Below, one piece after another: positions 1 through 64,000 of a DNA stretch of 64,000 bases. The notes below the pieces were generated by a model that worked only from the letters and a program-made list of their open reading frames with translations, ran no database searches and had not been told where the DNA came from. Position 1 is the stretch's first letter, and each line of letters opens with the position of its first letter. Source of the stretch: Edaphobacter flagellatus. GTDB taxonomy: Bacteria; Acidobacteriota; Terriglobia; Terriglobales; Acidobacteriaceae. The DNA is taken from positions 4,073,501-4,137,500 of the forward strand of contig NZ_CP073697.1 of NCBI RefSeq assembly GCF_025264665.1. Direction: 5' to 3'. Both the position numbers and the translations under genes were made by a program.

Positions 1-152
1 AGGCTGTACGCGAAGTCACCGCTCTTGGTCTGAAGGAAGCCAAGGACTTGGTGGACGGCGCTCCCAAGCCTTTGAAGGAGAATGTCTCGAAGGACGACGC
101 GGCTGCGATCGCGAAGAAGTTCGAGGGCATTGCTACCGTCGAGATCAAGTAG
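1..152 (+). CDS. rplL: 50S ribosomal protein L7/L12, C-terminal part
   Basis: The window opens inside this gene; reading from base 3 gives 49 residues ending in GIATVEIK and a TAG stop. The segment contains [17 protein letters not shown], the conserved helix of the L7/L12 C-terminal domain that contacts translation factors on the ribosomal stalk. The start and N-terminal dimerisation domain lie outside the window. Position directly upstream of rpoB matches the usual rplJL-rpoBC order, which supports the identification. Confidence 0.96.
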
Positions 153-813
153 TTTTTCTGGTAGTTGCACTTCCGGGCGGAACGAGGTATTCTTTATTGC
201 TAGAGAAGATTCGTTCCGCCTCGTTGTGCTACACGGGCGAACAAAAGATTCGGGTAAATCGCAAAATATCGTGCATTCGGTGGTACTCCGGTCCATCCCC
301 TAAAGAAGAAAGGGGTTAGGGGGCCGGCCATTATGCGTATCTAGCGGCGGATGCGTATAGTGCAACAGGTTTCAGGCAGACAGCAGCGAATTTGGGGCAA
401 GGCGAGCCTCAAAATGGCGGCGGACATTCATCTCATTACGATCGAAATAGTGCACAAGTCGACCTTTGCGCTCGTGGGGCAAGCTGTCCCTATGAGCGCT
501 TTGCCGTGTTTTCAAGCACTTCGACCCCTTGAGGGCGGGCCACAAACGGCCGGTACGCGTTCCTTATAGCAGATTCCGCCGGCAGCAGGCGAATGCATGC
601 TGTGAAAAGTTTGAAGAATTATCGCCCAGATCGGGCGGGGCAGGACCAAAAGATTTTGCGCACGGGTGGCCGCAGTCGAGGGTGGCCGGACCCGAAGAAG
701 CTTGAGGCGCAGGGAAATAACCAGGAGGGCCTGGACCGGGCTCTCCCCTTCGCGGAGACGGTTGCAACCGGCTTCGGGGAGGACCTCGAAGGTTCAGTTT
801 TCAGGGAGAGAGC
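153..813 (+). other. Long structured rplL-rpoB intergenic leader
   Basis: No convincing gene lies in these 661 bases. Several hairpins can be read: GGCGGAACGA (176-185) with TCGTTCCGCC (211-220), CGCCC/GGGCG (623-637), CCAGG/CCTGG (721-734) and the 12-base palindrome CGGTTGCAACCG near 760. In enterobacteria the rplL-rpoB spacer carries an attenuator and an RNase III site; a similar processing or control role here is inference. The ribosome-binding site of rpoB, GGGAGAG, ends a few bases before the ATG at 814. Confidence 0.5.
176..220 (+). other. Stem-loop after rplL, candidate processing site
   Basis: Perfect 10-bp arms GGCGGAACGA and TCGTTCCGCC are separated by 25 bases, starting 24 bases after the rplL stop. 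There is no T-tract after it, so it is not a simple terminator. It could be a double-strand-specific RNase cleavage site or part of a partial terminator between the ribosomal and polymerase genes. Confidence 0.4.
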
Positions 814-5298
<4,485 letters not shown>

Positions 5299-5312
5299 CG
5301 AAACCAAAGGGA

Positions 5313-5336
5313 CTCCGGGAGGGCAACTTCCCGGAG
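5313..5336 (+). other. rpoB-rpoC intergenic hairpin
   Basis: CTCCGGGA and TCCCGGAG form an 8-bp stem with an 8-base loop in the 191-base gap between rpoB and rpoC. There is no following T-run, so a transcript-stabilising or processing hairpin is more likely than a terminator. Confidence 0.45.
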
Positions 5337-5489
5337 CGCTGCTCACCCTCAATTGAGCGGCACGACAACTGAAATTGAGCAACAGCACCAGAAGTGCGGC
5401 AACGCGATACGCCGCGAGTTATCGCAAAGGATTCAGCAACCGCAGCGTGATGCTGCACTGCATGCGCAGAAATAAGGGAGACGCAAAAT

Positions 5490-9680
<4,191 letters not shown>

Positions 9681-9717
9681 GGCTACACGTCCGGCGAAAC
9701 TCGTTTCGCGCAAAACT

Positions 9718-9752
9718 GAGGGTGGACTCGAAAGAGTCCACCCTCTTTCTTT
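9718..9752 (+). terminator. Intrinsic terminator of rpoBC
   Basis: A perfect 12-bp stem, GAGGGTGGACTC with GAGTCCACCCTC, around a GAAA tetraloop is followed by TTTCTTT. This ends the rpoBC transcript. Confidence 0.95.
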
Positions 9753-9877
9753 GAATGCGTTATCGAAACATGCATATTTCAAATCAGGTGAGCGCCATCA
9801 CATCCCTAAAGTGATCCATGAACGATTGTTGCAGTCATGGGAGATGCCACGCACATTTAGCGTGGTTTATTGTGCTT

Positions 9878-10045
9878 ATGACATTGCCATCTTCGCCGGA
9901 TCGAAGTAAGGGACCAAGCTCCGCTCTCTTTGTTATTGCGGTAGCTTTTATTGTTGGAGCGATTCTCGTCTTTCTCGTCCTAAAGCCGAGCTCATCGAGC
10001 ACTCTGCAGAAGAGTCCACCGGAACAACCCGCTCGTCAGCAATAA
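9878..10045 (+). CDS. Small single-pass membrane protein, hypothetical
   Basis: 55 codons from an ATG at 9878. The product has a short polar N-terminus, one hydrophobic helix (ALFVIAVAFIVGAILVFLVL) and a Ser/Pro/Gln-rich tail ending in PPEQPARQQ. No Shine-Dalgarno sequence is obvious; a longer version could start at the ATG at 9818, but its extra residues are Cys/His-rich and look non-coding. I do not recognise a family. The clean hydrophobic segment and independent position between terminators favour a real gene, with moderate doubt. Confidence 0.45.
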   Translation: MTLPSSPDRSKGPSSALFVIAVAFIVGAILVFLVLKPSSSSTLQKSPPEQPARQQ

Positions 10046-10116
10046 ACCTTTATGCGTTTTCGACTTGAAACGCGACGCCTTCGTGTGTCTACAGCACTAA
10101 GCTGCATAAAGTAAAG

Positions 10117-10139
10117 GGCGGACTCGAATCGAGCCCGCC
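10117..10139 (-). terminator. Terminator of the TonB-C gene
   Basis: GGCGG-A-CTCGA and TCGAG-C-CCGCC form a stem with one mismatch. On the minus strand it is followed by CCTTTACTTTA, giving a plausible terminator for the leftward gene. Confidence 0.65.
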
Positions 10140-10167
10140 TCATGATTGTCCAGCTGAAAATTTTGTC

Positions 10168-10626
10168 TTAGCGATATGACGGCGGAACAAGGTTGATCGA
10201 CAGGTTCAGCGGAATGGCGACCGGCTGATCGCTGACCGTGCCGGGCTTGAAGCGGTACTGGCTGACAGCAGCAAGTACGTCCTTGTCGACAAGCGGGCCG
10301 GCCGACTGAACGATCTTCAGGTCGGTGGGAACGCCATCGGTGCCGACGATCATGCCGACTACAACGATGCGAGGTCCTGCATAGTTGAAAGGGGAGGGGC
10401 TTTCTGTGGCTACGTCAATGACGTGGATGAGCTTGGGAGCAACGACGCCGGTGGAGACGCGACGAGGAGTGGTTGCCGTTGCGGCTCCACGGTCGACAGC
10501 GTCAGTAATCTCTTTCGGAGTGGCAAGGCGCGATTCAAGAGTGGTCTTCGGTTGGGTAAGCGAATTTGCTTGAGCGTGAAGCAGGACGGGGGACAGGGCG
10601 AGTGCAGCCAGAATTGCTTTACGCAT
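10168..10626 (-). CDS. Secreted TonB C-terminal-domain protein
   Basis: 152 residues with a signal peptide (MRKAILAALALSPVLLHAQA) and a TonB-C-like fold: VVVGMIVGTDGVPTDLKIV, a loop, then VDKDVLAAVSQYRFKPGT and a closing strand. Unlike classical TonB it has no N-terminal membrane anchor or Pro-rich spanner, so it is probably a periplasmic protein carrying the domain rather than a full energy transducer. AAGGAGA sits 6 bases upstream of the ATG, and a near-consensus promoter lies 30-60 bases further upstream. Confidence 0.85.
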   Translation of the reverse strand: MRKAILAALALSPVLLHAQANSLTQPKTTLESRLATPKEITDAVDRGAATATTPRRVSTGVVAPKLIHVIDVATESPSPFNYAGPRIVVVGMIVGTDGVPTDLKIVQSAGPLVDKDVLAAVSQYRFKPGTVSDQPVAIPLNLSINLVPPSYR

Positions 10627-10662
10627 AAAATTTCTCCTTAGACGTTAGTAGTAACCATCACC

Positions 10663-10692
10663 AATATATTTTTTCAAGCATACGATTGTCAA
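10663..10692 (-). promoter_or_regulatory. Sigma70-type promoter of the TonB-C gene
   Basis: On the minus strand TTGACA is followed after 18 bases by TATATT, which predicts a start of transcription about 30 bases before the TonB-C ATG. The surrounding 10640-10940 gap is AT-rich and otherwise holds no gene I can support. Confidence 0.75.
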
Positions 10693-10940
10693 TCAATTTA
10701 TTTATTGAGATATAAGTAATTACTTTTCAGTGGTTTATTTGCAGGCTTGGGCGGGCAGTAAGGTGATTTTTACGACTCGATAAAAGATGGTAAGAAGTGG
10801 AACCCCGGCGTAATGGAGCGGCAGATGGGGTGATTTCCAAGGAAGTTCTATCGCCTGACAATGTCCGGGCATTGCATGGGAATAGGTGTTTTGCGGATAC
10901 GAGTTCCATCCTTGTGGCGTGGCGCGATATGCTTTTCCGC

Positions 10941-11705
10941 ATGAAAGAGGTTCTTGTAATTGATGTCGGAGGCACCAATGTGAAGGTGTCGTCCACGAGC
11001 CAGCGAGTCCCCTTGAAGATCCCTTCAGGGCCGACGTTGACGGCGAAGATGATGGTGGAGCAGGTGAAGCAGGCGACGCGCAGCTGGAAATATGATTGCG
11101 TTTCGATTGGCTATCCGGGGCCGGTTTCGCACGATCACCCACTGGCTGAACCGCACAATCTTGCGCCAGGCTGGATCGACTTCCAGTACAAAAAGTCCTT
11201 CAACAAGCCGCTGCGCTTTATCAATGACGCAGCGATGCAGGCACTCGGTGGTTATCGTGGCGGGCGTATGCTCTTTCTGGGAACAGGCACAGGGCTGGGG
11301 TCGGCGATGATCTACGAGGGCGTCGTGGTTCCGCTGGAGCTTGCGCATCTGCCTTACAGGAAGGGGCGCACGTATGAGGAATATCTCGGCAAAGAGGGCC
11401 TTGAGGAGCGTGGTAAGAAGGAGTGGCGTAAATCCGTGCTGGATGTCATTGCTCGCCTGCAGGCTGCACTGGTATGCGACTACGTCCTGTTAGGTGGCGG
11501 CAACGCCAAGCTGATGAAGGACCTTCCTGCGCATGTGATTCTCGGGGACAACAGCAATGCGGTGCTCGGCGGGATTCGGTTGTGGGATACGACGAATGAA
11601 CGTAAGGTGCTGGTGGCGTTGCGGAAAGATGACGATATTCTGACTGCGCCGAAGGCGGTTGCAAACGGTGCCGGTCGCGGGGGAATTGTGAGGCGCAGCA
11701 GCTAG
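10941..11705 (+). CDS. ROK-family sugar kinase, polyphosphate-glucokinase-like
   Basis: About 254 residues from the ATG at 10941, which places the phosphate-binding motif (VLVIDVGGTNVKV) at the N-terminus as usual; earlier starts at 10929 or 10797 are possible and none has a good Shine-Dalgarno. Further motifs are IGYPGPV, FINDAAMQA and FLGTGTGLGSA. The segment PLELAHLPYRKGRTYEEYLG and the later VLLGGGNAK resemble polyphosphate/ATP glucokinases, which phosphorylate glucose at C6. The zinc-binding Cys cluster of many ROK proteins is absent, which fits the polyphosphate-glucokinase branch. Substrate is inferred from similarity only. Confidence 0.75.
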   Translation: MKEVLVIDVGGTNVKVSSTSQRVPLKIPSGPTLTAKMMVEQVKQATRSWKYDCVSIGYPGPVSHDHPLAEPHNLAPGWIDFQYKKSFNKPLRFINDAAMQALGGYRGGRMLFLGTGTGLGSAMIYEGVVVPLELAHLPYRKGRTYEEYLGKEGLEERGKKEWRKSVLDVIARLQAALVCDYVLLGGGNAKLMKDLPAHVILGDNSNAVLGGIRLWDTTNERKVLVALRKDDDILTAPKAVANGAGRGGIVRRSS

Positions 11706-11789
11706 ACGCGCATCTAAAGGTGTGAATCCCTCGGCGCTGGCATTTCTGGTTTAGTCTAAGTATCGCCACGCGCGAAAAGGAGCCCTGCA

Positions 11790-13286
11790 ATCGCTACCGA
11801 GACGACATTCGATCTTCCCACTTCGCCGCAGGCTATCGGCCGCGTGCTTGCTGCTGCACCAGAGACGCCTACCTCGTTGGACAAGATCGTCGAGGCGTTG
11901 CGCACCGTGCCTGCTCTGGAGGGACTGGCCGACTCAGAGTATCGCTGGCTGGCAACGCACAGCACAGAGCGTGTCGGTGAAGACGGGGCATTGATCTTCT
12001 GCGAGAACGAGCTCGCGTTCCACATGAACATCATTCTGCGCGGCGACGTTATGGCGCACCGGCGAAAGTCTGGTCCGGTGGCCCGCTTCGTGGGGCGCAC
12101 GTCGCGAGTTACGGGGAAGCTGCCGTTCTCGCGTATGAAGACATGGGGGGCGGATGGACGCAGCGTGGGACCAGTATGGGTTCTGGACGTCCACGAGGAT
12201 CTCTTCGACGAGATGTTGTGTGTGATTCCGTCGATGGCGCAGCGCTGTGTAACGTTGCTGCTGGATCGTGTCCGCGACTTTACGCGTATGGATGAGCAGG
12301 CTGAGAAGCTGCTCGCATTAGGTAAGCTTGCTGCGAACCTGTCGCATGAGTTGAACAATCCCGCTTCCGCTGCACAGCGCTCCGCCTCGATGATCGCTGC
12401 TGGATTGGGCGAGGCAGACGAGGCGAAGTATCGTCTCGGCAGGCTATTCGCATCTGAGGAGGAGATGGAGCGTTACAACGCCTGGGCACGCGATGTGCGG
12501 AAGCAGGTGAAGAGCGCGCAAAGTTTTTCTCCGATTCCTAAGAGCCCGCTTGAGGCAAGCGACCAGGAAGAGGCCATGGTGCGCTGGCTGGAGCAACATC
12601 ATGTGCCATCGCCGTGGGATATCGGTCCGGTACTTGCGGAGATGCGGGTATCGGTCGAGATGCTCGATCAGCTTGCATCGCAAATCAACGCGCAGGTATT
12701 GCCTGCCACGATCAGCACCTTTGCCAATTCGCTGCGCGTGGAGGCGATGGCGGATACGGTTGTGGATTCAAGCGAGCGTATCTTCGAATTGATCAGTGCA
12801 ATTCGTGGCTACTCGTTTATGGATCAGGCGCCGATACAGGAGATCGATCTGGCGCAGTCGATCGAGAATACGCTGGCGATGTTCCGCTCGCGCATGAGCC
12901 GTGTGATAACGAAGCTGGAGTTTGAGCCGGACCTTTCGCGAGTAAGCGCATATGGCAGCGAATTGAATCAGGTGTGGTCGGCACTGATTGAGAATGCGCT
13001 GGATGCGATGCACGATCAGGGAGCGCTAACGATTGCGATTCGTCAAACCGGGCAGACGATGATCGTCGAGGTAAAAGATGACGGAACCGGGATTGATCCA
13101 GCTATCCAGTCCCGCATCTTCGAACCGTTCTTTACAACGAAGCCGTTAGGCACGGCGATGGGTCTTGGGCTAGATACGGTACAGCGCATCGTCAACAAGC
13201 ATGCAGGTTCTGTCGCGATGGAATCGGTACCGCACAGCACGTGCTTCCAGGTGCGCATTCCGATCAATCTACTGCAGGCTTATTGA
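11790..13286 (+). CDS. Sensor histidine kinase with N-terminal cNMP-type domain
   Basis: The frame is open from 11760. The N-terminal ~150 residues resemble a cyclic-nucleotide/CRP-type sensing domain (LEGLADSEYRWLATHSTERV, then IILRGDV). The kinase core has an H-box with the phospho-acceptor in NLSHELNNPASAA (His 186 if translation begins at 11790), an N-box LIENALDAM, G-boxes DDGTGI and MGLGLDTVQRIV, and FFTTK. There is no membrane segment, so it is cytoplasmic. Start: AGGAG (11778-11782) sits 7 bases before an in-frame ATC at 11790, while the first GTG (11844) has no ribosome-binding site. No response regulator is adjacent. Confidence 0.85.
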   Translation: MATETTFDLPTSPQAIGRVLAAAPETPTSLDKIVEALRTVPALEGLADSEYRWLATHSTERVGEDGALIFCENELAFHMNIILRGDVMAHRRKSGPVARFVGRTSRVTGKLPFSRMKTWGADGRSVGPVWVLDVHEDLFDEMLCVIPSMAQRCVTLLLDRVRDFTRMDEQAEKLLALGKLAANLSHELNNPASAAQRSASMIAAGLGEADEAKYRLGRLFASEEEMERYNAWARDVRKQVKSAQSFSPIPKSPLEASDQEEAMVRWLEQHHVPSPWDIGPVLAEMRVSVEMLDQLASQINAQVLPATISTFANSLRVEAMADTVVDSSERIFELISAIRGYSFMDQAPIQEIDLAQSIENTLAMFRSRMSRVITKLEFEPDLSRVSAYGSELNQVWSALIENALDAMHDQGALTIAIRQTGQTMIVEVKDDGTGIDPAIQSRIFEPFFTTKPLGTAMGLGLDTVQRIVNKHAGSVAMESVPHSTCFQVRIPINLLQAY

Positions 13287-13768
13287 GCTTCTGCAAGCAG
13301 AGACTCAAGATGGAGCGGACGCGTGTACATGGCCAACTCGCCATGAGCATCTCGTGGCCATTCGTCTTTGGGCCGATCGCGATATAGCTCAACACCATTG
13401 CCGTCGGGATCGCGAAGGTAGAGTGCTTCGCTTACGCCGTGGTCCGCTGCTCCGTCGAGTTGAATACCGGCTTTGAGAAGGCGTTTCAAGGCATCGCCAA
13501 GCGCTGCGCGATCAGGGTAGAGAAGCGCGAGGTGATACAGCCCAGTGGTGCCGGGAGCAGGTGGCTCTCCATCACGGCTCTCCCATGTGTTCAGCCCGAT
13601 GTGGTGATGATAGCCCCCAGCGGAGAGGAAGGCAGCAGAGTTGCCGATTCGCTGTGTGACTTTTAAACCAAGAACGTTCTGGTAGAAATTGAGGGCGCGC
13701 TCAAGGTTAGCTACCTTCAGGTGAACATGTCCTACCTGTACGCCGGGATGGATCTCGTGATGGTTCAT
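13280..13768 (-). CDS. VOC (glyoxalase/dioxygenase superfamily) protein
   Basis: 162 residues with the beta-alpha-beta-beta-beta pattern of vicinal-oxygen-chelate proteins: GVQVGHVHLKVANLERALNF, YHHHIGLNTW, GLYHLALLYP and a closing DPDGNGVELYRD. The metal-ligand candidates are the His of VGHVHL, the His of YHLAL and the Glu of GVELY, as in catechol 2,3-dioxygenase-like CatE/YfiE proteins. Substrate cannot be told from the sequence. Its 3' end overlaps that of the convergent histidine kinase gene by 7 bases. Confidence 0.85.
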   Translation of the reverse strand: MNHHEIHPGVQVGHVHLKVANLERALNFYQNVLGLKVTQRIGNSAAFLSAGGYHHHIGLNTWESRDGEPPAPGTTGLYHLALLYPDRAALGDALKRLLKAGIQLDGAADHGVSEALYLRDPDGNGVELYRDRPKDEWPRDAHGELAMYTRPLHLESLLAEAQ

Positions 13769-13903
13769 AAACAGTTAGATGAATCTGTAGCGCGAAGGAA
13801 TCGCAGCCTCGGCTTATAGGTAGGGGGCAAATATGCAAGCCGGGTGCGAATTTACTATTCCATTTTGCGCGTTCGCCGGTATGCTTATCTGCACTTGCGA
13901 ATC

Positions 13904-13921
13904 GTCCGGAGAAATCCGGAC
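13904..13921 (+). other. Leader hairpin of the GlsB-type gene
   Basis: GTCCGGA and TCCGGAC form a perfect 7-bp stem closed by a GAAA tetraloop, 15 bases before the Shine-Dalgarno of the next gene. It may stabilise the mRNA 5' end; there is no T-run. Confidence 0.4.
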
Positions 13922-13946
13922 ACAATCTGAAGCATGGAGGACCTTT

Positions 13947-14204
13947 ATGTTGAGTCTGTTGTGGACAGCCCTGATCGGTCTCGTTGTTGGTGCGCTCGCT
14001 AAATTGATCATGCCGGGTAAAGATCCTGGCGGCATTCTTATTACGATGGTCCTGGGCATTGCCGGATCCTTCGTCGGAACCTTCCTCGGCCGCCTGGTAG
14101 GACACTATCAGGAAGGACAATCAGCCGGGTTCATCATGTCGTTGCTGGGCGCAGTCATCCTGCTGGGTATCTATCACTTCATCAAACAGCGTCAGATGGT
14201 GTAA
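13947..14204 (+). CDS. GlsB/YeaQ/YmgE-family small membrane protein
   Basis: 85 residues from ATG 13947, preceded by GGAGG at 13936-13940. Three hydrophobic segments and the family pattern LIGLVVGALAKLIMPGKDPGG, followed by LGIAGSFVGTFLG and LGAVILLGIYHFI, identify the transglycosylase-associated / stress-response membrane protein family. The biochemical role of this family is not known. The last 13 bases overlap the 3' end of the convergent GGDEF/EAL gene. Confidence 0.92.
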   Translation: MLSLLWTALIGLVVGALAKLIMPGKDPGGILITMVLGIAGSFVGTFLGRLVGHYQEGQSAGFIMSLLGAVILLGIYHFIKQRQMV

Positions 14205-16561
14205 CGTCCAGAATCGGAAGTTTGTAGAGCACCCACCACATTACAATCGCGGATCGAGTCGGTGAACTCGTAGGCAGGCACAGGGAGGCCAATATAGTTT
14301 CCCTGTGCTTCATCGCATTTACGGCGCATCAGGAAGCGCAGCTGCTCTTCGGTTTCGACTCCCTCAGCAACAACCCGGATCGCCAGGCCATGAGACATGG
14401 CAATGATGGTTCGAACAACGGCGGCAGCGTTCGGGTCGGTTCCAGCCTGCTTGACGAAGCTTTTATCAATCTTCAGTCGGTCGACCTGATATTGCAGCAG
14501 GTAGGAGAAGCTGCAGAAGCCGGTGCCAAAATCGTCGATGGAGATGCGTGCGCCGAGCTCACGAATCTTTTGCAGCTTCTCAAGATTGCCGTCGGAGTTC
14601 ACCATCAGCATGTTCTCTGTGATCTCAATCTCAAGGTTGCGCGCAGCAAGTCCGCTGCTGGCGAGTGCGTGCGCGATCACATCCACTAAATTGCGTTGCT
14701 GCAGCTGACGTGGCGAGAGATTGACGGAGACAGTGAGATCGGATCCAGCTTCATCCTGTAGCGCCTTGCCTTCGCGGCATGCGGTCATAAAGGCCCATTC
14801 GCCGATGGGAACAATCAGGCCTGTCTCTTCTGCCAGGGGGATGAACTGTGCAGGAGGTACATTGCCCAGTCGCGGATGCTTCCAGCGAAGCAGCGCCTCC
14901 ATGCCTGTAATCATGCCGGTCGTCAGCGAGAGCTGCGGCTGATAGTGAAGCGATAACTCACCGTTCGCAAGGGCATGGCGAAGAGCATGCTCCATCATCA
15001 GCCGGTCGGCTGTCTCTTTGAGCATGTCTTCGCTGAAGATCTGATGCTGGTTGCGTCCATTCTCTTTCGCCGCATACATCGCGGAGTCGGCACGCTTCAA
15101 CAGATGCTTCGCGTCGGATGCAAAGTCTGGATAGACGCAGACGCCGATGCTGGCGGTGACGTTCACCAGGTGATTGTCGATGTCGATCTCCGGCGCAAAC
15201 TTGCTCACCAGATTGACAGCGCACAAATCAACGTCGGCAAGGCTGGTGATGTCAGTCATCACCACGACGAACTCATCGCCTCCAACGCGGGCCACAATAT
15301 CAGTACTGCGCACGGAACGCCGCAGGCGATTGGCTGCTTCAATGAGAATCTGATCGCCGGAAGTATGGCCGAGCGAGTCGTTGATGCGCTTGAACTGATC
15401 CAGATCGATGACAAAGAGCGCAACCTTGGTGCCGTATCTGCGTGCTCGCTCGACAGCTTCAACGGTCTTATCGCGCAACAGAGCACGGCCCAACAACCCG
15501 GTCAGCTGGTCGTGGGTTGCCAGATGTGTGACGTACTGCAGCATCTGCCTGCGTTCCGTAATGTCGAATGAGATGCCGACAAATCCGCTCACTTCGCCAG
15601 CTTCAGATCGTACAGCGCGCATTGCGAGATTGATGGGGATTTTGCTTCCATCGCGCTTGACCAGGGTCCACTCTTTTTCTTCGATCTCACCCGCTGCCGC
15701 ACCGGCGGAAAGAACTTCAAAGCCGATGCGATCCATACTGTCGGCAATATCGAGAGCATCGCCGGCCTTCGCCGCCAGTTCTCGCTCGTCATGCAGAATT
15801 GTCAACGGCGCTTTGCCGATGAGCTCTTCACGTGTATAGCCGGTCAGTTTTTCGGCGGCGAGATTCATCTCGGTAATCGTGCCGCTCACGTCGGTAGCGA
15901 TGATGCTGAAGGGGGCGTTCTGGATGACAGAATCGGTAAATTCGACCAGGTGCTCGTATCGCTGATGCGTTGCCTTGGATTCGCTGATGTCGCTTACAGT
16001 AACGGCGAGTCCATCCGACAGGCGAACTACCTGCACTCGAATCCACGGGGCTTTGAGTAGGTTTCCTTCCGGTACCTGAAGCTCTTTGCTGAAGGGAACT
16101 CCCGTCTCAACGACCTGACAGCAGCGGTCAAACATTGGCCCGGCCTTCAGGATGGGCATGGCGTCGCAGAGGCTATGCTGAAGCAGTTCCGCGCGCGGAC
16201 GCCCGGTTAGTTTTTCCGCATTGGCGTTAACATATTGGAAGCGAAAGTCGGTGATGCGTCCGTTCGGATCGCGGACAGCTTCAAGGATGGAAAAAGTATC
16301 CAGGCTGGCTTCCGCGGCTGCCAGGAACTTCGATTCGGCATCTTCGACACCTTTATGAGCAGCCTTGCGCTCTCGCTCGCGTTCAATGGTCCAAAAAACG
16401 ATTGCGGCGCCCGCGCAGATGGTCGCGGTGATGATGAGCGCATCCAGACGCGTTCCGCGGACGAGGCTCCAGGACGCTGTCAGCGCCAGACCCACAAGCG
16501 CCACTGACAGACCAGCCTTCCACATCCACGGTCGTGGGGAATCGAGCACCCAAGCCCTCAA
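14192..16561 (-). CDS. PAS-GGDEF-EAL cyclic-di-GMP signalling protein
   Basis: 789 residues from a TTG start. Two N-terminal hydrophobic helices (about residues 14-60) are followed by two PAS domains (about 75-195 and 203-335), a GGDEF domain with intact GGDEF at 427-431, and an EAL domain with EAL at 555-557 in MEALLRWKHP. Later EAL-domain motifs such as ENMLM and IDDFGTG are present. It could both make and degrade c-di-GMP; which activity dominates cannot be told. No clear Shine-Dalgarno precedes the TTG; an internal Met at residue 13 is the alternative. Confidence 0.93.
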   Translation of the reverse strand: MRAWVLDSPRPWMWKAGLSVALVGLALTASWSLVRGTRLDALIITATICAGAAIVFWTIERERERKAAHKGVEDAESKFLAAAEASLDTFSILEAVRDPNGRITDFRFQYVNANAEKLTGRPRAELLQHSLCDAMPILKAGPMFDRCCQVVETGVPFSKELQVPEGNLLKAPWIRVQVVRLSDGLAVTVSDISESKATHQRYEHLVEFTDSVIQNAPFSIIATDVSGTITEMNLAAEKLTGYTREELIGKAPLTILHDERELAAKAGDALDIADSMDRIGFEVLSAGAAAGEIEEKEWTLVKRDGSKIPINLAMRAVRSEAGEVSGFVGISFDITERRQMLQYVTHLATHDQLTGLLGRALLRDKTVEAVERARRYGTKVALFVIDLDQFKRINDSLGHTSGDQILIEAANRLRRSVRSTDIVARVGGDEFVVVMTDITSLADVDLCAVNLVSKFAPEIDIDNHLVNVTASIGVCVYPDFASDAKHLLKRADSAMYAAKENGRNQHQIFSEDMLKETADRLMMEHALRHALANGELSLHYQPQLSLTTGMITGMEALLRWKHPRLGNVPPAQFIPLAEETGLIVPIGEWAFMTACREGKALQDEAGSDLTVSVNLSPRQLQQRNLVDVIAHALASSGLAARNLEIEITENMLMVNSDGNLEKLQKIRELGARISIDDFGTGFCSFSYLLQYQVDRLKIDKSFVKQAGTDPNAAAVVRTIIAMSHGLAIRVVAEGVETEEQLRFLMRRKCDEAQGNYIGLPVPAYEFTDSIRDCNVVGALQTSDSGRYTI

Positions 16562-16892
16562 AGAAGTTATCTCAACTGAAGAAGTGTACCGCTATCAGAA
16601 CCCATTCCTTATCTTTTCTCTGATTCTGATGCTGCATTTGGTGTTTCTGTTTGCACCGTAGCATTCCGACTTTCGTTTTCAAAGAAATCTTCTTATCAAA
16701 ATCGTTCTTCTGTATTTACCCGTTTGAGTCAACTGGCCTTTTATGAAGCACTTCTATCCTCCCACGAAACGCAAGGAGAGGCGTAAGAACGAAGGTCTAT
16801 AGACTTATGGGTGCCTGTAGAAATTTTGGATGTTACAAAAGCAGGGTTTCGTTAACTTGAACCTTGGCGCAACGATCGTCGTCTATACCGAT
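16562..16892. other. Divergent intergenic region, no gene seen
   Basis: The gap between the leftward GGDEF/EAL gene and the rightward VWFA gene is locally AT-rich (16670-16760). I see no convincing gene, terminator or consensus promoter in it. Confidence 0.4.
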
Positions 16893-18101
16893 ATGTTGCG
16901 AATCTGCGCTGCTCGATATGCGCCTTTTGGTCGTTACTTTGGAGTTCTCCTGGTCTTTGCTGGCCTGGCCGCAGCTCAAACCCCAGCGGCATCGCCCCCG
17001 GCCTCCGGCTCGCCTACACCAACCATCTCCGTCGATGCCCGACTTGTAAATATGCCCGTCGTCGTCAGGGATAAGAAAGGCGCACTTGTTCATAACCTGA
17101 CCAAAGAAGACTTCGTGCTCCAGGTCGATGGACATCCGCAGACGATCCGTTACTTCGACATCGATGCGAACCTTCCTCTGACGCTGGGACTGCTGATCGA
17201 TACCAGCTTCAGCCAGCGCGATGCGATTGACGAGGAACGTGCTGCCAGCGGAACCTTTCTCGACCAGATGCTGAAGACGGGCAAGGACCAGGCGTTCGTT
17301 ATCCAGTTTGCCCGCCAGACGGAGTTGCTGCAGGATTTGACGAACTCCAGAGCCAAGCTGCAGGCTGCGTTGAAGGAAGTGGATACTCCCAGTCCGAACG
17401 CTCCCTCGGACAATTCATCGGATCAGACCAGCGATTCTGGCAGTGGAAGTGGCCGGAGAGGGCGTCGGGGCGGACATGGAGGCGGTACGGCCCTCTACGA
17501 TGCGACCTTTCTTGCCTCCGACGAACTGATGAGCAAGCAGAAAGGCAGGAAGGCCCTCATCATTCTCTCGGATGGTGTGGATAGCGGCAGCAAGGAGACG
17601 CTGGTGAAGTCGATCGAGGCTGCGCAGCGTGCCGACACGATCCTCTACGCTATTTATTTCAAGGGGAAGGAGCAGAGCGGACAATGGGATGACCGCTCAC
17701 GTGGTGGCGGCGGATTCCCGGGTGGTGGTGGACGATTCCCCGGCGGCGGAGGAGGCTATCCCGGAGGACATGGCGGCGGTTATCCCGGCGGCGGCGGGCA
17801 GGGTGGTGGCCGCGGTGGTGGCGGGGGTACCAGCCATGTCGATGGCAAGAAGATTCTGGAGCGCATGACGCAGGAGACCGGCGGACGGCTGTTCGAAGTC
17901 AGCAAAAAACAGACCGTGGCCCAGATTTACGACCAGATCGCCGAGGAGCTGCACGCTCAGTATCGGTTGGGATACACGCCCGATGCGAGACCGTGGCCCA
18001 GATTTACGACCAGATCGCCGAGGAGCTGCACGCTCAGTATCGGTTGGGATACACGCCCGATGCGACAACCTCGACGGACGGCTATCACCAGATCGATCTG
18101 A
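16893..18101 (+). CDS. Secreted VWFA-domain protein, C-terminus frameshifted
   Basis: The likely start is ATG 16893, giving a signal peptide that ends in GLAAAQ; an upstream start at 16830 is possible. The VWFA domain carries the metal-ion adhesion motif in LLIDTSFSQRD, and a Gly-rich stretch (17700-17830, FPGGGGRFPGGGGGYPGG) precedes the final segment. This architecture is typical of secreted acidobacterial VWFA-related proteins. A 77-bp perfect tandem duplication at 17911-18065 shifts the frame, so the present ORF ends in an unrelated tail at 18101. Removing one copy restores a normal ending (LRVQTRDGYYAGQ) with a stop at 18158-18160. Confidence 0.85.
   Translation: MLRICAARYAPFGRYFGVLLVFAGLAAAQTPAASPPASGSPTPTISVDARLVNMPVVVRDKKGALVHNLTKEDFVLQVDGHPQTIRYFDIDANLPLTLGLLIDTSFSQRDAIDEERAASGTFLDQMLKTGKDQAFVIQFARQTELLQDLTNSRAKLQAALKEVDTPSPNAPSDNSSDQTSDSGSGSGRRGRRGGHGGGTALYDATFLASDELMSKQKGRKALIILSDGVDSGSKETLVKSIEAAQRADTILYAIYFKGKEQSGQWDDRSRGGGGFPGGGGRFPGGGGGYPGGHGGGYPGGGGQGGGRGGGGGTSHVDGKKILERMTQETGGRLFEVSKKQTVAQIYDQIAEELHAQYRLGYTPDARPWPRFTTRSPRSCTLSIGWDTRPMRQPRRTAITRSI
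17911..18065 (+). repeat. 77-bp perfect tandem duplication in the VWFA gene
   Basis: Sequence with period 77 runs from 17911 to 18065, two identical copies meeting head to tail. 77 is not a multiple of 3, so the duplication frameshifts the gene. Flanking bases differ, so the repeat boundaries are sharp. Confidence 0.95.
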
Positions 18102-18255
18102 GCACCCGCCAGAAGGACCTGCGCGTGCAGACCCGCGACGGTTATTACGCCGGGCAGTAGGAGGCGGGTCTTTGTAAAGTGCTCTTGTGACCACCGCCGT
18201 GCTGATGCATCTTATTAGATGGATGTATTTTTAAGCGCGTAAAGGTGGATATCGC

Positions 18256-18744
18256 ATGTACGCAATATCGCGGAATGTTTTGACGGCGGCGGTTCTTGCT
18301 CTGTTGATTGCACCGGCTGGCGCCGGCGCGCAGATGGCGCCTCCATTTGTGAAGAAGCACCTCTATTCAGCGGAGGCCGATCCGAAGGCAGATATCGCCG
18401 CCGCGCTCAAAAAGGCAAGAGCAGAGAAGAAGCGCGTCATCCTCGACTTTGGCGGCGATTGGTGCGGTGACTGCCAGGTGCTCGACATCTACATGCATCA
18501 GAGCCCGAATGCACAGCTGCTCGATAAGCACTTCGTTGTTGTGCATGTCGATATAGGCCGTTTCGACCACAACGTGGATATCGCGACGAAGTACAAGGTC
18601 CCCATTAAGAAGGGTGTACCTGCGCTTGCTGTGCTCGATGCTAATGGCAGGCTGCTCTATTCGCAGGAGAACAAAGAGTTCGAGAACATGCGAGAGATGA
18701 AGTCCAGTGATGTCACGGACTTTTTGAATCGTTGGAAGGCCTGA
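18256..18744 (+). CDS. Secreted thioredoxin-like protein
   Basis: 162 residues with a signal peptide (ending near GAGAQ) and a thioredoxin fold. The active-site motif is WCGDC in LDFGGDWCGDCQVL, a variant of WCxxC, and the cis-Pro segment is KKGVPALAVLD. It probably acts in thiol-disulfide chemistry in the periplasm. AAAGGTGG lies upstream of the ATG. The gene stands between the VWFA gene and a BrkB-type membrane protein with no obvious functional link. Confidence 0.85.
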   Translation: MYAISRNVLTAAVLALLIAPAGAGAQMAPPFVKKHLYSAEADPKADIAAALKKARAEKKRVILDFGGDWCGDCQVLDIYMHQSPNAQLLDKHFVVVHVDIGRFDHNVDIATKYKVPIKKGVPALAVLDANGRLLYSQENKEFENMREMKSSDVTDFLNRWKA

Positions 18745-18760
18745 TCGACCTCACGTCAAC

Positions 18761-19681
18761 GTGTATGCTGTCGGACAGAACCCTTGGGAGAATCTGACTT
18801 CATCTGTGAGACGGCTGCTTCGCACACACGTGATTCTGCACCGCGCTGTCGTAAGCTCGGCAGACCACGACATTGTCAATCTGGCGCAGTCGGCAGCGTA
18901 TTCAGCCATCATCGCTCTTTTTCCCGCATTAATCGTCGCCGCGGCCATTATTGCGCTGTTGCCTGATACCGCGCCCGTTCGCGGCCAGTTAGGCGCTTTT
19001 TTCGATAGAGTTCTTCCGCCGGATGTCGTGCCCATGCTTGAGGGGTACTTCGATAACCACCGATCCAAATCCACGCAGGCTCTGATCGTTGCCTTCCTGG
19101 TCTCTATTAGCGGGGCATCGACGGTCATCACAACGTATATGGAAGGCATACGACGCGCCCACGGTCTTCCAGATGATTGCTGGACTTTCTGGAGCCGCCG
19201 CTGCCGGGCCTTTGCTCTGGTTCCGCTCTCTCTGGTTCCGCTCAGTATTGCCAGCCTGATGGTTGTCTTTGGCCATGTCTTTACGACATGGCTCGTGCAT
19301 CACGTCATTCCGACGATGCGCACGGAGGTCTACATCATTGCGTCGGTTGCGCGTTGGCTGGTGGCGTTGGCTGGATCAATAGGACTGATGGCGCTGATCT
19401 ACCACATGGGTACGCCGATACGGCAGCCCTGGCGTCGAGTGCTCCCGGGAGCAGTTGCCGCGACCATCATGTGGTTTGTGACCACACTGATCTTTGGCTG
19501 GTACGTTACTCGATTTGCGAACTACTCCCAGGTCTACGGCTCGCTCGGAGCAGGCATAGCACTTCTTTTCTGGTTGTTTATTGTCTCCCTCAGCGTCTTC
19601 TTCGGAGCGGAATTCAACTCGCAGTTCCACCTGCACGGAACTTATCCGGATTCCCCGGAGAACTCTTCTGAAGCGATTTAG
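18761..19681 (+). CDS. YihY/BrkB-family inner-membrane protein
   Basis: 306 residues with about six transmembrane helices. The family signature AAYSAIIALFPALIVAAAII is near the N-terminus, and the C-terminal helices contain YSQVYGSLGAGIALLFWLF and FGAEFN, both characteristic of YihY/BrkB proteins. It was once annotated as ribonuclease BN, which is incorrect for the family; the function is unknown. The start is GTG 18761 with no obvious Shine-Dalgarno, 17 bases after the thioredoxin gene stop, so co-transcription is likely. Confidence 0.9.
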   Translation: MYAVGQNPWENLTSSVRRLLRTHVILHRAVVSSADHDIVNLAQSAAYSAIIALFPALIVAAAIIALLPDTAPVRGQLGAFFDRVLPPDVVPMLEGYFDNHRSKSTQALIVAFLVSISGASTVITTYMEGIRRAHGLPDDCWTFWSRRCRAFALVPLSLVPLSIASLMVVFGHVFTTWLVHHVIPTMRTEVYIIASVARWLVALAGSIGLMALIYHMGTPIRQPWRRVLPGAVAATIMWFVTTLIFGWYVTRFANYSQVYGSLGAGIALLFWLFIVSLSVFFGAEFNSQFHLHGTYPDSPENSSEAI

Positions 19682-19792
19682 GTTCTTGTAGCCTTGCGCG
19701 GTTAGAATGACCAACGGACACAAAAATCAGTGGACAGAGCGGTGGAACATCTTCCCCTGTGATGCTTTGAAAGGGAACTCAGCAGCAATCGT

Positions 19793-21353
19793 ATGGCGAC
19801 CTCAGTGAAACCTGTTTTTCTTGACACCATCTCCGGCGCAAGTGGACGTCCACGCCGCGCTAAGATCGTTGGCACTCTTGGTCCGGCATCGAGCTCCGTG
19901 GATGTCTTTCGCCAGCTCGTACGAGCGGGACTCGATGTGGCCCGTCTGAACTTCTCGCATGGAACGCACGCACAGAAGGCCGAACTGATTCGTATGGTCC
20001 GTCAGGTCTCGAAAGAGGAAGGGAAGCCTATCTGCATCCTCGCCGACCTGCAAGGCCCCAAGATTCGTACCGGCAAGCTGAAGGATCACAAGCCTGTTCA
20101 ACTGGTGGCGGGTAAGCAGCTCATTATCACTCCACGCGAGATCGCCGGTACCGCTTCCATGGTAGGCACTACTTTCACGACACTGGCTGAGAACCTTGAG
20201 CCCGGCTCGCGCATTCTGCTCTCCGACGGCCTCATCGAGCTAAGCGTCGAGCAGGTCAAGGGCGGCGATGTTGTCTGCAAGATCATCAATGGAGGCATGC
20301 TCGGGGAAAATAAAGGCATCAATCTTCCCGGTATTCCGGTCAAAGTACCGTCGCTGACCGCGAAGGACGAAGATCAATCTTCCCGGTATTCCGGTCAAAG
20401 TACCGTCGCTGACCGCGAAGGACGAAGAAGACCGGACTGCCGATGATATTCGCCACGTCAAGAACCGTCTGGCGGCGCTTAACTCGGACGCATGGATCGT
20501 CGCCAAGCTCGAGAAGCCGCAGGCAGTCGAGCATCTCGACTCCATCCTTGAGATCACCGATGCCATTATGGTTGCCCGTGGCGACCTTGGCGTCGAGGTG
20601 CCGCCGGAAAAAGTGCCTGCAATCCAGAAACACATCATTCGCCGTGCTTCGGAGTACCGCAAGCCGGTGATCACTGCGACCCAGATGCTTGAGTCGATGA
20701 TTGAAAATCCGCGGCCGACGCGCGCTGAGGCCTCCGACGTTGCCAACGCCGTCTACGACGGAACGGATGCCGTCATGCTCTCTGCCGAAAGCGCCGCAGG
20801 CAAGTATCCCGTCGAAGCCGTCGCCATGATGGCAAAGATCGTTGCCGAGACAGAGGAGCAGATTCGCATCGATCCTCCGTCCATTCGCCATCCGCGCGGC
20901 ATCCAGCTTTCCGTGGCCGAGACCATCTGCGAGTGCATGGCGCACTCGGCAGAAGATCTCGATCTTGCAGCCATCGCCATCTTTACCGAGAGCGGTGCTA
21001 CCGCGCGCCTACTGTCGAAGTACCGCCCCGACCCGCCGATCTACGCGCTCTCGCCCTTCCCGCATGTCATCAATCGCTGCATGTTGTTGTGGGGCACGTA
21101 TCCTCTGCTCTGCGGCCGCTTCCACGATACGGACTCGCTCGTGAACATGGCCGAGGACATGCTGGAAACGCATGGTCGCGTGCAGGACAGGCAGATCGTC
21201 GGCATCGTCGCCGGAACCCGTACTCGCTCTGGCGCCACCAACTTCATGCGCCTGCATATGATCGGTGATCGCGATGCCGACATTCCGGGCAAGGCTGCGA
21301 AGACCAACGGTGCAAAGAAACCGGCAAAGAAGAAGGCTGCAAAGAAGCCCTAG
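19793..21353 (+). pseudogene. pyk: Pyruvate kinase, interrupted by a 55-bp duplication
   Basis: Pyruvate kinase converts phosphoenolpyruvate and ADP to pyruvate and ATP. The first frame (19793-20446) carries [22 protein letters not shown] and [11 protein letters not shown]; the second frame, to 21353, carries IVAKLEKPQAVEHLD, IMVARGDLGVEVPPEKV and ITATQMLESMIENPRPTRAE. A perfect 55-bp tandem duplication at 20318-20428 shifts the frame between them. Collapsing it restores the frame but gives KDEED joined directly to RTADDIRH, lacking about 17 residues that normally contain the GVDxxAxSFV strand. So the gene as written would not make a normal enzyme. The C-terminus has a Lys/Ala-rich tail. It is closed by a strong terminator. 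Confidence 0.9.
20318..20428 (+). repeat. 55-bp perfect tandem duplication in pyk
   Basis: Period-55 identity runs from 20318 to 20428. The unit contains CTTCCCGGTATTCCGG and ends at GACGAAG. 55 leaves a remainder of 1 on division by 3, hence the frameshift in pyk. Confidence 0.95.
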
Positions 21354-21377
21354 CTGTGATCGTCTCACCCAACAAAA

Positions 21378-21403
21378 AGCCGCCTCAGGAGATCGAGGCG
21401 GCT
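21378..21403. terminator. Bidirectional terminator between pyk and the DUF6807 gene
   Basis: AGCCGCCTC and GAGGCGGCT form a perfect 9-bp stem. The plus strand continues with TTCCTGT and the minus strand with TTTTGTT, so it can end both convergent transcripts. Confidence 0.9.
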
Positions 21404-21437
21404 TTCCTGTCAGCTGCGGATTTGCGTGTGAATACGG

Positions 21438-22469
21438 TTACTTCGCCTGTGCTTCAAATGCGGCGGATGCTTTATTCATCTCATCGGCTGTGACGTCATG
21501 CGACGAGATGACGACGCGATAGTGGAAGGTGACCGACTTACCTTTCTCCACCGTGTAATCCAGCTGCGGCTGCTTTGAATCGAAGATCTTCTGCCCCAGC
21601 GGGTTCGCCGCAAACAATCCATAGCCACGCGCATGCCAGTACGTCGGATAGTTCGGATTCTCCGTATGGTCGAGGATGGCAATCGTCTCCGTGTGCCCAT
21701 CTGGCGTGGTGCCGGTCAGCTTGCACCACTTGCCGCGTGTGGACCACACTGCATCGCCCTGCACGCCTTGGCTGGTCAGGTAGACACCCGTCGCTCCAGC
21801 CGTATTGCCTTCCACCTTCGTTGGGCGTCCACTGGCATCGGCGAAGGTGCCACCCTTCTCCGTCGGTGATTCGAGGAAGTGTGCCACACGAATGCCCAGT
21901 ACGCCTTCCTTGTCATCGTGAAAGACAACCTTGTCGAGAGCAGTCAGTGTCACGGTCATATCGATCGTGCGCGCATCGCCCATCTGCCAGAAGACATACT
22001 TCGTCCGCTGGTTCAGAATCTTCTGTCCTGCGCCCGTCTCCCACACCGAGTCCGTCACCAGCTCGCCTTTGGCTCCGCTCTTTGCGGAGACGATCTTTTC
22101 CTGGTGGATCGTCCCCATCTTCGGTCGCTGGTCTTCCTTGATCGCGTCCGAGTTGTTCCAGAAGTCGAAGCCGTTTGCGTTGCCATAGTTAAACCACAGC
22201 CCCGCATGATGCGGATGATCGACGCGTTCGGTATCGCGCGGAGCCAGGGGATATCCGCGCGTCACCGTAACGCCATCGGCTGCAACCAACGGAAACAATA
22301 CCGGCTTCTTGAGCGTGTTCGGCCACACATAAGCGGTGAAAAGCTTGCCGTCGATCGTGACATCGACGCGCTGCTTCGCCTCGTCTGTTTTGACCTCTAC
22401 TCTCGAAGCCGCCGTTGCCATCTGCAAGCCGCTCATCACCAGCACAGAGCCCAGAAGCAGCTTATGCAT
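21438..22469 (-). CDS. Secreted DUF6807 (PmoA-like) family protein
   Basis: 343 residues from the ATG at 22469, which follows GGAGG and gives a signal peptide (LLLGSVLVMSGLQMATAA). The motif DTERVDHPHHAGLWFNYG, then DFWNN, and the later GKWCKLTG and AILDHTENPNYPTYWHARGYGLFAANPLG are characteristic of the DUF6807 family. The alternative family name PmoA should not be read as methane monooxygenase. The start overlaps the end of the upstream Gfo/Idh/MocA gene by 8 bases, so the two are probably translationally coupled and act in one pathway, likely on a carbohydrate; that role is inference. Confidence 0.88.
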   Translation of the reverse strand: MHKLLLGSVLVMSGLQMATAASRVEVKTDEAKQRVDVTIDGKLFTAYVWPNTLKKPVLFPLVAADGVTVTRGYPLAPRDTERVDHPHHAGLWFNYGNANGFDFWNNSDAIKEDQRPKMGTIHQEKIVSAKSGAKGELVTDSVWETGAGQKILNQRTKYVFWQMGDARTIDMTVTLTALDKVVFHDDKEGVLGIRVAHFLESPTEKGGTFADASGRPTKVEGNTAGATGVYLTSQGVQGDAVWSTRGKWCKLTGTTPDGHTETIAILDHTENPNYPTYWHARGYGLFAANPLGQKIFDSKQPQLDYTVEKGKSVTFHYRVVISSHDVTADEMNKASAAFEAQAK

Positions 22470-23811
22470 ACACCTTGCCTCCGGCCAGAATCTGCTGCGT
22501 CTTCTGGTTGAACGTGATCTTCTGCCCGCTTTGCATCGCAGCAATGCACATGCATAGCGCGACCGAGTGGCTATAGCCCGCATCGACGTTTGCATTCGGC
22601 TGCTTGCGCGACCGCACGCATTCCATCCAGTTCCGCATATTGGCCGAGGTCTGGTTATCTGCACCAGTATTGGCTGCGGTCGAAACCTCCTCCGCCTGCC
22701 CGAGTGAGAACGAGCCCAGCAGATTTGCCTTCATGCCCATCTCAGCCGCCGCCTTCGCCGTCAATCCGCCGGTGGAGTTCACCACCTGCTTATCCATATC
22801 CAGCGAGCCGCCGTTCGAGTAGTAGATCTCCTTCACGCCGCCTGCCGAATTCGTCTGCCGCGACGAGTACAGCACCTGGAAACCTTTGCTCAAATCATCC
22901 TCTGGGCCATAGTCGAAGACCGCCGTCAGCGTGTCCCAGTTCTTGCGTCCATCATGCCACTGGTAGATGCCACCGTTGGCAACGACGCTGCGCGGATTCG
23001 GATAGCCCGAGAACCAGTGAACCGTGTCGATCTGGTGCACCAGCCACTGATCGGGAATGCCCGACGAATATGGCCAGAAGAGGCGGAACTCAAGATACTT
23101 CCTGGCATCGAACGGCTCATATGGCTGGTCCATCAGATAACGCTTCCAATCCGTGTCCTGTTCTTTCAGCAGAGGCACCACATCCGGCCTGCGCCAGCGT
23201 CCGGGCTGGTTTACGTTCCACGTCATCTCCACCATATTGATGTCGCCGAACTGGCCGCTCTTGATGTAGTCGTACGCCTTCATGTAGCTCGGCGTCGAAC
23301 GGCGCTGCGTGCCGATCTGCACAATCTGCTTGTTCGCATGCACCGTATTGCGAATCGCCAGCGCATCCTTCATCGTATGCGCCAGCGGCTTCTCCACATA
23401 CGCATCACGTCCGGCCTTCACCGCCTCCACTCCATGCTTGGCATGCTGGAAGTCAGCGGTTGCGATCAACACGGCATCGACATCCTTGCGCGCATAGAGC
23501 TCGTCGTTATTGCGTACCGTATCGACCTTCGGGCCGCCGTGCTTCTGAATATAGGCAACGCCGTCTTCGCGACGCTTGCTCCAAAGATCTGAGATGGCGA
23601 CAAACTCGAAGTTCATCTCCTTCGAGTGCTGCAGAAAGGAGGGAATCAGCGCGCCCTTCATGCGGTCGCCGCAACCCACCACGGCCGTACGAACGCGATC
23701 GTTCGCGCCCACGATTTTTGCATAGCTGGTGGCGCTCCACGTCGCGACAGTGCCTGCAACCGCGGCTCCCATCTTCACGAACTCACGCCGGCTCGTCTGC
23801 TCCAATGCCAT
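22462..23811 (-). CDS. Gfo/Idh/MocA-family oxidoreductase with Tat signal
   Basis: 449 residues. The N-terminus SRREFVKMGAAVAGTVA is a twin-arginine export signal. A Rossmann fold follows (VRTAVVGCGDRMKGALIP, FEFVAISD) with the family's catalytic-lysine motif VEKPLAH. Members oxidise or reduce sugars or inositols with NAD(P); export of a cofactor-containing enzyme through Tat fits. AAAGGAG precedes the ATG. It is the first gene of a two-gene operon with the DUF6807 gene. Confidence 0.92.
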   Translation of the reverse strand: MALEQTSRREFVKMGAAVAGTVATWSATSYAKIVGANDRVRTAVVGCGDRMKGALIPSFLQHSKEMNFEFVAISDLWSKRREDGVAYIQKHGGPKVDTVRNNDELYARKDVDAVLIATADFQHAKHGVEAVKAGRDAYVEKPLAHTMKDALAIRNTVHANKQIVQIGTQRRSTPSYMKAYDYIKSGQFGDINMVEMTWNVNQPGRWRRPDVVPLLKEQDTDWKRYLMDQPYEPFDARKYLEFRLFWPYSSGIPDQWLVHQIDTVHWFSGYPNPRSVVANGGIYQWHDGRKNWDTLTAVFDYGPEDDLSKGFQVLYSSRQTNSAGGVKEIYYSNGGSLDMDKQVVNSTGGLTAKAAAEMGMKANLLGSFSLGQAEEVSTAANTGADNQTSANMRNWMECVRSRKQPNANVDAGYSHSVALCMCIAAMQSGQKITFNQKTQQILAGGKVYA

Positions 23812-23959
23812 CTTCCTGCTCCTTTAGGACAAAACGTATGCGCTCAGGAAGACAGTCCATCGCCTCTGTCGGGCACCAAAGCACGCATAACAGCACCAGA
23901 ACGCGGACGCTTCACTTAGCGTCGAAAGTGTACAGAATCCGAGAGAGGTTTGACCACTA

Positions 23960-23991
23960 AAGAATGAAGATCACGGAAAACATTCATTCTT
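23960..23991. promoter_or_regulatory. Inverted repeat between the Gfo/Idh gene and the tiny basic-protein gene
   Basis: AAGAATGAA and TTCATTCTT are 9-base inverted arms 14 bases apart, about 150 bases upstream of the Gfo/Idh start. It could be an operator or a weak hairpin after the leftward tiny gene; the sequence alone does not decide. Confidence 0.3.
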
Positions 23992-24071
23992 ATGTATCAA
24001 TAGAGAGAGGCAACAGGCGTGGTTATGACACGTGGAGAGGAAGTGGTATAGCCATTTCCCCGCGCGCAGAC

Positions 24072-24221
24072 TTAGTGACGCTTGAAGTACTGGATCTGCC
24101 TCTCATGCTGAACGGCCTGCTCCCGAGTCGCAAATGTCCCAAGATTTCTTCGCTTTCCCGTCCTTGGGTCGACATGCCGGGAATAAATCCTGAACTCGCC
24201 TGTCTTCAGTTTGCGGATCAC
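24072..24221 (-). CDS. Tiny basic protein (YFKRH-ending family), GTG-start copy
   Basis: 49 residues beginning VIRKLKTGEFRIYSRH and ending HERQIQYFKRH. I recognise this as a recurrent small basic protein family of acidobacteria and other bacteria, of unknown function, usually beginning MIRKLK and ending in YFKRH. This copy starts with GTG, with GAGAGG about 8 bases upstream, created at the junction of a 131-bp duplication. Its GTGA start overlaps the TGA stop of the upstream copy. It has the complete C-terminus. Confidence 0.6.
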   Translation of the reverse strand: MIRKLKTGEFRIYSRHVDPRTGKRRNLGTFATREQAVQHERQIQYFKRH

Positions 24222-24351
24222 TGGATCTGCCTCTCATGCTGAACGGCCTGCTCCCGAGTCGCAAATGTCCCAAGATTTCTTCGCTTTCCCGTCCTTGGGT
24301 CGACATGCCGGGAATAAATCCTGAACTCGCCTGTCTTCAGTTTGCGGATCA
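24089..24351 (-). repeat. 131-bp perfect tandem duplication
   Basis: Period-131 identity runs from 24089 to 24351 with sharp edges. The unit almost exactly covers the coding part of the tiny basic protein gene. Confidence 0.95.
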
Positions 24352-24352
24352 T
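24218..24352 (-). CDS. Tiny basic protein, ATG-start copy lacking its last five residues
   Basis: 44 residues from an ATG at 24352, preceded by GAGAGG. A longer reading from 24427 exists but lacks a ribosome-binding site. The protein reads through RHVDPRTGKRRNLGTFATREQ and stops after HERQIQ because the 131-bp duplication junction brings in a TGA. Collapsing the duplication would give one normal 49-residue protein ending in YFKRH. Confidence 0.6.
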   Translation of the reverse strand: MIRKLKTGEFRIYSRHVDPRTGKRRNLGTFATREQAVQHERQIQ

Positions 24353-24615
24353 CGATGGATACCTCTCACACAGAGTTGGATGCATAAATTCGGCAGCCTT
24401 GCCGTTCCTGTTATCGATGACATTCATTTTCTTATGCAAAATGAAATTTTCATTGACAGTTGATCGCCATCTCTGCAATGGTGCTTCAGTCCGAGAATGC
24501 ACCAACAGATAGAGATCAAACCTGATAGGAGACTTTTGTTGTTATCCGTTCAGGCGAAGGTCCCAACACGTCGTTAGAAGCACAGCCACTGCGGTGGCTC
24601 AATTCAGGAGGCTTG

Positions 24616-27081
24616 ATGAAGCTCAAACGCTTTTTTGCCGCCCACACCGTGGGCTTATCTCTTCTTGTCTTTGGAGCGGCCGTTTTTGCTCCTCACGCAT
24701 CGGCTCAGGCAACCAGCCTTGTCGTCGACTCATTCACCGGCGAGGTCACCCAGAACGAAGTCGACACGTATATCAGCTTCCTGAACAGCGGGACGGGCAA
24801 TGCAGCTCTGCCGACCGTTGCGACTTCCATTGGCAACGACAATCTCTCCTACGGCTCGCCCGGCCTCACGCTTGAAGGGCTCAATTACATGTACCGCATC
24901 ACCGGTGACATCCCCAGCATGGCAACGGAGCATATGCAGCTTCTGAACTTTGCCATCACCTGGTCGGATCGTGTCATCCTCCTTCGTAACGATCAGGCCA
25001 TGGGCTCAAAACAGGTCATGTGGACCGGTAACGTCGATCCCGTATGGCTCACCAAGACCGGCACCGGCGTCGGCTATGCAGGTTCCGAGAACGGCGACAT
25101 CGCAGGACATGTCGTCTACACCGCGCTCAACATTCTGCAGACACCTTCTATCTGGAATCAGATTGTCCCCGACGGCGACCCCAACGGCTTTGGTGCGACC
25201 TACCAGCAGCGCGCCATGACCTACATCAGCATGATGGAGTACACCACGCAGAACTACTTCACCAAGTACTTCGTCAACCCCACGACCTATAAGATTCTTC
25301 CGCCGAACTCCGCCGCCTGGGCCGTCTATGGCGAAAACATGGACGCATGGAACCGGCAGTTTCTGTTCACCAACGTCTACCTCCGTCTCGCGCAGTGCCA
25401 TGCCATCCTCGGCGATAACCCCACGCTGCAGGCCTTCTATACCAACGTCGTCAAAACCGTCGCCGATGCCTTCGTCGCCAACGTCGTACCGGTAACCGGG
25501 CTCGCAGGCGAGGCTGCTTACGACTGGGGATACGGCAATGAAGGCGATCTGATGGGCCAGATCACCGGTGAAAGCCCCAGCCATGCCTCCTACGATATGC
25601 AGGGCCTCGCACGCGTCTTCGAAGCTGGCCCGCAGTTCACCTCTACTACGCTCGAGAACATGGAGCGCTACGCCAACACCATCGAGTACGTTCTCTTCGA
25701 CTTCCAGTCCAACCAGTCCAATCCCAAGACGACCAACTACTACAAGAACAACATCGACAACGGACTCCCACCGGTCACGCCAGGACAAGCGACGCAGGAC
25801 TACCTCTATCCGCAGTTCTATTTCATCTCTCCATACAACACCCTCTTCTGGGCACCGGCCGCCTATGGAGCCAGCCCCTCCGATCACAACAATTACTGGA
25901 ACAATCCCTACATGGTCGCGGGCATTCTGTACTCCAAGCACTGGGTGTACATGCATCCGCAGACCATCGTTGCCGTTGCGTCCAACTCGCAGACCGTTGC
26001 GCAGGGAGGAACCGCAACCTACTCCATCACCACGCAGTCACCCATCCCTGTGACGCTGAGTGTGAACGGCCTGCCTGCCGGTTCGACTTCGTCCTTCAGT
26101 TCAACGACGATCAGCAATGGCAGCGGCGCAACACTCTCCGTCACGCTTCCCGCCAACACCGTCAACGGCAGCACGTTGTTCACGCTCTCCGGTACCGATG
26201 GAACCAATGTGCAGAACTTGGGTATCTCGCTCGTTACCACAGCGCCTGATTTTGCCATCAAGGTCTCTGGCACAAGCACGGTGAACGCGGGCGCGACCGG
26301 CAGCTACACCATCACCATTACTCCATCGAATGGCTTTACTGGCCCCGTCTCGCTCAGCGCGGACAGCTTCCTCGCTCCTGCGGGCACCGGCTACAATTTC
26401 ACGCCCCAGGTCATCAACATCACATCAGCCACCGCAGGAACCGCGACCGTAGCTGCAACCACCAGTGCCACCACAACTCCCGGTGGACAGTGGCCTATCG
26501 GCTACATTGCAACCAGCGGAGCCACCACGCACGAAGGTTACTCGCGGCTCACCGTCAAGGCCGCCGCGCAGTCCATTACCTTCCCGCCGGTGCAAAACGT
26601 AGTCTACGGAACGGCTCCGATTGAATTGCAGGCGACCGCAGGATCGAACCTGCCGGTCACCTATACCGTCACCGGCCCGGCAACGCTCGTTGGATCGCCG
26701 ACGCTGCAGGGACAGGCGCTGGCCATCACCGGAGCAGGAACCGTTACGGTTACGGCTTCACTTGCAGCCAGCACCTACTACAGCGCAGCGCAGCCGGTCA
26801 CGCAGAGCTTCACCGTCGCGCCTGCCGTGCTCACCGTCACCGCACAAAACGCCAGCATGGCTAAGGGAGCAGCCGTACCGCCGCTCTCCGCCGCCATCAC
26901 CGGCTTCGTCAACGGAGACACGGCAAGCGTCGTCTCCGGCTCAGCGGCTCTCAGCACCACGGCCACCAGCAGCTCGCCTGCGGGAGCCTACGCCATCACT
27001 GCGGCTCAGGGAACACTCGCCGCGACCAACTACACCTTCAATTTCGTTAACGGAGTGCTCGTCGTCTCCGGGCGACGCTAA
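24616..27081 (+). CDS. Large secreted protein with helical N-domain and MBG/Ig-like repeats
   Basis: 821 residues. AGGAGG at 24606-24611 favours ATG 24616 over the adjacent TTG. A signal peptide ends in PHASA-QA. Residues 40-430 are rich in Trp/Tyr and helical segments (LTLEGLNYMYRITGD, FAITWSDRVILL, FLFTNVYLRLAQCHAILGD), reminiscent of alpha/alpha-toroid polysaccharide-active enzymes, but I cannot name a family. From about 455 on there are beta-sandwich repeats, then two MBG-type modules (ITFPPVQNVVYGTAPIEL and LTVTAQNASMAKGAAVPPL). This suggests an extracellular enzyme with adhesive modules. The next gene encodes a PEP-CTERM protein. Confidence 0.75.
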   Translation: MKLKRFFAAHTVGLSLLVFGAAVFAPHASAQATSLVVDSFTGEVTQNEVDTYISFLNSGTGNAALPTVATSIGNDNLSYGSPGLTLEGLNYMYRITGDIPSMATEHMQLLNFAITWSDRVILLRNDQAMGSKQVMWTGNVDPVWLTKTGTGVGYAGSENGDIAGHVVYTALNILQTPSIWNQIVPDGDPNGFGATYQQRAMTYISMMEYTTQNYFTKYFVNPTTYKILPPNSAAWAVYGENMDAWNRQFLFTNVYLRLAQCHAILGDNPTLQAFYTNVVKTVADAFVANVVPVTGLAGEAAYDWGYGNEGDLMGQITGESPSHASYDMQGLARVFEAGPQFTSTTLENMERYANTIEYVLFDFQSNQSNPKTTNYYKNNIDNGLPPVTPGQATQDYLYPQFYFISPYNTLFWAPAAYGASPSDHNNYWNNPYMVAGILYSKHWVYMHPQTIVAVASNSQTVAQGGTATYSITTQSPIPVTLSVNGLPAGSTSSFSSTTISNGSGATLSVTLPANTVNGSTLFTLSGTDGTNVQNLGISLVTTAPDFAIKVSGTSTVNAGATGSYTITITPSNGFTGPVSLSADSFLAPAGTGYNFTPQVINITSATAGTATVAATTSATTTPGGQWPIGYIATSGATTHEGYSRLTVKAAAQSITFPPVQNVVYGTAPIELQATAGSNLPVTYTVTGPATLVGSPTLQGQALAITGAGTVTVTASLAASTYYSAAQPVTQSFTVAPAVLTVTAQNASMAKGAAVPPLSAAITGFVNGDTASVVSGSAALSTTATSSSPAGAYAITAAQGTLAATNYTFNFVNGVLVVSGRR

Positions 27082-27158
27082 GCCCAACCCTGGCACATGA
27101 ATCAAACCATGTGCCGGGTGATTTCTATAACAAGATCAAGCTGAAAAGGACCCTATCC

Positions 27159-27752
27159 ATGCGAATCCATCTGAAGAAACTTCTCTCTGTCGCGGCTGTT
27201 GCCATCGTTGCGCTCGCCGCACCATTTGCCAGCGCCGACTCAATCGTCACTGGCAGCGGAACCTGGGACACCAGCGCACCCATCACCTCCTATAGCGCAC
27301 CTGGAGCAACATGGCAGTTCGTCTTCAGAGTGGCCGATCCCGTCCCCGACAACAACATCTCCACCCCCGTCTCCTACTATCAATTCATCCTCAACGGCAC
27401 CGTGGTTTCCACAACTCTGCCCGGTGGAGCAGCCTTCTACATCGATTCCGATCCCACACTCGGCGGCTTCGATCTCTACACCGATCTCAATAACTCCTCG
27501 CCCGATGGAGTCAACGTCGTTAGCCTCTATCTGCCGGTTCCCAGCCTCAACCTCGTCAACGGAACTTTCAATGCAACTATCGGCCTTAACGATGGCGATC
27601 TGCCCGGCTCAGGCTCCGGTACCGTTGTCGTCGCTTCAACACCGGAACCTTCGAGCTTCATCCTGCTCAGCACGGCAGTGCTGTTGGGTGGCAGCCTGCT
27701 CTATGTTCGCCGCTCCAAGCTTGCAACGCAGCCCGTCCGCCGCGTTCTCTAA
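27159..27752 (+). CDS. PEP-CTERM sorting-domain protein
   Basis: 197 residues from ATG 27159 with AAAAGGA upstream. It has a signal peptide (ending SADS) and a C-terminal tripartite sorting signal: STPEPSSF, a hydrophobic helix (ILLSTAVLLGGSLLYV) and RRSK. Such proteins are exported and processed by exosortase, usually with exopolysaccharide production. The central domain is beta-rich and I do not recognise it. It follows the large secreted protein by 77 bases and may be expressed with it. Confidence 0.88.
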   Translation: MRIHLKKLLSVAAVAIVALAAPFASADSIVTGSGTWDTSAPITSYSAPGATWQFVFRVADPVPDNNISTPVSYYQFILNGTVVSTTLPGGAAFYIDSDPTLGGFDLYTDLNNSSPDGVNVVSLYLPVPSLNLVNGTFNATIGLNDGDLPGSGSGTVVVASTPEPSSFILLSTAVLLGGSLLYVRRSKLATQPVRRVL

Positions 27753-27760
27753 CTGCAACA

Positions 27761-27793
27761 ACGCGGCGGAGACACCTGTCGTCTCCGCCGCGT
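27761..27793 (+). terminator. Strong hairpin after the PEP-CTERM gene
   Basis: ACGCGGCGGAGAC and GTCTCCGCCGCGT form a perfect 13-bp stem with a 7-base loop, 9 bases after the stop codon. There is no real T-run, so termination may be inefficient. Confidence 0.7.
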
Positions 27794-27828
27794 AGCTCTG
27801 CCTGCTCTTCAACCCGTACAATCTCTTC

Positions 27829-29763
27829 ATGGGCCGCATTCGTATCCTCTCCGATCTGGTCGCCAACCAGATCGCCGCTGGCGAGGTCGTCGAGCGTCCC
27901 GCCTCCGTCGTCAAAGAGCTGCTCGAAAACTCCCTCGATGCCGGAGCCACCCGCATCCGCATCGAAGTTGAAGCCGGGGGCCGCAAGCTCATCCGCATCG
28001 CCGACAACGGCCACGGCATGATGGCCGACGATGCGCTGCTTGCCTTCGAGCGCCACGCCACCTCCAAGCTGCGCACCTCCGACGATCTCCTCTCCATCGC
28101 CACCCTCGGCTTTCGTGGGGAAGCGCTGCCCTCCATCGCCTCCGTCTCGCGCCTCACGTTGGAGACTCGTGCAGCCGAGGAAGACGCTGGAACCATCGTC
28201 GAGATTAACGGCGGCAACATCCAGCGCGTCGAGCCTGCGGGCCTGCCTGTCGGAACGACGATCACCATTCGCGACCTCTTCTACAACACACCCGCGCGCC
28301 GCAAATTTCTGCGCTCCGAGCAGACCGAGCTCTCCCACATCGCCGCGCTCGTCACGCACTACGCGCTCGCCAATCCCGACCGGCACTTCGAGCTGCATTC
28401 GGCAACGCAGGCATTACTCACCGCGCCCATCACCGCTAACGCAGGCGACCGCCTCTTCCAGATCTTCGGACGCGACACCACCACGCACATGATTCCCGTC
28501 GCGGCAGAGATCGACTTCGCCCGCGCCGGACTCCCCGAGCCTCCACCCTGGAAGCGCGAGCCCGACTACGAGCCACCCGCGCCGGGCTTCCTTCGCATCT
28601 CCGGCTTCGTCTCCAAGCCCGAGCTGCAGAAGCTCAACCGTAATTCGATCTACATCTTCGTCAACGGACGCCTCATCCGCGACCGCCTCATCCTGCACGC
28701 ACTCACCGAGGCCTACCGCAACATCATTCCGCCGACGTCGTATCCCGTCGTGCTCCTCTTCCTCGAGATGCCGCCACAGGAGGTCGACGTCAACGTGCAT
28801 CCTGCCAAAACGGAGGTGCGCTTCCGCCAGTCAGCCTTCATTCACGACTTCGTGCGCGACACCGTGCGCAACGCGCTGATGCATGCGCGCCCGGCGGCGG
28901 ACTTCCTGCATGCCCTCAACAACAACTCACCGATGGCCAGCGCGTCTCTACTCGTCGATGTCAGTCCGCTGCCGAACGGCCCGGATCAGCCCGTCTTCGA
29001 TCCGCAGATGCCTGCGGCAACCTTCGGCGACGCACAAGCTGCATCGGGCGAGGCCTTCGCCTTACAACCAGAGCGCCAACTCCTAACTGCCGAGCGCCTC
29101 GCCTTCAACGGAGCCACGATCCCAGTCGGCTACTCGGATAACTCCACGCTCACCCCGGACGGGGAAGCACAGACACTCAACGAGCTCGCCAACCTTCGCC
29201 CACTCGGCCAGCTCCGCGACTCTTTCATCCTCGCCGTTAATGATGAAGGTCTCTGGATCGTCGATCAGCACGTCGCCCACGAGCGCGTCCTCTTCGAAAA
29301 AATCCTCCGTGACCGCGAAGTAGAGAAGGTCCAGCGCCAGCGCCTCCTCATGCCGCTGCTCATCGACCTGCAGCCCGCACAGATGATCACCTTCGCGAGC
29401 CTCGCCGGCGAGCTTGAACGTAACGGCTTCGAGGCCGAACCCTTCGGCCCGCGGACCATCGCCATCAAAGCCGCGCCTGTCGGCCTCGAAGGTCGCGAGC
29501 TCGAACGCATGCTCGAAGAAGTTCTCGCCGTGCCCGACCGCGAACAGCAGGCCGAAAACGCCGAGGCTCGCCGTCACCGCATCGCCGCCTCCATTGCCTG
29601 TCACGCGGCCATCAAAATCAACACGCCACTCGAGCCCTCCAAGATCGACTGGCTCCTTGCCGAGCTTGCCAAAACCGAACATCCCACCAGCTGCCCCCAC
29701 GGCCGCCCCATCGCGCTGCGTTACTCGCTCAAAGACATTCAAAAAGCCTTCCAGCGCATCTGA
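27829..29763 (+). CDS. mutL: DNA mismatch repair protein MutL
   Basis: 644 residues. The GHKL ATPase motifs are intact: VVKELLENSLDAGA, IRIADNGHGM and LGFRGEALPSI. The C-terminal domain has DQHVAHERVLFE (the endonuclease-type DQHAxxERxxxE motif with Val for the first Ala), ACHAAIKI and CPHGRPI, so this is a nicking MutL as expected for bacteria without MutH. It acts with MutS to direct strand removal. Neighbours do not encode MutS. Confidence 0.98.
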   Translation: MGRIRILSDLVANQIAAGEVVERPASVVKELLENSLDAGATRIRIEVEAGGRKLIRIADNGHGMMADDALLAFERHATSKLRTSDDLLSIATLGFRGEALPSIASVSRLTLETRAAEEDAGTIVEINGGNIQRVEPAGLPVGTTITIRDLFYNTPARRKFLRSEQTELSHIAALVTHYALANPDRHFELHSATQALLTAPITANAGDRLFQIFGRDTTTHMIPVAAEIDFARAGLPEPPPWKREPDYEPPAPGFLRISGFVSKPELQKLNRNSIYIFVNGRLIRDRLILHALTEAYRNIIPPTSYPVVLLFLEMPPQEVDVNVHPAKTEVRFRQSAFIHDFVRDTVRNALMHARPAADFLHALNNNSPMASASLLVDVSPLPNGPDQPVFDPQMPAATFGDAQAASGEAFALQPERQLLTAERLAFNGATIPVGYSDNSTLTPDGEAQTLNELANLRPLGQLRDSFILAVNDEGLWIVDQHVAHERVLFEKILRDREVEKVQRQRLLMPLLIDLQPAQMITFASLAGELERNGFEAEPFGPRTIAIKAAPVGLEGRELERMLEEVLAVPDREQQAENAEARRHRIAASIACHAAIKINTPLEPSKIDWLLAELAKTEHPTSCPHGRPIALRYSLKDIQKAFQRI

Positions 29764-29822
29764 GTTTTTCTTCTCTGTAAGCCCTTGATAAATAGATCCT
29801 TATGGTTAATTAAAAATAGCGA

Positions 29823-29845
29823 CGCTGATTCAAATGAACTCAGCG
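29823..29845. other. Hairpin downstream of mutL
   Basis: CGCTGA-TTCA and TGAA-C-TCAGCG form a hairpin with one bulged base, 60 bases after the mutL stop. It has no T-run; it may act as a 3'-end stabiliser or weak terminator. The rest of 29764-30028 shows no gene I can support. Confidence 0.4.
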
Positions 29846-30028
29846 AGTAACGTCATCGCACCACACCTCCCGCAGGCAATCCTCACTGCTGATATCCTTG
29901 AAAAGACATGTTGTGTGCGTTCACTTTCATCTTGCACACAGCCCCCATCGAAGTTTTAGAAACGTCCATCCTCGGCCCAGGCTGGGGATCGCCGTGCGCG
30001 TATGCCGCACCGCAGGAAAGGCAACACC

Positions 30029-32137
30029 TTGAGTAACTCAGGCACTCCCACTGTCGGCCAGCTCGCCGCCACGCGTTTGAAGCACTGGCATCACGACGCA
30101 CAGCCCATCCTCACCACCAACATGCTGCGCGACTGGCTCAACACCTGCGGCCTCGTCCTCTATACGCCGCGCCCGCAACAGATTCCCGCGTCCGCACCAT
30201 CCTTCGCCGAAGCTGTCCTCGGAGCCGCAACACCCGCACCGACACTCCCCGAACTCGAGCAGCCGCGCACCCTCCTCGCGCGCCTCATCGCCGACGCCGG
30301 AGTCATCCCGCTCCACCTCCTCGGCTCGCCCACCGGCGCAGGCACCGAGACGCCCGACTTCATCGTCTCCCCGCTCTCCTTCTCCTACATCTTCACCCTG
30401 CGCGGCGACAAGCTGTGGAAGCAGCCGCCGACCACCAGCGGCTCCGCTAAAGTCTCTCCACTCGCGCTCGCCACCTACAACCTCATCGCTGCCAAAGGCC
30501 AGCTCAGCGCAGCCGAACTCGCCTCCGAGCTCGGCAACGAGGTCACCGAGTCTGCCACTCTTCGCGCGCTCACCGAACTCTGGCAGCACCTCCGTGTCCT
30601 GCCCATCCTGCAATCCGACGGCTCGCCCACGCTCTGGGAGCTTACCGCCACGCGTTACACCAAGCAGATCAAGGCCGGAGCCAACGCAGGCCAGCCCTCC
30701 GCTCTCTCCGCACTCATCTCCCTCTACCTTGCGCAGTCCGTCCTTCCCACCGAAGAAGAGATCGAGACCTTTCTCTCGCCGCTCGCCTCGCGTTCGCGCA
30801 TCCGCGAAGTCGTTCGCGCCCTCATCGCCGCACGCCAGCTTGAAAGCGTTGTCATCGACGGCAAGTCGCACCTCTATGTCACAGGCGAGCTCCCCGAGCT
30901 CGTCGCCGAACCACAGCCTGTCATAGAAGAAAATGCCTCCGGCGAAGAAGTCGCCGCAAGCGCAGAGCCGGCCCAGGAACAGGAGCGCATCAAAAAGTTC
31001 GCGCCTGCCGCACGCGAATTCAAAAAGCCGCGCCGCGACTTCGCAGCAGGCGAGTCCTCTGACCGCCGCCCCCGTTTCTCCGACAAAGAACGTCGCCCCT
31101 TCCAGCGCGACCGCCGTACCGACTTCACCAAGCCATGGGATGAAGACCGCCGCGACCGCAGTCGTAGCGAAGAGTCTGCCGAGCGCACCGGGAGACCTGA
31201 TTCTGATCGCGAAGCGCGCCGTCCTCCTTTCCGTTCCGATCGTGGCGCCGGCAAACCGCGCAGCTTCGCCGAGAAAGCACGCGGCGGCTTCGACCGCGGC
31301 CAGCGCAGCGGGCCGCCGTTCCGCAAGTTCGACTCACCGCGTCGCCCTCCACGCACCGAAGTTCCTGGTCAGGATCAAGCCGCTGAATCTGCAACGGGCT
31401 CCAGCGAAGAGCGTCCGCGCCGCAGCTTCGATCGCAATAAGCCCTTCGGTGCCAGGAAGCCGTTTGGAGAGAAGAAGCCCTTCGGTGAGAAGAGGTCGTT
31501 CGGCGAACGCAAATCCTTCGGTGACAGAAAACCCGCAGGCGACCGCAAGCCATTTGGCGAGCGCAAGGCGTTCGGCGACCGCAAGCGTACAGAAGATCGC
31601 GAGTCCTCTGGAGAGCGGAGATCGTTTGAAGGCCGCAAGCCTTTCGGTGACCGCAAACCGTCGGGCGACCGTAAACCTTTTGGCGACCGCAAATCTTTTG
31701 GTGATCGCAAGCCCTTCGGCGAGCGAAAGTCCTTCGGTGATCGCAAACCATCCGGCGACCGCAGACCCTTTGGCGAGAGAAAGCCCTTCGGCGACCGTAA
31801 GCCATTCAAGCGGGATGACGCCTCCGGAGATTCGCCTCGCCGAGAGTTTTCCGATAAGCCAAGACGTACCGCATCCTCTGGTTCCAGCTTCGCAGGCAAG
31901 AAATCCTTTGGCGAGAAGAAGTCCTTCGGCGAAAAGAAGCCGTTTGGCGACCGCAAGCCTGCGGGTGATCGCAAGCCGTTCGGCGAAAGAAAGTTTGCAG
32001 GCAAGGGAACTGGTCGCAGTGACCGGCCAACCGGTAAGCCGCCCCGCAAAGCTTCGGGTTCATTCGATAAATTCAAAGGTGGCGCCAAGCCCTTCGGCAA
32101 GCGTGGAGCACCGCCCAAAAAGCGGCGGGACGAATAG
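30029..32137 (+). CDS. Winged-helix-like protein with long KPFGDR-repeat tail
   Basis: The best start is TTG 30029, with AAAGG 7 bases upstream; ATG 30002 lacks a ribosome-binding site. The N-terminal ~290 residues form an ordered domain with helix-turn-helix-like segments ([19 protein letters not shown] and [16 protein letters not shown]); I cannot name the family securely, although it recalls AlkZ-like winged-helix proteins. From about residue 300 it becomes highly charged and disordered, ending in about 26 copies of a six-residue unit of type [12 protein letters not shown]. Basic low-complexity tails of this kind often bind RNA or DNA. It is followed by cmk after 65 bases. Confidence 0.7.
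31439..32010 (+). repeat. 18-bp degenerate coding repeat, KPFGDR units
   Basis: Two blocks (31439-31815 and about 31897-32007) repeat an 18-base unit coding K-P/S-F-G-D/E-R/K. Synonymous and conservative changes between copies indicate long-term maintenance of the protein pattern rather than a recent duplication. Confidence 0.85.
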
Positions 32138-32202
32138 AACCAGGTACCCCTCACGAAAAACCTGCAACGCTCTACTAACCAGACGAGTAAGATTAGCCGC
32201 GC

Positions 32203-32994
32203 ATGAGCCAGAGCCAGGACGCACCGCACAACAACACGCCCTCATCCAACACCTCCAGCCGCCAGCGTCCCGTCATCGCCATCGACGGACCTGCCGGCGC
32301 AGGGAAAAGCACGCTGGCGGCCCATCTCGCACGCCGCTTCGGTTTCCTCAACCTCGAGACCGGAGCCATGTATCGCGCACTCGCGCTCAAGGCCATCGAA
32401 AGCGATCTCTCCTTCGACGAAGAGGCGCCGCTTCTCGATATTGCCGCCTACACCACCATCCGGCTCGAGCCGCAGCTTGAGGGCAATCGTGTCCTGCTCG
32501 ATAATCGCGACGTCTCCCGCCGTGTACGCGACGCCGATGTTACCGCCGCCGCTTCGCGCATCTCCGTCCATCCCAAACTCCGTGCCTGGATGGTGAAGCA
32601 GCAGCGCGCCCTCGGCGCATCCGGCGGAGTCGTCATGGAAGGCCGCGACATCGGTACCGCCGTCTTCCCCGACGCCGAGGTCAAGATCTTCCTCGACGCC
32701 TCGCCTGAGGTTCGCGGTGACCGGCGCTACCGGCAGGTCTCCCTCCCTCCCCAGCCCAACGAAGGTGGTCAGGCCACTCTCTCCGCTGAGGAACAGGCTG
32801 CGCGCGCCGCAGCGCAGGAAAAACTTCTGCGCGAGATGAAGGAGCGCGACGAGCGCGATCGCAATCGTGCCGAGTCTCCCCTCAAACCCGCTGCCGATGC
32901 CATTGTTCTCGACTCCACCGCGCTCACGCTGGATCAGGTGCTGGCCAGGGCGGAAGAGGTCGTCCGCTCCCATCTCCCACACACTTCCTCGTAA
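32203..32994 (+). CDS. cmk: Cytidylate kinase
   Basis: 263 residues. After a ~20-residue polar N-terminal extension comes the P-loop (VIAIDGPAGAGKSTLA), then LETGAMYRALALKAI and VVMEGRDIGTAVFPDAEVKIFLDA, diagnostic of Cmk, which phosphorylates CMP and dCMP with ATP. The lid segment contains RRYRQV and a stretch ending ERDERDRNRAESPL. The length is slightly above the usual ~225 because of the N-terminal and lid extensions. Confidence 0.97.
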   Translation: MSQSQDAPHNNTPSSNTSSRQRPVIAIDGPAGAGKSTLAAHLARRFGFLNLETGAMYRALALKAIESDLSFDEEAPLLDIAAYTTIRLEPQLEGNRVLLDNRDVSRRVRDADVTAAASRISVHPKLRAWMVKQQRALGASGGVVMEGRDIGTAVFPDAEVKIFLDASPEVRGDRRYRQVSLPPQPNEGGQATLSAEEQAARAAAQEKLLREMKERDERDRNRAESPLKPAADAIVLDSTALTLDQVLARAEEVVRSHLPHTSS

Positions 32995-33177
32995 CCACAA
33001 AACGGCCAGTTAGAGTGCACCGAAATCAGTGCAATCAAAAGATTTCTCAAAAAAACTTACTGAATATGCTAACCTTCACACATCGTTTGAAACAGATTGG
33101 TTTTCTGAGACGTTCGTCTGCACGGAACACCGTTTGGATCTAGCGGCAATTCATTTAGTTGGAAACAAGGAAGAAAC

Positions 33178-33378
33178 ATGGAACAGGGAACAGTTAAGTG
33201 GTTCAATGATGCGAAAGGCTTTGGCTTTATCAGCCGTCAGAACGGCGAGGATGTGTTCGTGCACTACTCGGCGATCAACTCCAGCGGCTTTAAGAGCCTT
33301 CAGGAGGGCCAGGCAGTTCAGTTCAACGTGGTGAAGGGACCGAAGGGGTGGCAGGCCTCTGACGTTCAGCCGCTGTAA
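33178..33378 (+). CDS. Cold-shock domain protein
   Basis: 66 residues with intact RNP1 (KGFGFI) and RNP2 (DVFVHY) motifs that bind single-stranded nucleic acid. AAGGAAG precedes the ATG. A 183-base gap lies upstream, consistent with the long leader of csp mRNAs that acts as a temperature-sensitive structure, but no specific fold is claimed. It is followed by a very stable terminator. Confidence 0.97.
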
Positions 33379-33421
33379 AAACGTTCTACCGGCTTCGAGC
33401 ATACAAGGTTCGACCAGCATT

Positions 33422-33451
33422 GCGAGGGGATAGCTTCGGCTGTCCCCTCGC
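33422..33451 (+). terminator. Terminator of the cold-shock gene
   Basis: GCGAGGGGATAGC and GCTGTCCCCTCGC form a 13-bp stem (one G-T pair) around a TTCG tetraloop, followed by GTGTTTAAA. Confidence 0.85.
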
Positions 33452-33572
33452 GTGTTTAAATCCACAAAAACCTTGTCAAGAGGTAAATCGTGTAAAGCCA
33501 TTATTTTCAATGGCTTGAATGTGCGCATTAACCCCCTGCATTTTGCTACACTTAAATCAGGTTCTAAAAAAG

Positions 33573-33607
33573 GATGGCCGCCGATAGATTGTCGGCGGCC
33601 ATCTCTT
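33573..33607. terminator. Second, bidirectional terminator
   Basis: GATGGCCGCCGA and TCGGCGGCCATC form a perfect 12-bp stem. The plus strand continues TCTTTTGG; the minus strand continues CTTTTTTAG. It lies 120 bases beyond the cold-shock terminator. No gene is visible between the two, so either an unseen short RNA ends here or it protects against read-through from both sides. Confidence 0.8.
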
Positions 33608-33613
33608 TTGGAA

Positions 33614-33695
33614 TCAATATTTTGATGGTTAAACCCTTACCCTTCAATATTTTACAGTTTTGATTGAAAGGTAAGACTTTATATATCAATATTTT
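33614..33695. repeat. Three direct copies of TCAATATTTT
   Basis: The decamer occurs at 33614-33623, 33644-33653 and 33686-33695 in an AT-rich, gene-free stretch between convergent genes. Function unknown. Confidence 0.5.
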
Positions 33696-33716
33696 GCAGA
33701 AAAAGGGTAGGGGGGA

Positions 33717-36209
33717 CTAGCGCTCCCCCGCGGTTCCCAGCGCCAGATCGATCAGGGTCTTCTCTTCGATATCGTGCGCCTTTGCCGAACCGGTCGCTGG
33801 TGTTGCGCTCGCGCTGCGCGTTACTCGCAGTACAGCGCGATCACGAGCCACACGCCGCAGCAGAGGCATCACGTAGAACTGAGCGCCCATGTTCGCCGGC
33901 TCTTCCTGCACCCAGACGATCTCCTCCGCTCCCGGATGCTGATCGAGAGCGGCCTGCAGCTCTGCTTCCGGCCACGGATACATCTGCTCCAGGAAGATGA
34001 TGCCGACGCTCTTGTCCTTGCGCTTTTCGCGCTCCACGCGCAGATTGTGGCCGATTTTGCCGCTGCAAACCAGCAGGCGGCGAGGATTGACCACATCGTT
34101 GTCTGGAAGCACATTCAGGAAGTGATCGCGTCCGAACTCCGCAACCGGCGATGAAGCATCCGGATGACGCAGCATGCTCTTCGGCGTAAAGACGACCAGC
34201 GGCTTGCGCCAGCTGCGCATCACCTGACGCCGCAGCAGATGGAAATACTGCGCCGCGGTCGAAGGCTGGCAGATCTGCATATTGTCATTTGCAGCCAGTT
34301 GCAGGTAGCGCTCGATACGTGCGCTCGAGTGCTCAGGTCCCTGTCCTTCGTAACCATGAGGAAGCAGCATCACAACGCCCGACAGCAGACCCCATTTCGC
34401 CTCGCTCGCTGAGATGAACTGATCAATGATGATCTGCGCGCCGTTCGCGAAGTCGCCAAACTGAGCCTCCCACAGCACTAGAGCCTCAGGATAATCGCGC
34501 GCAAAGCCGTACTCGAAGCCCAGAACCGCAGCTTCCGACAGCGGCGAGTTGTAAACCTCCCAGCGTCCTTGCTTCTTCGCCAGGTGCGACAGCGGAGAGT
34601 AGCGAACCTCCGTCTCTGTATCCACCATCACCGAGTGGCGCTGATTGAATGTGCCGCGCTGCGAGTCCTGCCCGGTGAGGCGCACAAGCGTGCCGTCCTC
34701 GAGCAGCGAAGCAAACGCAACCAGCTCTGCCGTGCCGTAGTCGAACGGCTTCGCGCCCGAGCCCATCTCCTGCCGTTGCTCGAAGAGTTTCTTCACCTTG
34801 GGGTGAATATGAAAGTCCTTTGGATACGAGGTGATCTGCTGCACTAACTCGTTAATGCGCTCGGCCGAAAGGCCGGTCGTCACCTCATCCGCAGGATCGA
34901 ACTCGCAGCCCTTGTACGGATCCCAGTAGTCGGGCAGCTCGGAGAGCTTCGGCTTGTGCTCGGCCTTGGTCGCGGCCTTCTGATCGTCGAGCAGCTCCTT
35001 CTGGATCTGATCGGCCTCTTTCGCAGGATTCACACCAATCTGCTCCGCGTAGAGCTGATACAGCGGCTTGCGGTCTTTGATAATCGCGTAGCGGCGAGGC
35101 TGCGTGACCGTTGGATCGTCCACCTCGCTGTGGCCATGCTTGCGATAGCCGATCAGGTCAACCACGATGTCGGAGCTGAACTTCTGGCGATACTCCATAG
35201 CAATCGCCGCAACGCGCACAACCGCGTCCGGGTCCTCGGCATTTACGTGGAAGATCGGAATCGGAAGCCGCTTCGCAAGATCGGTCGAGAACCGCGTTGA
35301 GTTCGACTCCTCAGGAATTGCGGTAAAGCCGAGCAGGTTGTTGACGATCACATGAATCGTTCCGCCGATATCGTAGCCCTCGAGCGTTGCCATATTCAGA
35401 CACTCAGCAACGATGCCTTGTCCAGAGAATGCTGCGTCGCCATGAACGATGATCGGCAGTACCTGCTTCTTGCCGCCTTCGCCGATACGTTCCTGCTTGG
35501 CGCGTGTGCGGCCCATCACAACTGGATTGACTGCCTCGAGATGGCTTGGGTTTGAAGCCAGATGAAGGTTGATCACCTTGCCGTCCGGAGATGTGTACTC
35601 GCCCGTTGCGCCCATGTGATACTTCACGTCGCCGCCGCCCATGGTGCTGCGCGGATCGACGTCTTCAAACTTGGTGAAGATCTCCGAAGGGTCGCGACCG
35701 ATGGTGTTCGTCATCACGTTCAGGCGGCCGCGATGGCTCATGGCCAGCATCGCGGTCTTTACGTTGAGGCCAGCGCCAACTTCGAAGATGCGATCGAGGA
35801 AGGGAATGAGCGCGGTCAGTCCTTCGAGCGAGAAACGCTTCGTGCCGAGATAGCGGGACTGAATGACCTGCTCGAAGAGATCGGCCTTGATGAGCTGGGT
35901 GAGGATATGCGCCTGGTTCTGCTTCGCAGGCTTCTGCTCCATCTTCTCTTCCAGCCATTGACGCTGCTCGGGGCTGGGGATATGCATGAACTCTGCGGCG
36001 ACGGTTCCACAGTAGTAGCCACGGGCCTCTGCGGCGAACTCGCCTTCAGGCGCGGGGGTAGGAAATGGCTCCGGTGGAAGATACTGGCCGAGCGGATCGA
36101 GCGAGGCCTGCAGGTAACCCCACCGGCGAAAGATGTCGAATACAACGTCGCGTTCCTGTTGATCAGTGCCTGTGGGTGATTGTGTCAGTGCCCCTGCCTT
36201 CGTGGCCAT
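33717..36209 (-). CDS. sucA: 2-oxoglutarate dehydrogenase E1 component
   Basis: 830 residues from ATG 36209 (GAGGA just upstream). This thiamine-diphosphate enzyme decarboxylates 2-oxoglutarate in the TCA cycle. Motifs: AMSHRGRLNVM, MGGGDVKYHMG, HGDAAFSGQGIV, NNLLGFTAIPEES and HGHSEVDDPTVTQP. The C-terminal half has YEGQGPEHSSAR. The usual partner genes sucB and lpd are not adjacent, so the complex is encoded at several loci. A GGGGG/CCCCC hairpin over the stop codon followed by CTTTTT may terminate it. Confidence 0.97.
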   Translation of the reverse strand: MATKAGALTQSPTGTDQQERDVVFDIFRRWGYLQASLDPLGQYLPPEPFPTPAPEGEFAAEARGYYCGTVAAEFMHIPSPEQRQWLEEKMEQKPAKQNQAHILTQLIKADLFEQVIQSRYLGTKRFSLEGLTALIPFLDRIFEVGAGLNVKTAMLAMSHRGRLNVMTNTIGRDPSEIFTKFEDVDPRSTMGGGDVKYHMGATGEYTSPDGKVINLHLASNPSHLEAVNPVVMGRTRAKQERIGEGGKKQVLPIIVHGDAAFSGQGIVAECLNMATLEGYDIGGTIHVIVNNLLGFTAIPEESNSTRFSTDLAKRLPIPIFHVNAEDPDAVVRVAAIAMEYRQKFSSDIVVDLIGYRKHGHSEVDDPTVTQPRRYAIIKDRKPLYQLYAEQIGVNPAKEADQIQKELLDDQKAATKAEHKPKLSELPDYWDPYKGCEFDPADEVTTGLSAERINELVQQITSYPKDFHIHPKVKKLFEQRQEMGSGAKPFDYGTAELVAFASLLEDGTLVRLTGQDSQRGTFNQRHSVMVDTETEVRYSPLSHLAKKQGRWEVYNSPLSEAAVLGFEYGFARDYPEALVLWEAQFGDFANGAQIIIDQFISASEAKWGLLSGVVMLLPHGYEGQGPEHSSARIERYLQLAANDNMQICQPSTAAQYFHLLRRQVMRSWRKPLVVFTPKSMLRHPDASSPVAEFGRDHFLNVLPDNDVVNPRRLLVCSGKIGHNLRVEREKRKDKSVGIIFLEQMYPWPEAELQAALDQHPGAEEIVWVQEEPANMGAQFYVMPLLRRVARDRAVLRVTRSASATPATGSAKAHDIEEKTLIDLALGTAGER

Positions 36210-36341
36210 TGCTTCCTCGATTTCAAAAAGATCAATTGGGCGCGCGACCAGCGTTCTCCTACGCCGGAGACGGCCTGCTTCTATGCTAGTCCTTTCCACG
36301 CGCTCTCGCACGGCAGTTCATGGAACTTCCGCGAGGAATGA

Positions 36342-37853
36342 CTACAAAGTGGCACCCAGAATCCAGGGTTGAAACTCCTCTTCGCCGAACCCGTGGACCT
36401 CGCTACGTGTCTGCTTGCCGGAAGCAGTAGCCAGAATCTCAGCAAATATCGCTTCTCCAAGAGCTTCCACTGTCTCCGCGCCGTCGATGATGGTTCCGCA
36501 GTTGATGTCCATATCGTCAGACATCCTTCGAAACAGTGCGGTATTCGAAGCCAGCTTGAGCGATGGTGTGGGCTTGCAGCCGAATACCGAACCTCGCCCG
36601 GTCGTAAAGCAGATCAGGTTCGCTCCCGCGGCCACCTGGCCCGTTGCTGAAACGGGATCGAAGCCGGGCGAATCCATAAAGACCAGTCCGCGCTCACGTA
36701 CCTGCTCAGCGTAGAGATACACCTCGTTGAGGTTTGTTGTGCCGCCCTTCGAAACGGCGCCGAGCGATTTCTCGAGAATCGTCGTCAAACCTCCGGTTTT
36801 GTTGCCCGGCTGGGGATTGTTATCGATCGAGCCATTATGTCGCGCCGTGTACTGTTCCCACCAGCGAATGCGCTCGATCAATCGCTGGCCAACCTCAGGC
36901 CGTGCAGCGCGGCGCGTCAGCAGATGTTCTGCGCCATAGATCTCCGGAGTCTCCGAGAGAATTGCTGTTCCGCCATGACGGACGAGCAGGTCGACGGCTG
37001 CTCCAAGCGCAGGATTTGCGCCAATGCCTGAGTACGCATCCGATCCTCCGCATTGCAGACCGACGACGAGATTTGCGGCAGATGCAGGAGTGCGTACGCA
37101 CTGGTTTGCTTGCTCCAGCATGCGATAGACCGTCTCGATGCCGGAACGAATAGTCGCAGTCGTTCCGCCTTCATCCTGAATTGTGGATCTGTAGATGGTG
37201 TTCGATTGCCCGGTCAGCGAGACGAGTTGATCGACCTGGTTGGTCTCGCAACCAAGCCCCAGCAGAAGGACTGAAGCAAAGTTCGGATGCGTAGCGTAGC
37301 CAGCAAACACACGGCGCAGAAGATCGGCTGGCTCACCATGCTCGGCCATGCCACAGCCTGTGCCGTGTGTGATGGCTACGACGCCGTCTACGTTTGGAAA
37401 TGCGCTGAGCACCTGAGGGGTAAAATGGGCAGCCACTCGACGAGCAACCGAAGCGGAGCAATTGACCGTGGTCAGAATGCCAACGTAGTTGCGCGTGCCT
37501 ATGCGGCCGTCCGCGCGAAGAAACCCCTGAAACACAGCCTGCTGATCGGTTTCCAGAAGTTTGAGCGGGTGGGTATCGGAGCCGATGGCGTAGTCCCGCT
37601 CAAAGCTGGCAGCGACCAGGTTGTGCGTATGGATGTGTTCACCCGTCTGTATCGGTTGTGTCGCAAAACCGATGATCTGGTTGAATTTACGAATCGGATC
37701 GCCAGCTGAGACAGTTCGGAGTGCCACCTTGTGCCCGGCCTGAATGTCGGAGAGCAGAGCCAGATCGAGATCGTCGAGGTATTCGCCCGCACTTACAGAC
37801 TCCAATGCAACCGCGACATCATCGGCGCTACCAAGTTTGAGGATACGGGGCAT
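36342..37853 (-). CDS. UxaA-family altronate/galactarate-type dehydratase
   Basis: 503 residues. The N-terminal SAF-type domain (KVALRTVSAGDPIRKFNQII and GEHIHTHNLV) is fused to the large catalytic domain (GRIGTRNYVGILTTVNCS, THGTGCGM, LLGLGCETNQV, LQCGGSDAYSGIGANPALG). Enzymes of this family are iron-dependent and dehydrate D-altronate, galactarate or related sugar acids in uronate catabolism. Fusion of both domains is usual in UxaA and GarD; which substrate is used cannot be decided. Neighbouring genes give no pathway clue. Confidence 0.88.
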   Translation of the reverse strand: MPRILKLGSADDVAVALESVSAGEYLDDLDLALLSDIQAGHKVALRTVSAGDPIRKFNQIIGFATQPIQTGEHIHTHNLVAASFERDYAIGSDTHPLKLLETDQQAVFQGFLRADGRIGTRNYVGILTTVNCSASVARRVAAHFTPQVLSAFPNVDGVVAITHGTGCGMAEHGEPADLLRRVFAGYATHPNFASVLLLGLGCETNQVDQLVSLTGQSNTIYRSTIQDEGGTTATIRSGIETVYRMLEQANQCVRTPASAANLVVGLQCGGSDAYSGIGANPALGAAVDLLVRHGGTAILSETPEIYGAEHLLTRRAARPEVGQRLIERIRWWEQYTARHNGSIDNNPQPGNKTGGLTTILEKSLGAVSKGGTTNLNEVYLYAEQVRERGLVFMDSPGFDPVSATGQVAAGANLICFTTGRGSVFGCKPTPSLKLASNTALFRRMSDDMDINCGTIIDGAETVEALGEAIFAEILATASGKQTRSEVHGFGEEEFQPWILGATL

Positions 37854-37931
37854 CGATTCTCGATCGTTCGCTGTCCGATAAGGAACAGTGGTATGACCAA
37901 ATTTACTCCTAAGTCGGATGCAACGGGGAAC

Positions 37932-38873
37932 TTATTGTGGAGCTGGCCGTGTAGGCTGGCTGTCCGGGTTTGAGGCTTCCGGTGAAGATTCGTTGACTGT
38001 GGCAACGCCGGGAAGGATCGTAGCGGTCGCCTTGAACTTCCGATAGTTCGAGTAGTCGGCGTGGACAGAGCCATTGAAGTTGATGAGTAGCAGGGCGCGT
38101 ATGGAGCCCTGACCCTCAACCTGTGAAGGAAGCCATACCTCGTTGTTGATCTTCTTCTGCTGCATCGAAAACGTTGAGCCCTGTTTGACGTTGATCACGA
38201 GGCCCGCGCCGATCTTGAAGTTATTCACGAAGCGCCCTTCGGCACGTGTGATGACGCGGTCCTGCTCATCCAGCCAGACAGTGCCTGCCATCTGGCGGAT
38301 GGCGTCTTCGGCCCGATTTTGCGTCTTGGCTTTCGGATCGCCAGTGAAGTCGACAGCGATGGTGTCGCGGCCATCGATCTGTACGCGACGTGGATTGGTG
38401 AAGTTGCCCAGCGCGAAGAAACGCGAGACGGTGATTTCTTCGTGTCCGTTGGCGTCTGTCTCTTTGCCTTTTGCATCGGCTTTACTTTTGCGCTCTTTGG
38501 CTTTGGCGACTTCCTTATCAATATGTTCGTCTTCTTTCCTCTGCTCATCGGCCGTGAGATCGCGGCCGTCTTTGCGAGTCAGCTTTTGTACCTCCACTCC
38601 ATTCAGCCAGAAGATGTCGTACTCTCGGACTTCGGTTTTGCCGTTGTTCTGCCGTTGGGTCGCGATCTCGTGATAGAGGTAGTTCTTCTGAATTGCTTCG
38701 GAGTCACGTTGGTGATGTTCGACATCAAGCAAAAACTGATGGATGTCGGGAAGCGGACGCTCGGAACTATCGGGAGCGTTAGCGTTGACCTGGCCCAGCG
38801 CAAGTGGCGATATTGCCAGGCAAAGCGCAAAAGAGCGAAGTTCCCTCGTGCTCATAAAGAAGAGGCGCATCAT
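37932..38873 (-). CDS. Secreted hypothetical protein
   Basis: About 313 residues; an internal Met at residue 7 gives a cleaner signal peptide (STRELRSFALCLAISPLALG). The mature part has a Lys/Glu-rich helix (EVAKAKERKSKADAKGKE) and beta strands such as TVWLDEQDRVITRAEGRF and NEVWLPSQVEGQG, suggesting a LolA/LppX-like curved sheet. I do not recognise a named family. It is divergently arranged with the outer-membrane barrel gene, 87 bases apart. The C-terminus is Pro/Ser-rich. Confidence 0.7.
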   Translation of the reverse strand: MMRLFFMSTRELRSFALCLAISPLALGQVNANAPDSSERPLPDIHQFLLDVEHHQRDSEAIQKNYLYHEIATQRQNNGKTEVREYDIFWLNGVEVQKLTRKDGRDLTADEQRKEDEHIDKEVAKAKERKSKADAKGKETDANGHEEITVSRFFALGNFTNPRRVQIDGRDTIAVDFTGDPKAKTQNRAEDAIRQMAGTVWLDEQDRVITRAEGRFVNNFKIGAGLVINVKQGSTFSMQQKKINNEVWLPSQVEGQGSIRALLLINFNGSVHADYSNYRKFKATATILPGVATVNESSPEASNPDSQPTRPAPQ

Positions 38874-38960
38874 CTACGCCTACTATAGACGTACACGTGT
38901 AAGAACCGTTTTCTACATCCTCTGCGCTTGCCTTTGGGCGGGCGCGGTGCAGGTCGGGTT

Positions 38961-40475
38961 ATGAATCTGAATAGAGTTTTTCGTATCTGGTGCGTACTAG
39001 CACTGATCCTTGTTGCAACATCTTCTCAAGGTGTTGCGCAGACGGCGCAACAGGCTGAGGTGGATGAGCTTCGCCAGATGGTTCGCGAGTTGTCGGCGCG
39101 CGTCGCTGCGCTTGAAGCAGAGCGTCGTCAGCATCAGCACGGCGTGGAAACAGCAACGCCAACAACTGCTCCTCAGGCTGTGGTCGCGTCTGCCGCACCA
39201 GAGACAACGGTGGTCGCCTCGTCTTCTGTAGCACCATCTACGGAGCCAAAACCCGTTGCAGAGGCGCGAGTCGCCTCGACTCTGCCGAATCCGCCAACGC
39301 AGTCGGTCGCGTCGCAGCCTGACAAAGTCAATGTGGTTCCAGCGACTCTGCCAGGAGGAACTACATTAAATTACTTCTTCGATGGCTACTACGGTTATGA
39401 TTTCAATCATCCGATAGGAAGAGTGCAGTATCTTCGCGCCTATGATGTGTTGAGCAACGCCTTCAGCGTTAACCAGACAGGCATCATTCTTGCGCTCGAT
39501 CCAAGTGTGGAGGAAGGCCGCCGTTATGGTGTGCGTCTGGATCTGCAGTTTGGGCAGGCGACTGAAACGACACAGGGCAACCCGGCAAATGAGCCCAGAC
39601 CCGATATCTATCGGAATATTTTTCAAGCGTATGGAACATATGTCTTTCCGTTGGGCAAAGGGCTGACAGTGGATGTCGGCAAGTGGTCGAGCTCGATCGG
39701 TATTGAAGGAACATATGCGAAGGACCAGATGAACTACTCGCGTTCATTCCTCTTCGGTTTTCTGCCGTTCTACCACGCAGGAGTGCGAGCCAACTATAAA
39801 GTCAACGACAAGCTAGGGCTGAACTACTGGCTGGTGAATGGAACGCAGCAGTCGGAGCCTACGAACTCGTACAAAGATGAAATGTTTGGTCTGGCATTGC
39901 AGCCCAGATCGAACCTCTCCTGGACGGTGAACTACTACAACGGACAGGACCATCCGGATTCAGCTCCAGCGACGGACTGCGCTACAGCGCCGATTCAGAA
40001 CGGCCTGTGCCTCAAGGCCATCTCTCCAGCTCCTGATGGCAAGCAGCATATCTTCGACACGTATGCGACATGGAATGTGACGCGGAAGACGACACTTGCA
40101 ATCGAAGGAGACTATGTCATCTCGCGGCAGTGGGCGAAGGCGGCTTCGGGGCAGTCCTCCGCTCCATCGCACGTGGTTGGTGGAGCAGCTTATGCTCGCT
40201 ACCAGTGGACGAAGCAGTCGGCGTTCGCAGGCCGAACGGAATATTTGGCTGATAGAGATGGTTTGTTCAGCGGTACCAGCCAGGCACTGAAAGAGTTCAC
40301 TGGAACCTACGAGTACAAGGTTGCCGACGGCCTGCTGACGCGATTGGAATACAGGCGAGACTGGTCGAATCTGCCGTTCTTCCTGACGAACAAGCCCGGC
40401 GTACTCTCACCCCATCAGGACACATTTACGGTTGGCATGGTGTGGTGGTACGGAGGCAAACGAGGGGCCTGGTAG
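38961..40475 (+). CDS. Outer-membrane beta-barrel porin-like protein
   Basis: 504 residues from ATG 38961. Signal peptide (ending GVAQ), a short coiled-coil (VDELRQMVRELSARVAALEAE), a Ser/Thr/Pro/Val-rich linker, then a barrel with alternating strands (LNYFFDGYYGYDF, GVRLDLQFGQATET, LTVDVGKWSSSIGIEGTY, LLTRLEYRRDWSN) and a final strand VGMVWWYGG. It matches the OmpL-like putative barrel family. The coiled-coil may tether or trimerise it at the periplasmic face. Substrate unknown. Confidence 0.82.
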   Translation: MNLNRVFRIWCVLALILVATSSQGVAQTAQQAEVDELRQMVRELSARVAALEAERRQHQHGVETATPTTAPQAVVASAAPETTVVASSSVAPSTEPKPVAEARVASTLPNPPTQSVASQPDKVNVVPATLPGGTTLNYFFDGYYGYDFNHPIGRVQYLRAYDVLSNAFSVNQTGIILALDPSVEEGRRYGVRLDLQFGQATETTQGNPANEPRPDIYRNIFQAYGTYVFPLGKGLTVDVGKWSSSIGIEGTYAKDQMNYSRSFLFGFLPFYHAGVRANYKVNDKLGLNYWLVNGTQQSEPTNSYKDEMFGLALQPRSNLSWTVNYYNGQDHPDSAPATDCATAPIQNGLCLKAISPAPDGKQHIFDTYATWNVTRKTTLAIEGDYVISRQWAKAASGQSSAPSHVVGGAAYARYQWTKQSAFAGRTEYLADRDGLFSGTSQALKEFTGTYEYKVADGLLTRLEYRRDWSNLPFFLTNKPGVLSPHQDTFTVGMVWWYGGKRGAW

Positions 40476-40477
40476 AG

Positions 40478-42172
40478 CTAGTCTTCCACTGCGTCGTGCG
40501 GTGTAATCTCCCGGGCGTAGATCTGGTAGGAGATCTTCGGCGCATCGTTGCCCTTGTGCAGCGCGCGTACACGGGCGCGGATCGCCTCGTCGGCTGCGGT
40601 AATGCGTTCACGCGAACGCAGATAGTCAAGCCACGATTCCATGAGGAAGGTTTCGTTCAGCCGTTCGGGGTCGATGACATCGCGATAGATGCCCCAGCGG
40701 ATGGCTCCATCCCGCAAGCGCACACCACGCAGTTGATGAATTGCATGCGTAAACTCCGCGTAATTTTCTGCTGGGACACGATATTCGATGGAGACCCGTA
40801 CTGGACCGGAATGGACTGGATCGTCAGCCTGTGAATCGACGATCGGGAAGGGAGCAGGTTGTGGCGCAGGACGTGGCGAGAGATGCGGTGTCAGGTCGGG
40901 AATCGGGCCGCGAAGAATATGGAAGCGTCGGATGAATGGATAGGTGACGGCGAGTCCGCAGGCCGAGGCCGCCAGAGCTGTTGGTGTGGATGTGTGCTCG
41001 GCAACGAAGCCCCAGAGTATGGAGCCGAAGGCCATGCCTCCCTGGAAGGTCATCAGATACGTACCGAGCGCACGTGCTTGTACCCAGGCCGGTACAGCAA
41101 GCTGTACCGAGGTATTGAGCGTCGACATCGTACTGGTCCATACAAAGCCTGAGCCAATCAGAATAGGAATGATGATCCACGGACGATGGACATAGGCCAG
41201 CACCAGAAGCGTGATGGCTTCAAATGCAGTGCTTACGGCAATGATCTGGTCGGCTGTGAGGCGACGCCGTACTTTGGGGAGCTGCGTGGCGCCAAGGACG
41301 GCCCCGAGACCCAGCGAGCCGTTCAGGATGCCGTATCCGATAGCGCCTTCGTTGAGGTCGCGTTTGGCCACCAGAGCGAGCAGAGACCATATTGCCGAAA
41401 TGAAGAATGGAAAGGTGAAGGCCCGCGCAAGCGATGCTTGCAGTTCTGGCGCATGGCGGACATAGCGCAGCCCCGTCATGATGGATCCGGCGATGCGCTC
41501 TGATGGCAGAGCCGACTTGAAGAGCGGCGTGCGCTTCCAGTTGTAGAGCACCCAGATCACGCCGGCGAATGACAACGCATTCAAGAGGAAAACGGAGCCA
41601 GCACCGATAAAAACGTTGGCAAAACCTGCCACCATCAGTCCGCCGAGCGCAGGTCCGAGCGCGCGGGCAAGATTGTTGGATGCGGCGTTGAGCGAGACAC
41701 TGTCGGGGATCAGCTCGCGCGGGACAAGCTCCGGTACGATGGCCTGCCACGCAGGATTGTTCATCGCCGAGCCGATGTTCAGCAGAAACGTAAACGCCAG
41801 CAGCGCCCACGGAGAGATGTGTCCAAGCAACGTGAGCACGGCAAGAATCGCGACCGATCCGAGCATCCACGCCTGCCAGAAGATGAGCAGCTTGCGGCGA
41901 TCGAAGATGTCGGCCGTTGCTCCGGCAAGCAAGCCGAGAAGAAGAACAGGAAGCGATGCGGCCGTTTGCATCAGCGCAATCAACAGAGGGGACGCGGTAA
42001 GCGAGGTCATCAGCCAGGTTCCGGCTGTGTCCTGCATCCACGTACCGACAGAGGAGACCGTCGAGGCGATCCAGCGGTCGCGGAAGAGCGGGATGCGGAG
42101 CGGGGTGAATCCGCTTGGTGTCGGGTTGGCGACGGCGACGACTGGGCCAGTGTTGGGCGTCTCAAGAGGCAT
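40478..42172 (-). CDS. MFS exporter, EntS/transmembrane secretion effector type
   Basis: 564 residues from ATG 42172 (GAGGAG just upstream). About 12 membrane helices with MFS signatures (FDRRKLLIF, WQAIVPELVPRELIPDSVSL). After the last helix comes a ~150-residue soluble domain (VSIEYRVPAENYAEFTHAI, ESWLDYLRSRERITAADEAI) related to antibiotic-biosynthesis-monooxygenase-like folds, as is common in this exporter branch. It is transcribed divergently from the PadR gene, with a shared operator-like inverted repeat, so it may export a compound sensed by PadR. Confidence 0.85.
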   Translation of the reverse strand: MPLETPNTGPVVAVANPTPSGFTPLRIPLFRDRWIASTVSSVGTWMQDTAGTWLMTSLTASPLLIALMQTAASLPVLLLGLLAGATADIFDRRKLLIFWQAWMLGSVAILAVLTLLGHISPWALLAFTFLLNIGSAMNNPAWQAIVPELVPRELIPDSVSLNAASNNLARALGPALGGLMVAGFANVFIGAGSVFLLNALSFAGVIWVLYNWKRTPLFKSALPSERIAGSIMTGLRYVRHAPELQASLARAFTFPFFISAIWSLLALVAKRDLNEGAIGYGILNGSLGLGAVLGATQLPKVRRRLTADQIIAVSTAFEAITLLVLAYVHRPWIIIPILIGSGFVWTSTMSTLNTSVQLAVPAWVQARALGTYLMTFQGGMAFGSILWGFVAEHTSTPTALAASACGLAVTYPFIRRFHILRGPIPDLTPHLSPRPAPQPAPFPIVDSQADDPVHSGPVRVSIEYRVPAENYAEFTHAIHQLRGVRLRDGAIRWGIYRDVIDPERLNETFLMESWLDYLRSRERITAADEAIRARVRALHKGNDAPKISYQIYAREITPHDAVED

Positions 42173-42255
42173 TGCTCCTCGTAGTTTACGAGACTGAGGA
42201 AAGCGATGGTGTTGTGAAAAGAAAGGGCGCTTTCCGAGGCAGATGCATTTTTGAG

Positions 42256-42292
42256 TTGACATAGTTATTTTATAACTAGTATTTGTTTAACT
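42256..42292 (+). promoter_or_regulatory. PadR promoter with overlapping operator
   Basis: TTGACA at 42256-42261 and TATTTG at 42280-42285 (18-base spacer) predict transcription starting at or within a base or two of the PadR ATG. The perfect inverted repeat TAGTTAT-TTT-ATAACTA (42262-42278) fills the spacer, and a half-site TTAACTAT follows. On the opposite strand TAAAAT-like sequence inside the repeat could serve the exporter. This is a good autoregulatory PadR operator candidate. Confidence 0.7.
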
Positions 42293-42916
42293 ATGAAGAT
42301 CAAGAGTTCAAAACGCTCTCCGGTTGGCCTGGCCGTTCTGACGATGTTGTATGAGGCTCCGATGCACCCTTACCGCATGCAGCAGCTGATCAAGGAGCGC
42401 GGCAAGGACGAGGTAATCAACGTAGGACAGCGGGCGAGTTTGTATCAGACGATCAATCGTCTGGAGCGCGATGGGCTGATCGTGGCGCGGAGGGTTACGC
42501 GAGAGGAGAACCGTCCGGAGCGGACGGTCTATGAGCTGACAGCGATGGGGGAGCAGGCGATGTTCGAGTGGATGCGGCAGATTCTTTCAACGCCATCGAA
42601 GGACTTTCCAGAGTTTCCAGCGGCCCTGTCGTTCCTGCCGGTGCTGACTCCGAGTGATGCGCAGCGCCAGTTGGTGCAGCGGGTTGTGGCGCTTGAGGCT
42701 GAACTGAAACGGATTGATGACGAACTGGCAAAAGTTACCTTCCTGCCGCGGTTGTTTCTGCTGGAGATAGAGCTATTGAGGGAGTCGCTGGTAACTGAGC
42801 TGAAGTGGGTTCGTTCGGTTGTGAGTGATTTGCGATCGGGCAAGCTGACGTGGAGCAAGGCGTGGTTGCACAAGATGGCGGCTGAGTTCGGCAGCCAGCA
42901 CGGAGAGACGGAGTAA
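42293..42916 (+). CDS. PadR-family transcriptional regulator
   Basis: 207 residues. The N-terminal winged helix contains GLAVLTMLYEAPMHPYRMQQ and SLYQTINRLERDGLIVAR, standard for PadR; the C-terminal ~100 residues form the dimerisation helices (AELKRIDDELAKV). PadR proteins repress detoxification or efflux genes and respond to aromatic or toxic compounds. No Shine-Dalgarno precedes the ATG and the promoter places the start of transcription at it, so the mRNA is probably leaderless. The next gene starts 12 bases downstream. Confidence 0.93.
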   Translation: MKIKSSKRSPVGLAVLTMLYEAPMHPYRMQQLIKERGKDEVINVGQRASLYQTINRLERDGLIVARRVTREENRPERTVYELTAMGEQAMFEWMRQILSTPSKDFPEFPAALSFLPVLTPSDAQRQLVQRVVALEAELKRIDDELAKVTFLPRLFLLEIELLRESLVTELKWVRSVVSDLRSGKLTWSKAWLHKMAAEFGSQHGETE

Positions 42917-42928
42917 CGGAGAGGTGTG

Positions 42929-44305
42929 ATGGAGATGGAGAAGAAACTGCGTGTATTGATTATTGGTGCGGGCACAGGTGGGCTGTGCCTGGCACATGGA
43001 CTGAAGCGGGCAGGGATTGCTGTCCGCGTCTTCGAGCGTGACCGCACACGCCAGGACGGACTTCACGGATATCGCGTGGGCATCAGCCCTGCAGGAAGTT
43101 ATGCGATGAAGCAGTGTCTGCCGCCGGAGCTGTTTGACCTGTTCGTGGCAACCTGCGCGCGGGCTCCACGGTACTTCAACATGCTGACGGAGCAGTTGAG
43201 CGAGGTGCTGTCCTTTGATGCTCCTGAAGGCGATGATCCGATCGACAGCGAGAAGTCGGTGAGCCGGATGACGCTGCGGCAAGTATTGCTGACGGGGCTT
43301 GAGGATGTGGTTGAGTTCGACAAGAAGTTTGAGCGTTTCGACTACAACACCGATGGAACCGTGACGGCGTTCTTCGAAGACGGCAGCAACGCAACGGGCG
43401 ATGTGCTGGTGGGGGCCGATGGTGCAGGTTCACGCGTGCGGAAACAGCGGTTGCCGAACGCCCGTATGGAAGAGACGGGCATACTCTCAGTTGGTGGGAA
43501 AGTTGCTATGACGGCTGAGGCGAAGGGTCTGCTGTCAGACAAGGTATTCAATGGGATATCACTGGTGATGGCTCCAAGGGGGTATGGAGCCATTCTGCAT
43601 GTGATGGAGTTCAAGTGGGATCGCCACGGCGTAAAGACTGGAGTTGGAGGCAACGATGCCGAGCTCATCTCGCAGTGGCCGGGGATGCTCTACGACAATA
43701 CGCGCGACTACATCATGTGGGGTGTCTGGGGAGCGCGGCAGCGGCTACCGCAGGACCCCACGAAGCTGGCGCAGGTGCAACAGTTGGAAATGGTGAAAGA
43801 GATGGTGAAAGGATGGCACCCGAATATGCGGCGGCTGATCGAGCTGACCGATCCATCGACTGTTTTCTCGATCAATATCCGTACATCGGTGCCGCCGGAG
43901 CCGTGGTCCAGCTCGTGCGTAACCCTGTTAGGCGATGCGGTTCATACGATGACGCCGGGGCGTGGAGTAGGAGCAAATACGGCACTGCGCGATGCCGAGC
44001 TATTGTGCCGCAGATTGATTGAGGTGCGTGATGCTAAAGCGGAGTTGGTGGCTGCGTTACATGCCTATGAGGCGGAGATGCTGGAGTACAGCAGGGATGC
44101 TGTGATCGATTCGCGTAAACAGATGGATGCGAAGGATCCAATCCATAAGCCGGTGCTTGGCAGTGTGCTGCTTGTCGGGATGCGTACGGGGATGAGGCTG
44201 GTGAATGCCGTCCCTGCCTTGAAAAAGAAGATGGCTGAGAAGCAGATGCGCCTGCGCAAGATCAAAGAAGAGAGTGGTCTGCAGAAGCAGGCAAGCATGG
44301 CATGA
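42929..44305 (+). CDS. FAD-dependent monooxygenase
   Basis: 458 residues from ATG 42929 after GGAGAGG. N-terminal FAD-binding motif VLIIGAGTGGLCLAHGL, a middle DG motif in VLVGADGAGSRVRKQRL and the GD motif in LLGDAVHTMTPGRGVGANTALRDA define a class A flavin monooxygenase, the group that includes TetX and aromatic hydroxylases. It probably hydroxylates an aromatic or drug-like substrate using NAD(P)H and oxygen. Placement after PadR and opposite an exporter suggests a small detoxification module; substrate unknown. Confidence 0.88.
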   Translation: MEMEKKLRVLIIGAGTGGLCLAHGLKRAGIAVRVFERDRTRQDGLHGYRVGISPAGSYAMKQCLPPELFDLFVATCARAPRYFNMLTEQLSEVLSFDAPEGDDPIDSEKSVSRMTLRQVLLTGLEDVVEFDKKFERFDYNTDGTVTAFFEDGSNATGDVLVGADGAGSRVRKQRLPNARMEETGILSVGGKVAMTAEAKGLLSDKVFNGISLVMAPRGYGAILHVMEFKWDRHGVKTGVGGNDAELISQWPGMLYDNTRDYIMWGVWGARQRLPQDPTKLAQVQQLEMVKEMVKGWHPNMRRLIELTDPSTVFSINIRTSVPPEPWSSSCVTLLGDAVHTMTPGRGVGANTALRDAELLCRRLIEVRDAKAELVAALHAYEAEMLEYSRDAVIDSRKQMDAKDPIHKPVLGSVLLVGMRTGMRLVNAVPALKKKMAEKQMRLRKIKEESGLQKQASMA

Positions 44306-44313
44306 CGAAGAGA

Positions 44314-44359
44314 GGGCGCTGCTTTGGCAGCGTTCTATAAGTAGCGCCCCCCTCATTTT
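44314..44359 (+). terminator. Terminator after the monooxygenase gene
   Basis: GGGCGCT (44314-44320) and AGCGCCC (44343-44349) enclose a smaller hairpin GCTGC-TTTG-GCAGC; CCCTCATTTTT follows, ending at the last codon of the convergent receptor gene. Confidence 0.75.
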
Positions 44360-47300
44360 TAGAAGAGTAATTTAAGGCCGAACTGAAGCTGTCGCGAGGT
44401 AGTTGAGGTTGCTGTGATGACTCCTGCTGTTGGACTGGCGACAACCGCAGCGGCCTGATTTGCCGGTGTGCCCTGGGTTGGGCCAGACGTAAAGACGACA
44501 GGGTTGGGTGTTGTGAAGTTTGTGTGGTTGAAAACGTTGAAGAATTCGGCGCGGAACTGTGCGCGAACCCGCTCGGAGATCTGCGTCACCTTGAGTAGAG
44601 ACAGGTCGGTGTTAGTGAGCCCAGGTCCGGTGAGCGTATCGCGGCCAAGGTTGCCCACCGTTCCGTAAGCAGGGGCGAGAAATGCTGCGGGATTGAAGTA
44701 CTGCTGCGGTGTGCGCGGATAGAGATTGCCGCGGAAGTTCGGGTTGATATCGGGGCGTACCGGGTTACGCGTATCGCCCGACCCCGTGGGGTTGTAGCCA
44801 AGCTGTGGCGAGAAGGGAAAGCCGGATTGGATGGCGATGATGGTGCTCAGCGTCCAGCCGCTGACGGCACGGTTGGTGAATCCGCTTAGGTTCGACCCGA
44901 TCAGGTGGCCGCTGCCGAAAGGAAGATCGTAGGTTCCATTGATCGATGCCAAGTGGCGAATATCAGTAGCTGCGGGACCATAGTCGATGTCTGGATTCGT
45001 CGGGTAGGAGACGAAGGCGGGGGTGTTTGCACTAACGCTGGTGTTCCATGCCGAGCCGTTGTCGAGATTCTTCGAGAAGGTGTAGTTGCCGCGAATCTGC
45101 AGACCGCGTGTGAAGCTGCGTCGCACATCGACGACGAGGCCGTTATAGTTGCTGTAACCCTTCGAGAACCACGAAGTGGTGTTGGCAACGTTCGGGTTCA
45201 CCTTGACGGTGGTGGGGTAGTAGATTCTCCCATTGACGATGGTCGCCTCGGGTTCGTTAAGGTCGCCTGAGAGGATCTGGTTATAGCCATGCGAGCCGAT
45301 GTAACCGAGTGTCAGCGATGTACTGGGAGCAAGCTGTTGCTCGATATGCAGGCTCCATGAAAGTACGGTTGGCGTGGCGATATCGGTTTGCACATTGGAG
45401 GGGGAAATGAGAGTACCCGGTGAAGGCTTCGTGGAAGAGGTGATATTGAGGCTCGATACTGGTACATTCGCGAGCGAAAGCGTTGTGTTGTAGGGTGCGG
45501 TCTGATCGAGACGGTAGTTCAGGTTGTCGAGCAAGGAATAGTGAATGCCGAAGCCAGCGCGCACACTGGTCTTGCCATCTCCATGTACATCCCATGCGAT
45601 TCCTGCGCGTGGAGCAGGGAGGAATTTGGCGCGATTGTCGGTGAAGGGAGACGAGCCGATGGTTGGATTTGTGTTGATGATGCCGTTGGTGAAGCCATAG
45701 TTGGAGGCACGCCCCTGGGCTTCGTTGAAGCCGTTGGTGGCTTCAATGCGCAGGCCAGCGCGGAGTTCGATGCGCGGAGTCAGGCGGATGGTGTCTTCGA
45801 GGTATCCGGCTCCCATCCACGAGCGCCAGTTCAGACGAGTGGGTGATGGAACGACGGTGAAGGTCTTCACGGTGCCTTGCAGAAATGTTGTGAGCGATGC
45901 AAATGACGCCTGACCGAACTGGTTCTGCGCCAGGTTGTCGTTCGATTGCAACCGCTGCAGCCAGCCGCCTGCTTCGATCTGATGGCGTCCGATGGTCCAG
46001 AAGATGTGATCGTCGAACGTGAATAGATTGCGCGTGGTGGCATTGTTGGAGCCAACGTTTGCGCCGGCTCCAGTGATCTGCGAAGAGCCGTTGGAGGCAG
46101 TCGAACCGGCGATAACGATGGCGCCGACAGGCTTGCCGGCAACCCAGCCATTTACAGTGGCTCCGCCGAGTGGAGAGGACGAGCCGAGGAAGAAGAAGGA
46201 TGCGCGTGAGAAGCCGAAGCGTGCGGTGTTGAGCAGGTGCGGGGAGAAGACGTGCTGCTCCTGCAGGCTGGCGACTTGTTCACGCAGGTCTTCGTTGATG
46301 GAGGCGAGCGGGTTTTGCGTTGGGGTGTCGGCAGTCGAGTCGTCGACGGTGTAAACCCCAAAGAAGAGATCGCTTGGCGTCACGTTGTAATCGAAGCGCG
46401 CCGTGGCGAAGTCTTCGCGGATGCGCTGCATGGGGTTGGAATACGCAAGTCCGATGCCGGTCTGGTTGCCGGTTGCATCGAGCAGGGCAGGGCCGTTTTG
46501 TGTAGGCCAGAGATTGAAAAGTGGAGCGACGCCTGATGCGACTCCGTAGTTTTTGCGCGGGCCCGAGGGGTTGGACGGATCGGGGAGGAAGCCCTGGCGT
46601 GCCTGTGTGTCGGGGACGAAGGTGACATTCGAGAGGCCGAGGTTCTGGCGGTAGCCTTCGTAGTTGGCAAAGAGGAAGAGCTTGTCTTTGCGGATAGGGC
46701 CCCCGAGGGAGCCACCGAAGTTGTTGCGCTGAAAGGCAGGAATGTGTGCCTGATCGAAGTAGTTGCGTGCATCGAGTGCGGAATTGCGCAGGTATTCGTA
46801 AACTGCACCGTGCAGATGGTTTGTCCCCGAAGCCGTCACGATGGAGATCTGTGCGCCCTGACGTTTGCCGTAGCTGGCGGAGTAAGTGTCGGTGACGACG
46901 TTGAACTCGCGCACGGCATCGACGCCGAGCAACTGGCCGCTGGTTCCGCCGGGCGTAACGTTGATCAGTGAAGCACCGGTATACTCCACGCCGTTCAGCA
47001 GGAAGAGATTGTCCTGTGGGCGGCGGCCGGAGATTGCAAACATATTGCCGACGGAAGAGTTCGATGTGCCGATCGAGCCAGAGCGCTGGTTGGTGTAATT
47101 GACGACGCCGGGATTGAGCGTGATCAGCTGATCGTAGCTTCGTCCGTTGAGGGGAAGCTGCTTGATCTGCCGCTCATCGACGAGGCCTGCTGTCTGTTGT
47201 GTCGATAGATTGACGACGGCAGGCGTATCTTCGACACTGACCTGCTGCTGTACGGCATCGACGGTGAGCTGGATATCGATCTGCTTGCTTTGGCCGACAG

Positions 47301-47616
47301 TCAGCGGGATGTCGGTGCGATGCTGAACGGAGAAGCCTTCGTGCTCAACGGTGATGGTGTAGGTGCCGATGGGGATCGAGGGTGCGGAGAAGCGGCCGTC
47401 GGGGCCGGTGGTGAGGCGACGCTCGTTGCCGGTTTCATCGTTGTGGACGGTGACGTTGCTGTCGGAGAGCGCGGCTCCGGTCGGGTCGGTGACAATGCCA
47501 GAGAGTGTGCCTCCGACAACCTGGGCGTGGCTGATGCGTGGTGCGACAGCAGTGAGGACAAACAGTGCGGTCAGTAGAGTCTTTGCAGATGCGAGTCTGC
47601 GAATGGGGGCGTGCAT
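44359..47616 (-). CDS. Oar-like TonB-dependent receptor
   Basis: 1085 residues. Signal peptide ending near ISHAQ, then a carboxypeptidase-regulatory-like beta-sandwich (GTLSGIVTDPTGAALSDSNV, YTITVEHEGF), a plug domain (LPLNGRSYDQLITLNPGVV, DNLFLLNGVEY) and a large outer-membrane barrel ending RQLQFGLKLLF. Such receptors are numerous in acidobacteria and take up large or scarce ligands. GGAGA is 6 bases before the ATG. It lies downstream of the YeiH-family gene in the same direction with a Cys-codon mini-ORF between them, so its ligand may be sulfur-containing; that is inference. Confidence 0.93.
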   Translation of the reverse strand: MHAPIRRLASAKTLLTALFVLTAVAPRISHAQVVGGTLSGIVTDPTGAALSDSNVTVHNDETGNERRLTTGPDGRFSAPSIPIGTYTITVEHEGFSVQHRTDIPLTVGQSKQIDIQLTVDAVQQQVSVEDTPAVVNLSTQQTAGLVDERQIKQLPLNGRSYDQLITLNPGVVNYTNQRSGSIGTSNSSVGNMFAISGRRPQDNLFLLNGVEYTGASLINVTPGGTSGQLLGVDAVREFNVVTDTYSASYGKRQGAQISIVTASGTNHLHGAVYEYLRNSALDARNYFDQAHIPAFQRNNFGGSLGGPIRKDKLFLFANYEGYRQNLGLSNVTFVPDTQARQGFLPDPSNPSGPRKNYGVASGVAPLFNLWPTQNGPALLDATGNQTGIGLAYSNPMQRIREDFATARFDYNVTPSDLFFGVYTVDDSTADTPTQNPLASINEDLREQVASLQEQHVFSPHLLNTARFGFSRASFFFLGSSSPLGGATVNGWVAGKPVGAIVIAGSTASNGSSQITGAGANVGSNNATTRNLFTFDDHIFWTIGRHQIEAGGWLQRLQSNDNLAQNQFGQASFASLTTFLQGTVKTFTVVPSPTRLNWRSWMGAGYLEDTIRLTPRIELRAGLRIEATNGFNEAQGRASNYGFTNGIINTNPTIGSSPFTDNRAKFLPAPRAGIAWDVHGDGKTSVRAGFGIHYSLLDNLNYRLDQTAPYNTTLSLANVPVSSLNITSSTKPSPGTLISPSNVQTDIATPTVLSWSLHIEQQLAPSTSLTLGYIGSHGYNQILSGDLNEPEATIVNGRIYYPTTVKVNPNVANTTSWFSKGYSNYNGLVVDVRRSFTRGLQIRGNYTFSKNLDNGSAWNTSVSANTPAFVSYPTNPDIDYGPAATDIRHLASINGTYDLPFGSGHLIGSNLSGFTNRAVSGWTLSTIIAIQSGFPFSPQLGYNPTGSGDTRNPVRPDINPNFRGNLYPRTPQQYFNPAAFLAPAYGTVGNLGRDTLTGPGLTNTDLSLLKVTQISERVRAQFRAEFFNVFNHTNFTTPNPVVFTSGPTQGTPANQAAAVVASPTAGVITATSTTSRQLQFGLKLLF

Positions 47617-47642
47617 AAACGGTCTCCAGTGAGAAAGGAGCG

Positions 47643-47663
47643 TTCGCCTGCCAATGAGGCGAA
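47643..47663 (-). other. Hairpin just before the receptor gene
   Basis: On the minus strand TTCGCCT and AGGCGAA form a perfect 7-bp stem about 25 bases before the receptor start, between the Cys mini-ORF and the ATG. It is followed only by CGCTCCTTTC, so it may be a weak terminator or a structure near the ribosome-binding site. Confidence 0.4.
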
Positions 47664-47713
47664 TCGCAAGGATGAATGTTGTTAGAGGGGAGAGACGGTG
47701 CGGCTTTCGCGCT

Positions 47714-47740
47714 TTAGAGGCGACAACAACAGATCGGCAT
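47714..47740 (-). CDS. Eight-residue Cys-rich mini-ORF, candidate leader peptide
   Basis: ATG 47740 opens MPICCCRL then TAA, with three consecutive TGT codons. It begins 14 bases after the YeiH-family stop and about 100 bases before the TonB receptor start. Runs of one amino acid's codons in a tiny ORF before a structural gene are the mark of attenuation leader peptides; here the residue would be cysteine. No clear Shine-Dalgarno is present; it might be translated by termination-reinitiation from the preceding gene. Alternative: chance ORF. Confidence 0.45.
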   Translation of the reverse strand: MPICCCRL

Positions 47741-47754
47741 GAAGCTAAACCGGG

Positions 47755-48852
47755 TCATCGAGCGACTCCGTGGTTATAGCTCCAGTAGACGAGGCCGAGT
47801 GTAATGAGGGCGATGACGATTTCACCGAGGATGCCGACGACGAGTGGCCGCCAGCCCTGTCCAGTAAGGTCGCGCAGATTGGTGCGGAGGCCGACTCCTG
47901 CGAATGCGGGAAGGAAGGCCCACTTCGACAGGTTGGCGAGACTGGCGAGTTGTCCGCGGCTGAAGAAACCCAGCGTTGCCAGAATGGCCAACGCGATGAA
48001 GCCGAGAATGAACTTCGGAAACTTGCGCCAGAGGAAGAGGCCCTTATGTTCAACATCAGGTGCGAGTCCTCGCGACGACCAGTAGATGGCGTAGGCCAGC
48101 ACGATAAAGCCGATAAAGCCGGAGCGTGCCGTCTTCGCAAGTACGGTCCAGCGTCCGGCCTCTTCGCCGTAGAGCGAGCCGGTGACGAGTGATTCGGCCG
48201 TGTTGTCGACGGCGAGGCCTGCCCACATACCATAGCCCTGCTGGCTCATATGGAGTGCGTGGCCAATCGCAGGAAAAGTAAAGAGAGCAATAGCGCCGAG
48301 AGTGAGGATGGCGGCGATAGCGGTTGAGGTGTCCTCTTCTTCAGGCTCGATAGCTCCGCGTGCGGCCATGATGGCAGTAACGCCGCAGATGCTGGAGCCG
48401 ATGGCAAGCAGGCTGGTCAGTTTGGGAGGCAGACGAAAGATACGCCCCATCAGGTGCATGAACGAGAGCGAGAGGATGAGTTCGACGGCGACGAGCAGCA
48501 AAGAGAGCCCGCCGATATGAAGGATGTCCTGAAGTAGAAAACGCGTACCGACGAGGACGATGCCGAGCTTGAGCCAAAGTTCATAGGTGGCGACGCCGGG
48601 ACGAAAGATCGACGCGACTCCCAGTGTGTTGCCAATGGCCAATCCCAGCAGGATCGCCCAGAGGACATATTCCAGATGCGGGAAGGGAATGCTGGGATAC
48701 GTCGCGCGAAGATGCGTGAAGGTGTGTTCCAGTAACTTGCCCAGGAGGCCGATTCCGAAGAGCAACACAATGCCCGGCAACACTCGCAAAAAGCGAGCGG
48801 CCAGAGATGACGCAGGTGCTTCGATCGGAGCCGGAATGGTGTGGGCGGACAT
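47755..48852 (-). CDS. YeiH-family transporter (putative sulfate exporter family)
   Basis: 365 residues with about ten membrane helices. Family features include ILLGLAIGNTLGV, KLGIVLVGTRFLLQDIL, AIGSSICGVTAIMAARGAI and AGVGLRTNLRDLTGQGWRPLVVGILGE. Proteins of this family are annotated as putative sulfate exporters; E. coli YeiH is linked to sulfur compounds, but transport has rarely been shown. It starts 8 bases after a 39-residue membrane peptide, and both lie downstream of a poly-Cys leader ORF and terminator, consistent with control by cysteine supply. Confidence 0.93.
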   Translation of the reverse strand: MSAHTIPAPIEAPASSLAARFLRVLPGIVLLFGIGLLGKLLEHTFTHLRATYPSIPFPHLEYVLWAILLGLAIGNTLGVASIFRPGVATYELWLKLGIVLVGTRFLLQDILHIGGLSLLLVAVELILSLSFMHLMGRIFRLPPKLTSLLAIGSSICGVTAIMAARGAIEPEEEDTSTAIAAILTLGAIALFTFPAIGHALHMSQQGYGMWAGLAVDNTAESLVTGSLYGEEAGRWTVLAKTARSGFIGFIVLAYAIYWSSRGLAPDVEHKGLFLWRKFPKFILGFIALAILATLGFFSRGQLASLANLSKWAFLPAFAGVGLRTNLRDLTGQGWRPLVVGILGEIVIALITLGLVYWSYNHGVAR

Positions 48853-48860
48853 GCTCGAGC

Positions 48861-48980
48861 TTAGAAGGAAATGGGCGGAATGATATTGAAGCGGATCAGC
48901 CCGGCAAGGGTGAGAGCGATAACGACGGCGATCAGGTCGATATTGATGCGGCTCTTGATGGTGGTATCTGGAGTTGCCAT
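48861..48980 (-). CDS. 39-residue membrane peptide upstream of the YeiH-family gene
   Basis: A small ORF of 39 codons: a polar N-terminus (MATPDTTIKSRINID), one membrane helix (LIAVVIALTLAGLI) and the tail RFNIIPPISF. GAGGA lies 5 bases before the ATG, a good ribosome-binding site, and the stop is only 8 bases before the transporter start. It is probably co-translated with the transporter and could be an accessory subunit. I do not recognise a family. Confidence 0.75.
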   Translation of the reverse strand: MATPDTTIKSRINIDLIAVVIALTLAGLIRFNIIPPISF

Positions 48981-49029
48981 CCGGTTCCTCAGTTCTGTCG
49001 GTTCAGGTTTTATGGGTATGCGTGGAGGC

Positions 49030-49072
49030 AAAAAATAAAACCCACGCAGGCTTCGAGCGCTGTACGTGGGTT
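49030..49072 (-). terminator. Attenuator terminator T2 before the transporter operon
   Basis: On the minus strand AACCCACG and CGTGGGTT (inner CAG/CTG pairs) form the stem, followed by TTATTTTTT. It lies between the poly-Cys leader ORF and the 39-residue peptide gene, so transcription must pass it to reach the transporter. Confidence 0.9.
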
Positions 49073-49083
49073 CCTGAGATTCT

Positions 49084-49106
49084 CTAAGCGATGTTTTCTA
49101 GCTTAG
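49084..49106 (-). other. Hairpin overlapping the leader-ORF stop
   Basis: CTAAGC and GCTTAG form a 6-bp stem whose arm includes the TAA of the poly-Cys ORF, just before terminator T2. A ribosome finishing the ORF would disrupt it, so it may be the protector or antiterminator element. Confidence 0.45.
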
Positions 49107-49189
49107 GAGAGGGAGAGTCCAACGCAGCAGCAACAGGTGCCCATACAACAGAGGCAACAGGTGCTGGTCGCGATGTTCTTCGATCCCAT
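49103..49189 (-). CDS. Poly-cysteine leader peptide, 28 residues
   Basis: ATG 49189 opens a 28-codon ORF: MGSKNIATST, then CCLCCMGT, then CCCC, then VGLSLS and TAA. Eight of 28 residues are Cys. The -10 element of the promoter ends 11 bases before the ATG, so the mRNA starts within a few bases of it and is near-leaderless. A terminator follows 31 bases after the stop, then the transporter operon. Poly-Cys leaderless ORFs are known cysteine-responsive attenuators in mycobacteria; by analogy this senses charged Cys-tRNA. A Cys-rich peptide product is a less likely alternative, as no modification genes are nearby. Confidence 0.75.
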   Translation of the reverse strand: MGSKNIATSTCCLCCMGTCCCCVGLSLS

Positions 49190-49200
49190 ATCTAATTAGA

Positions 49201-49229
49201 AGAGTAGAGGGTTCCTTAGGATGCGTCAA
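49201..49229 (-). promoter_or_regulatory. Promoter P2 of the poly-Cys leader
   Basis: TTGACG and TACTCT are separated by exactly 17 bases on the minus strand. Transcription should start about 3-6 bases before the leader ATG. Confidence 0.8.
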
Positions 49230-49250
49230 GTTACGAAGTTTTTGCGGGGT

Positions 49251-49362
49251 AAAAAGGAAACCCACGCAGCGCGGTGGGGGCTGTTGCGTGGGTTTTCCAT
49301 TTGTAGCAACGAAGTGGGTGGACTTCGTTATGGCCGACTCAACCCGAAGGGAGTCCTGCCAC
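49251..49362 (-). ncRNA. Structured RNA ending in terminator T1, possible pseudoknot
   Basis: From promoter P1 a ~110-base RNA can be read. Elements in order on the minus strand: GGTGG (49363-49359); a hairpin GACTC-CC-TTCG-GG-TT-GAGTC; an 8-bp hairpin AACGAAGT/ACTTCGTT whose six-base loop CCACCC can pair with the first GGTGG, giving a pseudoknot; and terminator AACCCACGCA/TGCGTGGGTT (49294-49259) followed by TCCTTTTT. This is the layout of a riboswitch or small RNA. It does not match any riboswitch class I can recall in detail. Confidence 0.6.
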
Positions 49363-49368
49363 CTGAAT

Positions 49369-49397
49369 AAGATAGCGGGAAGCTGTTCGGGAGTCAA
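49369..49397 (-). promoter_or_regulatory. Promoter P1 of the structured RNA
   Basis: TTGACT and TATCTT are separated by exactly 17 bases on the minus strand, pointing into the structured RNA and onward to the leader ORF and transporter. Confidence 0.8.
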
Positions 49398-49542
49398 GAG
49401 TTACACAGGCATGAATGCAATACGATTTTCCTGATTTCTCTTAGCTCGTTTGGAGTCGCTTTCTCTTTTTAGATCAGCATTTTGCATGATTTGTAGCAGG
49501 TAGCAGTTTAGAGATTCATTAAGCGAAGCCTGATCTGCCCCG

Positions 49543-51390
49543 TTACAGGCGGCAGATCAGTAGCTCGCGCTCATAAATCATTTCGGGCGGCAGGTGATCG
49601 TGGAGAGCAAGAAAGAGCTCTTCGTGGTCCATGACCTCCTTACGCCATGCCGCGCGATCGACGGTTTGGAGCTCGTCAAAGATCTCACGCAGCCGCTCGC
49701 GTGGAAGCGTGATGCCTTCCCAACGGATGTCCTCGAAGTGCGGCGTCCAGCCGATGGGGGTCTCCTTGCCCTGGGCGCGGCCACGGACGCGGTCGACGAT
49801 CCACTTCAGCACACGCATGTTTTCGGAGAAGCCGGGCCAGAGGAAGCGGCCGCTCTCATCTTTGCGGAACCAGTTGACATGGAAGACGCGGGGAGTTGAA
49901 GAGAGGGCGCGCTGCATCTTGATCCAATGCCGGAAATAGTCACCCATGTGATAGCCGCAGAAGGGCAGCATGGCCATAGGGTCACGGCGTACCTTGCCGA
50001 GTGCTCCACCGGCAGCGGCTGTGGTCTCCGAGCCCATGGTTGCTCCGGCGTATACTCCACCAGACCAGTTGAAAGCCTGGAAGACGAGCGGCATGGTGGT
50101 GGAGCGGCGGCCGCCGAAGATGATGGCGGAGATGGGCACACCCTCCGGGGCCTCCCAGTGTGGATCGATGGTGGGGCACTGGCTGGCCGGGGCGGTGAAG
50201 CGTCCATTGGGATGCGCGGCGGGTTTGCCGGTGTTCTTGCCGATCTCGGGCGTCCATAGATTGCCCTGCCAGTCGAGACACTCGGCGGGAGGCGTATCGG
50301 TCATGCCCTCCCACCAGACTCCGCCGTCTGGGGTAAGTGCGACGTTGGTGAAGATGGTGTTCTTCGCCAGCGTGGCCATCGCGTTCGGGTTCGTCTTTGC
50401 AGAGGTGCCAGGAGCGACGCCGAAGAAGCCGGACTCGGGGTTGATAGCGCGAAGCTGTCCGGTAGAGTCGGGCTTGATCCATGCAATGTCGTCGCCAACG
50501 GTCCATACCTTCCATCCTTCGAAACCTGCGGGCGGGATCATCATGGCAAAGTTCGTCTTGCCGCAGGCGGAGGGGAAGGCAGCGGCGACGTAGGTCTTCT
50601 CGTGCGTAGGGGACTCGACGCCGAGGATGAGCATGTGCTCGGCCATCCAGCCCTCGTCGCGGGCTATGTTGGAGGCGATGCGCAGGGCGAAGCACTTCTT
50701 GCCGAGCAGAGCATTGCCGCCGTAGCCGGAGCCATAGCTCCAGATCTCACGGGTTTCGGGGAAGTGGACGATGTACTTCTCGTCGTTGCAGGGCCAGGGA
50801 ACGTCCTGCTGGCTAGGCTCGAGCGGGGCGCCGACGGAGTGCATGCACGGGACGACGCGCTTGATGTCTTTATCGATCTCGGCGAAGACCGGGGCGCCAA
50901 TACGAGCCATGATGCGCATATTGACGACGGCATAGGCGGAGTCGGTAAGCTGCACACCGATCTGCGACATCGGCGAACCGATCGGGCCCATGGAGAAGGG
51001 GAGGACGTACATCGTGCGTCCGCGCATGCAGCCGCGGAAGAGTTGCTTGAGCTTGCGCCGCATGACGAAGGGGTCTTCCCAGTTGTTGGTGGGACCGGCG
51101 TTGTCTTTGGAGAGGGAGCAGATGAAGGTCCGGTCTTCAACGCGGGCGACATCGTTGGGTGTTGAGCGGGCATAGTAGCAGCCGGGCCAGAGCTTCTGAT
51201 TGAGGCGGATAAAGGTGCCAGCGTCGATCAAGCCCTGGCAGAGAGCGTCATATTCGGCCTGCGAGCCGTCGACCCAGTGGATGGAGTCGGGCTGCGTGAG
51301 GTCGGCCATCTTTTCGACCCAGCGAATGAGGTGCTTGTTTGTGGTGGGAGGGGCCGAGATCAGAGTGGCTTCGGATTTTTCGTTCTTCAT
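49543..51390 (-). CDS. pckG: Phosphoenolpyruvate carboxykinase (GTP)
   Basis: 615 residues, the usual size of the GTP-dependent enzyme, which makes phosphoenolpyruvate from oxaloacetate in gluconeogenesis. Motifs: [18 protein letters not shown] (nucleotide P-loop with the reactive Cys), [10 protein letters not shown] (metal site), [15 protein letters not shown] and [25 protein letters not shown] lies upstream of the ATG. A stem CTGATCTGCC/GGGCAGATCAG overlaps the stop codon (49531-49562) and may form its 3' end. Confidence 0.98.
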
Positions 51391-51414
51391 AGAGAAAGCT
51401 TTCCTTCGCTAATC

Positions 51415-51443
51415 AGTGTTCGCTTCTGCAAACGGGCTGTCAA
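51415..51443 (-). promoter_or_regulatory. Candidate pckG promoter
   Basis: On the minus strand TTGACA is followed after 17 bases by AACACT. The -35 is consensus and the -10 weak, about 25 bases before the pckG ATG. Confidence 0.4.
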
Positions 51444-51471
51444 ACAGGAAGGATTCGATAACCGTACAGGG

Positions 51472-52509
51472 TTAGGAAGCCGTTGTAGCTGTTCTATCTT
51501 TCCAGATATCGAGGAGCGTGGATGCGACCGTAAAGGCTACAGGGCCAAGGACGATACCGGTAATTCCGAACAGAGCGATGCCCCCGAGGATAGAGATCAG
51601 GACGGCAACGGTGTGCTGCTGGAGCCTTGGCCCGATGAGGACGGGGTAGAGGAAGTTGTCGATGAGGCTGACAACTCCACCGCCCCAGGCTGCGAGCAGG
51701 GCGGCCTTGCCCCAATGTCCGTTGAAGCCAAGATAGAGTGCAATGGGTACCCAGACGAGGAAGGCTCCAAAGGCTGGAACCATCGCCATGACCGCAGTGA
51801 GGATCGCCCAGAAGAGGTGGTTTGGAACGCCGAGGACCCAGTAGGAGAGTCCGGCGAGCGCACCTTGTACGCCAGCAATGGCGAGGCGTCCGAGTGCGGT
51901 TGCGTAGATGGTGTCTCCGACACGCGAGACGAGGCGGTCGGAGTCGTCAGATTGTAGCGGCAGTAGAGAACGAACGAAAGAGACGGCGAGTTCTCGGTCT
52001 CGGAAAAGGAAGAAGAGGATAAAGAGCATCACAACGATCTGCGTGATGGCGGAGAAGGAGCGTCCAATGAAGCCGGCGAGTTTGCTCCCGATGAAGGTTG
52101 CTACTGAGCGAGCCGTGTTGCCAAGGTCAAGCGAGTCCGTTACGGCGTTGATGCGAGTTGCTAGCGTGGGGTGGTGGTCGAAGTAGTTGCTGATCTTCTG
52201 TTGTGTCGAGTCGCTGCGCAGGGCGGCGACGACATCGATGGCCTGGCCGGTAAGGCTTTGCGCGAGAAGGTAAATCGGAGTAACGATGACAAGAATGATA
52301 AGAAGGAGTGCGACGGCGGCACATACGCTGCGGTTCGAGATCTTCGACCTGAGCCATTGGTAGGGACGCTGCGTAATAACCGCAAGAACGGTTGCGCCGA
52401 CAATGGCAGATAGAAATGGCTGCAGAATGAGTGCGCAGACGACGAGGGCCGCAAGCGTGAGCAGGAAGAGGGTGACTTGCTTCCAGTGAGTGTCATTGCT
52501 GGTTTGCAT
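51472..52509 (-). CDS. AI-2E-family transporter (YdiK/PerM type)
   Basis: 345 residues with about eight membrane helices. The family pattern appears in FLSAIVGATVLAVITQRPYQWL, LFILFFLFRDRELA, GAFLVWVPIALYLGFNGHWGKA and the final LIDNFLYPVLIGPRLQQH / GGIALFGITGIVLGPVA. The family was named from AI-2 export by TqsA, but most members have no proven substrate. AGGAGA precedes the ATG by about 10 bases. It lies 81 bases upstream of pckG on the same strand. Confidence 0.9.
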   Translation of the reverse strand: MQTSNDTHWKQVTLFLLTLAALVVCALILQPFLSAIVGATVLAVITQRPYQWLRSKISNRSVCAAVALLLIILVIVTPIYLLAQSLTGQAIDVVAALRSDSTQQKISNYFDHHPTLATRINAVTDSLDLGNTARSVATFIGSKLAGFIGRSFSAITQIVVMLFILFFLFRDRELAVSFVRSLLPLQSDDSDRLVSRVGDTIYATALGRLAIAGVQGALAGLSYWVLGVPNHLFWAILTAVMAMVPAFGAFLVWVPIALYLGFNGHWGKAALLAAWGGGVVSLIDNFLYPVLIGPRLQQHTVAVLISILGGIALFGITGIVLGPVAFTVASTLLDIWKDRTATTAS

Positions 52510-52627
52510 CGGTTTGCTCTCCTGTTGCCATTACGGGCTTCAACGGACTCTTCCAGAGTACTTTGCATCAAAGAATTCAAAAGACTTTACAGGCACTCGA
52601 TAGATTTGAACAGAGGTACGACAGGGA

Positions 52628-53425
52628 ATGGCGCGGAAACATGTTCGACGTTTGTTGCATGTAGTGATGAATCGCGGCGTCTGGGGATTTGTTGCGCTGG
52701 CTGGGCAGAAGGTTGGACAGCGGCTGCATCTGGTGAAGGTGGACAAAGAGCAGGCTGCGCTGTCGAAGGGGCAGGGCGGGCCGGAGATTCATCCCTTCGA
52801 TCTAGAACATGGAACAGATACGAGCGGGCTGGTGTGGGGTGAATTTCTATCTTCAGGCAAGGGGAACGATCTATGGAGCACGGCGTATTACGGCATTTCG
52901 CCTTCGCTGTTGACGCGAGCTATTGAAGCGCTGGAGATTCAAGCAGAAAGGTTCACGTTTGTCGATCTGGGATCCGGGAAAGGGCGGGCACTGCTGGTGG
53001 CCTCGCGGTTTCCGTTCAGGAAGATTGTCGGTGTCGAATTTATTCCTGAGCTGAGTGCTGCCGCAGCGCAGAATATCGCAGAGTTTGCAGCGCCATGGCG
53101 GGCGTGCAAAGACATTGAAACCGTAAACGGAGACGCCACGGAGTATGCCTATCCAAAGGGACCGCTGGTGATCTATCTCTACAATCCGTTTCTGCCGCCG
53201 GTGTTGAAGCGTTGCCTGAAGCATATCGCCAGGTCTCTGGAGAATGAGCCGCGCGAGGTCTATCTGATGTATGTGAACCCTGCGTTTATGAAGCTGGTGA
53301 CAAGGTGCGTCCCAAAGTTGGAGAAACAGTGGGAGACGGTATTCGCATTTACGCCGGAGGAGGCGGAGGCGGACAAGTTCGGAACACACGAGGAGCGGGT
53401 AGCTGTGTGGCGATTTGTCGGGTAG
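52628..53425 (+). CDS. Class I SAM-dependent methyltransferase
   Basis: 265 residues. The glycine-rich SAM motif is FTFVDLGSGKGRALLVASRF, followed by an acidic strand end (IVGVEFIPELSAAA) and a later motif LVIYLYNPFLPPVL. The N-terminal ~75 residues form a basic helical extension. The NPF motif recalls N6/N-methyltransferases but the substrate is unknown. It ends where the convergent holA gene ends, with no gap. Confidence 0.82.
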   Translation: MARKHVRRLLHVVMNRGVWGFVALAGQKVGQRLHLVKVDKEQAALSKGQGGPEIHPFDLEHGTDTSGLVWGEFLSSGKGNDLWSTAYYGISPSLLTRAIEALEIQAERFTFVDLGSGKGRALLVASRFPFRKIVGVEFIPELSAAAAQNIAEFAAPWRACKDIETVNGDATEYAYPKGPLVIYLYNPFLPPVLKRCLKHIARSLENEPREVYLMYVNPAFMKLVTRCVPKLEKQWETVFAFTPEEAEADKFGTHEERVAVWRFVG

Positions 53426-54568
53426 CTAAAGCTCCATGGCGAACTGGAGGGATGGATCAAATAGCGATGGCTTCGGCTCGGCGCACAGGTCGAGGACAAG
53501 GCGTTCGAGGACGAGGAGCTTGTTTGCAGGGGAGCTACGCAACTCGAGGTCGGCGCGGGCGACAAGGCGCAGGGCACGGGTAAGTTCGCGGCGTGATTTA
53601 TAACGACGAGCTTGCCGGATGAGGTCGTCGGCGGCGAAGGGCGGCATGCGGAAGCCCTGCCAGAGTGCCTGCCATATGGCGCGTGAATCGCGTACGTTCT
53701 TCTCAAGAATAATCAGCATCTGCCGGAAGGTCCGGGCAAGCATATAGAGATGACCGATGGCAGCGTCCTCGCCACCGTCAGAGGCGTTGAGCAGCCCGTG
53801 GAGCAGGGCAAGAGCGCGGGGCCGATCCTTGGCGGAGATCGCGTCGGTGAGTTCGTAGAGGGAGCGTTGTTTGGCGGCCAGCACCATGGTTTCGACATCG
53901 CCCAGAGTGACGCGGTTCTTTGCTTCTACATAGAGAAGAAGTTTTTCGAATTCGCTGGAGATGAGCATCATGTCGGCTCCGAGAGAGTCGACGAGCTCGC
54001 GAGCAGCGTCGGGATCGAAGCGAACGTTACGAGCCTCGGCAGCGGAAACCACCCAGCGGGTGGCATCATTTTCGTCGACACGGGCCAGCTCAACCATGCC
54101 GCACCATTCGCCGAGGGTCTCACGGATGCGATCAAATCGCTCCTTGTCCTGGTAGTCCATCTTGCGGATGTCGGTAGGGATGCGGATATGGTCGGCGACG
54201 AAGAGGAGAAGCGCCTGCGGGTTTGGCGAACGAAAATATGCGTCGATGGCGGCAAACTCTTCTTTTTTCGAGCCGCGGCCGTAGAGGTTTTTGATGTTGC
54301 GGATAAAGAGAACCTGAAAGGGAGCCATCAGCGATGGCGTCTGCGCGCGGTCGAGTGCCTCGAAGATGTTGGTTTCGGAGAGATCGATGTCGTGGAGCGA
54401 GAAGTCGCGTGCGCCTTCGGGGACGAGTGTGGAGAGAACGGCGCGGCGGCAGCGATCGTAGAGGAAAATCTCGTCACCGACGAGGACATAGCCGGGGCGG
54501 GGGGATGGCGACGCGATCTCGGTGATGAACCGATCAGTGGAGGCAAAGCTGCGTAAGGACGTAGCCAT
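53426..54568 (-). CDS. holA: DNA polymerase III subunit delta
   Basis: 380 residues from ATG 54568, which shares its A with the TAA stop of lptE (TAATG), indicating translational coupling. The delta subunit opens the sliding clamp during clamp loading. Recognisable segments are YVLVGDEIFLYDRCRRAVL at the N-terminus, ALLLFVADHIRIPTD, and the C-terminal collar helices (RPRALALLHGLLNASDGGE, TFRQMLIILEKNV). The lptE-holA order is the same as in many Gram-negative genomes, which supports both names. An in-frame extension upstream of 54568 only shadows lptE. Confidence 0.93.
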   Translation of the reverse strand: MATSLRSFASTDRFITEIASPSPRPGYVLVGDEIFLYDRCRRAVLSTLVPEGARDFSLHDIDLSETNIFEALDRAQTPSLMAPFQVLFIRNIKNLYGRGSKKEEFAAIDAYFRSPNPQALLLFVADHIRIPTDIRKMDYQDKERFDRIRETLGEWCGMVELARVDENDATRWVVSAAEARNVRFDPDAARELVDSLGADMMLISSEFEKLLLYVEAKNRVTLGDVETMVLAAKQRSLYELTDAISAKDRPRALALLHGLLNASDGGEDAAIGHLYMLARTFRQMLIILEKNVRDSRAIWQALWQGFRMPPFAADDLIRQARRYKSRRELTRALRLVARADLELRSSPANKLLVLERLVLDLCAEPKPSLFDPSLQFAMEL

Positions 54569-55086
54569 TAGAACGACTCCAGCATATCGCTGACGACGGC
54601 CAGGGCGAAGTCCTTTGACATGCGATTGATGGCGGGGGAACCTTCCTGGATAAAGCCGCTGAGGTCCTGCGTGGATTGGTACTGCTCGCGGAAGGTGATG
54701 GCGCTGTTGCGATAAAGTACATGGCCGTCTCGCGCAGTGAGGATGACACGGGCGGTAACGGATACGAGATAGCTGGAGGTCTGACCGGAGGTGGCGTCGT
54801 AGGTGAGCGGAGTGATCGTCTCGGAGAGGATGGTGCCATTCAGCGTAGCATCCGTGTCGGCAGAGTCGTTGCTGACAATGCGGTATTTGGTGCGTGTATT
54901 CAGCTCGCGGACGATGGCCTGCGTGAAGGCGACCTCGGTGCGGTAGGCCTGTACGTTGGTGGCGAAGATGGGGACGGAGAGGGTACGAACATTTGCGGGG
55001 ATATGCGTCGCCGAGCCGGCAGTGTGATAACCGCATCCGGCGAGGAATGTCGTAAGAGCGAGCAGGATAACGGCGCGAAGGTTCAT
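54568..55086 (-). CDS. lptE: LPS-assembly lipoprotein LptE
   Basis: 172 residues. Lipoprotein signal with lipobox LAGC (Cys 18), then GYHTAGSATHIPANVRTLSVPIF, the conserved start of the LptE fold, and NGTILSETITPLTYD. LptE plugs the LptD barrel for lipopolysaccharide insertion at the outer membrane. It is coupled to holA. The sequence from its start codon upstream is repeated imperfectly about 520 bases further on. Confidence 0.9.
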   Translation of the reverse strand: MNLRAVILLALTTFLAGCGYHTAGSATHIPANVRTLSVPIFATNVQAYRTEVAFTQAIVRELNTRTKYRIVSNDSADTDATLNGTILSETITPLTYDATSGQTSSYLVSVTARVILTARDGHVLYRNSAITFREQYQSTQDLSGFIQEGSPAINRMSKDFALAVVSDMLESF

Positions 55087-55631
55087 GCGATCTGAGTTCT
55101 ATTGTCGCATTGAGTCGAGATGTTGAAGATGCGTGTCTTTAAAGTGGGTTGGATATTTGAGGCCGTAGCCGAGAACTCGGTCGAAAGCGATGTGGCTTGC
55201 CCAGATGAGCGCGATAGTGAGCAGGAGCGATGTGCTGCGATAAAAACCTATGGCTGCGAGCAGGATGGGCAGGAAGTAGGTATGGGCGAGATTGTAGATA
55301 GCCGATCCGGTGCGCGGGCCACTGAGGTAGCCAAGCATGAAGAGGTCTGGCGCGAGGAAGAGAATAGCGAAGAGCAGCCACGAGAGATGCAGGTGAAAGT
55401 AGACAAACAGGATGGCCAGAAATAGCAGCGCGTCTTCTAGCTTGAGCAGGTGGGAGGGGCGCGTAAGCATCTTGTCTCCAAACATACACCGTGGAAATCG
55501 CATAAGTACAAAAAGAAGAGGTAGCCCCGGAGCTCTCCTTTGATGCCGATACCGGAAAAGGTTGAGGCTCTGTCAAGAGTGAGCAGGATGGCAGCGGGAG
55601 GTTCATGCGATCCGAGCTCTATTGTCGCATT
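55054..55631. repeat. Imperfect direct repeats flanking the DUF4260 gene
   Basis: Copy A (55054-55111) covers the first codons and leader of lptE; copy B (55575-55631) repeats it with about 85 percent identity, including the shared block GGTTCATGCGAT and CTATTGTCGCATT. The DUF4260 gene lies between them. Confidence 0.75.
55099..55470 (-). CDS. DUF4260 family membrane protein
   Basis: 123 residues from ATG 55470, chosen because GGAG lies 5 bases upstream; longer starts exist. Four hydrophobic segments and the pattern LLKLEDALLFLAILFVYFHL, LAPDLFMLGYLSGPRTGS, YNLAHTYFLPILL and HIAFDRVLGYGLKYP are typical of DUF4260, whose function is unknown. It sits between two imperfect copies of the lptE start region, so it may have entered by duplication or recombination. 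Confidence 0.85.
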   Translation of the reverse strand: MLTRPSHLLKLEDALLFLAILFVYFHLHLSWLLFAILFLAPDLFMLGYLSGPRTGSAIYNLAHTYFLPILLAAIGFYRSTSLLLTIALIWASHIAFDRVLGYGLKYPTHFKDTHLQHLDSMRQ

Positions 55632-55672
55632 TGGGATAGATGAGTTGCTTCTGCTCCGCATAGAATGCAGCC

Positions 55673-56113
55673 ATGCGTTTTGAGAGATCGAGCAAACAGT
55701 TTGTTGTGTTGACCTGGATGATATTTTTGTTGCTTATTGTCATAGCTGTATTTATTTGTTACGGGAACGATTGGGTACAGACAACTCGTGAGCCTTATCC
55801 CTTTGGAGTTCGACTTAAATTAATCGGATTGGTTCTTATTCTTGCGGTTCTAGCAAACCTGTTCCTACGATTGATTCCCCGCCTGTCTGATCTTCGTGCT
55901 CTTCTTGCCGGAATACTGGTTGGAGCAGGCGTTTATTGGGTGAGTATTTCCCATGCACATAGTTATCTGGGTTGGAATGGGATATGGAAGGCCGATTACC
56001 GTGGTTTCTATCTGTTGATGTATGAGGGATGGGGAATGATATTTCCTCTTTTGTGTATGGGCTTCGGCGTCCTGGCTGCGCTTCGTGAAGGTATGGAAAA
56101 GCGGACAGAATAA
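55673..56113 (+). CDS. Four-helix membrane protein, hypothetical
   Basis: 146 residues with about four membrane helices (FVVLTWMIFLLLIVIAVFIC, LIGLVLILAVLANLFLRLIP, ALLAGILVGAGVYWVSI, GMIFPLLCMGFGVLAAL). It is lower in GC than its neighbours, which may indicate recent acquisition. No family recognised and no clear Shine-Dalgarno, although the coding character is convincing. Confidence 0.65.
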   Translation: MRFERSSKQFVVLTWMIFLLLIVIAVFICYGNDWVQTTREPYPFGVRLKLIGLVLILAVLANLFLRLIPRLSDLRALLAGILVGAGVYWVSISHAHSYLGWNGIWKADYRGFYLLMYEGWGMIFPLLCMGFGVLAALREGMEKRTE

Positions 56114-56120
56114 AAAGAAG

Positions 56121-56141
56121 AGGCAGCCACGTGGGCTGCCT
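56121..56141 (-). terminator. Terminator of ftsH
   Basis: AGGCAGCC and GGCTGCCT form a perfect 8-bp stem. The minus strand continues CTTCTTTTTATT, so it ends the ftsH transcript; the plus strand lacks a T-run. Confidence 0.85.
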
Positions 56142-56164
56142 CCGCTTTGATGCTGGGTTAGAAG

Positions 56165-58084
<1,920 letters not shown>

Positions 58085-58396
58085 AGCGTGTTCCTCATTT
58101 TCCGGTCTGTCGGGCCACAGAAATGGCTGATAAGACCCGGTCTCCTCTATGGGCAAAGCCCGGCAAAGGAGCCTTCTTCGTTAGACGATTGGGATAAAGG
58201 AAGGTTCCGCGGAGAGGCAGACATAAACGACGCCGCGGGAGCAGTCCTGCCCCCATACACCTACTTAAGATTCTACTCTCACATGTGAAGATTCAAGGGG
58301 CGAAAAGCGAAGGCTGCTGCAACTTAGGGGTGACGGTGATCGGACATGCGCGAAAGCTGGAGTCTCGGTTGCGTGCAGACGGCTTGATAGCTGGTT
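58085..58396 (-). promoter_or_regulatory. tilS-ftsH intergenic region with weak candidate promoter
   Basis: These 312 bases hold no gene I can support. On the minus strand TTGAAT (58296-58291) and TAGAAT (58275-58270) could form a promoter for ftsH, but the 15-base spacer is short. Confidence 0.3.
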
Positions 58397-59500
58397 CTAC
58401 AGGACTTGTGGTTCTCGGGAGAGCCGCACCTCACGGAGCGACCGCTTAGCGCGCAGGCCGTTGGCCAGATGGACAGCTGAGCCAGTTCTGGCAGCCACGG
58501 TCGGCAGAGAGGCAAATCCGGCAAGAGCAAGCAGGCGGGTCGTGTCGTCGAAGGAAAGGCGAGAGCCAAGCTGACGTGCGGCGGCGCGGAGGACGCGGCG
58601 ACGGAGGGCGGGGTCAAGTGTGCGAAGCCGCTCGATCTCAATCGCGACTGCGGATGAGTCGGTAGAGGTGGATACGGTGCGGCCGCCTCCGCGGACAGGT
58701 TTGCCAGGCAATAAGAGTTGGGGGAGGATGCGGGTGAGCTCGGCTTGCCAGCGTACCTCTTCCTCGCGGGCGATTTCGGCGAGGTTCGCAAGCGTCTGGT
58801 TGATGGAAGGGTTGAACGTTCGTAGCAGGGGAAGAAGCTCATGCCGGATGCGGTTGCGGGTGTATGTAGTGTCGGCGTTGGTAGAGTCGGTGCACCATGA
58901 CTGAGCGCGTTCGCGAAGGAAGGACTCAATTTCGGAGCGGCGTGTAGCGAGCAGAGGGCGGAGGATCTTGCCGCTGCGCGAGGCTGAATCGCCGGGACGC
59001 GAGGCCGTGGCACTGACTTCGACAACGGGATGGATAGCGGAGAGGCCTTCCGTCCAGGCTCCGCGGAGGAGCTTCATCAGGACGGTTTCAGCCTGATCGT
59101 CGAGGGTATGAGCTGTGAGTATGGAGTCGGCATGACCAGAGGCAATCAGCGAATGAAAGTAGCTATAGCGGACCTCGCGTGCAGCCTCTTCCAGAGTCTC
59201 GCGGTTTTCTGATGCGCGAGCAGGGACATCGGCATGGTGGATGTGCAGCGGAACGTCGAGCTGAATGCAGAGGTTCCGGACGAAAGCGAGATCTGCATCG
59301 GATTCGGCAGCCGACCGGATACCGTGGTGGACGTGAGCTGCGGAGAGCCCGACACCCAGTGCGTTGCGGGGTGCTGCATTGGCTTCATGAAGTGCGAGGA
59401 GAAGGGCGACAGAGTCGGCCCCGCCGGAAACAGCTACGCAGAGGCGGTCGCCTGGGGAGATGTGTTCGCGATTGAAGGGAAGAGATGTAGATTGAGCCAT
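58397..59500 (-). CDS. tilS: tRNA(Ile)-lysidine synthase
   Basis: 367 residues. The PP-loop motif SGGADS (LCVAVSGGADSVALLLALH) and later HVHHGIRSAAESDADL, ILTAHTLDDQAETVLMKLLRG and TYTRNRIRHELLPLL are characteristic. TilS converts the wobble C of the tRNA-Ile CAU anticodon to lysidine, so that AUA is read as Ile. The C-terminal region is shorter than in E. coli but contains the TilS substrate-binding helices. The pairing with ftsH is conserved in many bacteria. Confidence 0.95.
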   Translation of the reverse strand: MAQSTSLPFNREHISPGDRLCVAVSGGADSVALLLALHEANAAPRNALGVGLSAAHVHHGIRSAAESDADLAFVRNLCIQLDVPLHIHHADVPARASENRETLEEAAREVRYSYFHSLIASGHADSILTAHTLDDQAETVLMKLLRGAWTEGLSAIHPVVEVSATASRPGDSASRSGKILRPLLATRRSEIESFLRERAQSWCTDSTNADTTYTRNRIRHELLPLLRTFNPSINQTLANLAEIAREEEVRWQAELTRILPQLLLPGKPVRGGGRTVSTSTDSSAVAIEIERLRTLDPALRRRVLRAAARQLGSRLSFDDTTRLLALAGFASLPTVAARTGSAVHLANGLRAKRSLREVRLSREPQVL

Positions 59501-59558
59501 TGCTTCTTCATGTTAACGGTGCGATGTGTGGATCCCTATCCGTTCCTATACTAGGAAG

Positions 59559-60032
59559 ATGTTTGAGATACGAATGGCGACGGAGGCCGATGCCGAACTG
59601 ATTGGCGTGCATAGGCGCAAGATGTTTATCGAGATGGGCCAGCCAGATGACTCTGCGATGCAGGCGATGGTGAGCTCCTTCGTCCCCTGGGTTAGGCAGA
59701 AGCTTACTGACCGACACTATCTGGGATGGTTAGCGGTAAAAAATGGCGAGGTGGTGGGCGGCGGAGGCATGTTGTTACTGGATTTTGTTCCACATTGGCG
59801 TGATCCGAAGCCGTTGCGGGCGTATCTGCTGAACTTTTACGTCTCGCCCGAAGCGCGAGGGCAGGGGCTGGCGAAACGCCTGCTGCAGACAGCGGTTGAG
59901 GAGGCTCGCCGTCGGGACATTGGCGTTGTAGCCCTGCATGCATCGTCGGCGGGAAGGCCAATCTATGAAGCTGCGGGCTTTGAAGCCAGCAACGAGATGA
60001 TGCTGATGGTGGAGAACCAGAAGCCAGACTGA
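59559..60032 (+). CDS. GNAT-family acetyltransferase
   Basis: 157 residues from ATG 59559 with AGGAAG just upstream. The acetyl-CoA pyrophosphate-binding loop is in YLLNFYVSPEARGQGLAKRLLQ (Arg-x-x-Gly-x-Ala type), and the fold closes with ALHASSAGRPIYEAAGFEASNEM. The substrate cannot be predicted. It stands alone between divergent tilS and ispD. Confidence 0.9.
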   Translation: MFEIRMATEADAELIGVHRRKMFIEMGQPDDSAMQAMVSSFVPWVRQKLTDRHYLGWLAVKNGEVVGGGGMLLLDFVPHWRDPKPLRAYLLNFYVSPEARGQGLAKRLLQTAVEEARRRDIGVVALHASSAGRPIYEAAGFEASNEMMLMVENQKPD

Positions 60033-60068
60033 GAGTTTGCCTCAACAATCTTGTATACTTCGCTGGTT

Positions 60069-60794
60069 ATGCGAGTTTTTGTCATTATCCCGGCAGCGGG
60101 TATCGGTACGCGGATGGCTGCGGGTTCTCATGCAGCGGCCCCGAAGCAATTTTTGAGTGTTGGTGGGGTTCCGGTGCTGGTGCGGTCGGTAAGAGCCTTT
60201 CTTGAGGTACCTAGAGTCGATGCTGTTTGTCTGGCGGTGCGCGGTACAGAGCGCGAGCGAGTCGAATCGCAGATTCATGAGTACAAGCTGGGGCCGCGCG
60301 TTCATTTAGTAGAGGGCGGCGAGAACCGGCAAGGGTCGGTCAACAATGCCTTACTGGCGCTGGAGTGCGACGACGATGATGCCGTGCTGGTGCATGACGC
60401 GGTGCGGCCGCTGATTGACGAAGCGACAATTGAAAGGACGATCGACGCGATCGAGCGGCATGGAGCGGCAATCGTTGGTCTTCCTGCGGTGGATACGATC
60501 AAGCAGGTAGAACGCACGGCCGATGGCGCGATTATTACAGCAACGGTGCCGCGGGAGCGGGTGGTCCTGGCGCAGACGCCGCAGGGAGCGCGATTCGGAT
60601 TGTTGCAGCGCGCATTTTCCGAGGCGGAAGCCGACGGTTTTGCTGGGACGGATGAAGCGAGTCTGCTGGAGCGAGCAGGGATTGAGGTTGCGGTGGTGGC
60701 GGGTTCGGCGAAGAACTTCAAAATCACACAGCCGGGAGATATTGAACTGGCCGAGTTTTATCTTAATCAGGCAGCAGGGGCAGGTGCGCGATGA
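60069..60794 (+). CDS. ispD: 2-C-methyl-D-erythritol 4-phosphate cytidylyltransferase
   Basis: 241 residues from ATG 60069. The nucleotidyltransferase motif VIIPAAGIGTRMAAG, then PKQFLSVGGVPVLV, VHDAVRPLI and FKITQPGDIELAE identify IspD, which joins CTP to MEP in the non-mevalonate isoprenoid pathway. The stop overlaps the ispF start (ATGA), so the two are translationally coupled and act at consecutive or near-consecutive steps (IspE lies between). Confidence 0.96.
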   Translation: MRVFVIIPAAGIGTRMAAGSHAAAPKQFLSVGGVPVLVRSVRAFLEVPRVDAVCLAVRGTERERVESQIHEYKLGPRVHLVEGGENRQGSVNNALLALECDDDDAVLVHDAVRPLIDEATIERTIDAIERHGAAIVGLPAVDTIKQVERTADGAIITATVPRERVVLAQTPQGARFGLLQRAFSEAEADGFAGTDEASLLERAGIEVAVVAGSAKNFKITQPGDIELAEFYLNQAAGAGAR

Positions 60795-61408
60795 GTATGA
60801 GGATCGGATACGGCTTCGACTCGCATGCGTTCAAGCCAGGTGTACCACTGGTGATTGGCGGATTGAAGATCGAGCATCCTGAGGGGCTTGCGGGCCACTC
60901 CGATGGCGACGTGTTACTGCATGCGATTACGGATGCACTTCTGGGCGCGGTCTCAGCTGGTGATATCGGAACGTTCTTCCCGCCGAGCGATCCTCGGTGG
61001 AAGGGCGCGGCTTCGCACGTCTTTCTGGAGACGGCGCTGGAAGAGGTGGCAACCGCCGGATACAAGATCGTCAATGTGGACACCGTGCTAGTGATGGCGC
61101 AGCCGAAGATTGTGCCGATCGCAGGTGAGCTGCGCGAGCGTGTTGCCGAGCTGCTTGGAGTTAAGCCCGGTGAGGTTGGCATCAAAGCCAAGACGCCGGA
61201 GGGGCTGAACCAGGATCATGTGGCCGTGGCTCATGCGACGGTGCTGCTGGAGAGTGTGAAGTTGGCCGACCCACCGGCTCGGATGGTTGCTTCTGCCGAT
61301 GTCGATGATGAGATCGATGAAGTAGTGAAGGGGTTGGTTGGCGGCGCGCACGATGTTTCGGCACTTGGCCGCAAGCGGCCGCCATTTGATACCGACGATC
61401 TGACTTAG
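60791..61408 (+). CDS. ispF: 2-C-methyl-D-erythritol 2,4-cyclodiphosphate synthase
   Basis: 205 residues. The metal-binding DSH in IGYGFDSHAFKPG, the motif GHSDGDVLLHAITDALLGA, and KAKTPEGLNQD correspond to the IspF active site, which cyclises CDP-ME-2-phosphate. The usual family length is about 160; here a ~45-residue extension (VKLADPPARM to FDTDDLT) follows the last beta strand and contains an acidic stretch DVDDEIDE. Coupled to ispD by ATGA overlap. Confidence 0.95.
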   Translation: MSMRIGYGFDSHAFKPGVPLVIGGLKIEHPEGLAGHSDGDVLLHAITDALLGAVSAGDIGTFFPPSDPRWKGAASHVFLETALEEVATAGYKIVNVDTVLVMAQPKIVPIAGELRERVAELLGVKPGEVGIKAKTPEGLNQDHVAVAHATVLLESVKLADPPARMVASADVDDEIDEVVKGLVGGAHDVSALGRKRPPFDTDDLT

Positions 61409-61417
61409 TTGAGGAGA

Positions 61418-62086
61418 TTAGGGTTTTACGACGGCAAGTGCGAAGCCGTCGTAGCCTTTGCTGCCCACGGTCTGGATGGCGGTGGCGTCGAGGCGCGGGT
61501 GTGTGCCGAGCTTTTCAAGGAAGGTCCGTGTCCCTGCAACGCGCTCGTCGGTGCTGTTCTTGTCGACAATCTCGCCTTCGCGGACCACATTGTCTCCGAT
61601 GATGACGGTGCCGGGGCGGGAGAAGCGAAGCGCCCAGTCAAGATAGTTCGGATTGTTTGGCTTGTCGGCATCGAGGAAGATGAAGTCAAACGGCGCTGGG
61701 TTCTCAGCCGCAAGCTTTTCGAGGGATTCGAGCGCGGGGCCGACGCGGATATCGACCAGCGAACTGAGTCCGGCTCGCCGAATATTGTTGGCGGCGACGG
61801 CAGCATGTTTGGGATCGAGCTCAAGGGTGATGAGCTGCCCGTCAGATGGAAGCGCACGGGCAAGCCAGATAGACGAGTAGCCGCCAAGGGTTCCAATCTC
61901 GAGGATGCGTTTTGCCCCCTGAACGCGGGCGATCAGATGCAGTAGTTTGCCTTGGTTAGGGGCTACATCAATGGCAGGAAGACCCGCGCAAGCATTGGCG
62001 TCCAGCGCCTCGGCCATGTTGTGATCGGCGGGGATAAGCGTGTCGGCGAGATAACGATCGACGGTGACCCAGAGACCTTGATCCAT
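61418..62086 (-). CDS. SAM-dependent O-methyltransferase (family 3)
   Basis: 222 residues. The family-3 signature appears as KRILEIGTLGGYSSIWLARAL (SAM binding), ITLELDPKHAAVAANNIRRAG, DFIFLDADKPNNPNYLDWAL (metal-binding Asp cluster) and GTVIIGDNVVREG. Members methylate catechol-like substrates in a divalent-metal-dependent reaction. It is convergent with ispF and divergent from the peptidase gene. Confidence 0.92.
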   Translation of the reverse strand: MDQGLWVTVDRYLADTLIPADHNMAEALDANACAGLPAIDVAPNQGKLLHLIARVQGAKRILEIGTLGGYSSIWLARALPSDGQLITLELDPKHAAVAANNIRRAGLSSLVDIRVGPALESLEKLAAENPAPFDFIFLDADKPNNPNYLDWALRFSRPGTVIIGDNVVREGEIVDKNSTDERVAGTRTFLEKLGTHPRLDATAIQTVGSKGYDGFALAVVKP

Positions 62087-62168
62087 AACCTCAAGATAGA
62101 TTCATCCGGCGCGGTGAGCAAGTGACTCCGGGATGCTAGCGTGGTGTGAAGAGCTTTCTGTGAGGAAC

Positions 62169-64000
62169 ATGATGCGGATCGGATTCGGTTTGCTGGTTGC
62201 AACAGTATTGGGTTCGGCGATGTATGGGCAGACCGTGGCTTCGCCGCAGTTGATAGATGCTCCAAAGGTAGCGCGAGACTGCGCCACAGGCGGAGAGTGG
62301 GCGACTCCGGCGGAGAGGGAGTGTTATGCCATCACGCCAGACTATACGGCTACGATGAGCTATCTCCAGCGTGTAGAGGCTGCGACCCCGGGGCAGGTGA
62401 AGATTGAGTCATTCGGGAAGACAGGCGAAGGACGCGATCTGGATATCGTGATTGTCTCGCGAGATGGCGTCTTCGACCCGGTAGCGATTCATGCTGCGAA
62501 GCGTCCGGTCGTGCTGGTGCAGAACTCCATCCACGCAGGCGAAATGGATGGCAAGGATGCGTGTCTGGCCCTGCTGCGCGATATGGTGATTACGAAGTCG
62601 AAAGCGGCCTTACTGGAGCGGGCGGTGTTCATCTTCATCCCCATGTACAACGCCGATGGGCACGAGCGTCGCAGTCGGTATAACCGTATCAATCAGGATG
62701 GTCCAGCGGAGATGGGGTTCCGCGGCAATGGGACGAATCTGAATCTGAACCGCGATTATCTGAAGGACGATGCTCCCGAGACGAGGGCGTTCATGGCGAT
62801 GTTTCACCGCTGGCTACCGGACTTCTTTGTCGACGATCATGTGACGGACGGTGCGGACTATCAGTACGACGTAACGTTCACGATCGACGATGGGCCGAAC
62901 ATGCCATCGGCGACAGCAAAATGGGTGGACGATGTCGTAACGCCGGGGCTGGAGAAGTATGTCGATGCGCACGGGCATCTGGCTGCACCGACTTATATCA
63001 ATCTTGTGAACGACAACGATCCGGCGCAAGGGCTTGGCTTCAACGACGATCCACCGCGCTTTTCGACGGGGTACATGATTCTTGAAGGGCGTCCGTCAAT
63101 GCTGGTGGAGCTGCACATGCTGAAGGATTACAAGACGCGTGTGATAGGGAACTACGAGATTCTTGCGGGTCTGCTGGATCTGGTAAATCGTGATGCTGAC
63201 AAGCTGATTGCGATGAACGCGGCTGCGGATAAAGAAGCCGAAGCGATGGGCGCGCATCCGCTGAGTAATGTGAAGTATCCGCTGGCGCTCGGCTGGGGCG
63301 GGCAGACGACTCCGTTTTTGTTTCGCGGATATAAGTACACGCGTGAGCTGAGTGCGGTTTCCGGCGCGATGTGGGTGAAGTACACGCATGAACCGTGGAA
63401 TGTTTCGCTGCCATTCCAGACCGGGTTTAAGGTGACGGCGGAAGCAACGCTTCCGGCGGCCTACATCATTCCGGCGCAGTGGACGAAGGTGATCGATGTG
63501 CTGTCTGCGCATCAGGTGGAGATGGCGCGCACGACGGCTGCGTGGTCTGGCGATGTGGAGACGTATCGCTGCGCGGGAATGATGTGGCAGGAGCCTCCGT
63601 TTGAAGGGAGGCATCCGACGTTTAACGGTGAGGCACTTCACGATCCGGGTAAGTTCGGAAGCTGTGCTCTGGTGCGTGAGCGGATGAGTTTTCCGGCTGG
63701 CTCGGCGGTGGTGCGCCTGAATCAGCGATTGTCGAAGGTTGCGGTTGAGTGGCTGGAGCCTGCGGCTCCTGATTCGGCGATGCAGTGGGGCTTCTTCGAC
63801 GCAATTTTCGAGCAGAAGGAGTATGGCGAAGCCTACGTACTGGAGGATCTGGCGCGGGAGATGATGGCCAGGGACCCAAAGCTGAAGGCTGAGTTTGAGA
63901 AGAAGGTGGCCAGCGATCCGGTGTTTGCCGGTAGCCCTTCCGCGAGGCTGGAGTTCTTCTACGAGCGATCGCCTTGGTATGCGGCGAATCGCGTGGGGTT
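62169..64000 (+). CDS. Secreted M14-family zinc carboxypeptidase, 3'-truncated by window
   Basis: The frame runs without a stop from ATG 62169 to the window end, about 610 residues. GAGG lies upstream; a second ATG follows immediately. A signal peptide (FGLLVATVLGSAMYGQ) precedes the peptidase: zinc ligands in NSIHAGEMDGKD (HxxE), then NADGHERRSRYNRINQ, GTNLNLNRDYLK and DDHVTDG, typical of M14. The region after about residue 400 (from LRERMSFPAG-like strands on) is an additional beta-rich part. Its end and function lie outside the window. Confidence 0.88.
   Translation, partial: MMRIGFGLLVATVLGSAMYGQTVASPQLIDAPKVARDCATGGEWATPAERECYAITPDYTATMSYLQRVEAATPGQVKIESFGKTGEGRDLDIVIVSRDGVFDPVAIHAAKRPVVLVQNSIHAGEMDGKDACLALLRDMVITKSKAALLERAVFIFIPMYNADGHERRSRYNRINQDGPAEMGFRGNGTNLNLNRDYLKDDAPETRAFMAMFHRWLPDFFVDDHVTDGADYQYDVTFTIDDGPNMPSATAKWVDDVVTPGLEKYVDAHGHLAAPTYINLVNDNDPAQGLGFNDDPPRFSTGYMILEGRPSMLVELHMLKDYKTRVIGNYEILAGLLDLVNRDADKLIAMNAAADKEAEAMGAHPLSNVKYPLALGWGGQTTPFLFRGYKYTRELSAVSGAMWVKYTHEPWNVSLPFQTGFKVTAEATLPAAYIIPAQWTKVIDVLSAHQVEMARTTAAWSGDVETYRCAGMMWQEPPFEGRHPTFNGEALHDPGKFGSCALVRERMSFPAGSAVVRLNQRLSKVAVEWLEPAAPDSAMQWGFFDAIFEQKEYGEAYVLEDLAREMMARDPKLKAEFEKKVASDPVFAGSPSARLEFFYERSPWYAANRVG

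Follow-up and report, generated by a model that had tools for sequence, protein, structure and literature searches.

Attenuators of the trp and his type combine a leader ORF, an antiterminator and a terminator ahead of genes of the sensed amino acid's pathway. For cysteine, leaders of several kinds have been described. Mycobacteria carry polycysteine leaderless short ORFs (Canestrari et al, 2020, as cited in PMC9031893, PMC13236596 and PMC9094748), whose mechanism is given in the citing excerpts as translational. Actinobacterial cys leader peptides with Cys runs precede cys operons and cbs and, in the excerpted text, have their Cys codons near the stop and lack a conserved terminator hairpin (PMC1262725, 2005). 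Finally, uORFC-8-2 is a Cys-Cys uORF followed by a terminal U run that was read as an intrinsic terminator; as far as the excerpts of that paper go, it is predicted to act by ribosome-mediated transcription attenuation, is found before cysS only and in Rhodobacterales only, and has its two Cys codons within the first stem (PMC8632094, 2021). In acidobacteria, almost no predicted attenuator had an associated function (PMC2965389). The initial annotation of the DNA studied here stated that no poly-Cys attenuator was known from acidobacteria with a YeiH-type transporter. We found no report of cysteine leaders in this phylum among the matches listed in the open-licence literature searched, which does not prove absence.

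The locus lies in a 64,000-nucleotide stretch of Edaphobacter flagellatus DNA (the window, whose coordinates are used throughout). Its features, in the order of transcription, are as follows:

49201..49229, minus strand: sigma-70-like promoter TTGACG-N17-TACTCT, read from the sequence; the leader ATG follows 11 bases on
49103..49189 (stop included), minus strand: poly-Cys leader ORF MGSKNIATSTCCLCCMGTCCCCVGLSLS, 28 codons, with a counterpart in 13 of 13 close yeiH loci, its own counted
49145..49159, minus strand: region 1, CCxCC (Cys codons 11, 12, 14 and 15), the presumed sensing codons, delimited by Cys conservation in 36 leaders
49114..49132, minus strand: region 2, codons 20-25 and part of 26, the antiterminator strand within the ORF, from duplex and covariation tests
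49084..49106, minus strand: hairpin CTAAGC/GCTTAG starting at the stop codon, from sequence and folds
49058..49074, minus strand: region 3, the terminator 5' arm and loop, which pairs with region 2 in the same duplex and covariation tests
49030..49072, minus strand: intrinsic terminator (regions 3:4) with U-rich tail, from sequence and compensatory changes in the stem
48861..48980, minus strand: 39-codon hydrophobic (membrane) peptide gene carrying a GAGGA ribosome site and heading the operon, with homologues in relatives
47755..48852, minus strand: yeiH-family transporter gene (PF03601, Pfam 247.4 bits)
47714..47758, minus strand: second Cys leader MTRFSFMPICCCRL, of the CCCR type, its start overlapping the yeiH stop (ATGA)
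44359..47616, minus strand: gene for a TonB-dependent Oar-like outer-membrane receptor, assigned by Pfam, behind the second leader

All the elements named in the initial annotation, that is the promoter, the 28-codon ORF with Cys runs CC, CC and CCCC, the stop codon inside a hairpin and the terminator, were located where it had placed them. On the minus strand, TTGACG (49229-49224) and TACTCT (49206-49201) are separated by a 17-base spacer, and a TTGAC ... TAnnnT pair lies at most 45 bases from the leader start in 31 of the 35 named relatives having the leader. A transcript starting 7 bases beyond the -10 box would begin about 5 bases ahead of the leader ATG at 49189. The Cys codons are numbers 11, 12, 14, 15 and 19-22, and the stop occupies 49105-49103. 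The hairpin at the stop codon (CTAAGC, 49106-49101; GCTTAG, 49089-49084) forms in computed folds, and a similar hairpin, judged by eye, occupies the same position in many relatives. Behind it, the terminator arms AACCCACG (49072-49065) and CGTGGGTT (49046-49039) are followed by a U-rich tail that reaches 49030. Compensatory changes occur at two of the nine stem pairs and six of the nine are invariant; in some relatives the stem GCCCACG/CGTGGGC replaces ACCCACG/CGTGGGT. Rfam gave no match at the gathering score across the window, and its weak matches near the leader were at chance level (best E 0.64).

A transporter operon had been expected behind the terminator. The yeiH gene is indeed there, with the correction that the first gene of the operon is the one for the 39-codon membrane peptide (48980-48861). 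Homologues of this peptide, 38-62 codons long and with C-termini resembling RFNIIPPISF or RLNIIHHIGW, separate the terminator from yeiH in all 13 loci and also precede the second yeiH; the peptide itself had no Pfam or NCBIfam match. Against TIGR00698, YeiH scored 120.2 bits, under the NCBI curated cut-off of 232.6. The receptor matched OMP_b-brl_4 (608 bits) and CarboxypepD_reg (72 bits), and fell short of the cut-off for Plug (22.5 against 23.9 bits). In the second leader the Cys codons are near the stop, and no terminator was seen; its counterparts stand directly behind the yeiH of relatives and end in CCCCR, CCCCA or CCCRR. Leaders of this CCCR/CCCCR type (47714-47758 on the minus strand, and L142) end directly before the stop, with no terminator seen. 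They sit between yeiH and a TonB receptor gene or before other yeiH genes, and the stretch after them often appears pyrimidine-rich.

The layout of the yeiH leader is that of trp/his-type attenuators, from which it differs in having region 2 within the ORF, a probably near-leaderless start and cysteine as its amino acid. With the mycobacterial polycysteine ORFs, as described in the excerpts cited above, it shares a short frame with Cys runs, a place upstream of cysteine genes, occurrence several times per genome and, to judge by the distance from promoter to ATG, probably a (near-)leaderless start. The mycobacterial kinship suggested by the initial annotation holds for these probably near-leaderless poly-Cys ORFs and not for the mechanism: the mycobacterial type is cited as translational, has no terminator and carries its Cys run beside the stop, whereas the yeiH leader has an intrinsic terminator and an antiterminator, Cys clusters in mid-ORF and its last Cys codon at position 22 of 28. 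The CCCR-type leader of the window (47714-47758) is closer to the mycobacterial leaders than the yeiH leader is. Compared with uORFC-8-2, the gene is yeiH rather than cysS, and four presumed sensing codons are combined with a separate Cys cluster as antiterminator strand; the acidobacterial leaders moreover sit before assimilation, transport and peroxiredoxin genes. As far as we searched, the mechanism is known in kind and new in phylum, architecture and scope.

We then examined conservation. A YeiH protein search of 200 family genomes gave matches in 126, of which the best 30 were taken as loci; the corresponding sets were the best 30 of 89 genomes for sulfite reductase and the best 30 of 72 for cysD, and since only best matches were used, the sets lean toward near relatives. 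Leader, terminator and small-peptide gene occur in the same order in all 13 yeiH loci with at least 66% identity (the window's own and 12 relatives). By a fixed criterion, a poly-Cys ORF was found upstream of 12 of these 13, compared with 1/13 on the reverse strand, none 1 kb upstream and 0.2 expected from shuffles; in the thirteenth locus (L005) the ORF is present just beyond the scanned stretch. Below 66% identity the same criterion picked out only 2 of 16 loci (16 of 17 being scannable), and several further loci of this group bear the other leader type, ending CCCR. Among named records, which overlap the genomes of the protein search and are not an independent set, the leader was found in 35 of 43, and in 35 of 36 at 65% identity or more. 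They include Edaphobacter modestus, Edaphobacter aggregans, Granulicella mallensis, Terriglobus albidus, Bryocella elongata and Paracidobacterium acidisoli. In the sole exception at or above 65% (L292), yeiH is directly downstream of an APS kinase gene. The loose pattern used on these records also flagged L309 and L312, neither of which was counted as a leader.

Within 36 non-redundant leaders, picked by a pattern that demanded two of the four CCxCC positions, these positions are Cys in 36, 35, 35 and 36 cases, the first always as TGT; in the unselected set, 13 of 13 loci carry CCxCC or CCxPC. A terminator was detected between leader and yeiH in 29 of 35 cases, as against 3 when the stretch was reversed and 1.1 in shuffles, and four of the six leaders in which the finder gave none fit a looser pattern. 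The Cys codons are thus retained where the terminator is retained, as the initial annotation had asked of relatives.

Regions 2 and 3 co-vary. In 12 species (omitting L008, a near-copy of L006), own region 2:3 duplexes had an energy of -17.7 kcal/mol compared with -15.3 kcal/mol for swapped ones (P 1.2e-4). The same comparison over 36 non-redundant loci, left from 51 after 13 failed the leader/terminator pattern and 2 duplicates were set aside, gave -20.2 against -18.8 kcal/mol, with 12 of 100,000 permutations as low; in these loci several pair types occur at variable positions flanking the conserved ACCCACG on both sides. Only 3 of the 12 region 2s, and 1 of the 12 region 3s, had their own partner ranked top. 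Shuffling the codon order of region 2 gave P <0.05 in 9 of 12 species and was not significant in L003, L005 and L007. The third Cys cluster varies, reading C-R-C in L003, L-C-R in L005 and C-R-A-D in L013, and in these three the terminator 5' arm or loop is changed to match. Judged from these alignments, the third-cluster codons follow RNA pairing. The initial annotation had instead assigned the pairing with the terminator 5' arm to TGTATGGG (codons 15-17), and the conserved pairing uses codons 20-25. Present in only L001-L004 of the 13 loci, TGTATGGG was dropped as a partner of the terminator because its duplex is neither the best nor conserved.

We also computed folds under an assumed ribosome footprint, in which 17 bases upstream and 12 bases downstream of the first A-site base were masked. 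When the A site held the first CCxCC codon and the 3' arm was not yet made, region 2:3 pairing had a mean probability of 0.36-0.84 in all 12 species. For the stop codon in that site the value was at most 0.21 in 11 of 12, the exception being the window's own leader (0.56), and with no ribosome it was at most 0.1 in 8 of 12. In full-length RNA at equilibrium, the terminator prevails in 11 of 12 species even if a ribosome occupies the first Cys codon; a ribosome placed at the stop leaves it almost fully formed in 8 of 12, the other four having values of 0.22 (L007), 0 (L009), 0.43 (L011) and 0 (L012). Given this dominance of the terminator in the finished RNA, the model requires kinetic, that is co-transcriptional, folding. 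The static folding calculations agree in part with an attenuator model and in part contradict it.

We consider it very probable that the yeiH leader works as a trp-type transcription attenuator, mediated by the ribosome and specific for cysteine. From the sequence we infer the transcription start, translation, stalling and direction of the response in the following scheme. The near-leaderless ORF would be translated as soon as it is transcribed. With ample Cys-tRNA, the ribosome would move on through region 2, the third Cys cluster, and cover it on its way to the stop while the terminator arms emerge; the terminator would then form and keep the peptide-yeiH(-TonB receptor) operon off. With scarce Cys-tRNA, it would stall at CCxCC (region 1) and leave region 2 free to pair with region 3 before region 4 is made, giving read-through. 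That slow translation at Cys codons alters termination was already the prediction of the initial annotation; it is favoured by the retained Cys codons, the 2:3 covariation and the sulfur genes, with the pairing codons corrected as above. The operon would share a cysteine regulon with those of sulfite reductase, cysDN and peroxiredoxin.

Another group of leaders comes from the same genome, where poly-Cys leaders precede yeiH, sulfite reductase, cysD, peroxiredoxin, a second yeiH and the TonB receptor of the window. Besides those listed above, they are:

MANGRICRTTACRMCCCDAVCCCLCPTS: leader before sulfite reductase
MVFAAQRMCCCCRMLPCPCVRCCC: leader before cysD, with no terminator seen by eye
CCCCC-containing ORF: leader before peroxiredoxin
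MRTHLQSSLLAVPLHCCCRY: leader before the second yeiH

The single-operon scope first given to the attenuator is therefore right for the yeiH operon leader and too narrow, as it extends to a set of operons in the genome. The list is a minimum, and the genome-wide total may be higher. The pattern TGYTGYTGYTGY occurs at 79 places in the genome against 41 for its reversed pattern, so that Cys runs alone mean little; TGYTGYTGYCG occurs at 100 places, and with these two counts Cys-codon runs alone were rejected as a leader signal. Thirty of the 79 TGYTGYTGYTGY places were taken as loci, and the cysD and peroxiredoxin leaders, which fall at such places, were recognised once the genes had been located. 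Of 95 inspected TGYTGYTGYCG places, 17 were near an ORF end and two were accepted by context (the window and L142).

In relatives, a covariance model built from 12 leaders had matches at E <= 0.01 in 189 of the 398 family genomes, and at least 52 matches exceeded 54 bits; among the weak matches listed are bare terminators. A sample of the phylum gave matches in 46 of 396 genomes, the best match outside the family having E 5e-4, and no poly-Cys ORF was listed at the out-of-family matches examined (L199, L200). Because the model contains the leader and is biased toward Cys ORFs, frequencies were drawn from protein-based searches. At 42 places with weaker matches, where downstream genes were assigned by eye, with profile support for representatives only, the gene is a NirA/SiR-type reductase in 12, a TonB receptor in 10, a 1-Cys peroxiredoxin in 6, cysD in 4, yeiH in 4 and a sulfatase in 2, with 4 left unassigned. 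The NirA family gave the best score for the reductase, yet under every NCBI cut-off, and behind the reductase comes an NAD_binding_7 protein of the kind found in siroheme synthesis.

For sulfite reductase, a poly-Cys ORF stands just upstream in 21 of 30 loci (the best 30 of 89 genomes), compared with 0/30 on the reverse strand, 0/30 at 1 kb upstream and 0.53 in shuffles. With a looser finder, 18 of these 21 leaders have a terminator, against 3 in the reversed stretch and 0.8 in shuffles, and in the 13 of 21 leaders compared, leader-terminator duplexes were better with the own partner than after swapping, a result equalled by 121 of 100,000 permutations. For cysD, a class-wide search gave a leader in 17 of 30 loci (best 30 of 72), with 1 on the reverse strand, 1 at 1 kb upstream and 0.65 in shuffles; by family, the counts were 14/14 (f1), 3/5 (f90) and 0/11 (f2). 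A terminator accompanies 6 of the 17 cysD leaders, and the finder gave none in 11. The yeiH and sulfite reductase leaders thus each join a conserved codon cluster for one amino acid to an intrinsic terminator and a covarying antiterminator, and through sulfite reductase and cysD the leader class stands before genes that make or import the sensed amino acid. As read from sequence, the attenuator is real, well conserved and one of a family-wide set.

Several single loci were also recorded. In one cysD family (L320-L330, L345, L346, L348), 3 of 14 leaders have a terminator and 11 of 14 have none by the finder; L322, a cysD leader, shows a terminator-like hairpin by eye. Divergent, back-to-back Cys leaders occur in L224 (2349, minus strand, and 2443, plus strand), one before cysD and cysN and the other before a TonB receptor gene. 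Leaders of a similar type precede sulfatase genes in two genomes (L213 and L214, with Pfam support for L213 only), which suggests organic sulfate esters as a regulated sulfur source.

Instead of acting on the terminator, a ribosome stalled in the leader could expose a downstream ribosome binding site or block Rho, the terminator-like hairpin being secondary. This translational or Rho-dependent reading draws on the CCCR-type leaders, which show no intrinsic terminator by eye in 15 sequences including 47714-47758, on the cysD leaders for which neither the finder (11 of 17) nor, in the genome of the window, the eye gave one, and on the mycobacterial leaders, cited in the excerpts of PMC13236596 and PMC9031893 as translational and in that of PMC1262725 as possibly Rho-dependent. 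Before yeiH, however, there is a canonical terminator with a co-varying antiterminator, and we regard the alternative as unlikely for this leader.

Metal or thiol binding has been proposed for some Cys-rich copper leader peptides, and the high Cys content and conserved CCxCC core would suit a small peptide that is itself the product, metal- or thiol-binding, with an ordinary terminator behind it. The residues outside the CCxCC core nevertheless differ among clades, the third cluster admits Arg, Leu, Ala or Asp (L003, L005, L013) while RNA pairing is kept, and the downstream genes act in sulfate activation and sulfite reduction, not in metal handling, all of which makes this explanation very improbable. 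The high count of TGYTGYTGYTGY relative to its reversed pattern speaks for mere chance, namely a Cys-rich frame over an RNA element that happens to read TGT/TGC. Such an origin is scarcely credible and already contradicted by the low counts in the reverse-strand, 1-kb-upstream and shuffle controls, and by the conservation of Cys at region 1, which is outside the 2:3 pairing. The trp-type attenuator is our preferred, if sequence-derived, reading of the yeiH leader.

What YeiH does under cysteine shortage may be sought in sulfur assimilation or in relief of the sulfite that assimilation makes. In Salmonella, yeiH is described in the excerpts of one study as the chief driver of sulfite resistance (PMC12880088). 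Seven genomes from the two protein searches (G026, G032, G054, G067, G072, G096 and G108) have yeiH and sulfite reductase on one strand and no more than about 2 kb apart, a count that is not a rate over all genomes. We slightly favour relief of assimilation sulfite over import of a sulfur source. In this way the YeiH family, to which NCBI gives the name putative sulfate export transporter, would be tied to cysteine shortage.

On a wider scale, sulfate assimilation, YeiH with its tiny membrane partner, peroxiredoxin and dedicated TonB receptors may be jointly placed under Cys-tRNA by many poly-Cys leaders in cis, perhaps in place of a CysB-like protein; the same genes would swap terminator-based and terminator-free sensors over evolution, and one operon may carry both in series, as in the window. 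We hold this picture to be somewhat likelier to be right than wrong. The cysD leaders offer a natural set, the same gene having leaders with and without a terminator. The locus provides an acidobacterial attenuator with a proposed signal, mechanism and regulon, testable in cultivable Edaphobacter, Granulicella and Terriglobus.

Finally, the region upstream of the leader contains two further features:

49543-51390, minus strand: GTP-dependent PEP carboxykinase gene (pckG)
49255-49365, minus strand: 111-base element between pckG and the leader, with two hairpins whose loops are C-rich

The 111-base element has its own terminator, whose stem ACCCACGC/GCGTGGGT is the same as that of the leader terminator. 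It was found in 8 of 200 family genomes, these being all 8 sampled from this genus, with a mean column identity of 94%. Some of the genomes that have it lack a close yeiH attenuator, and in two the pckG end is more than 1 kb off. We consider this element a candidate small RNA.
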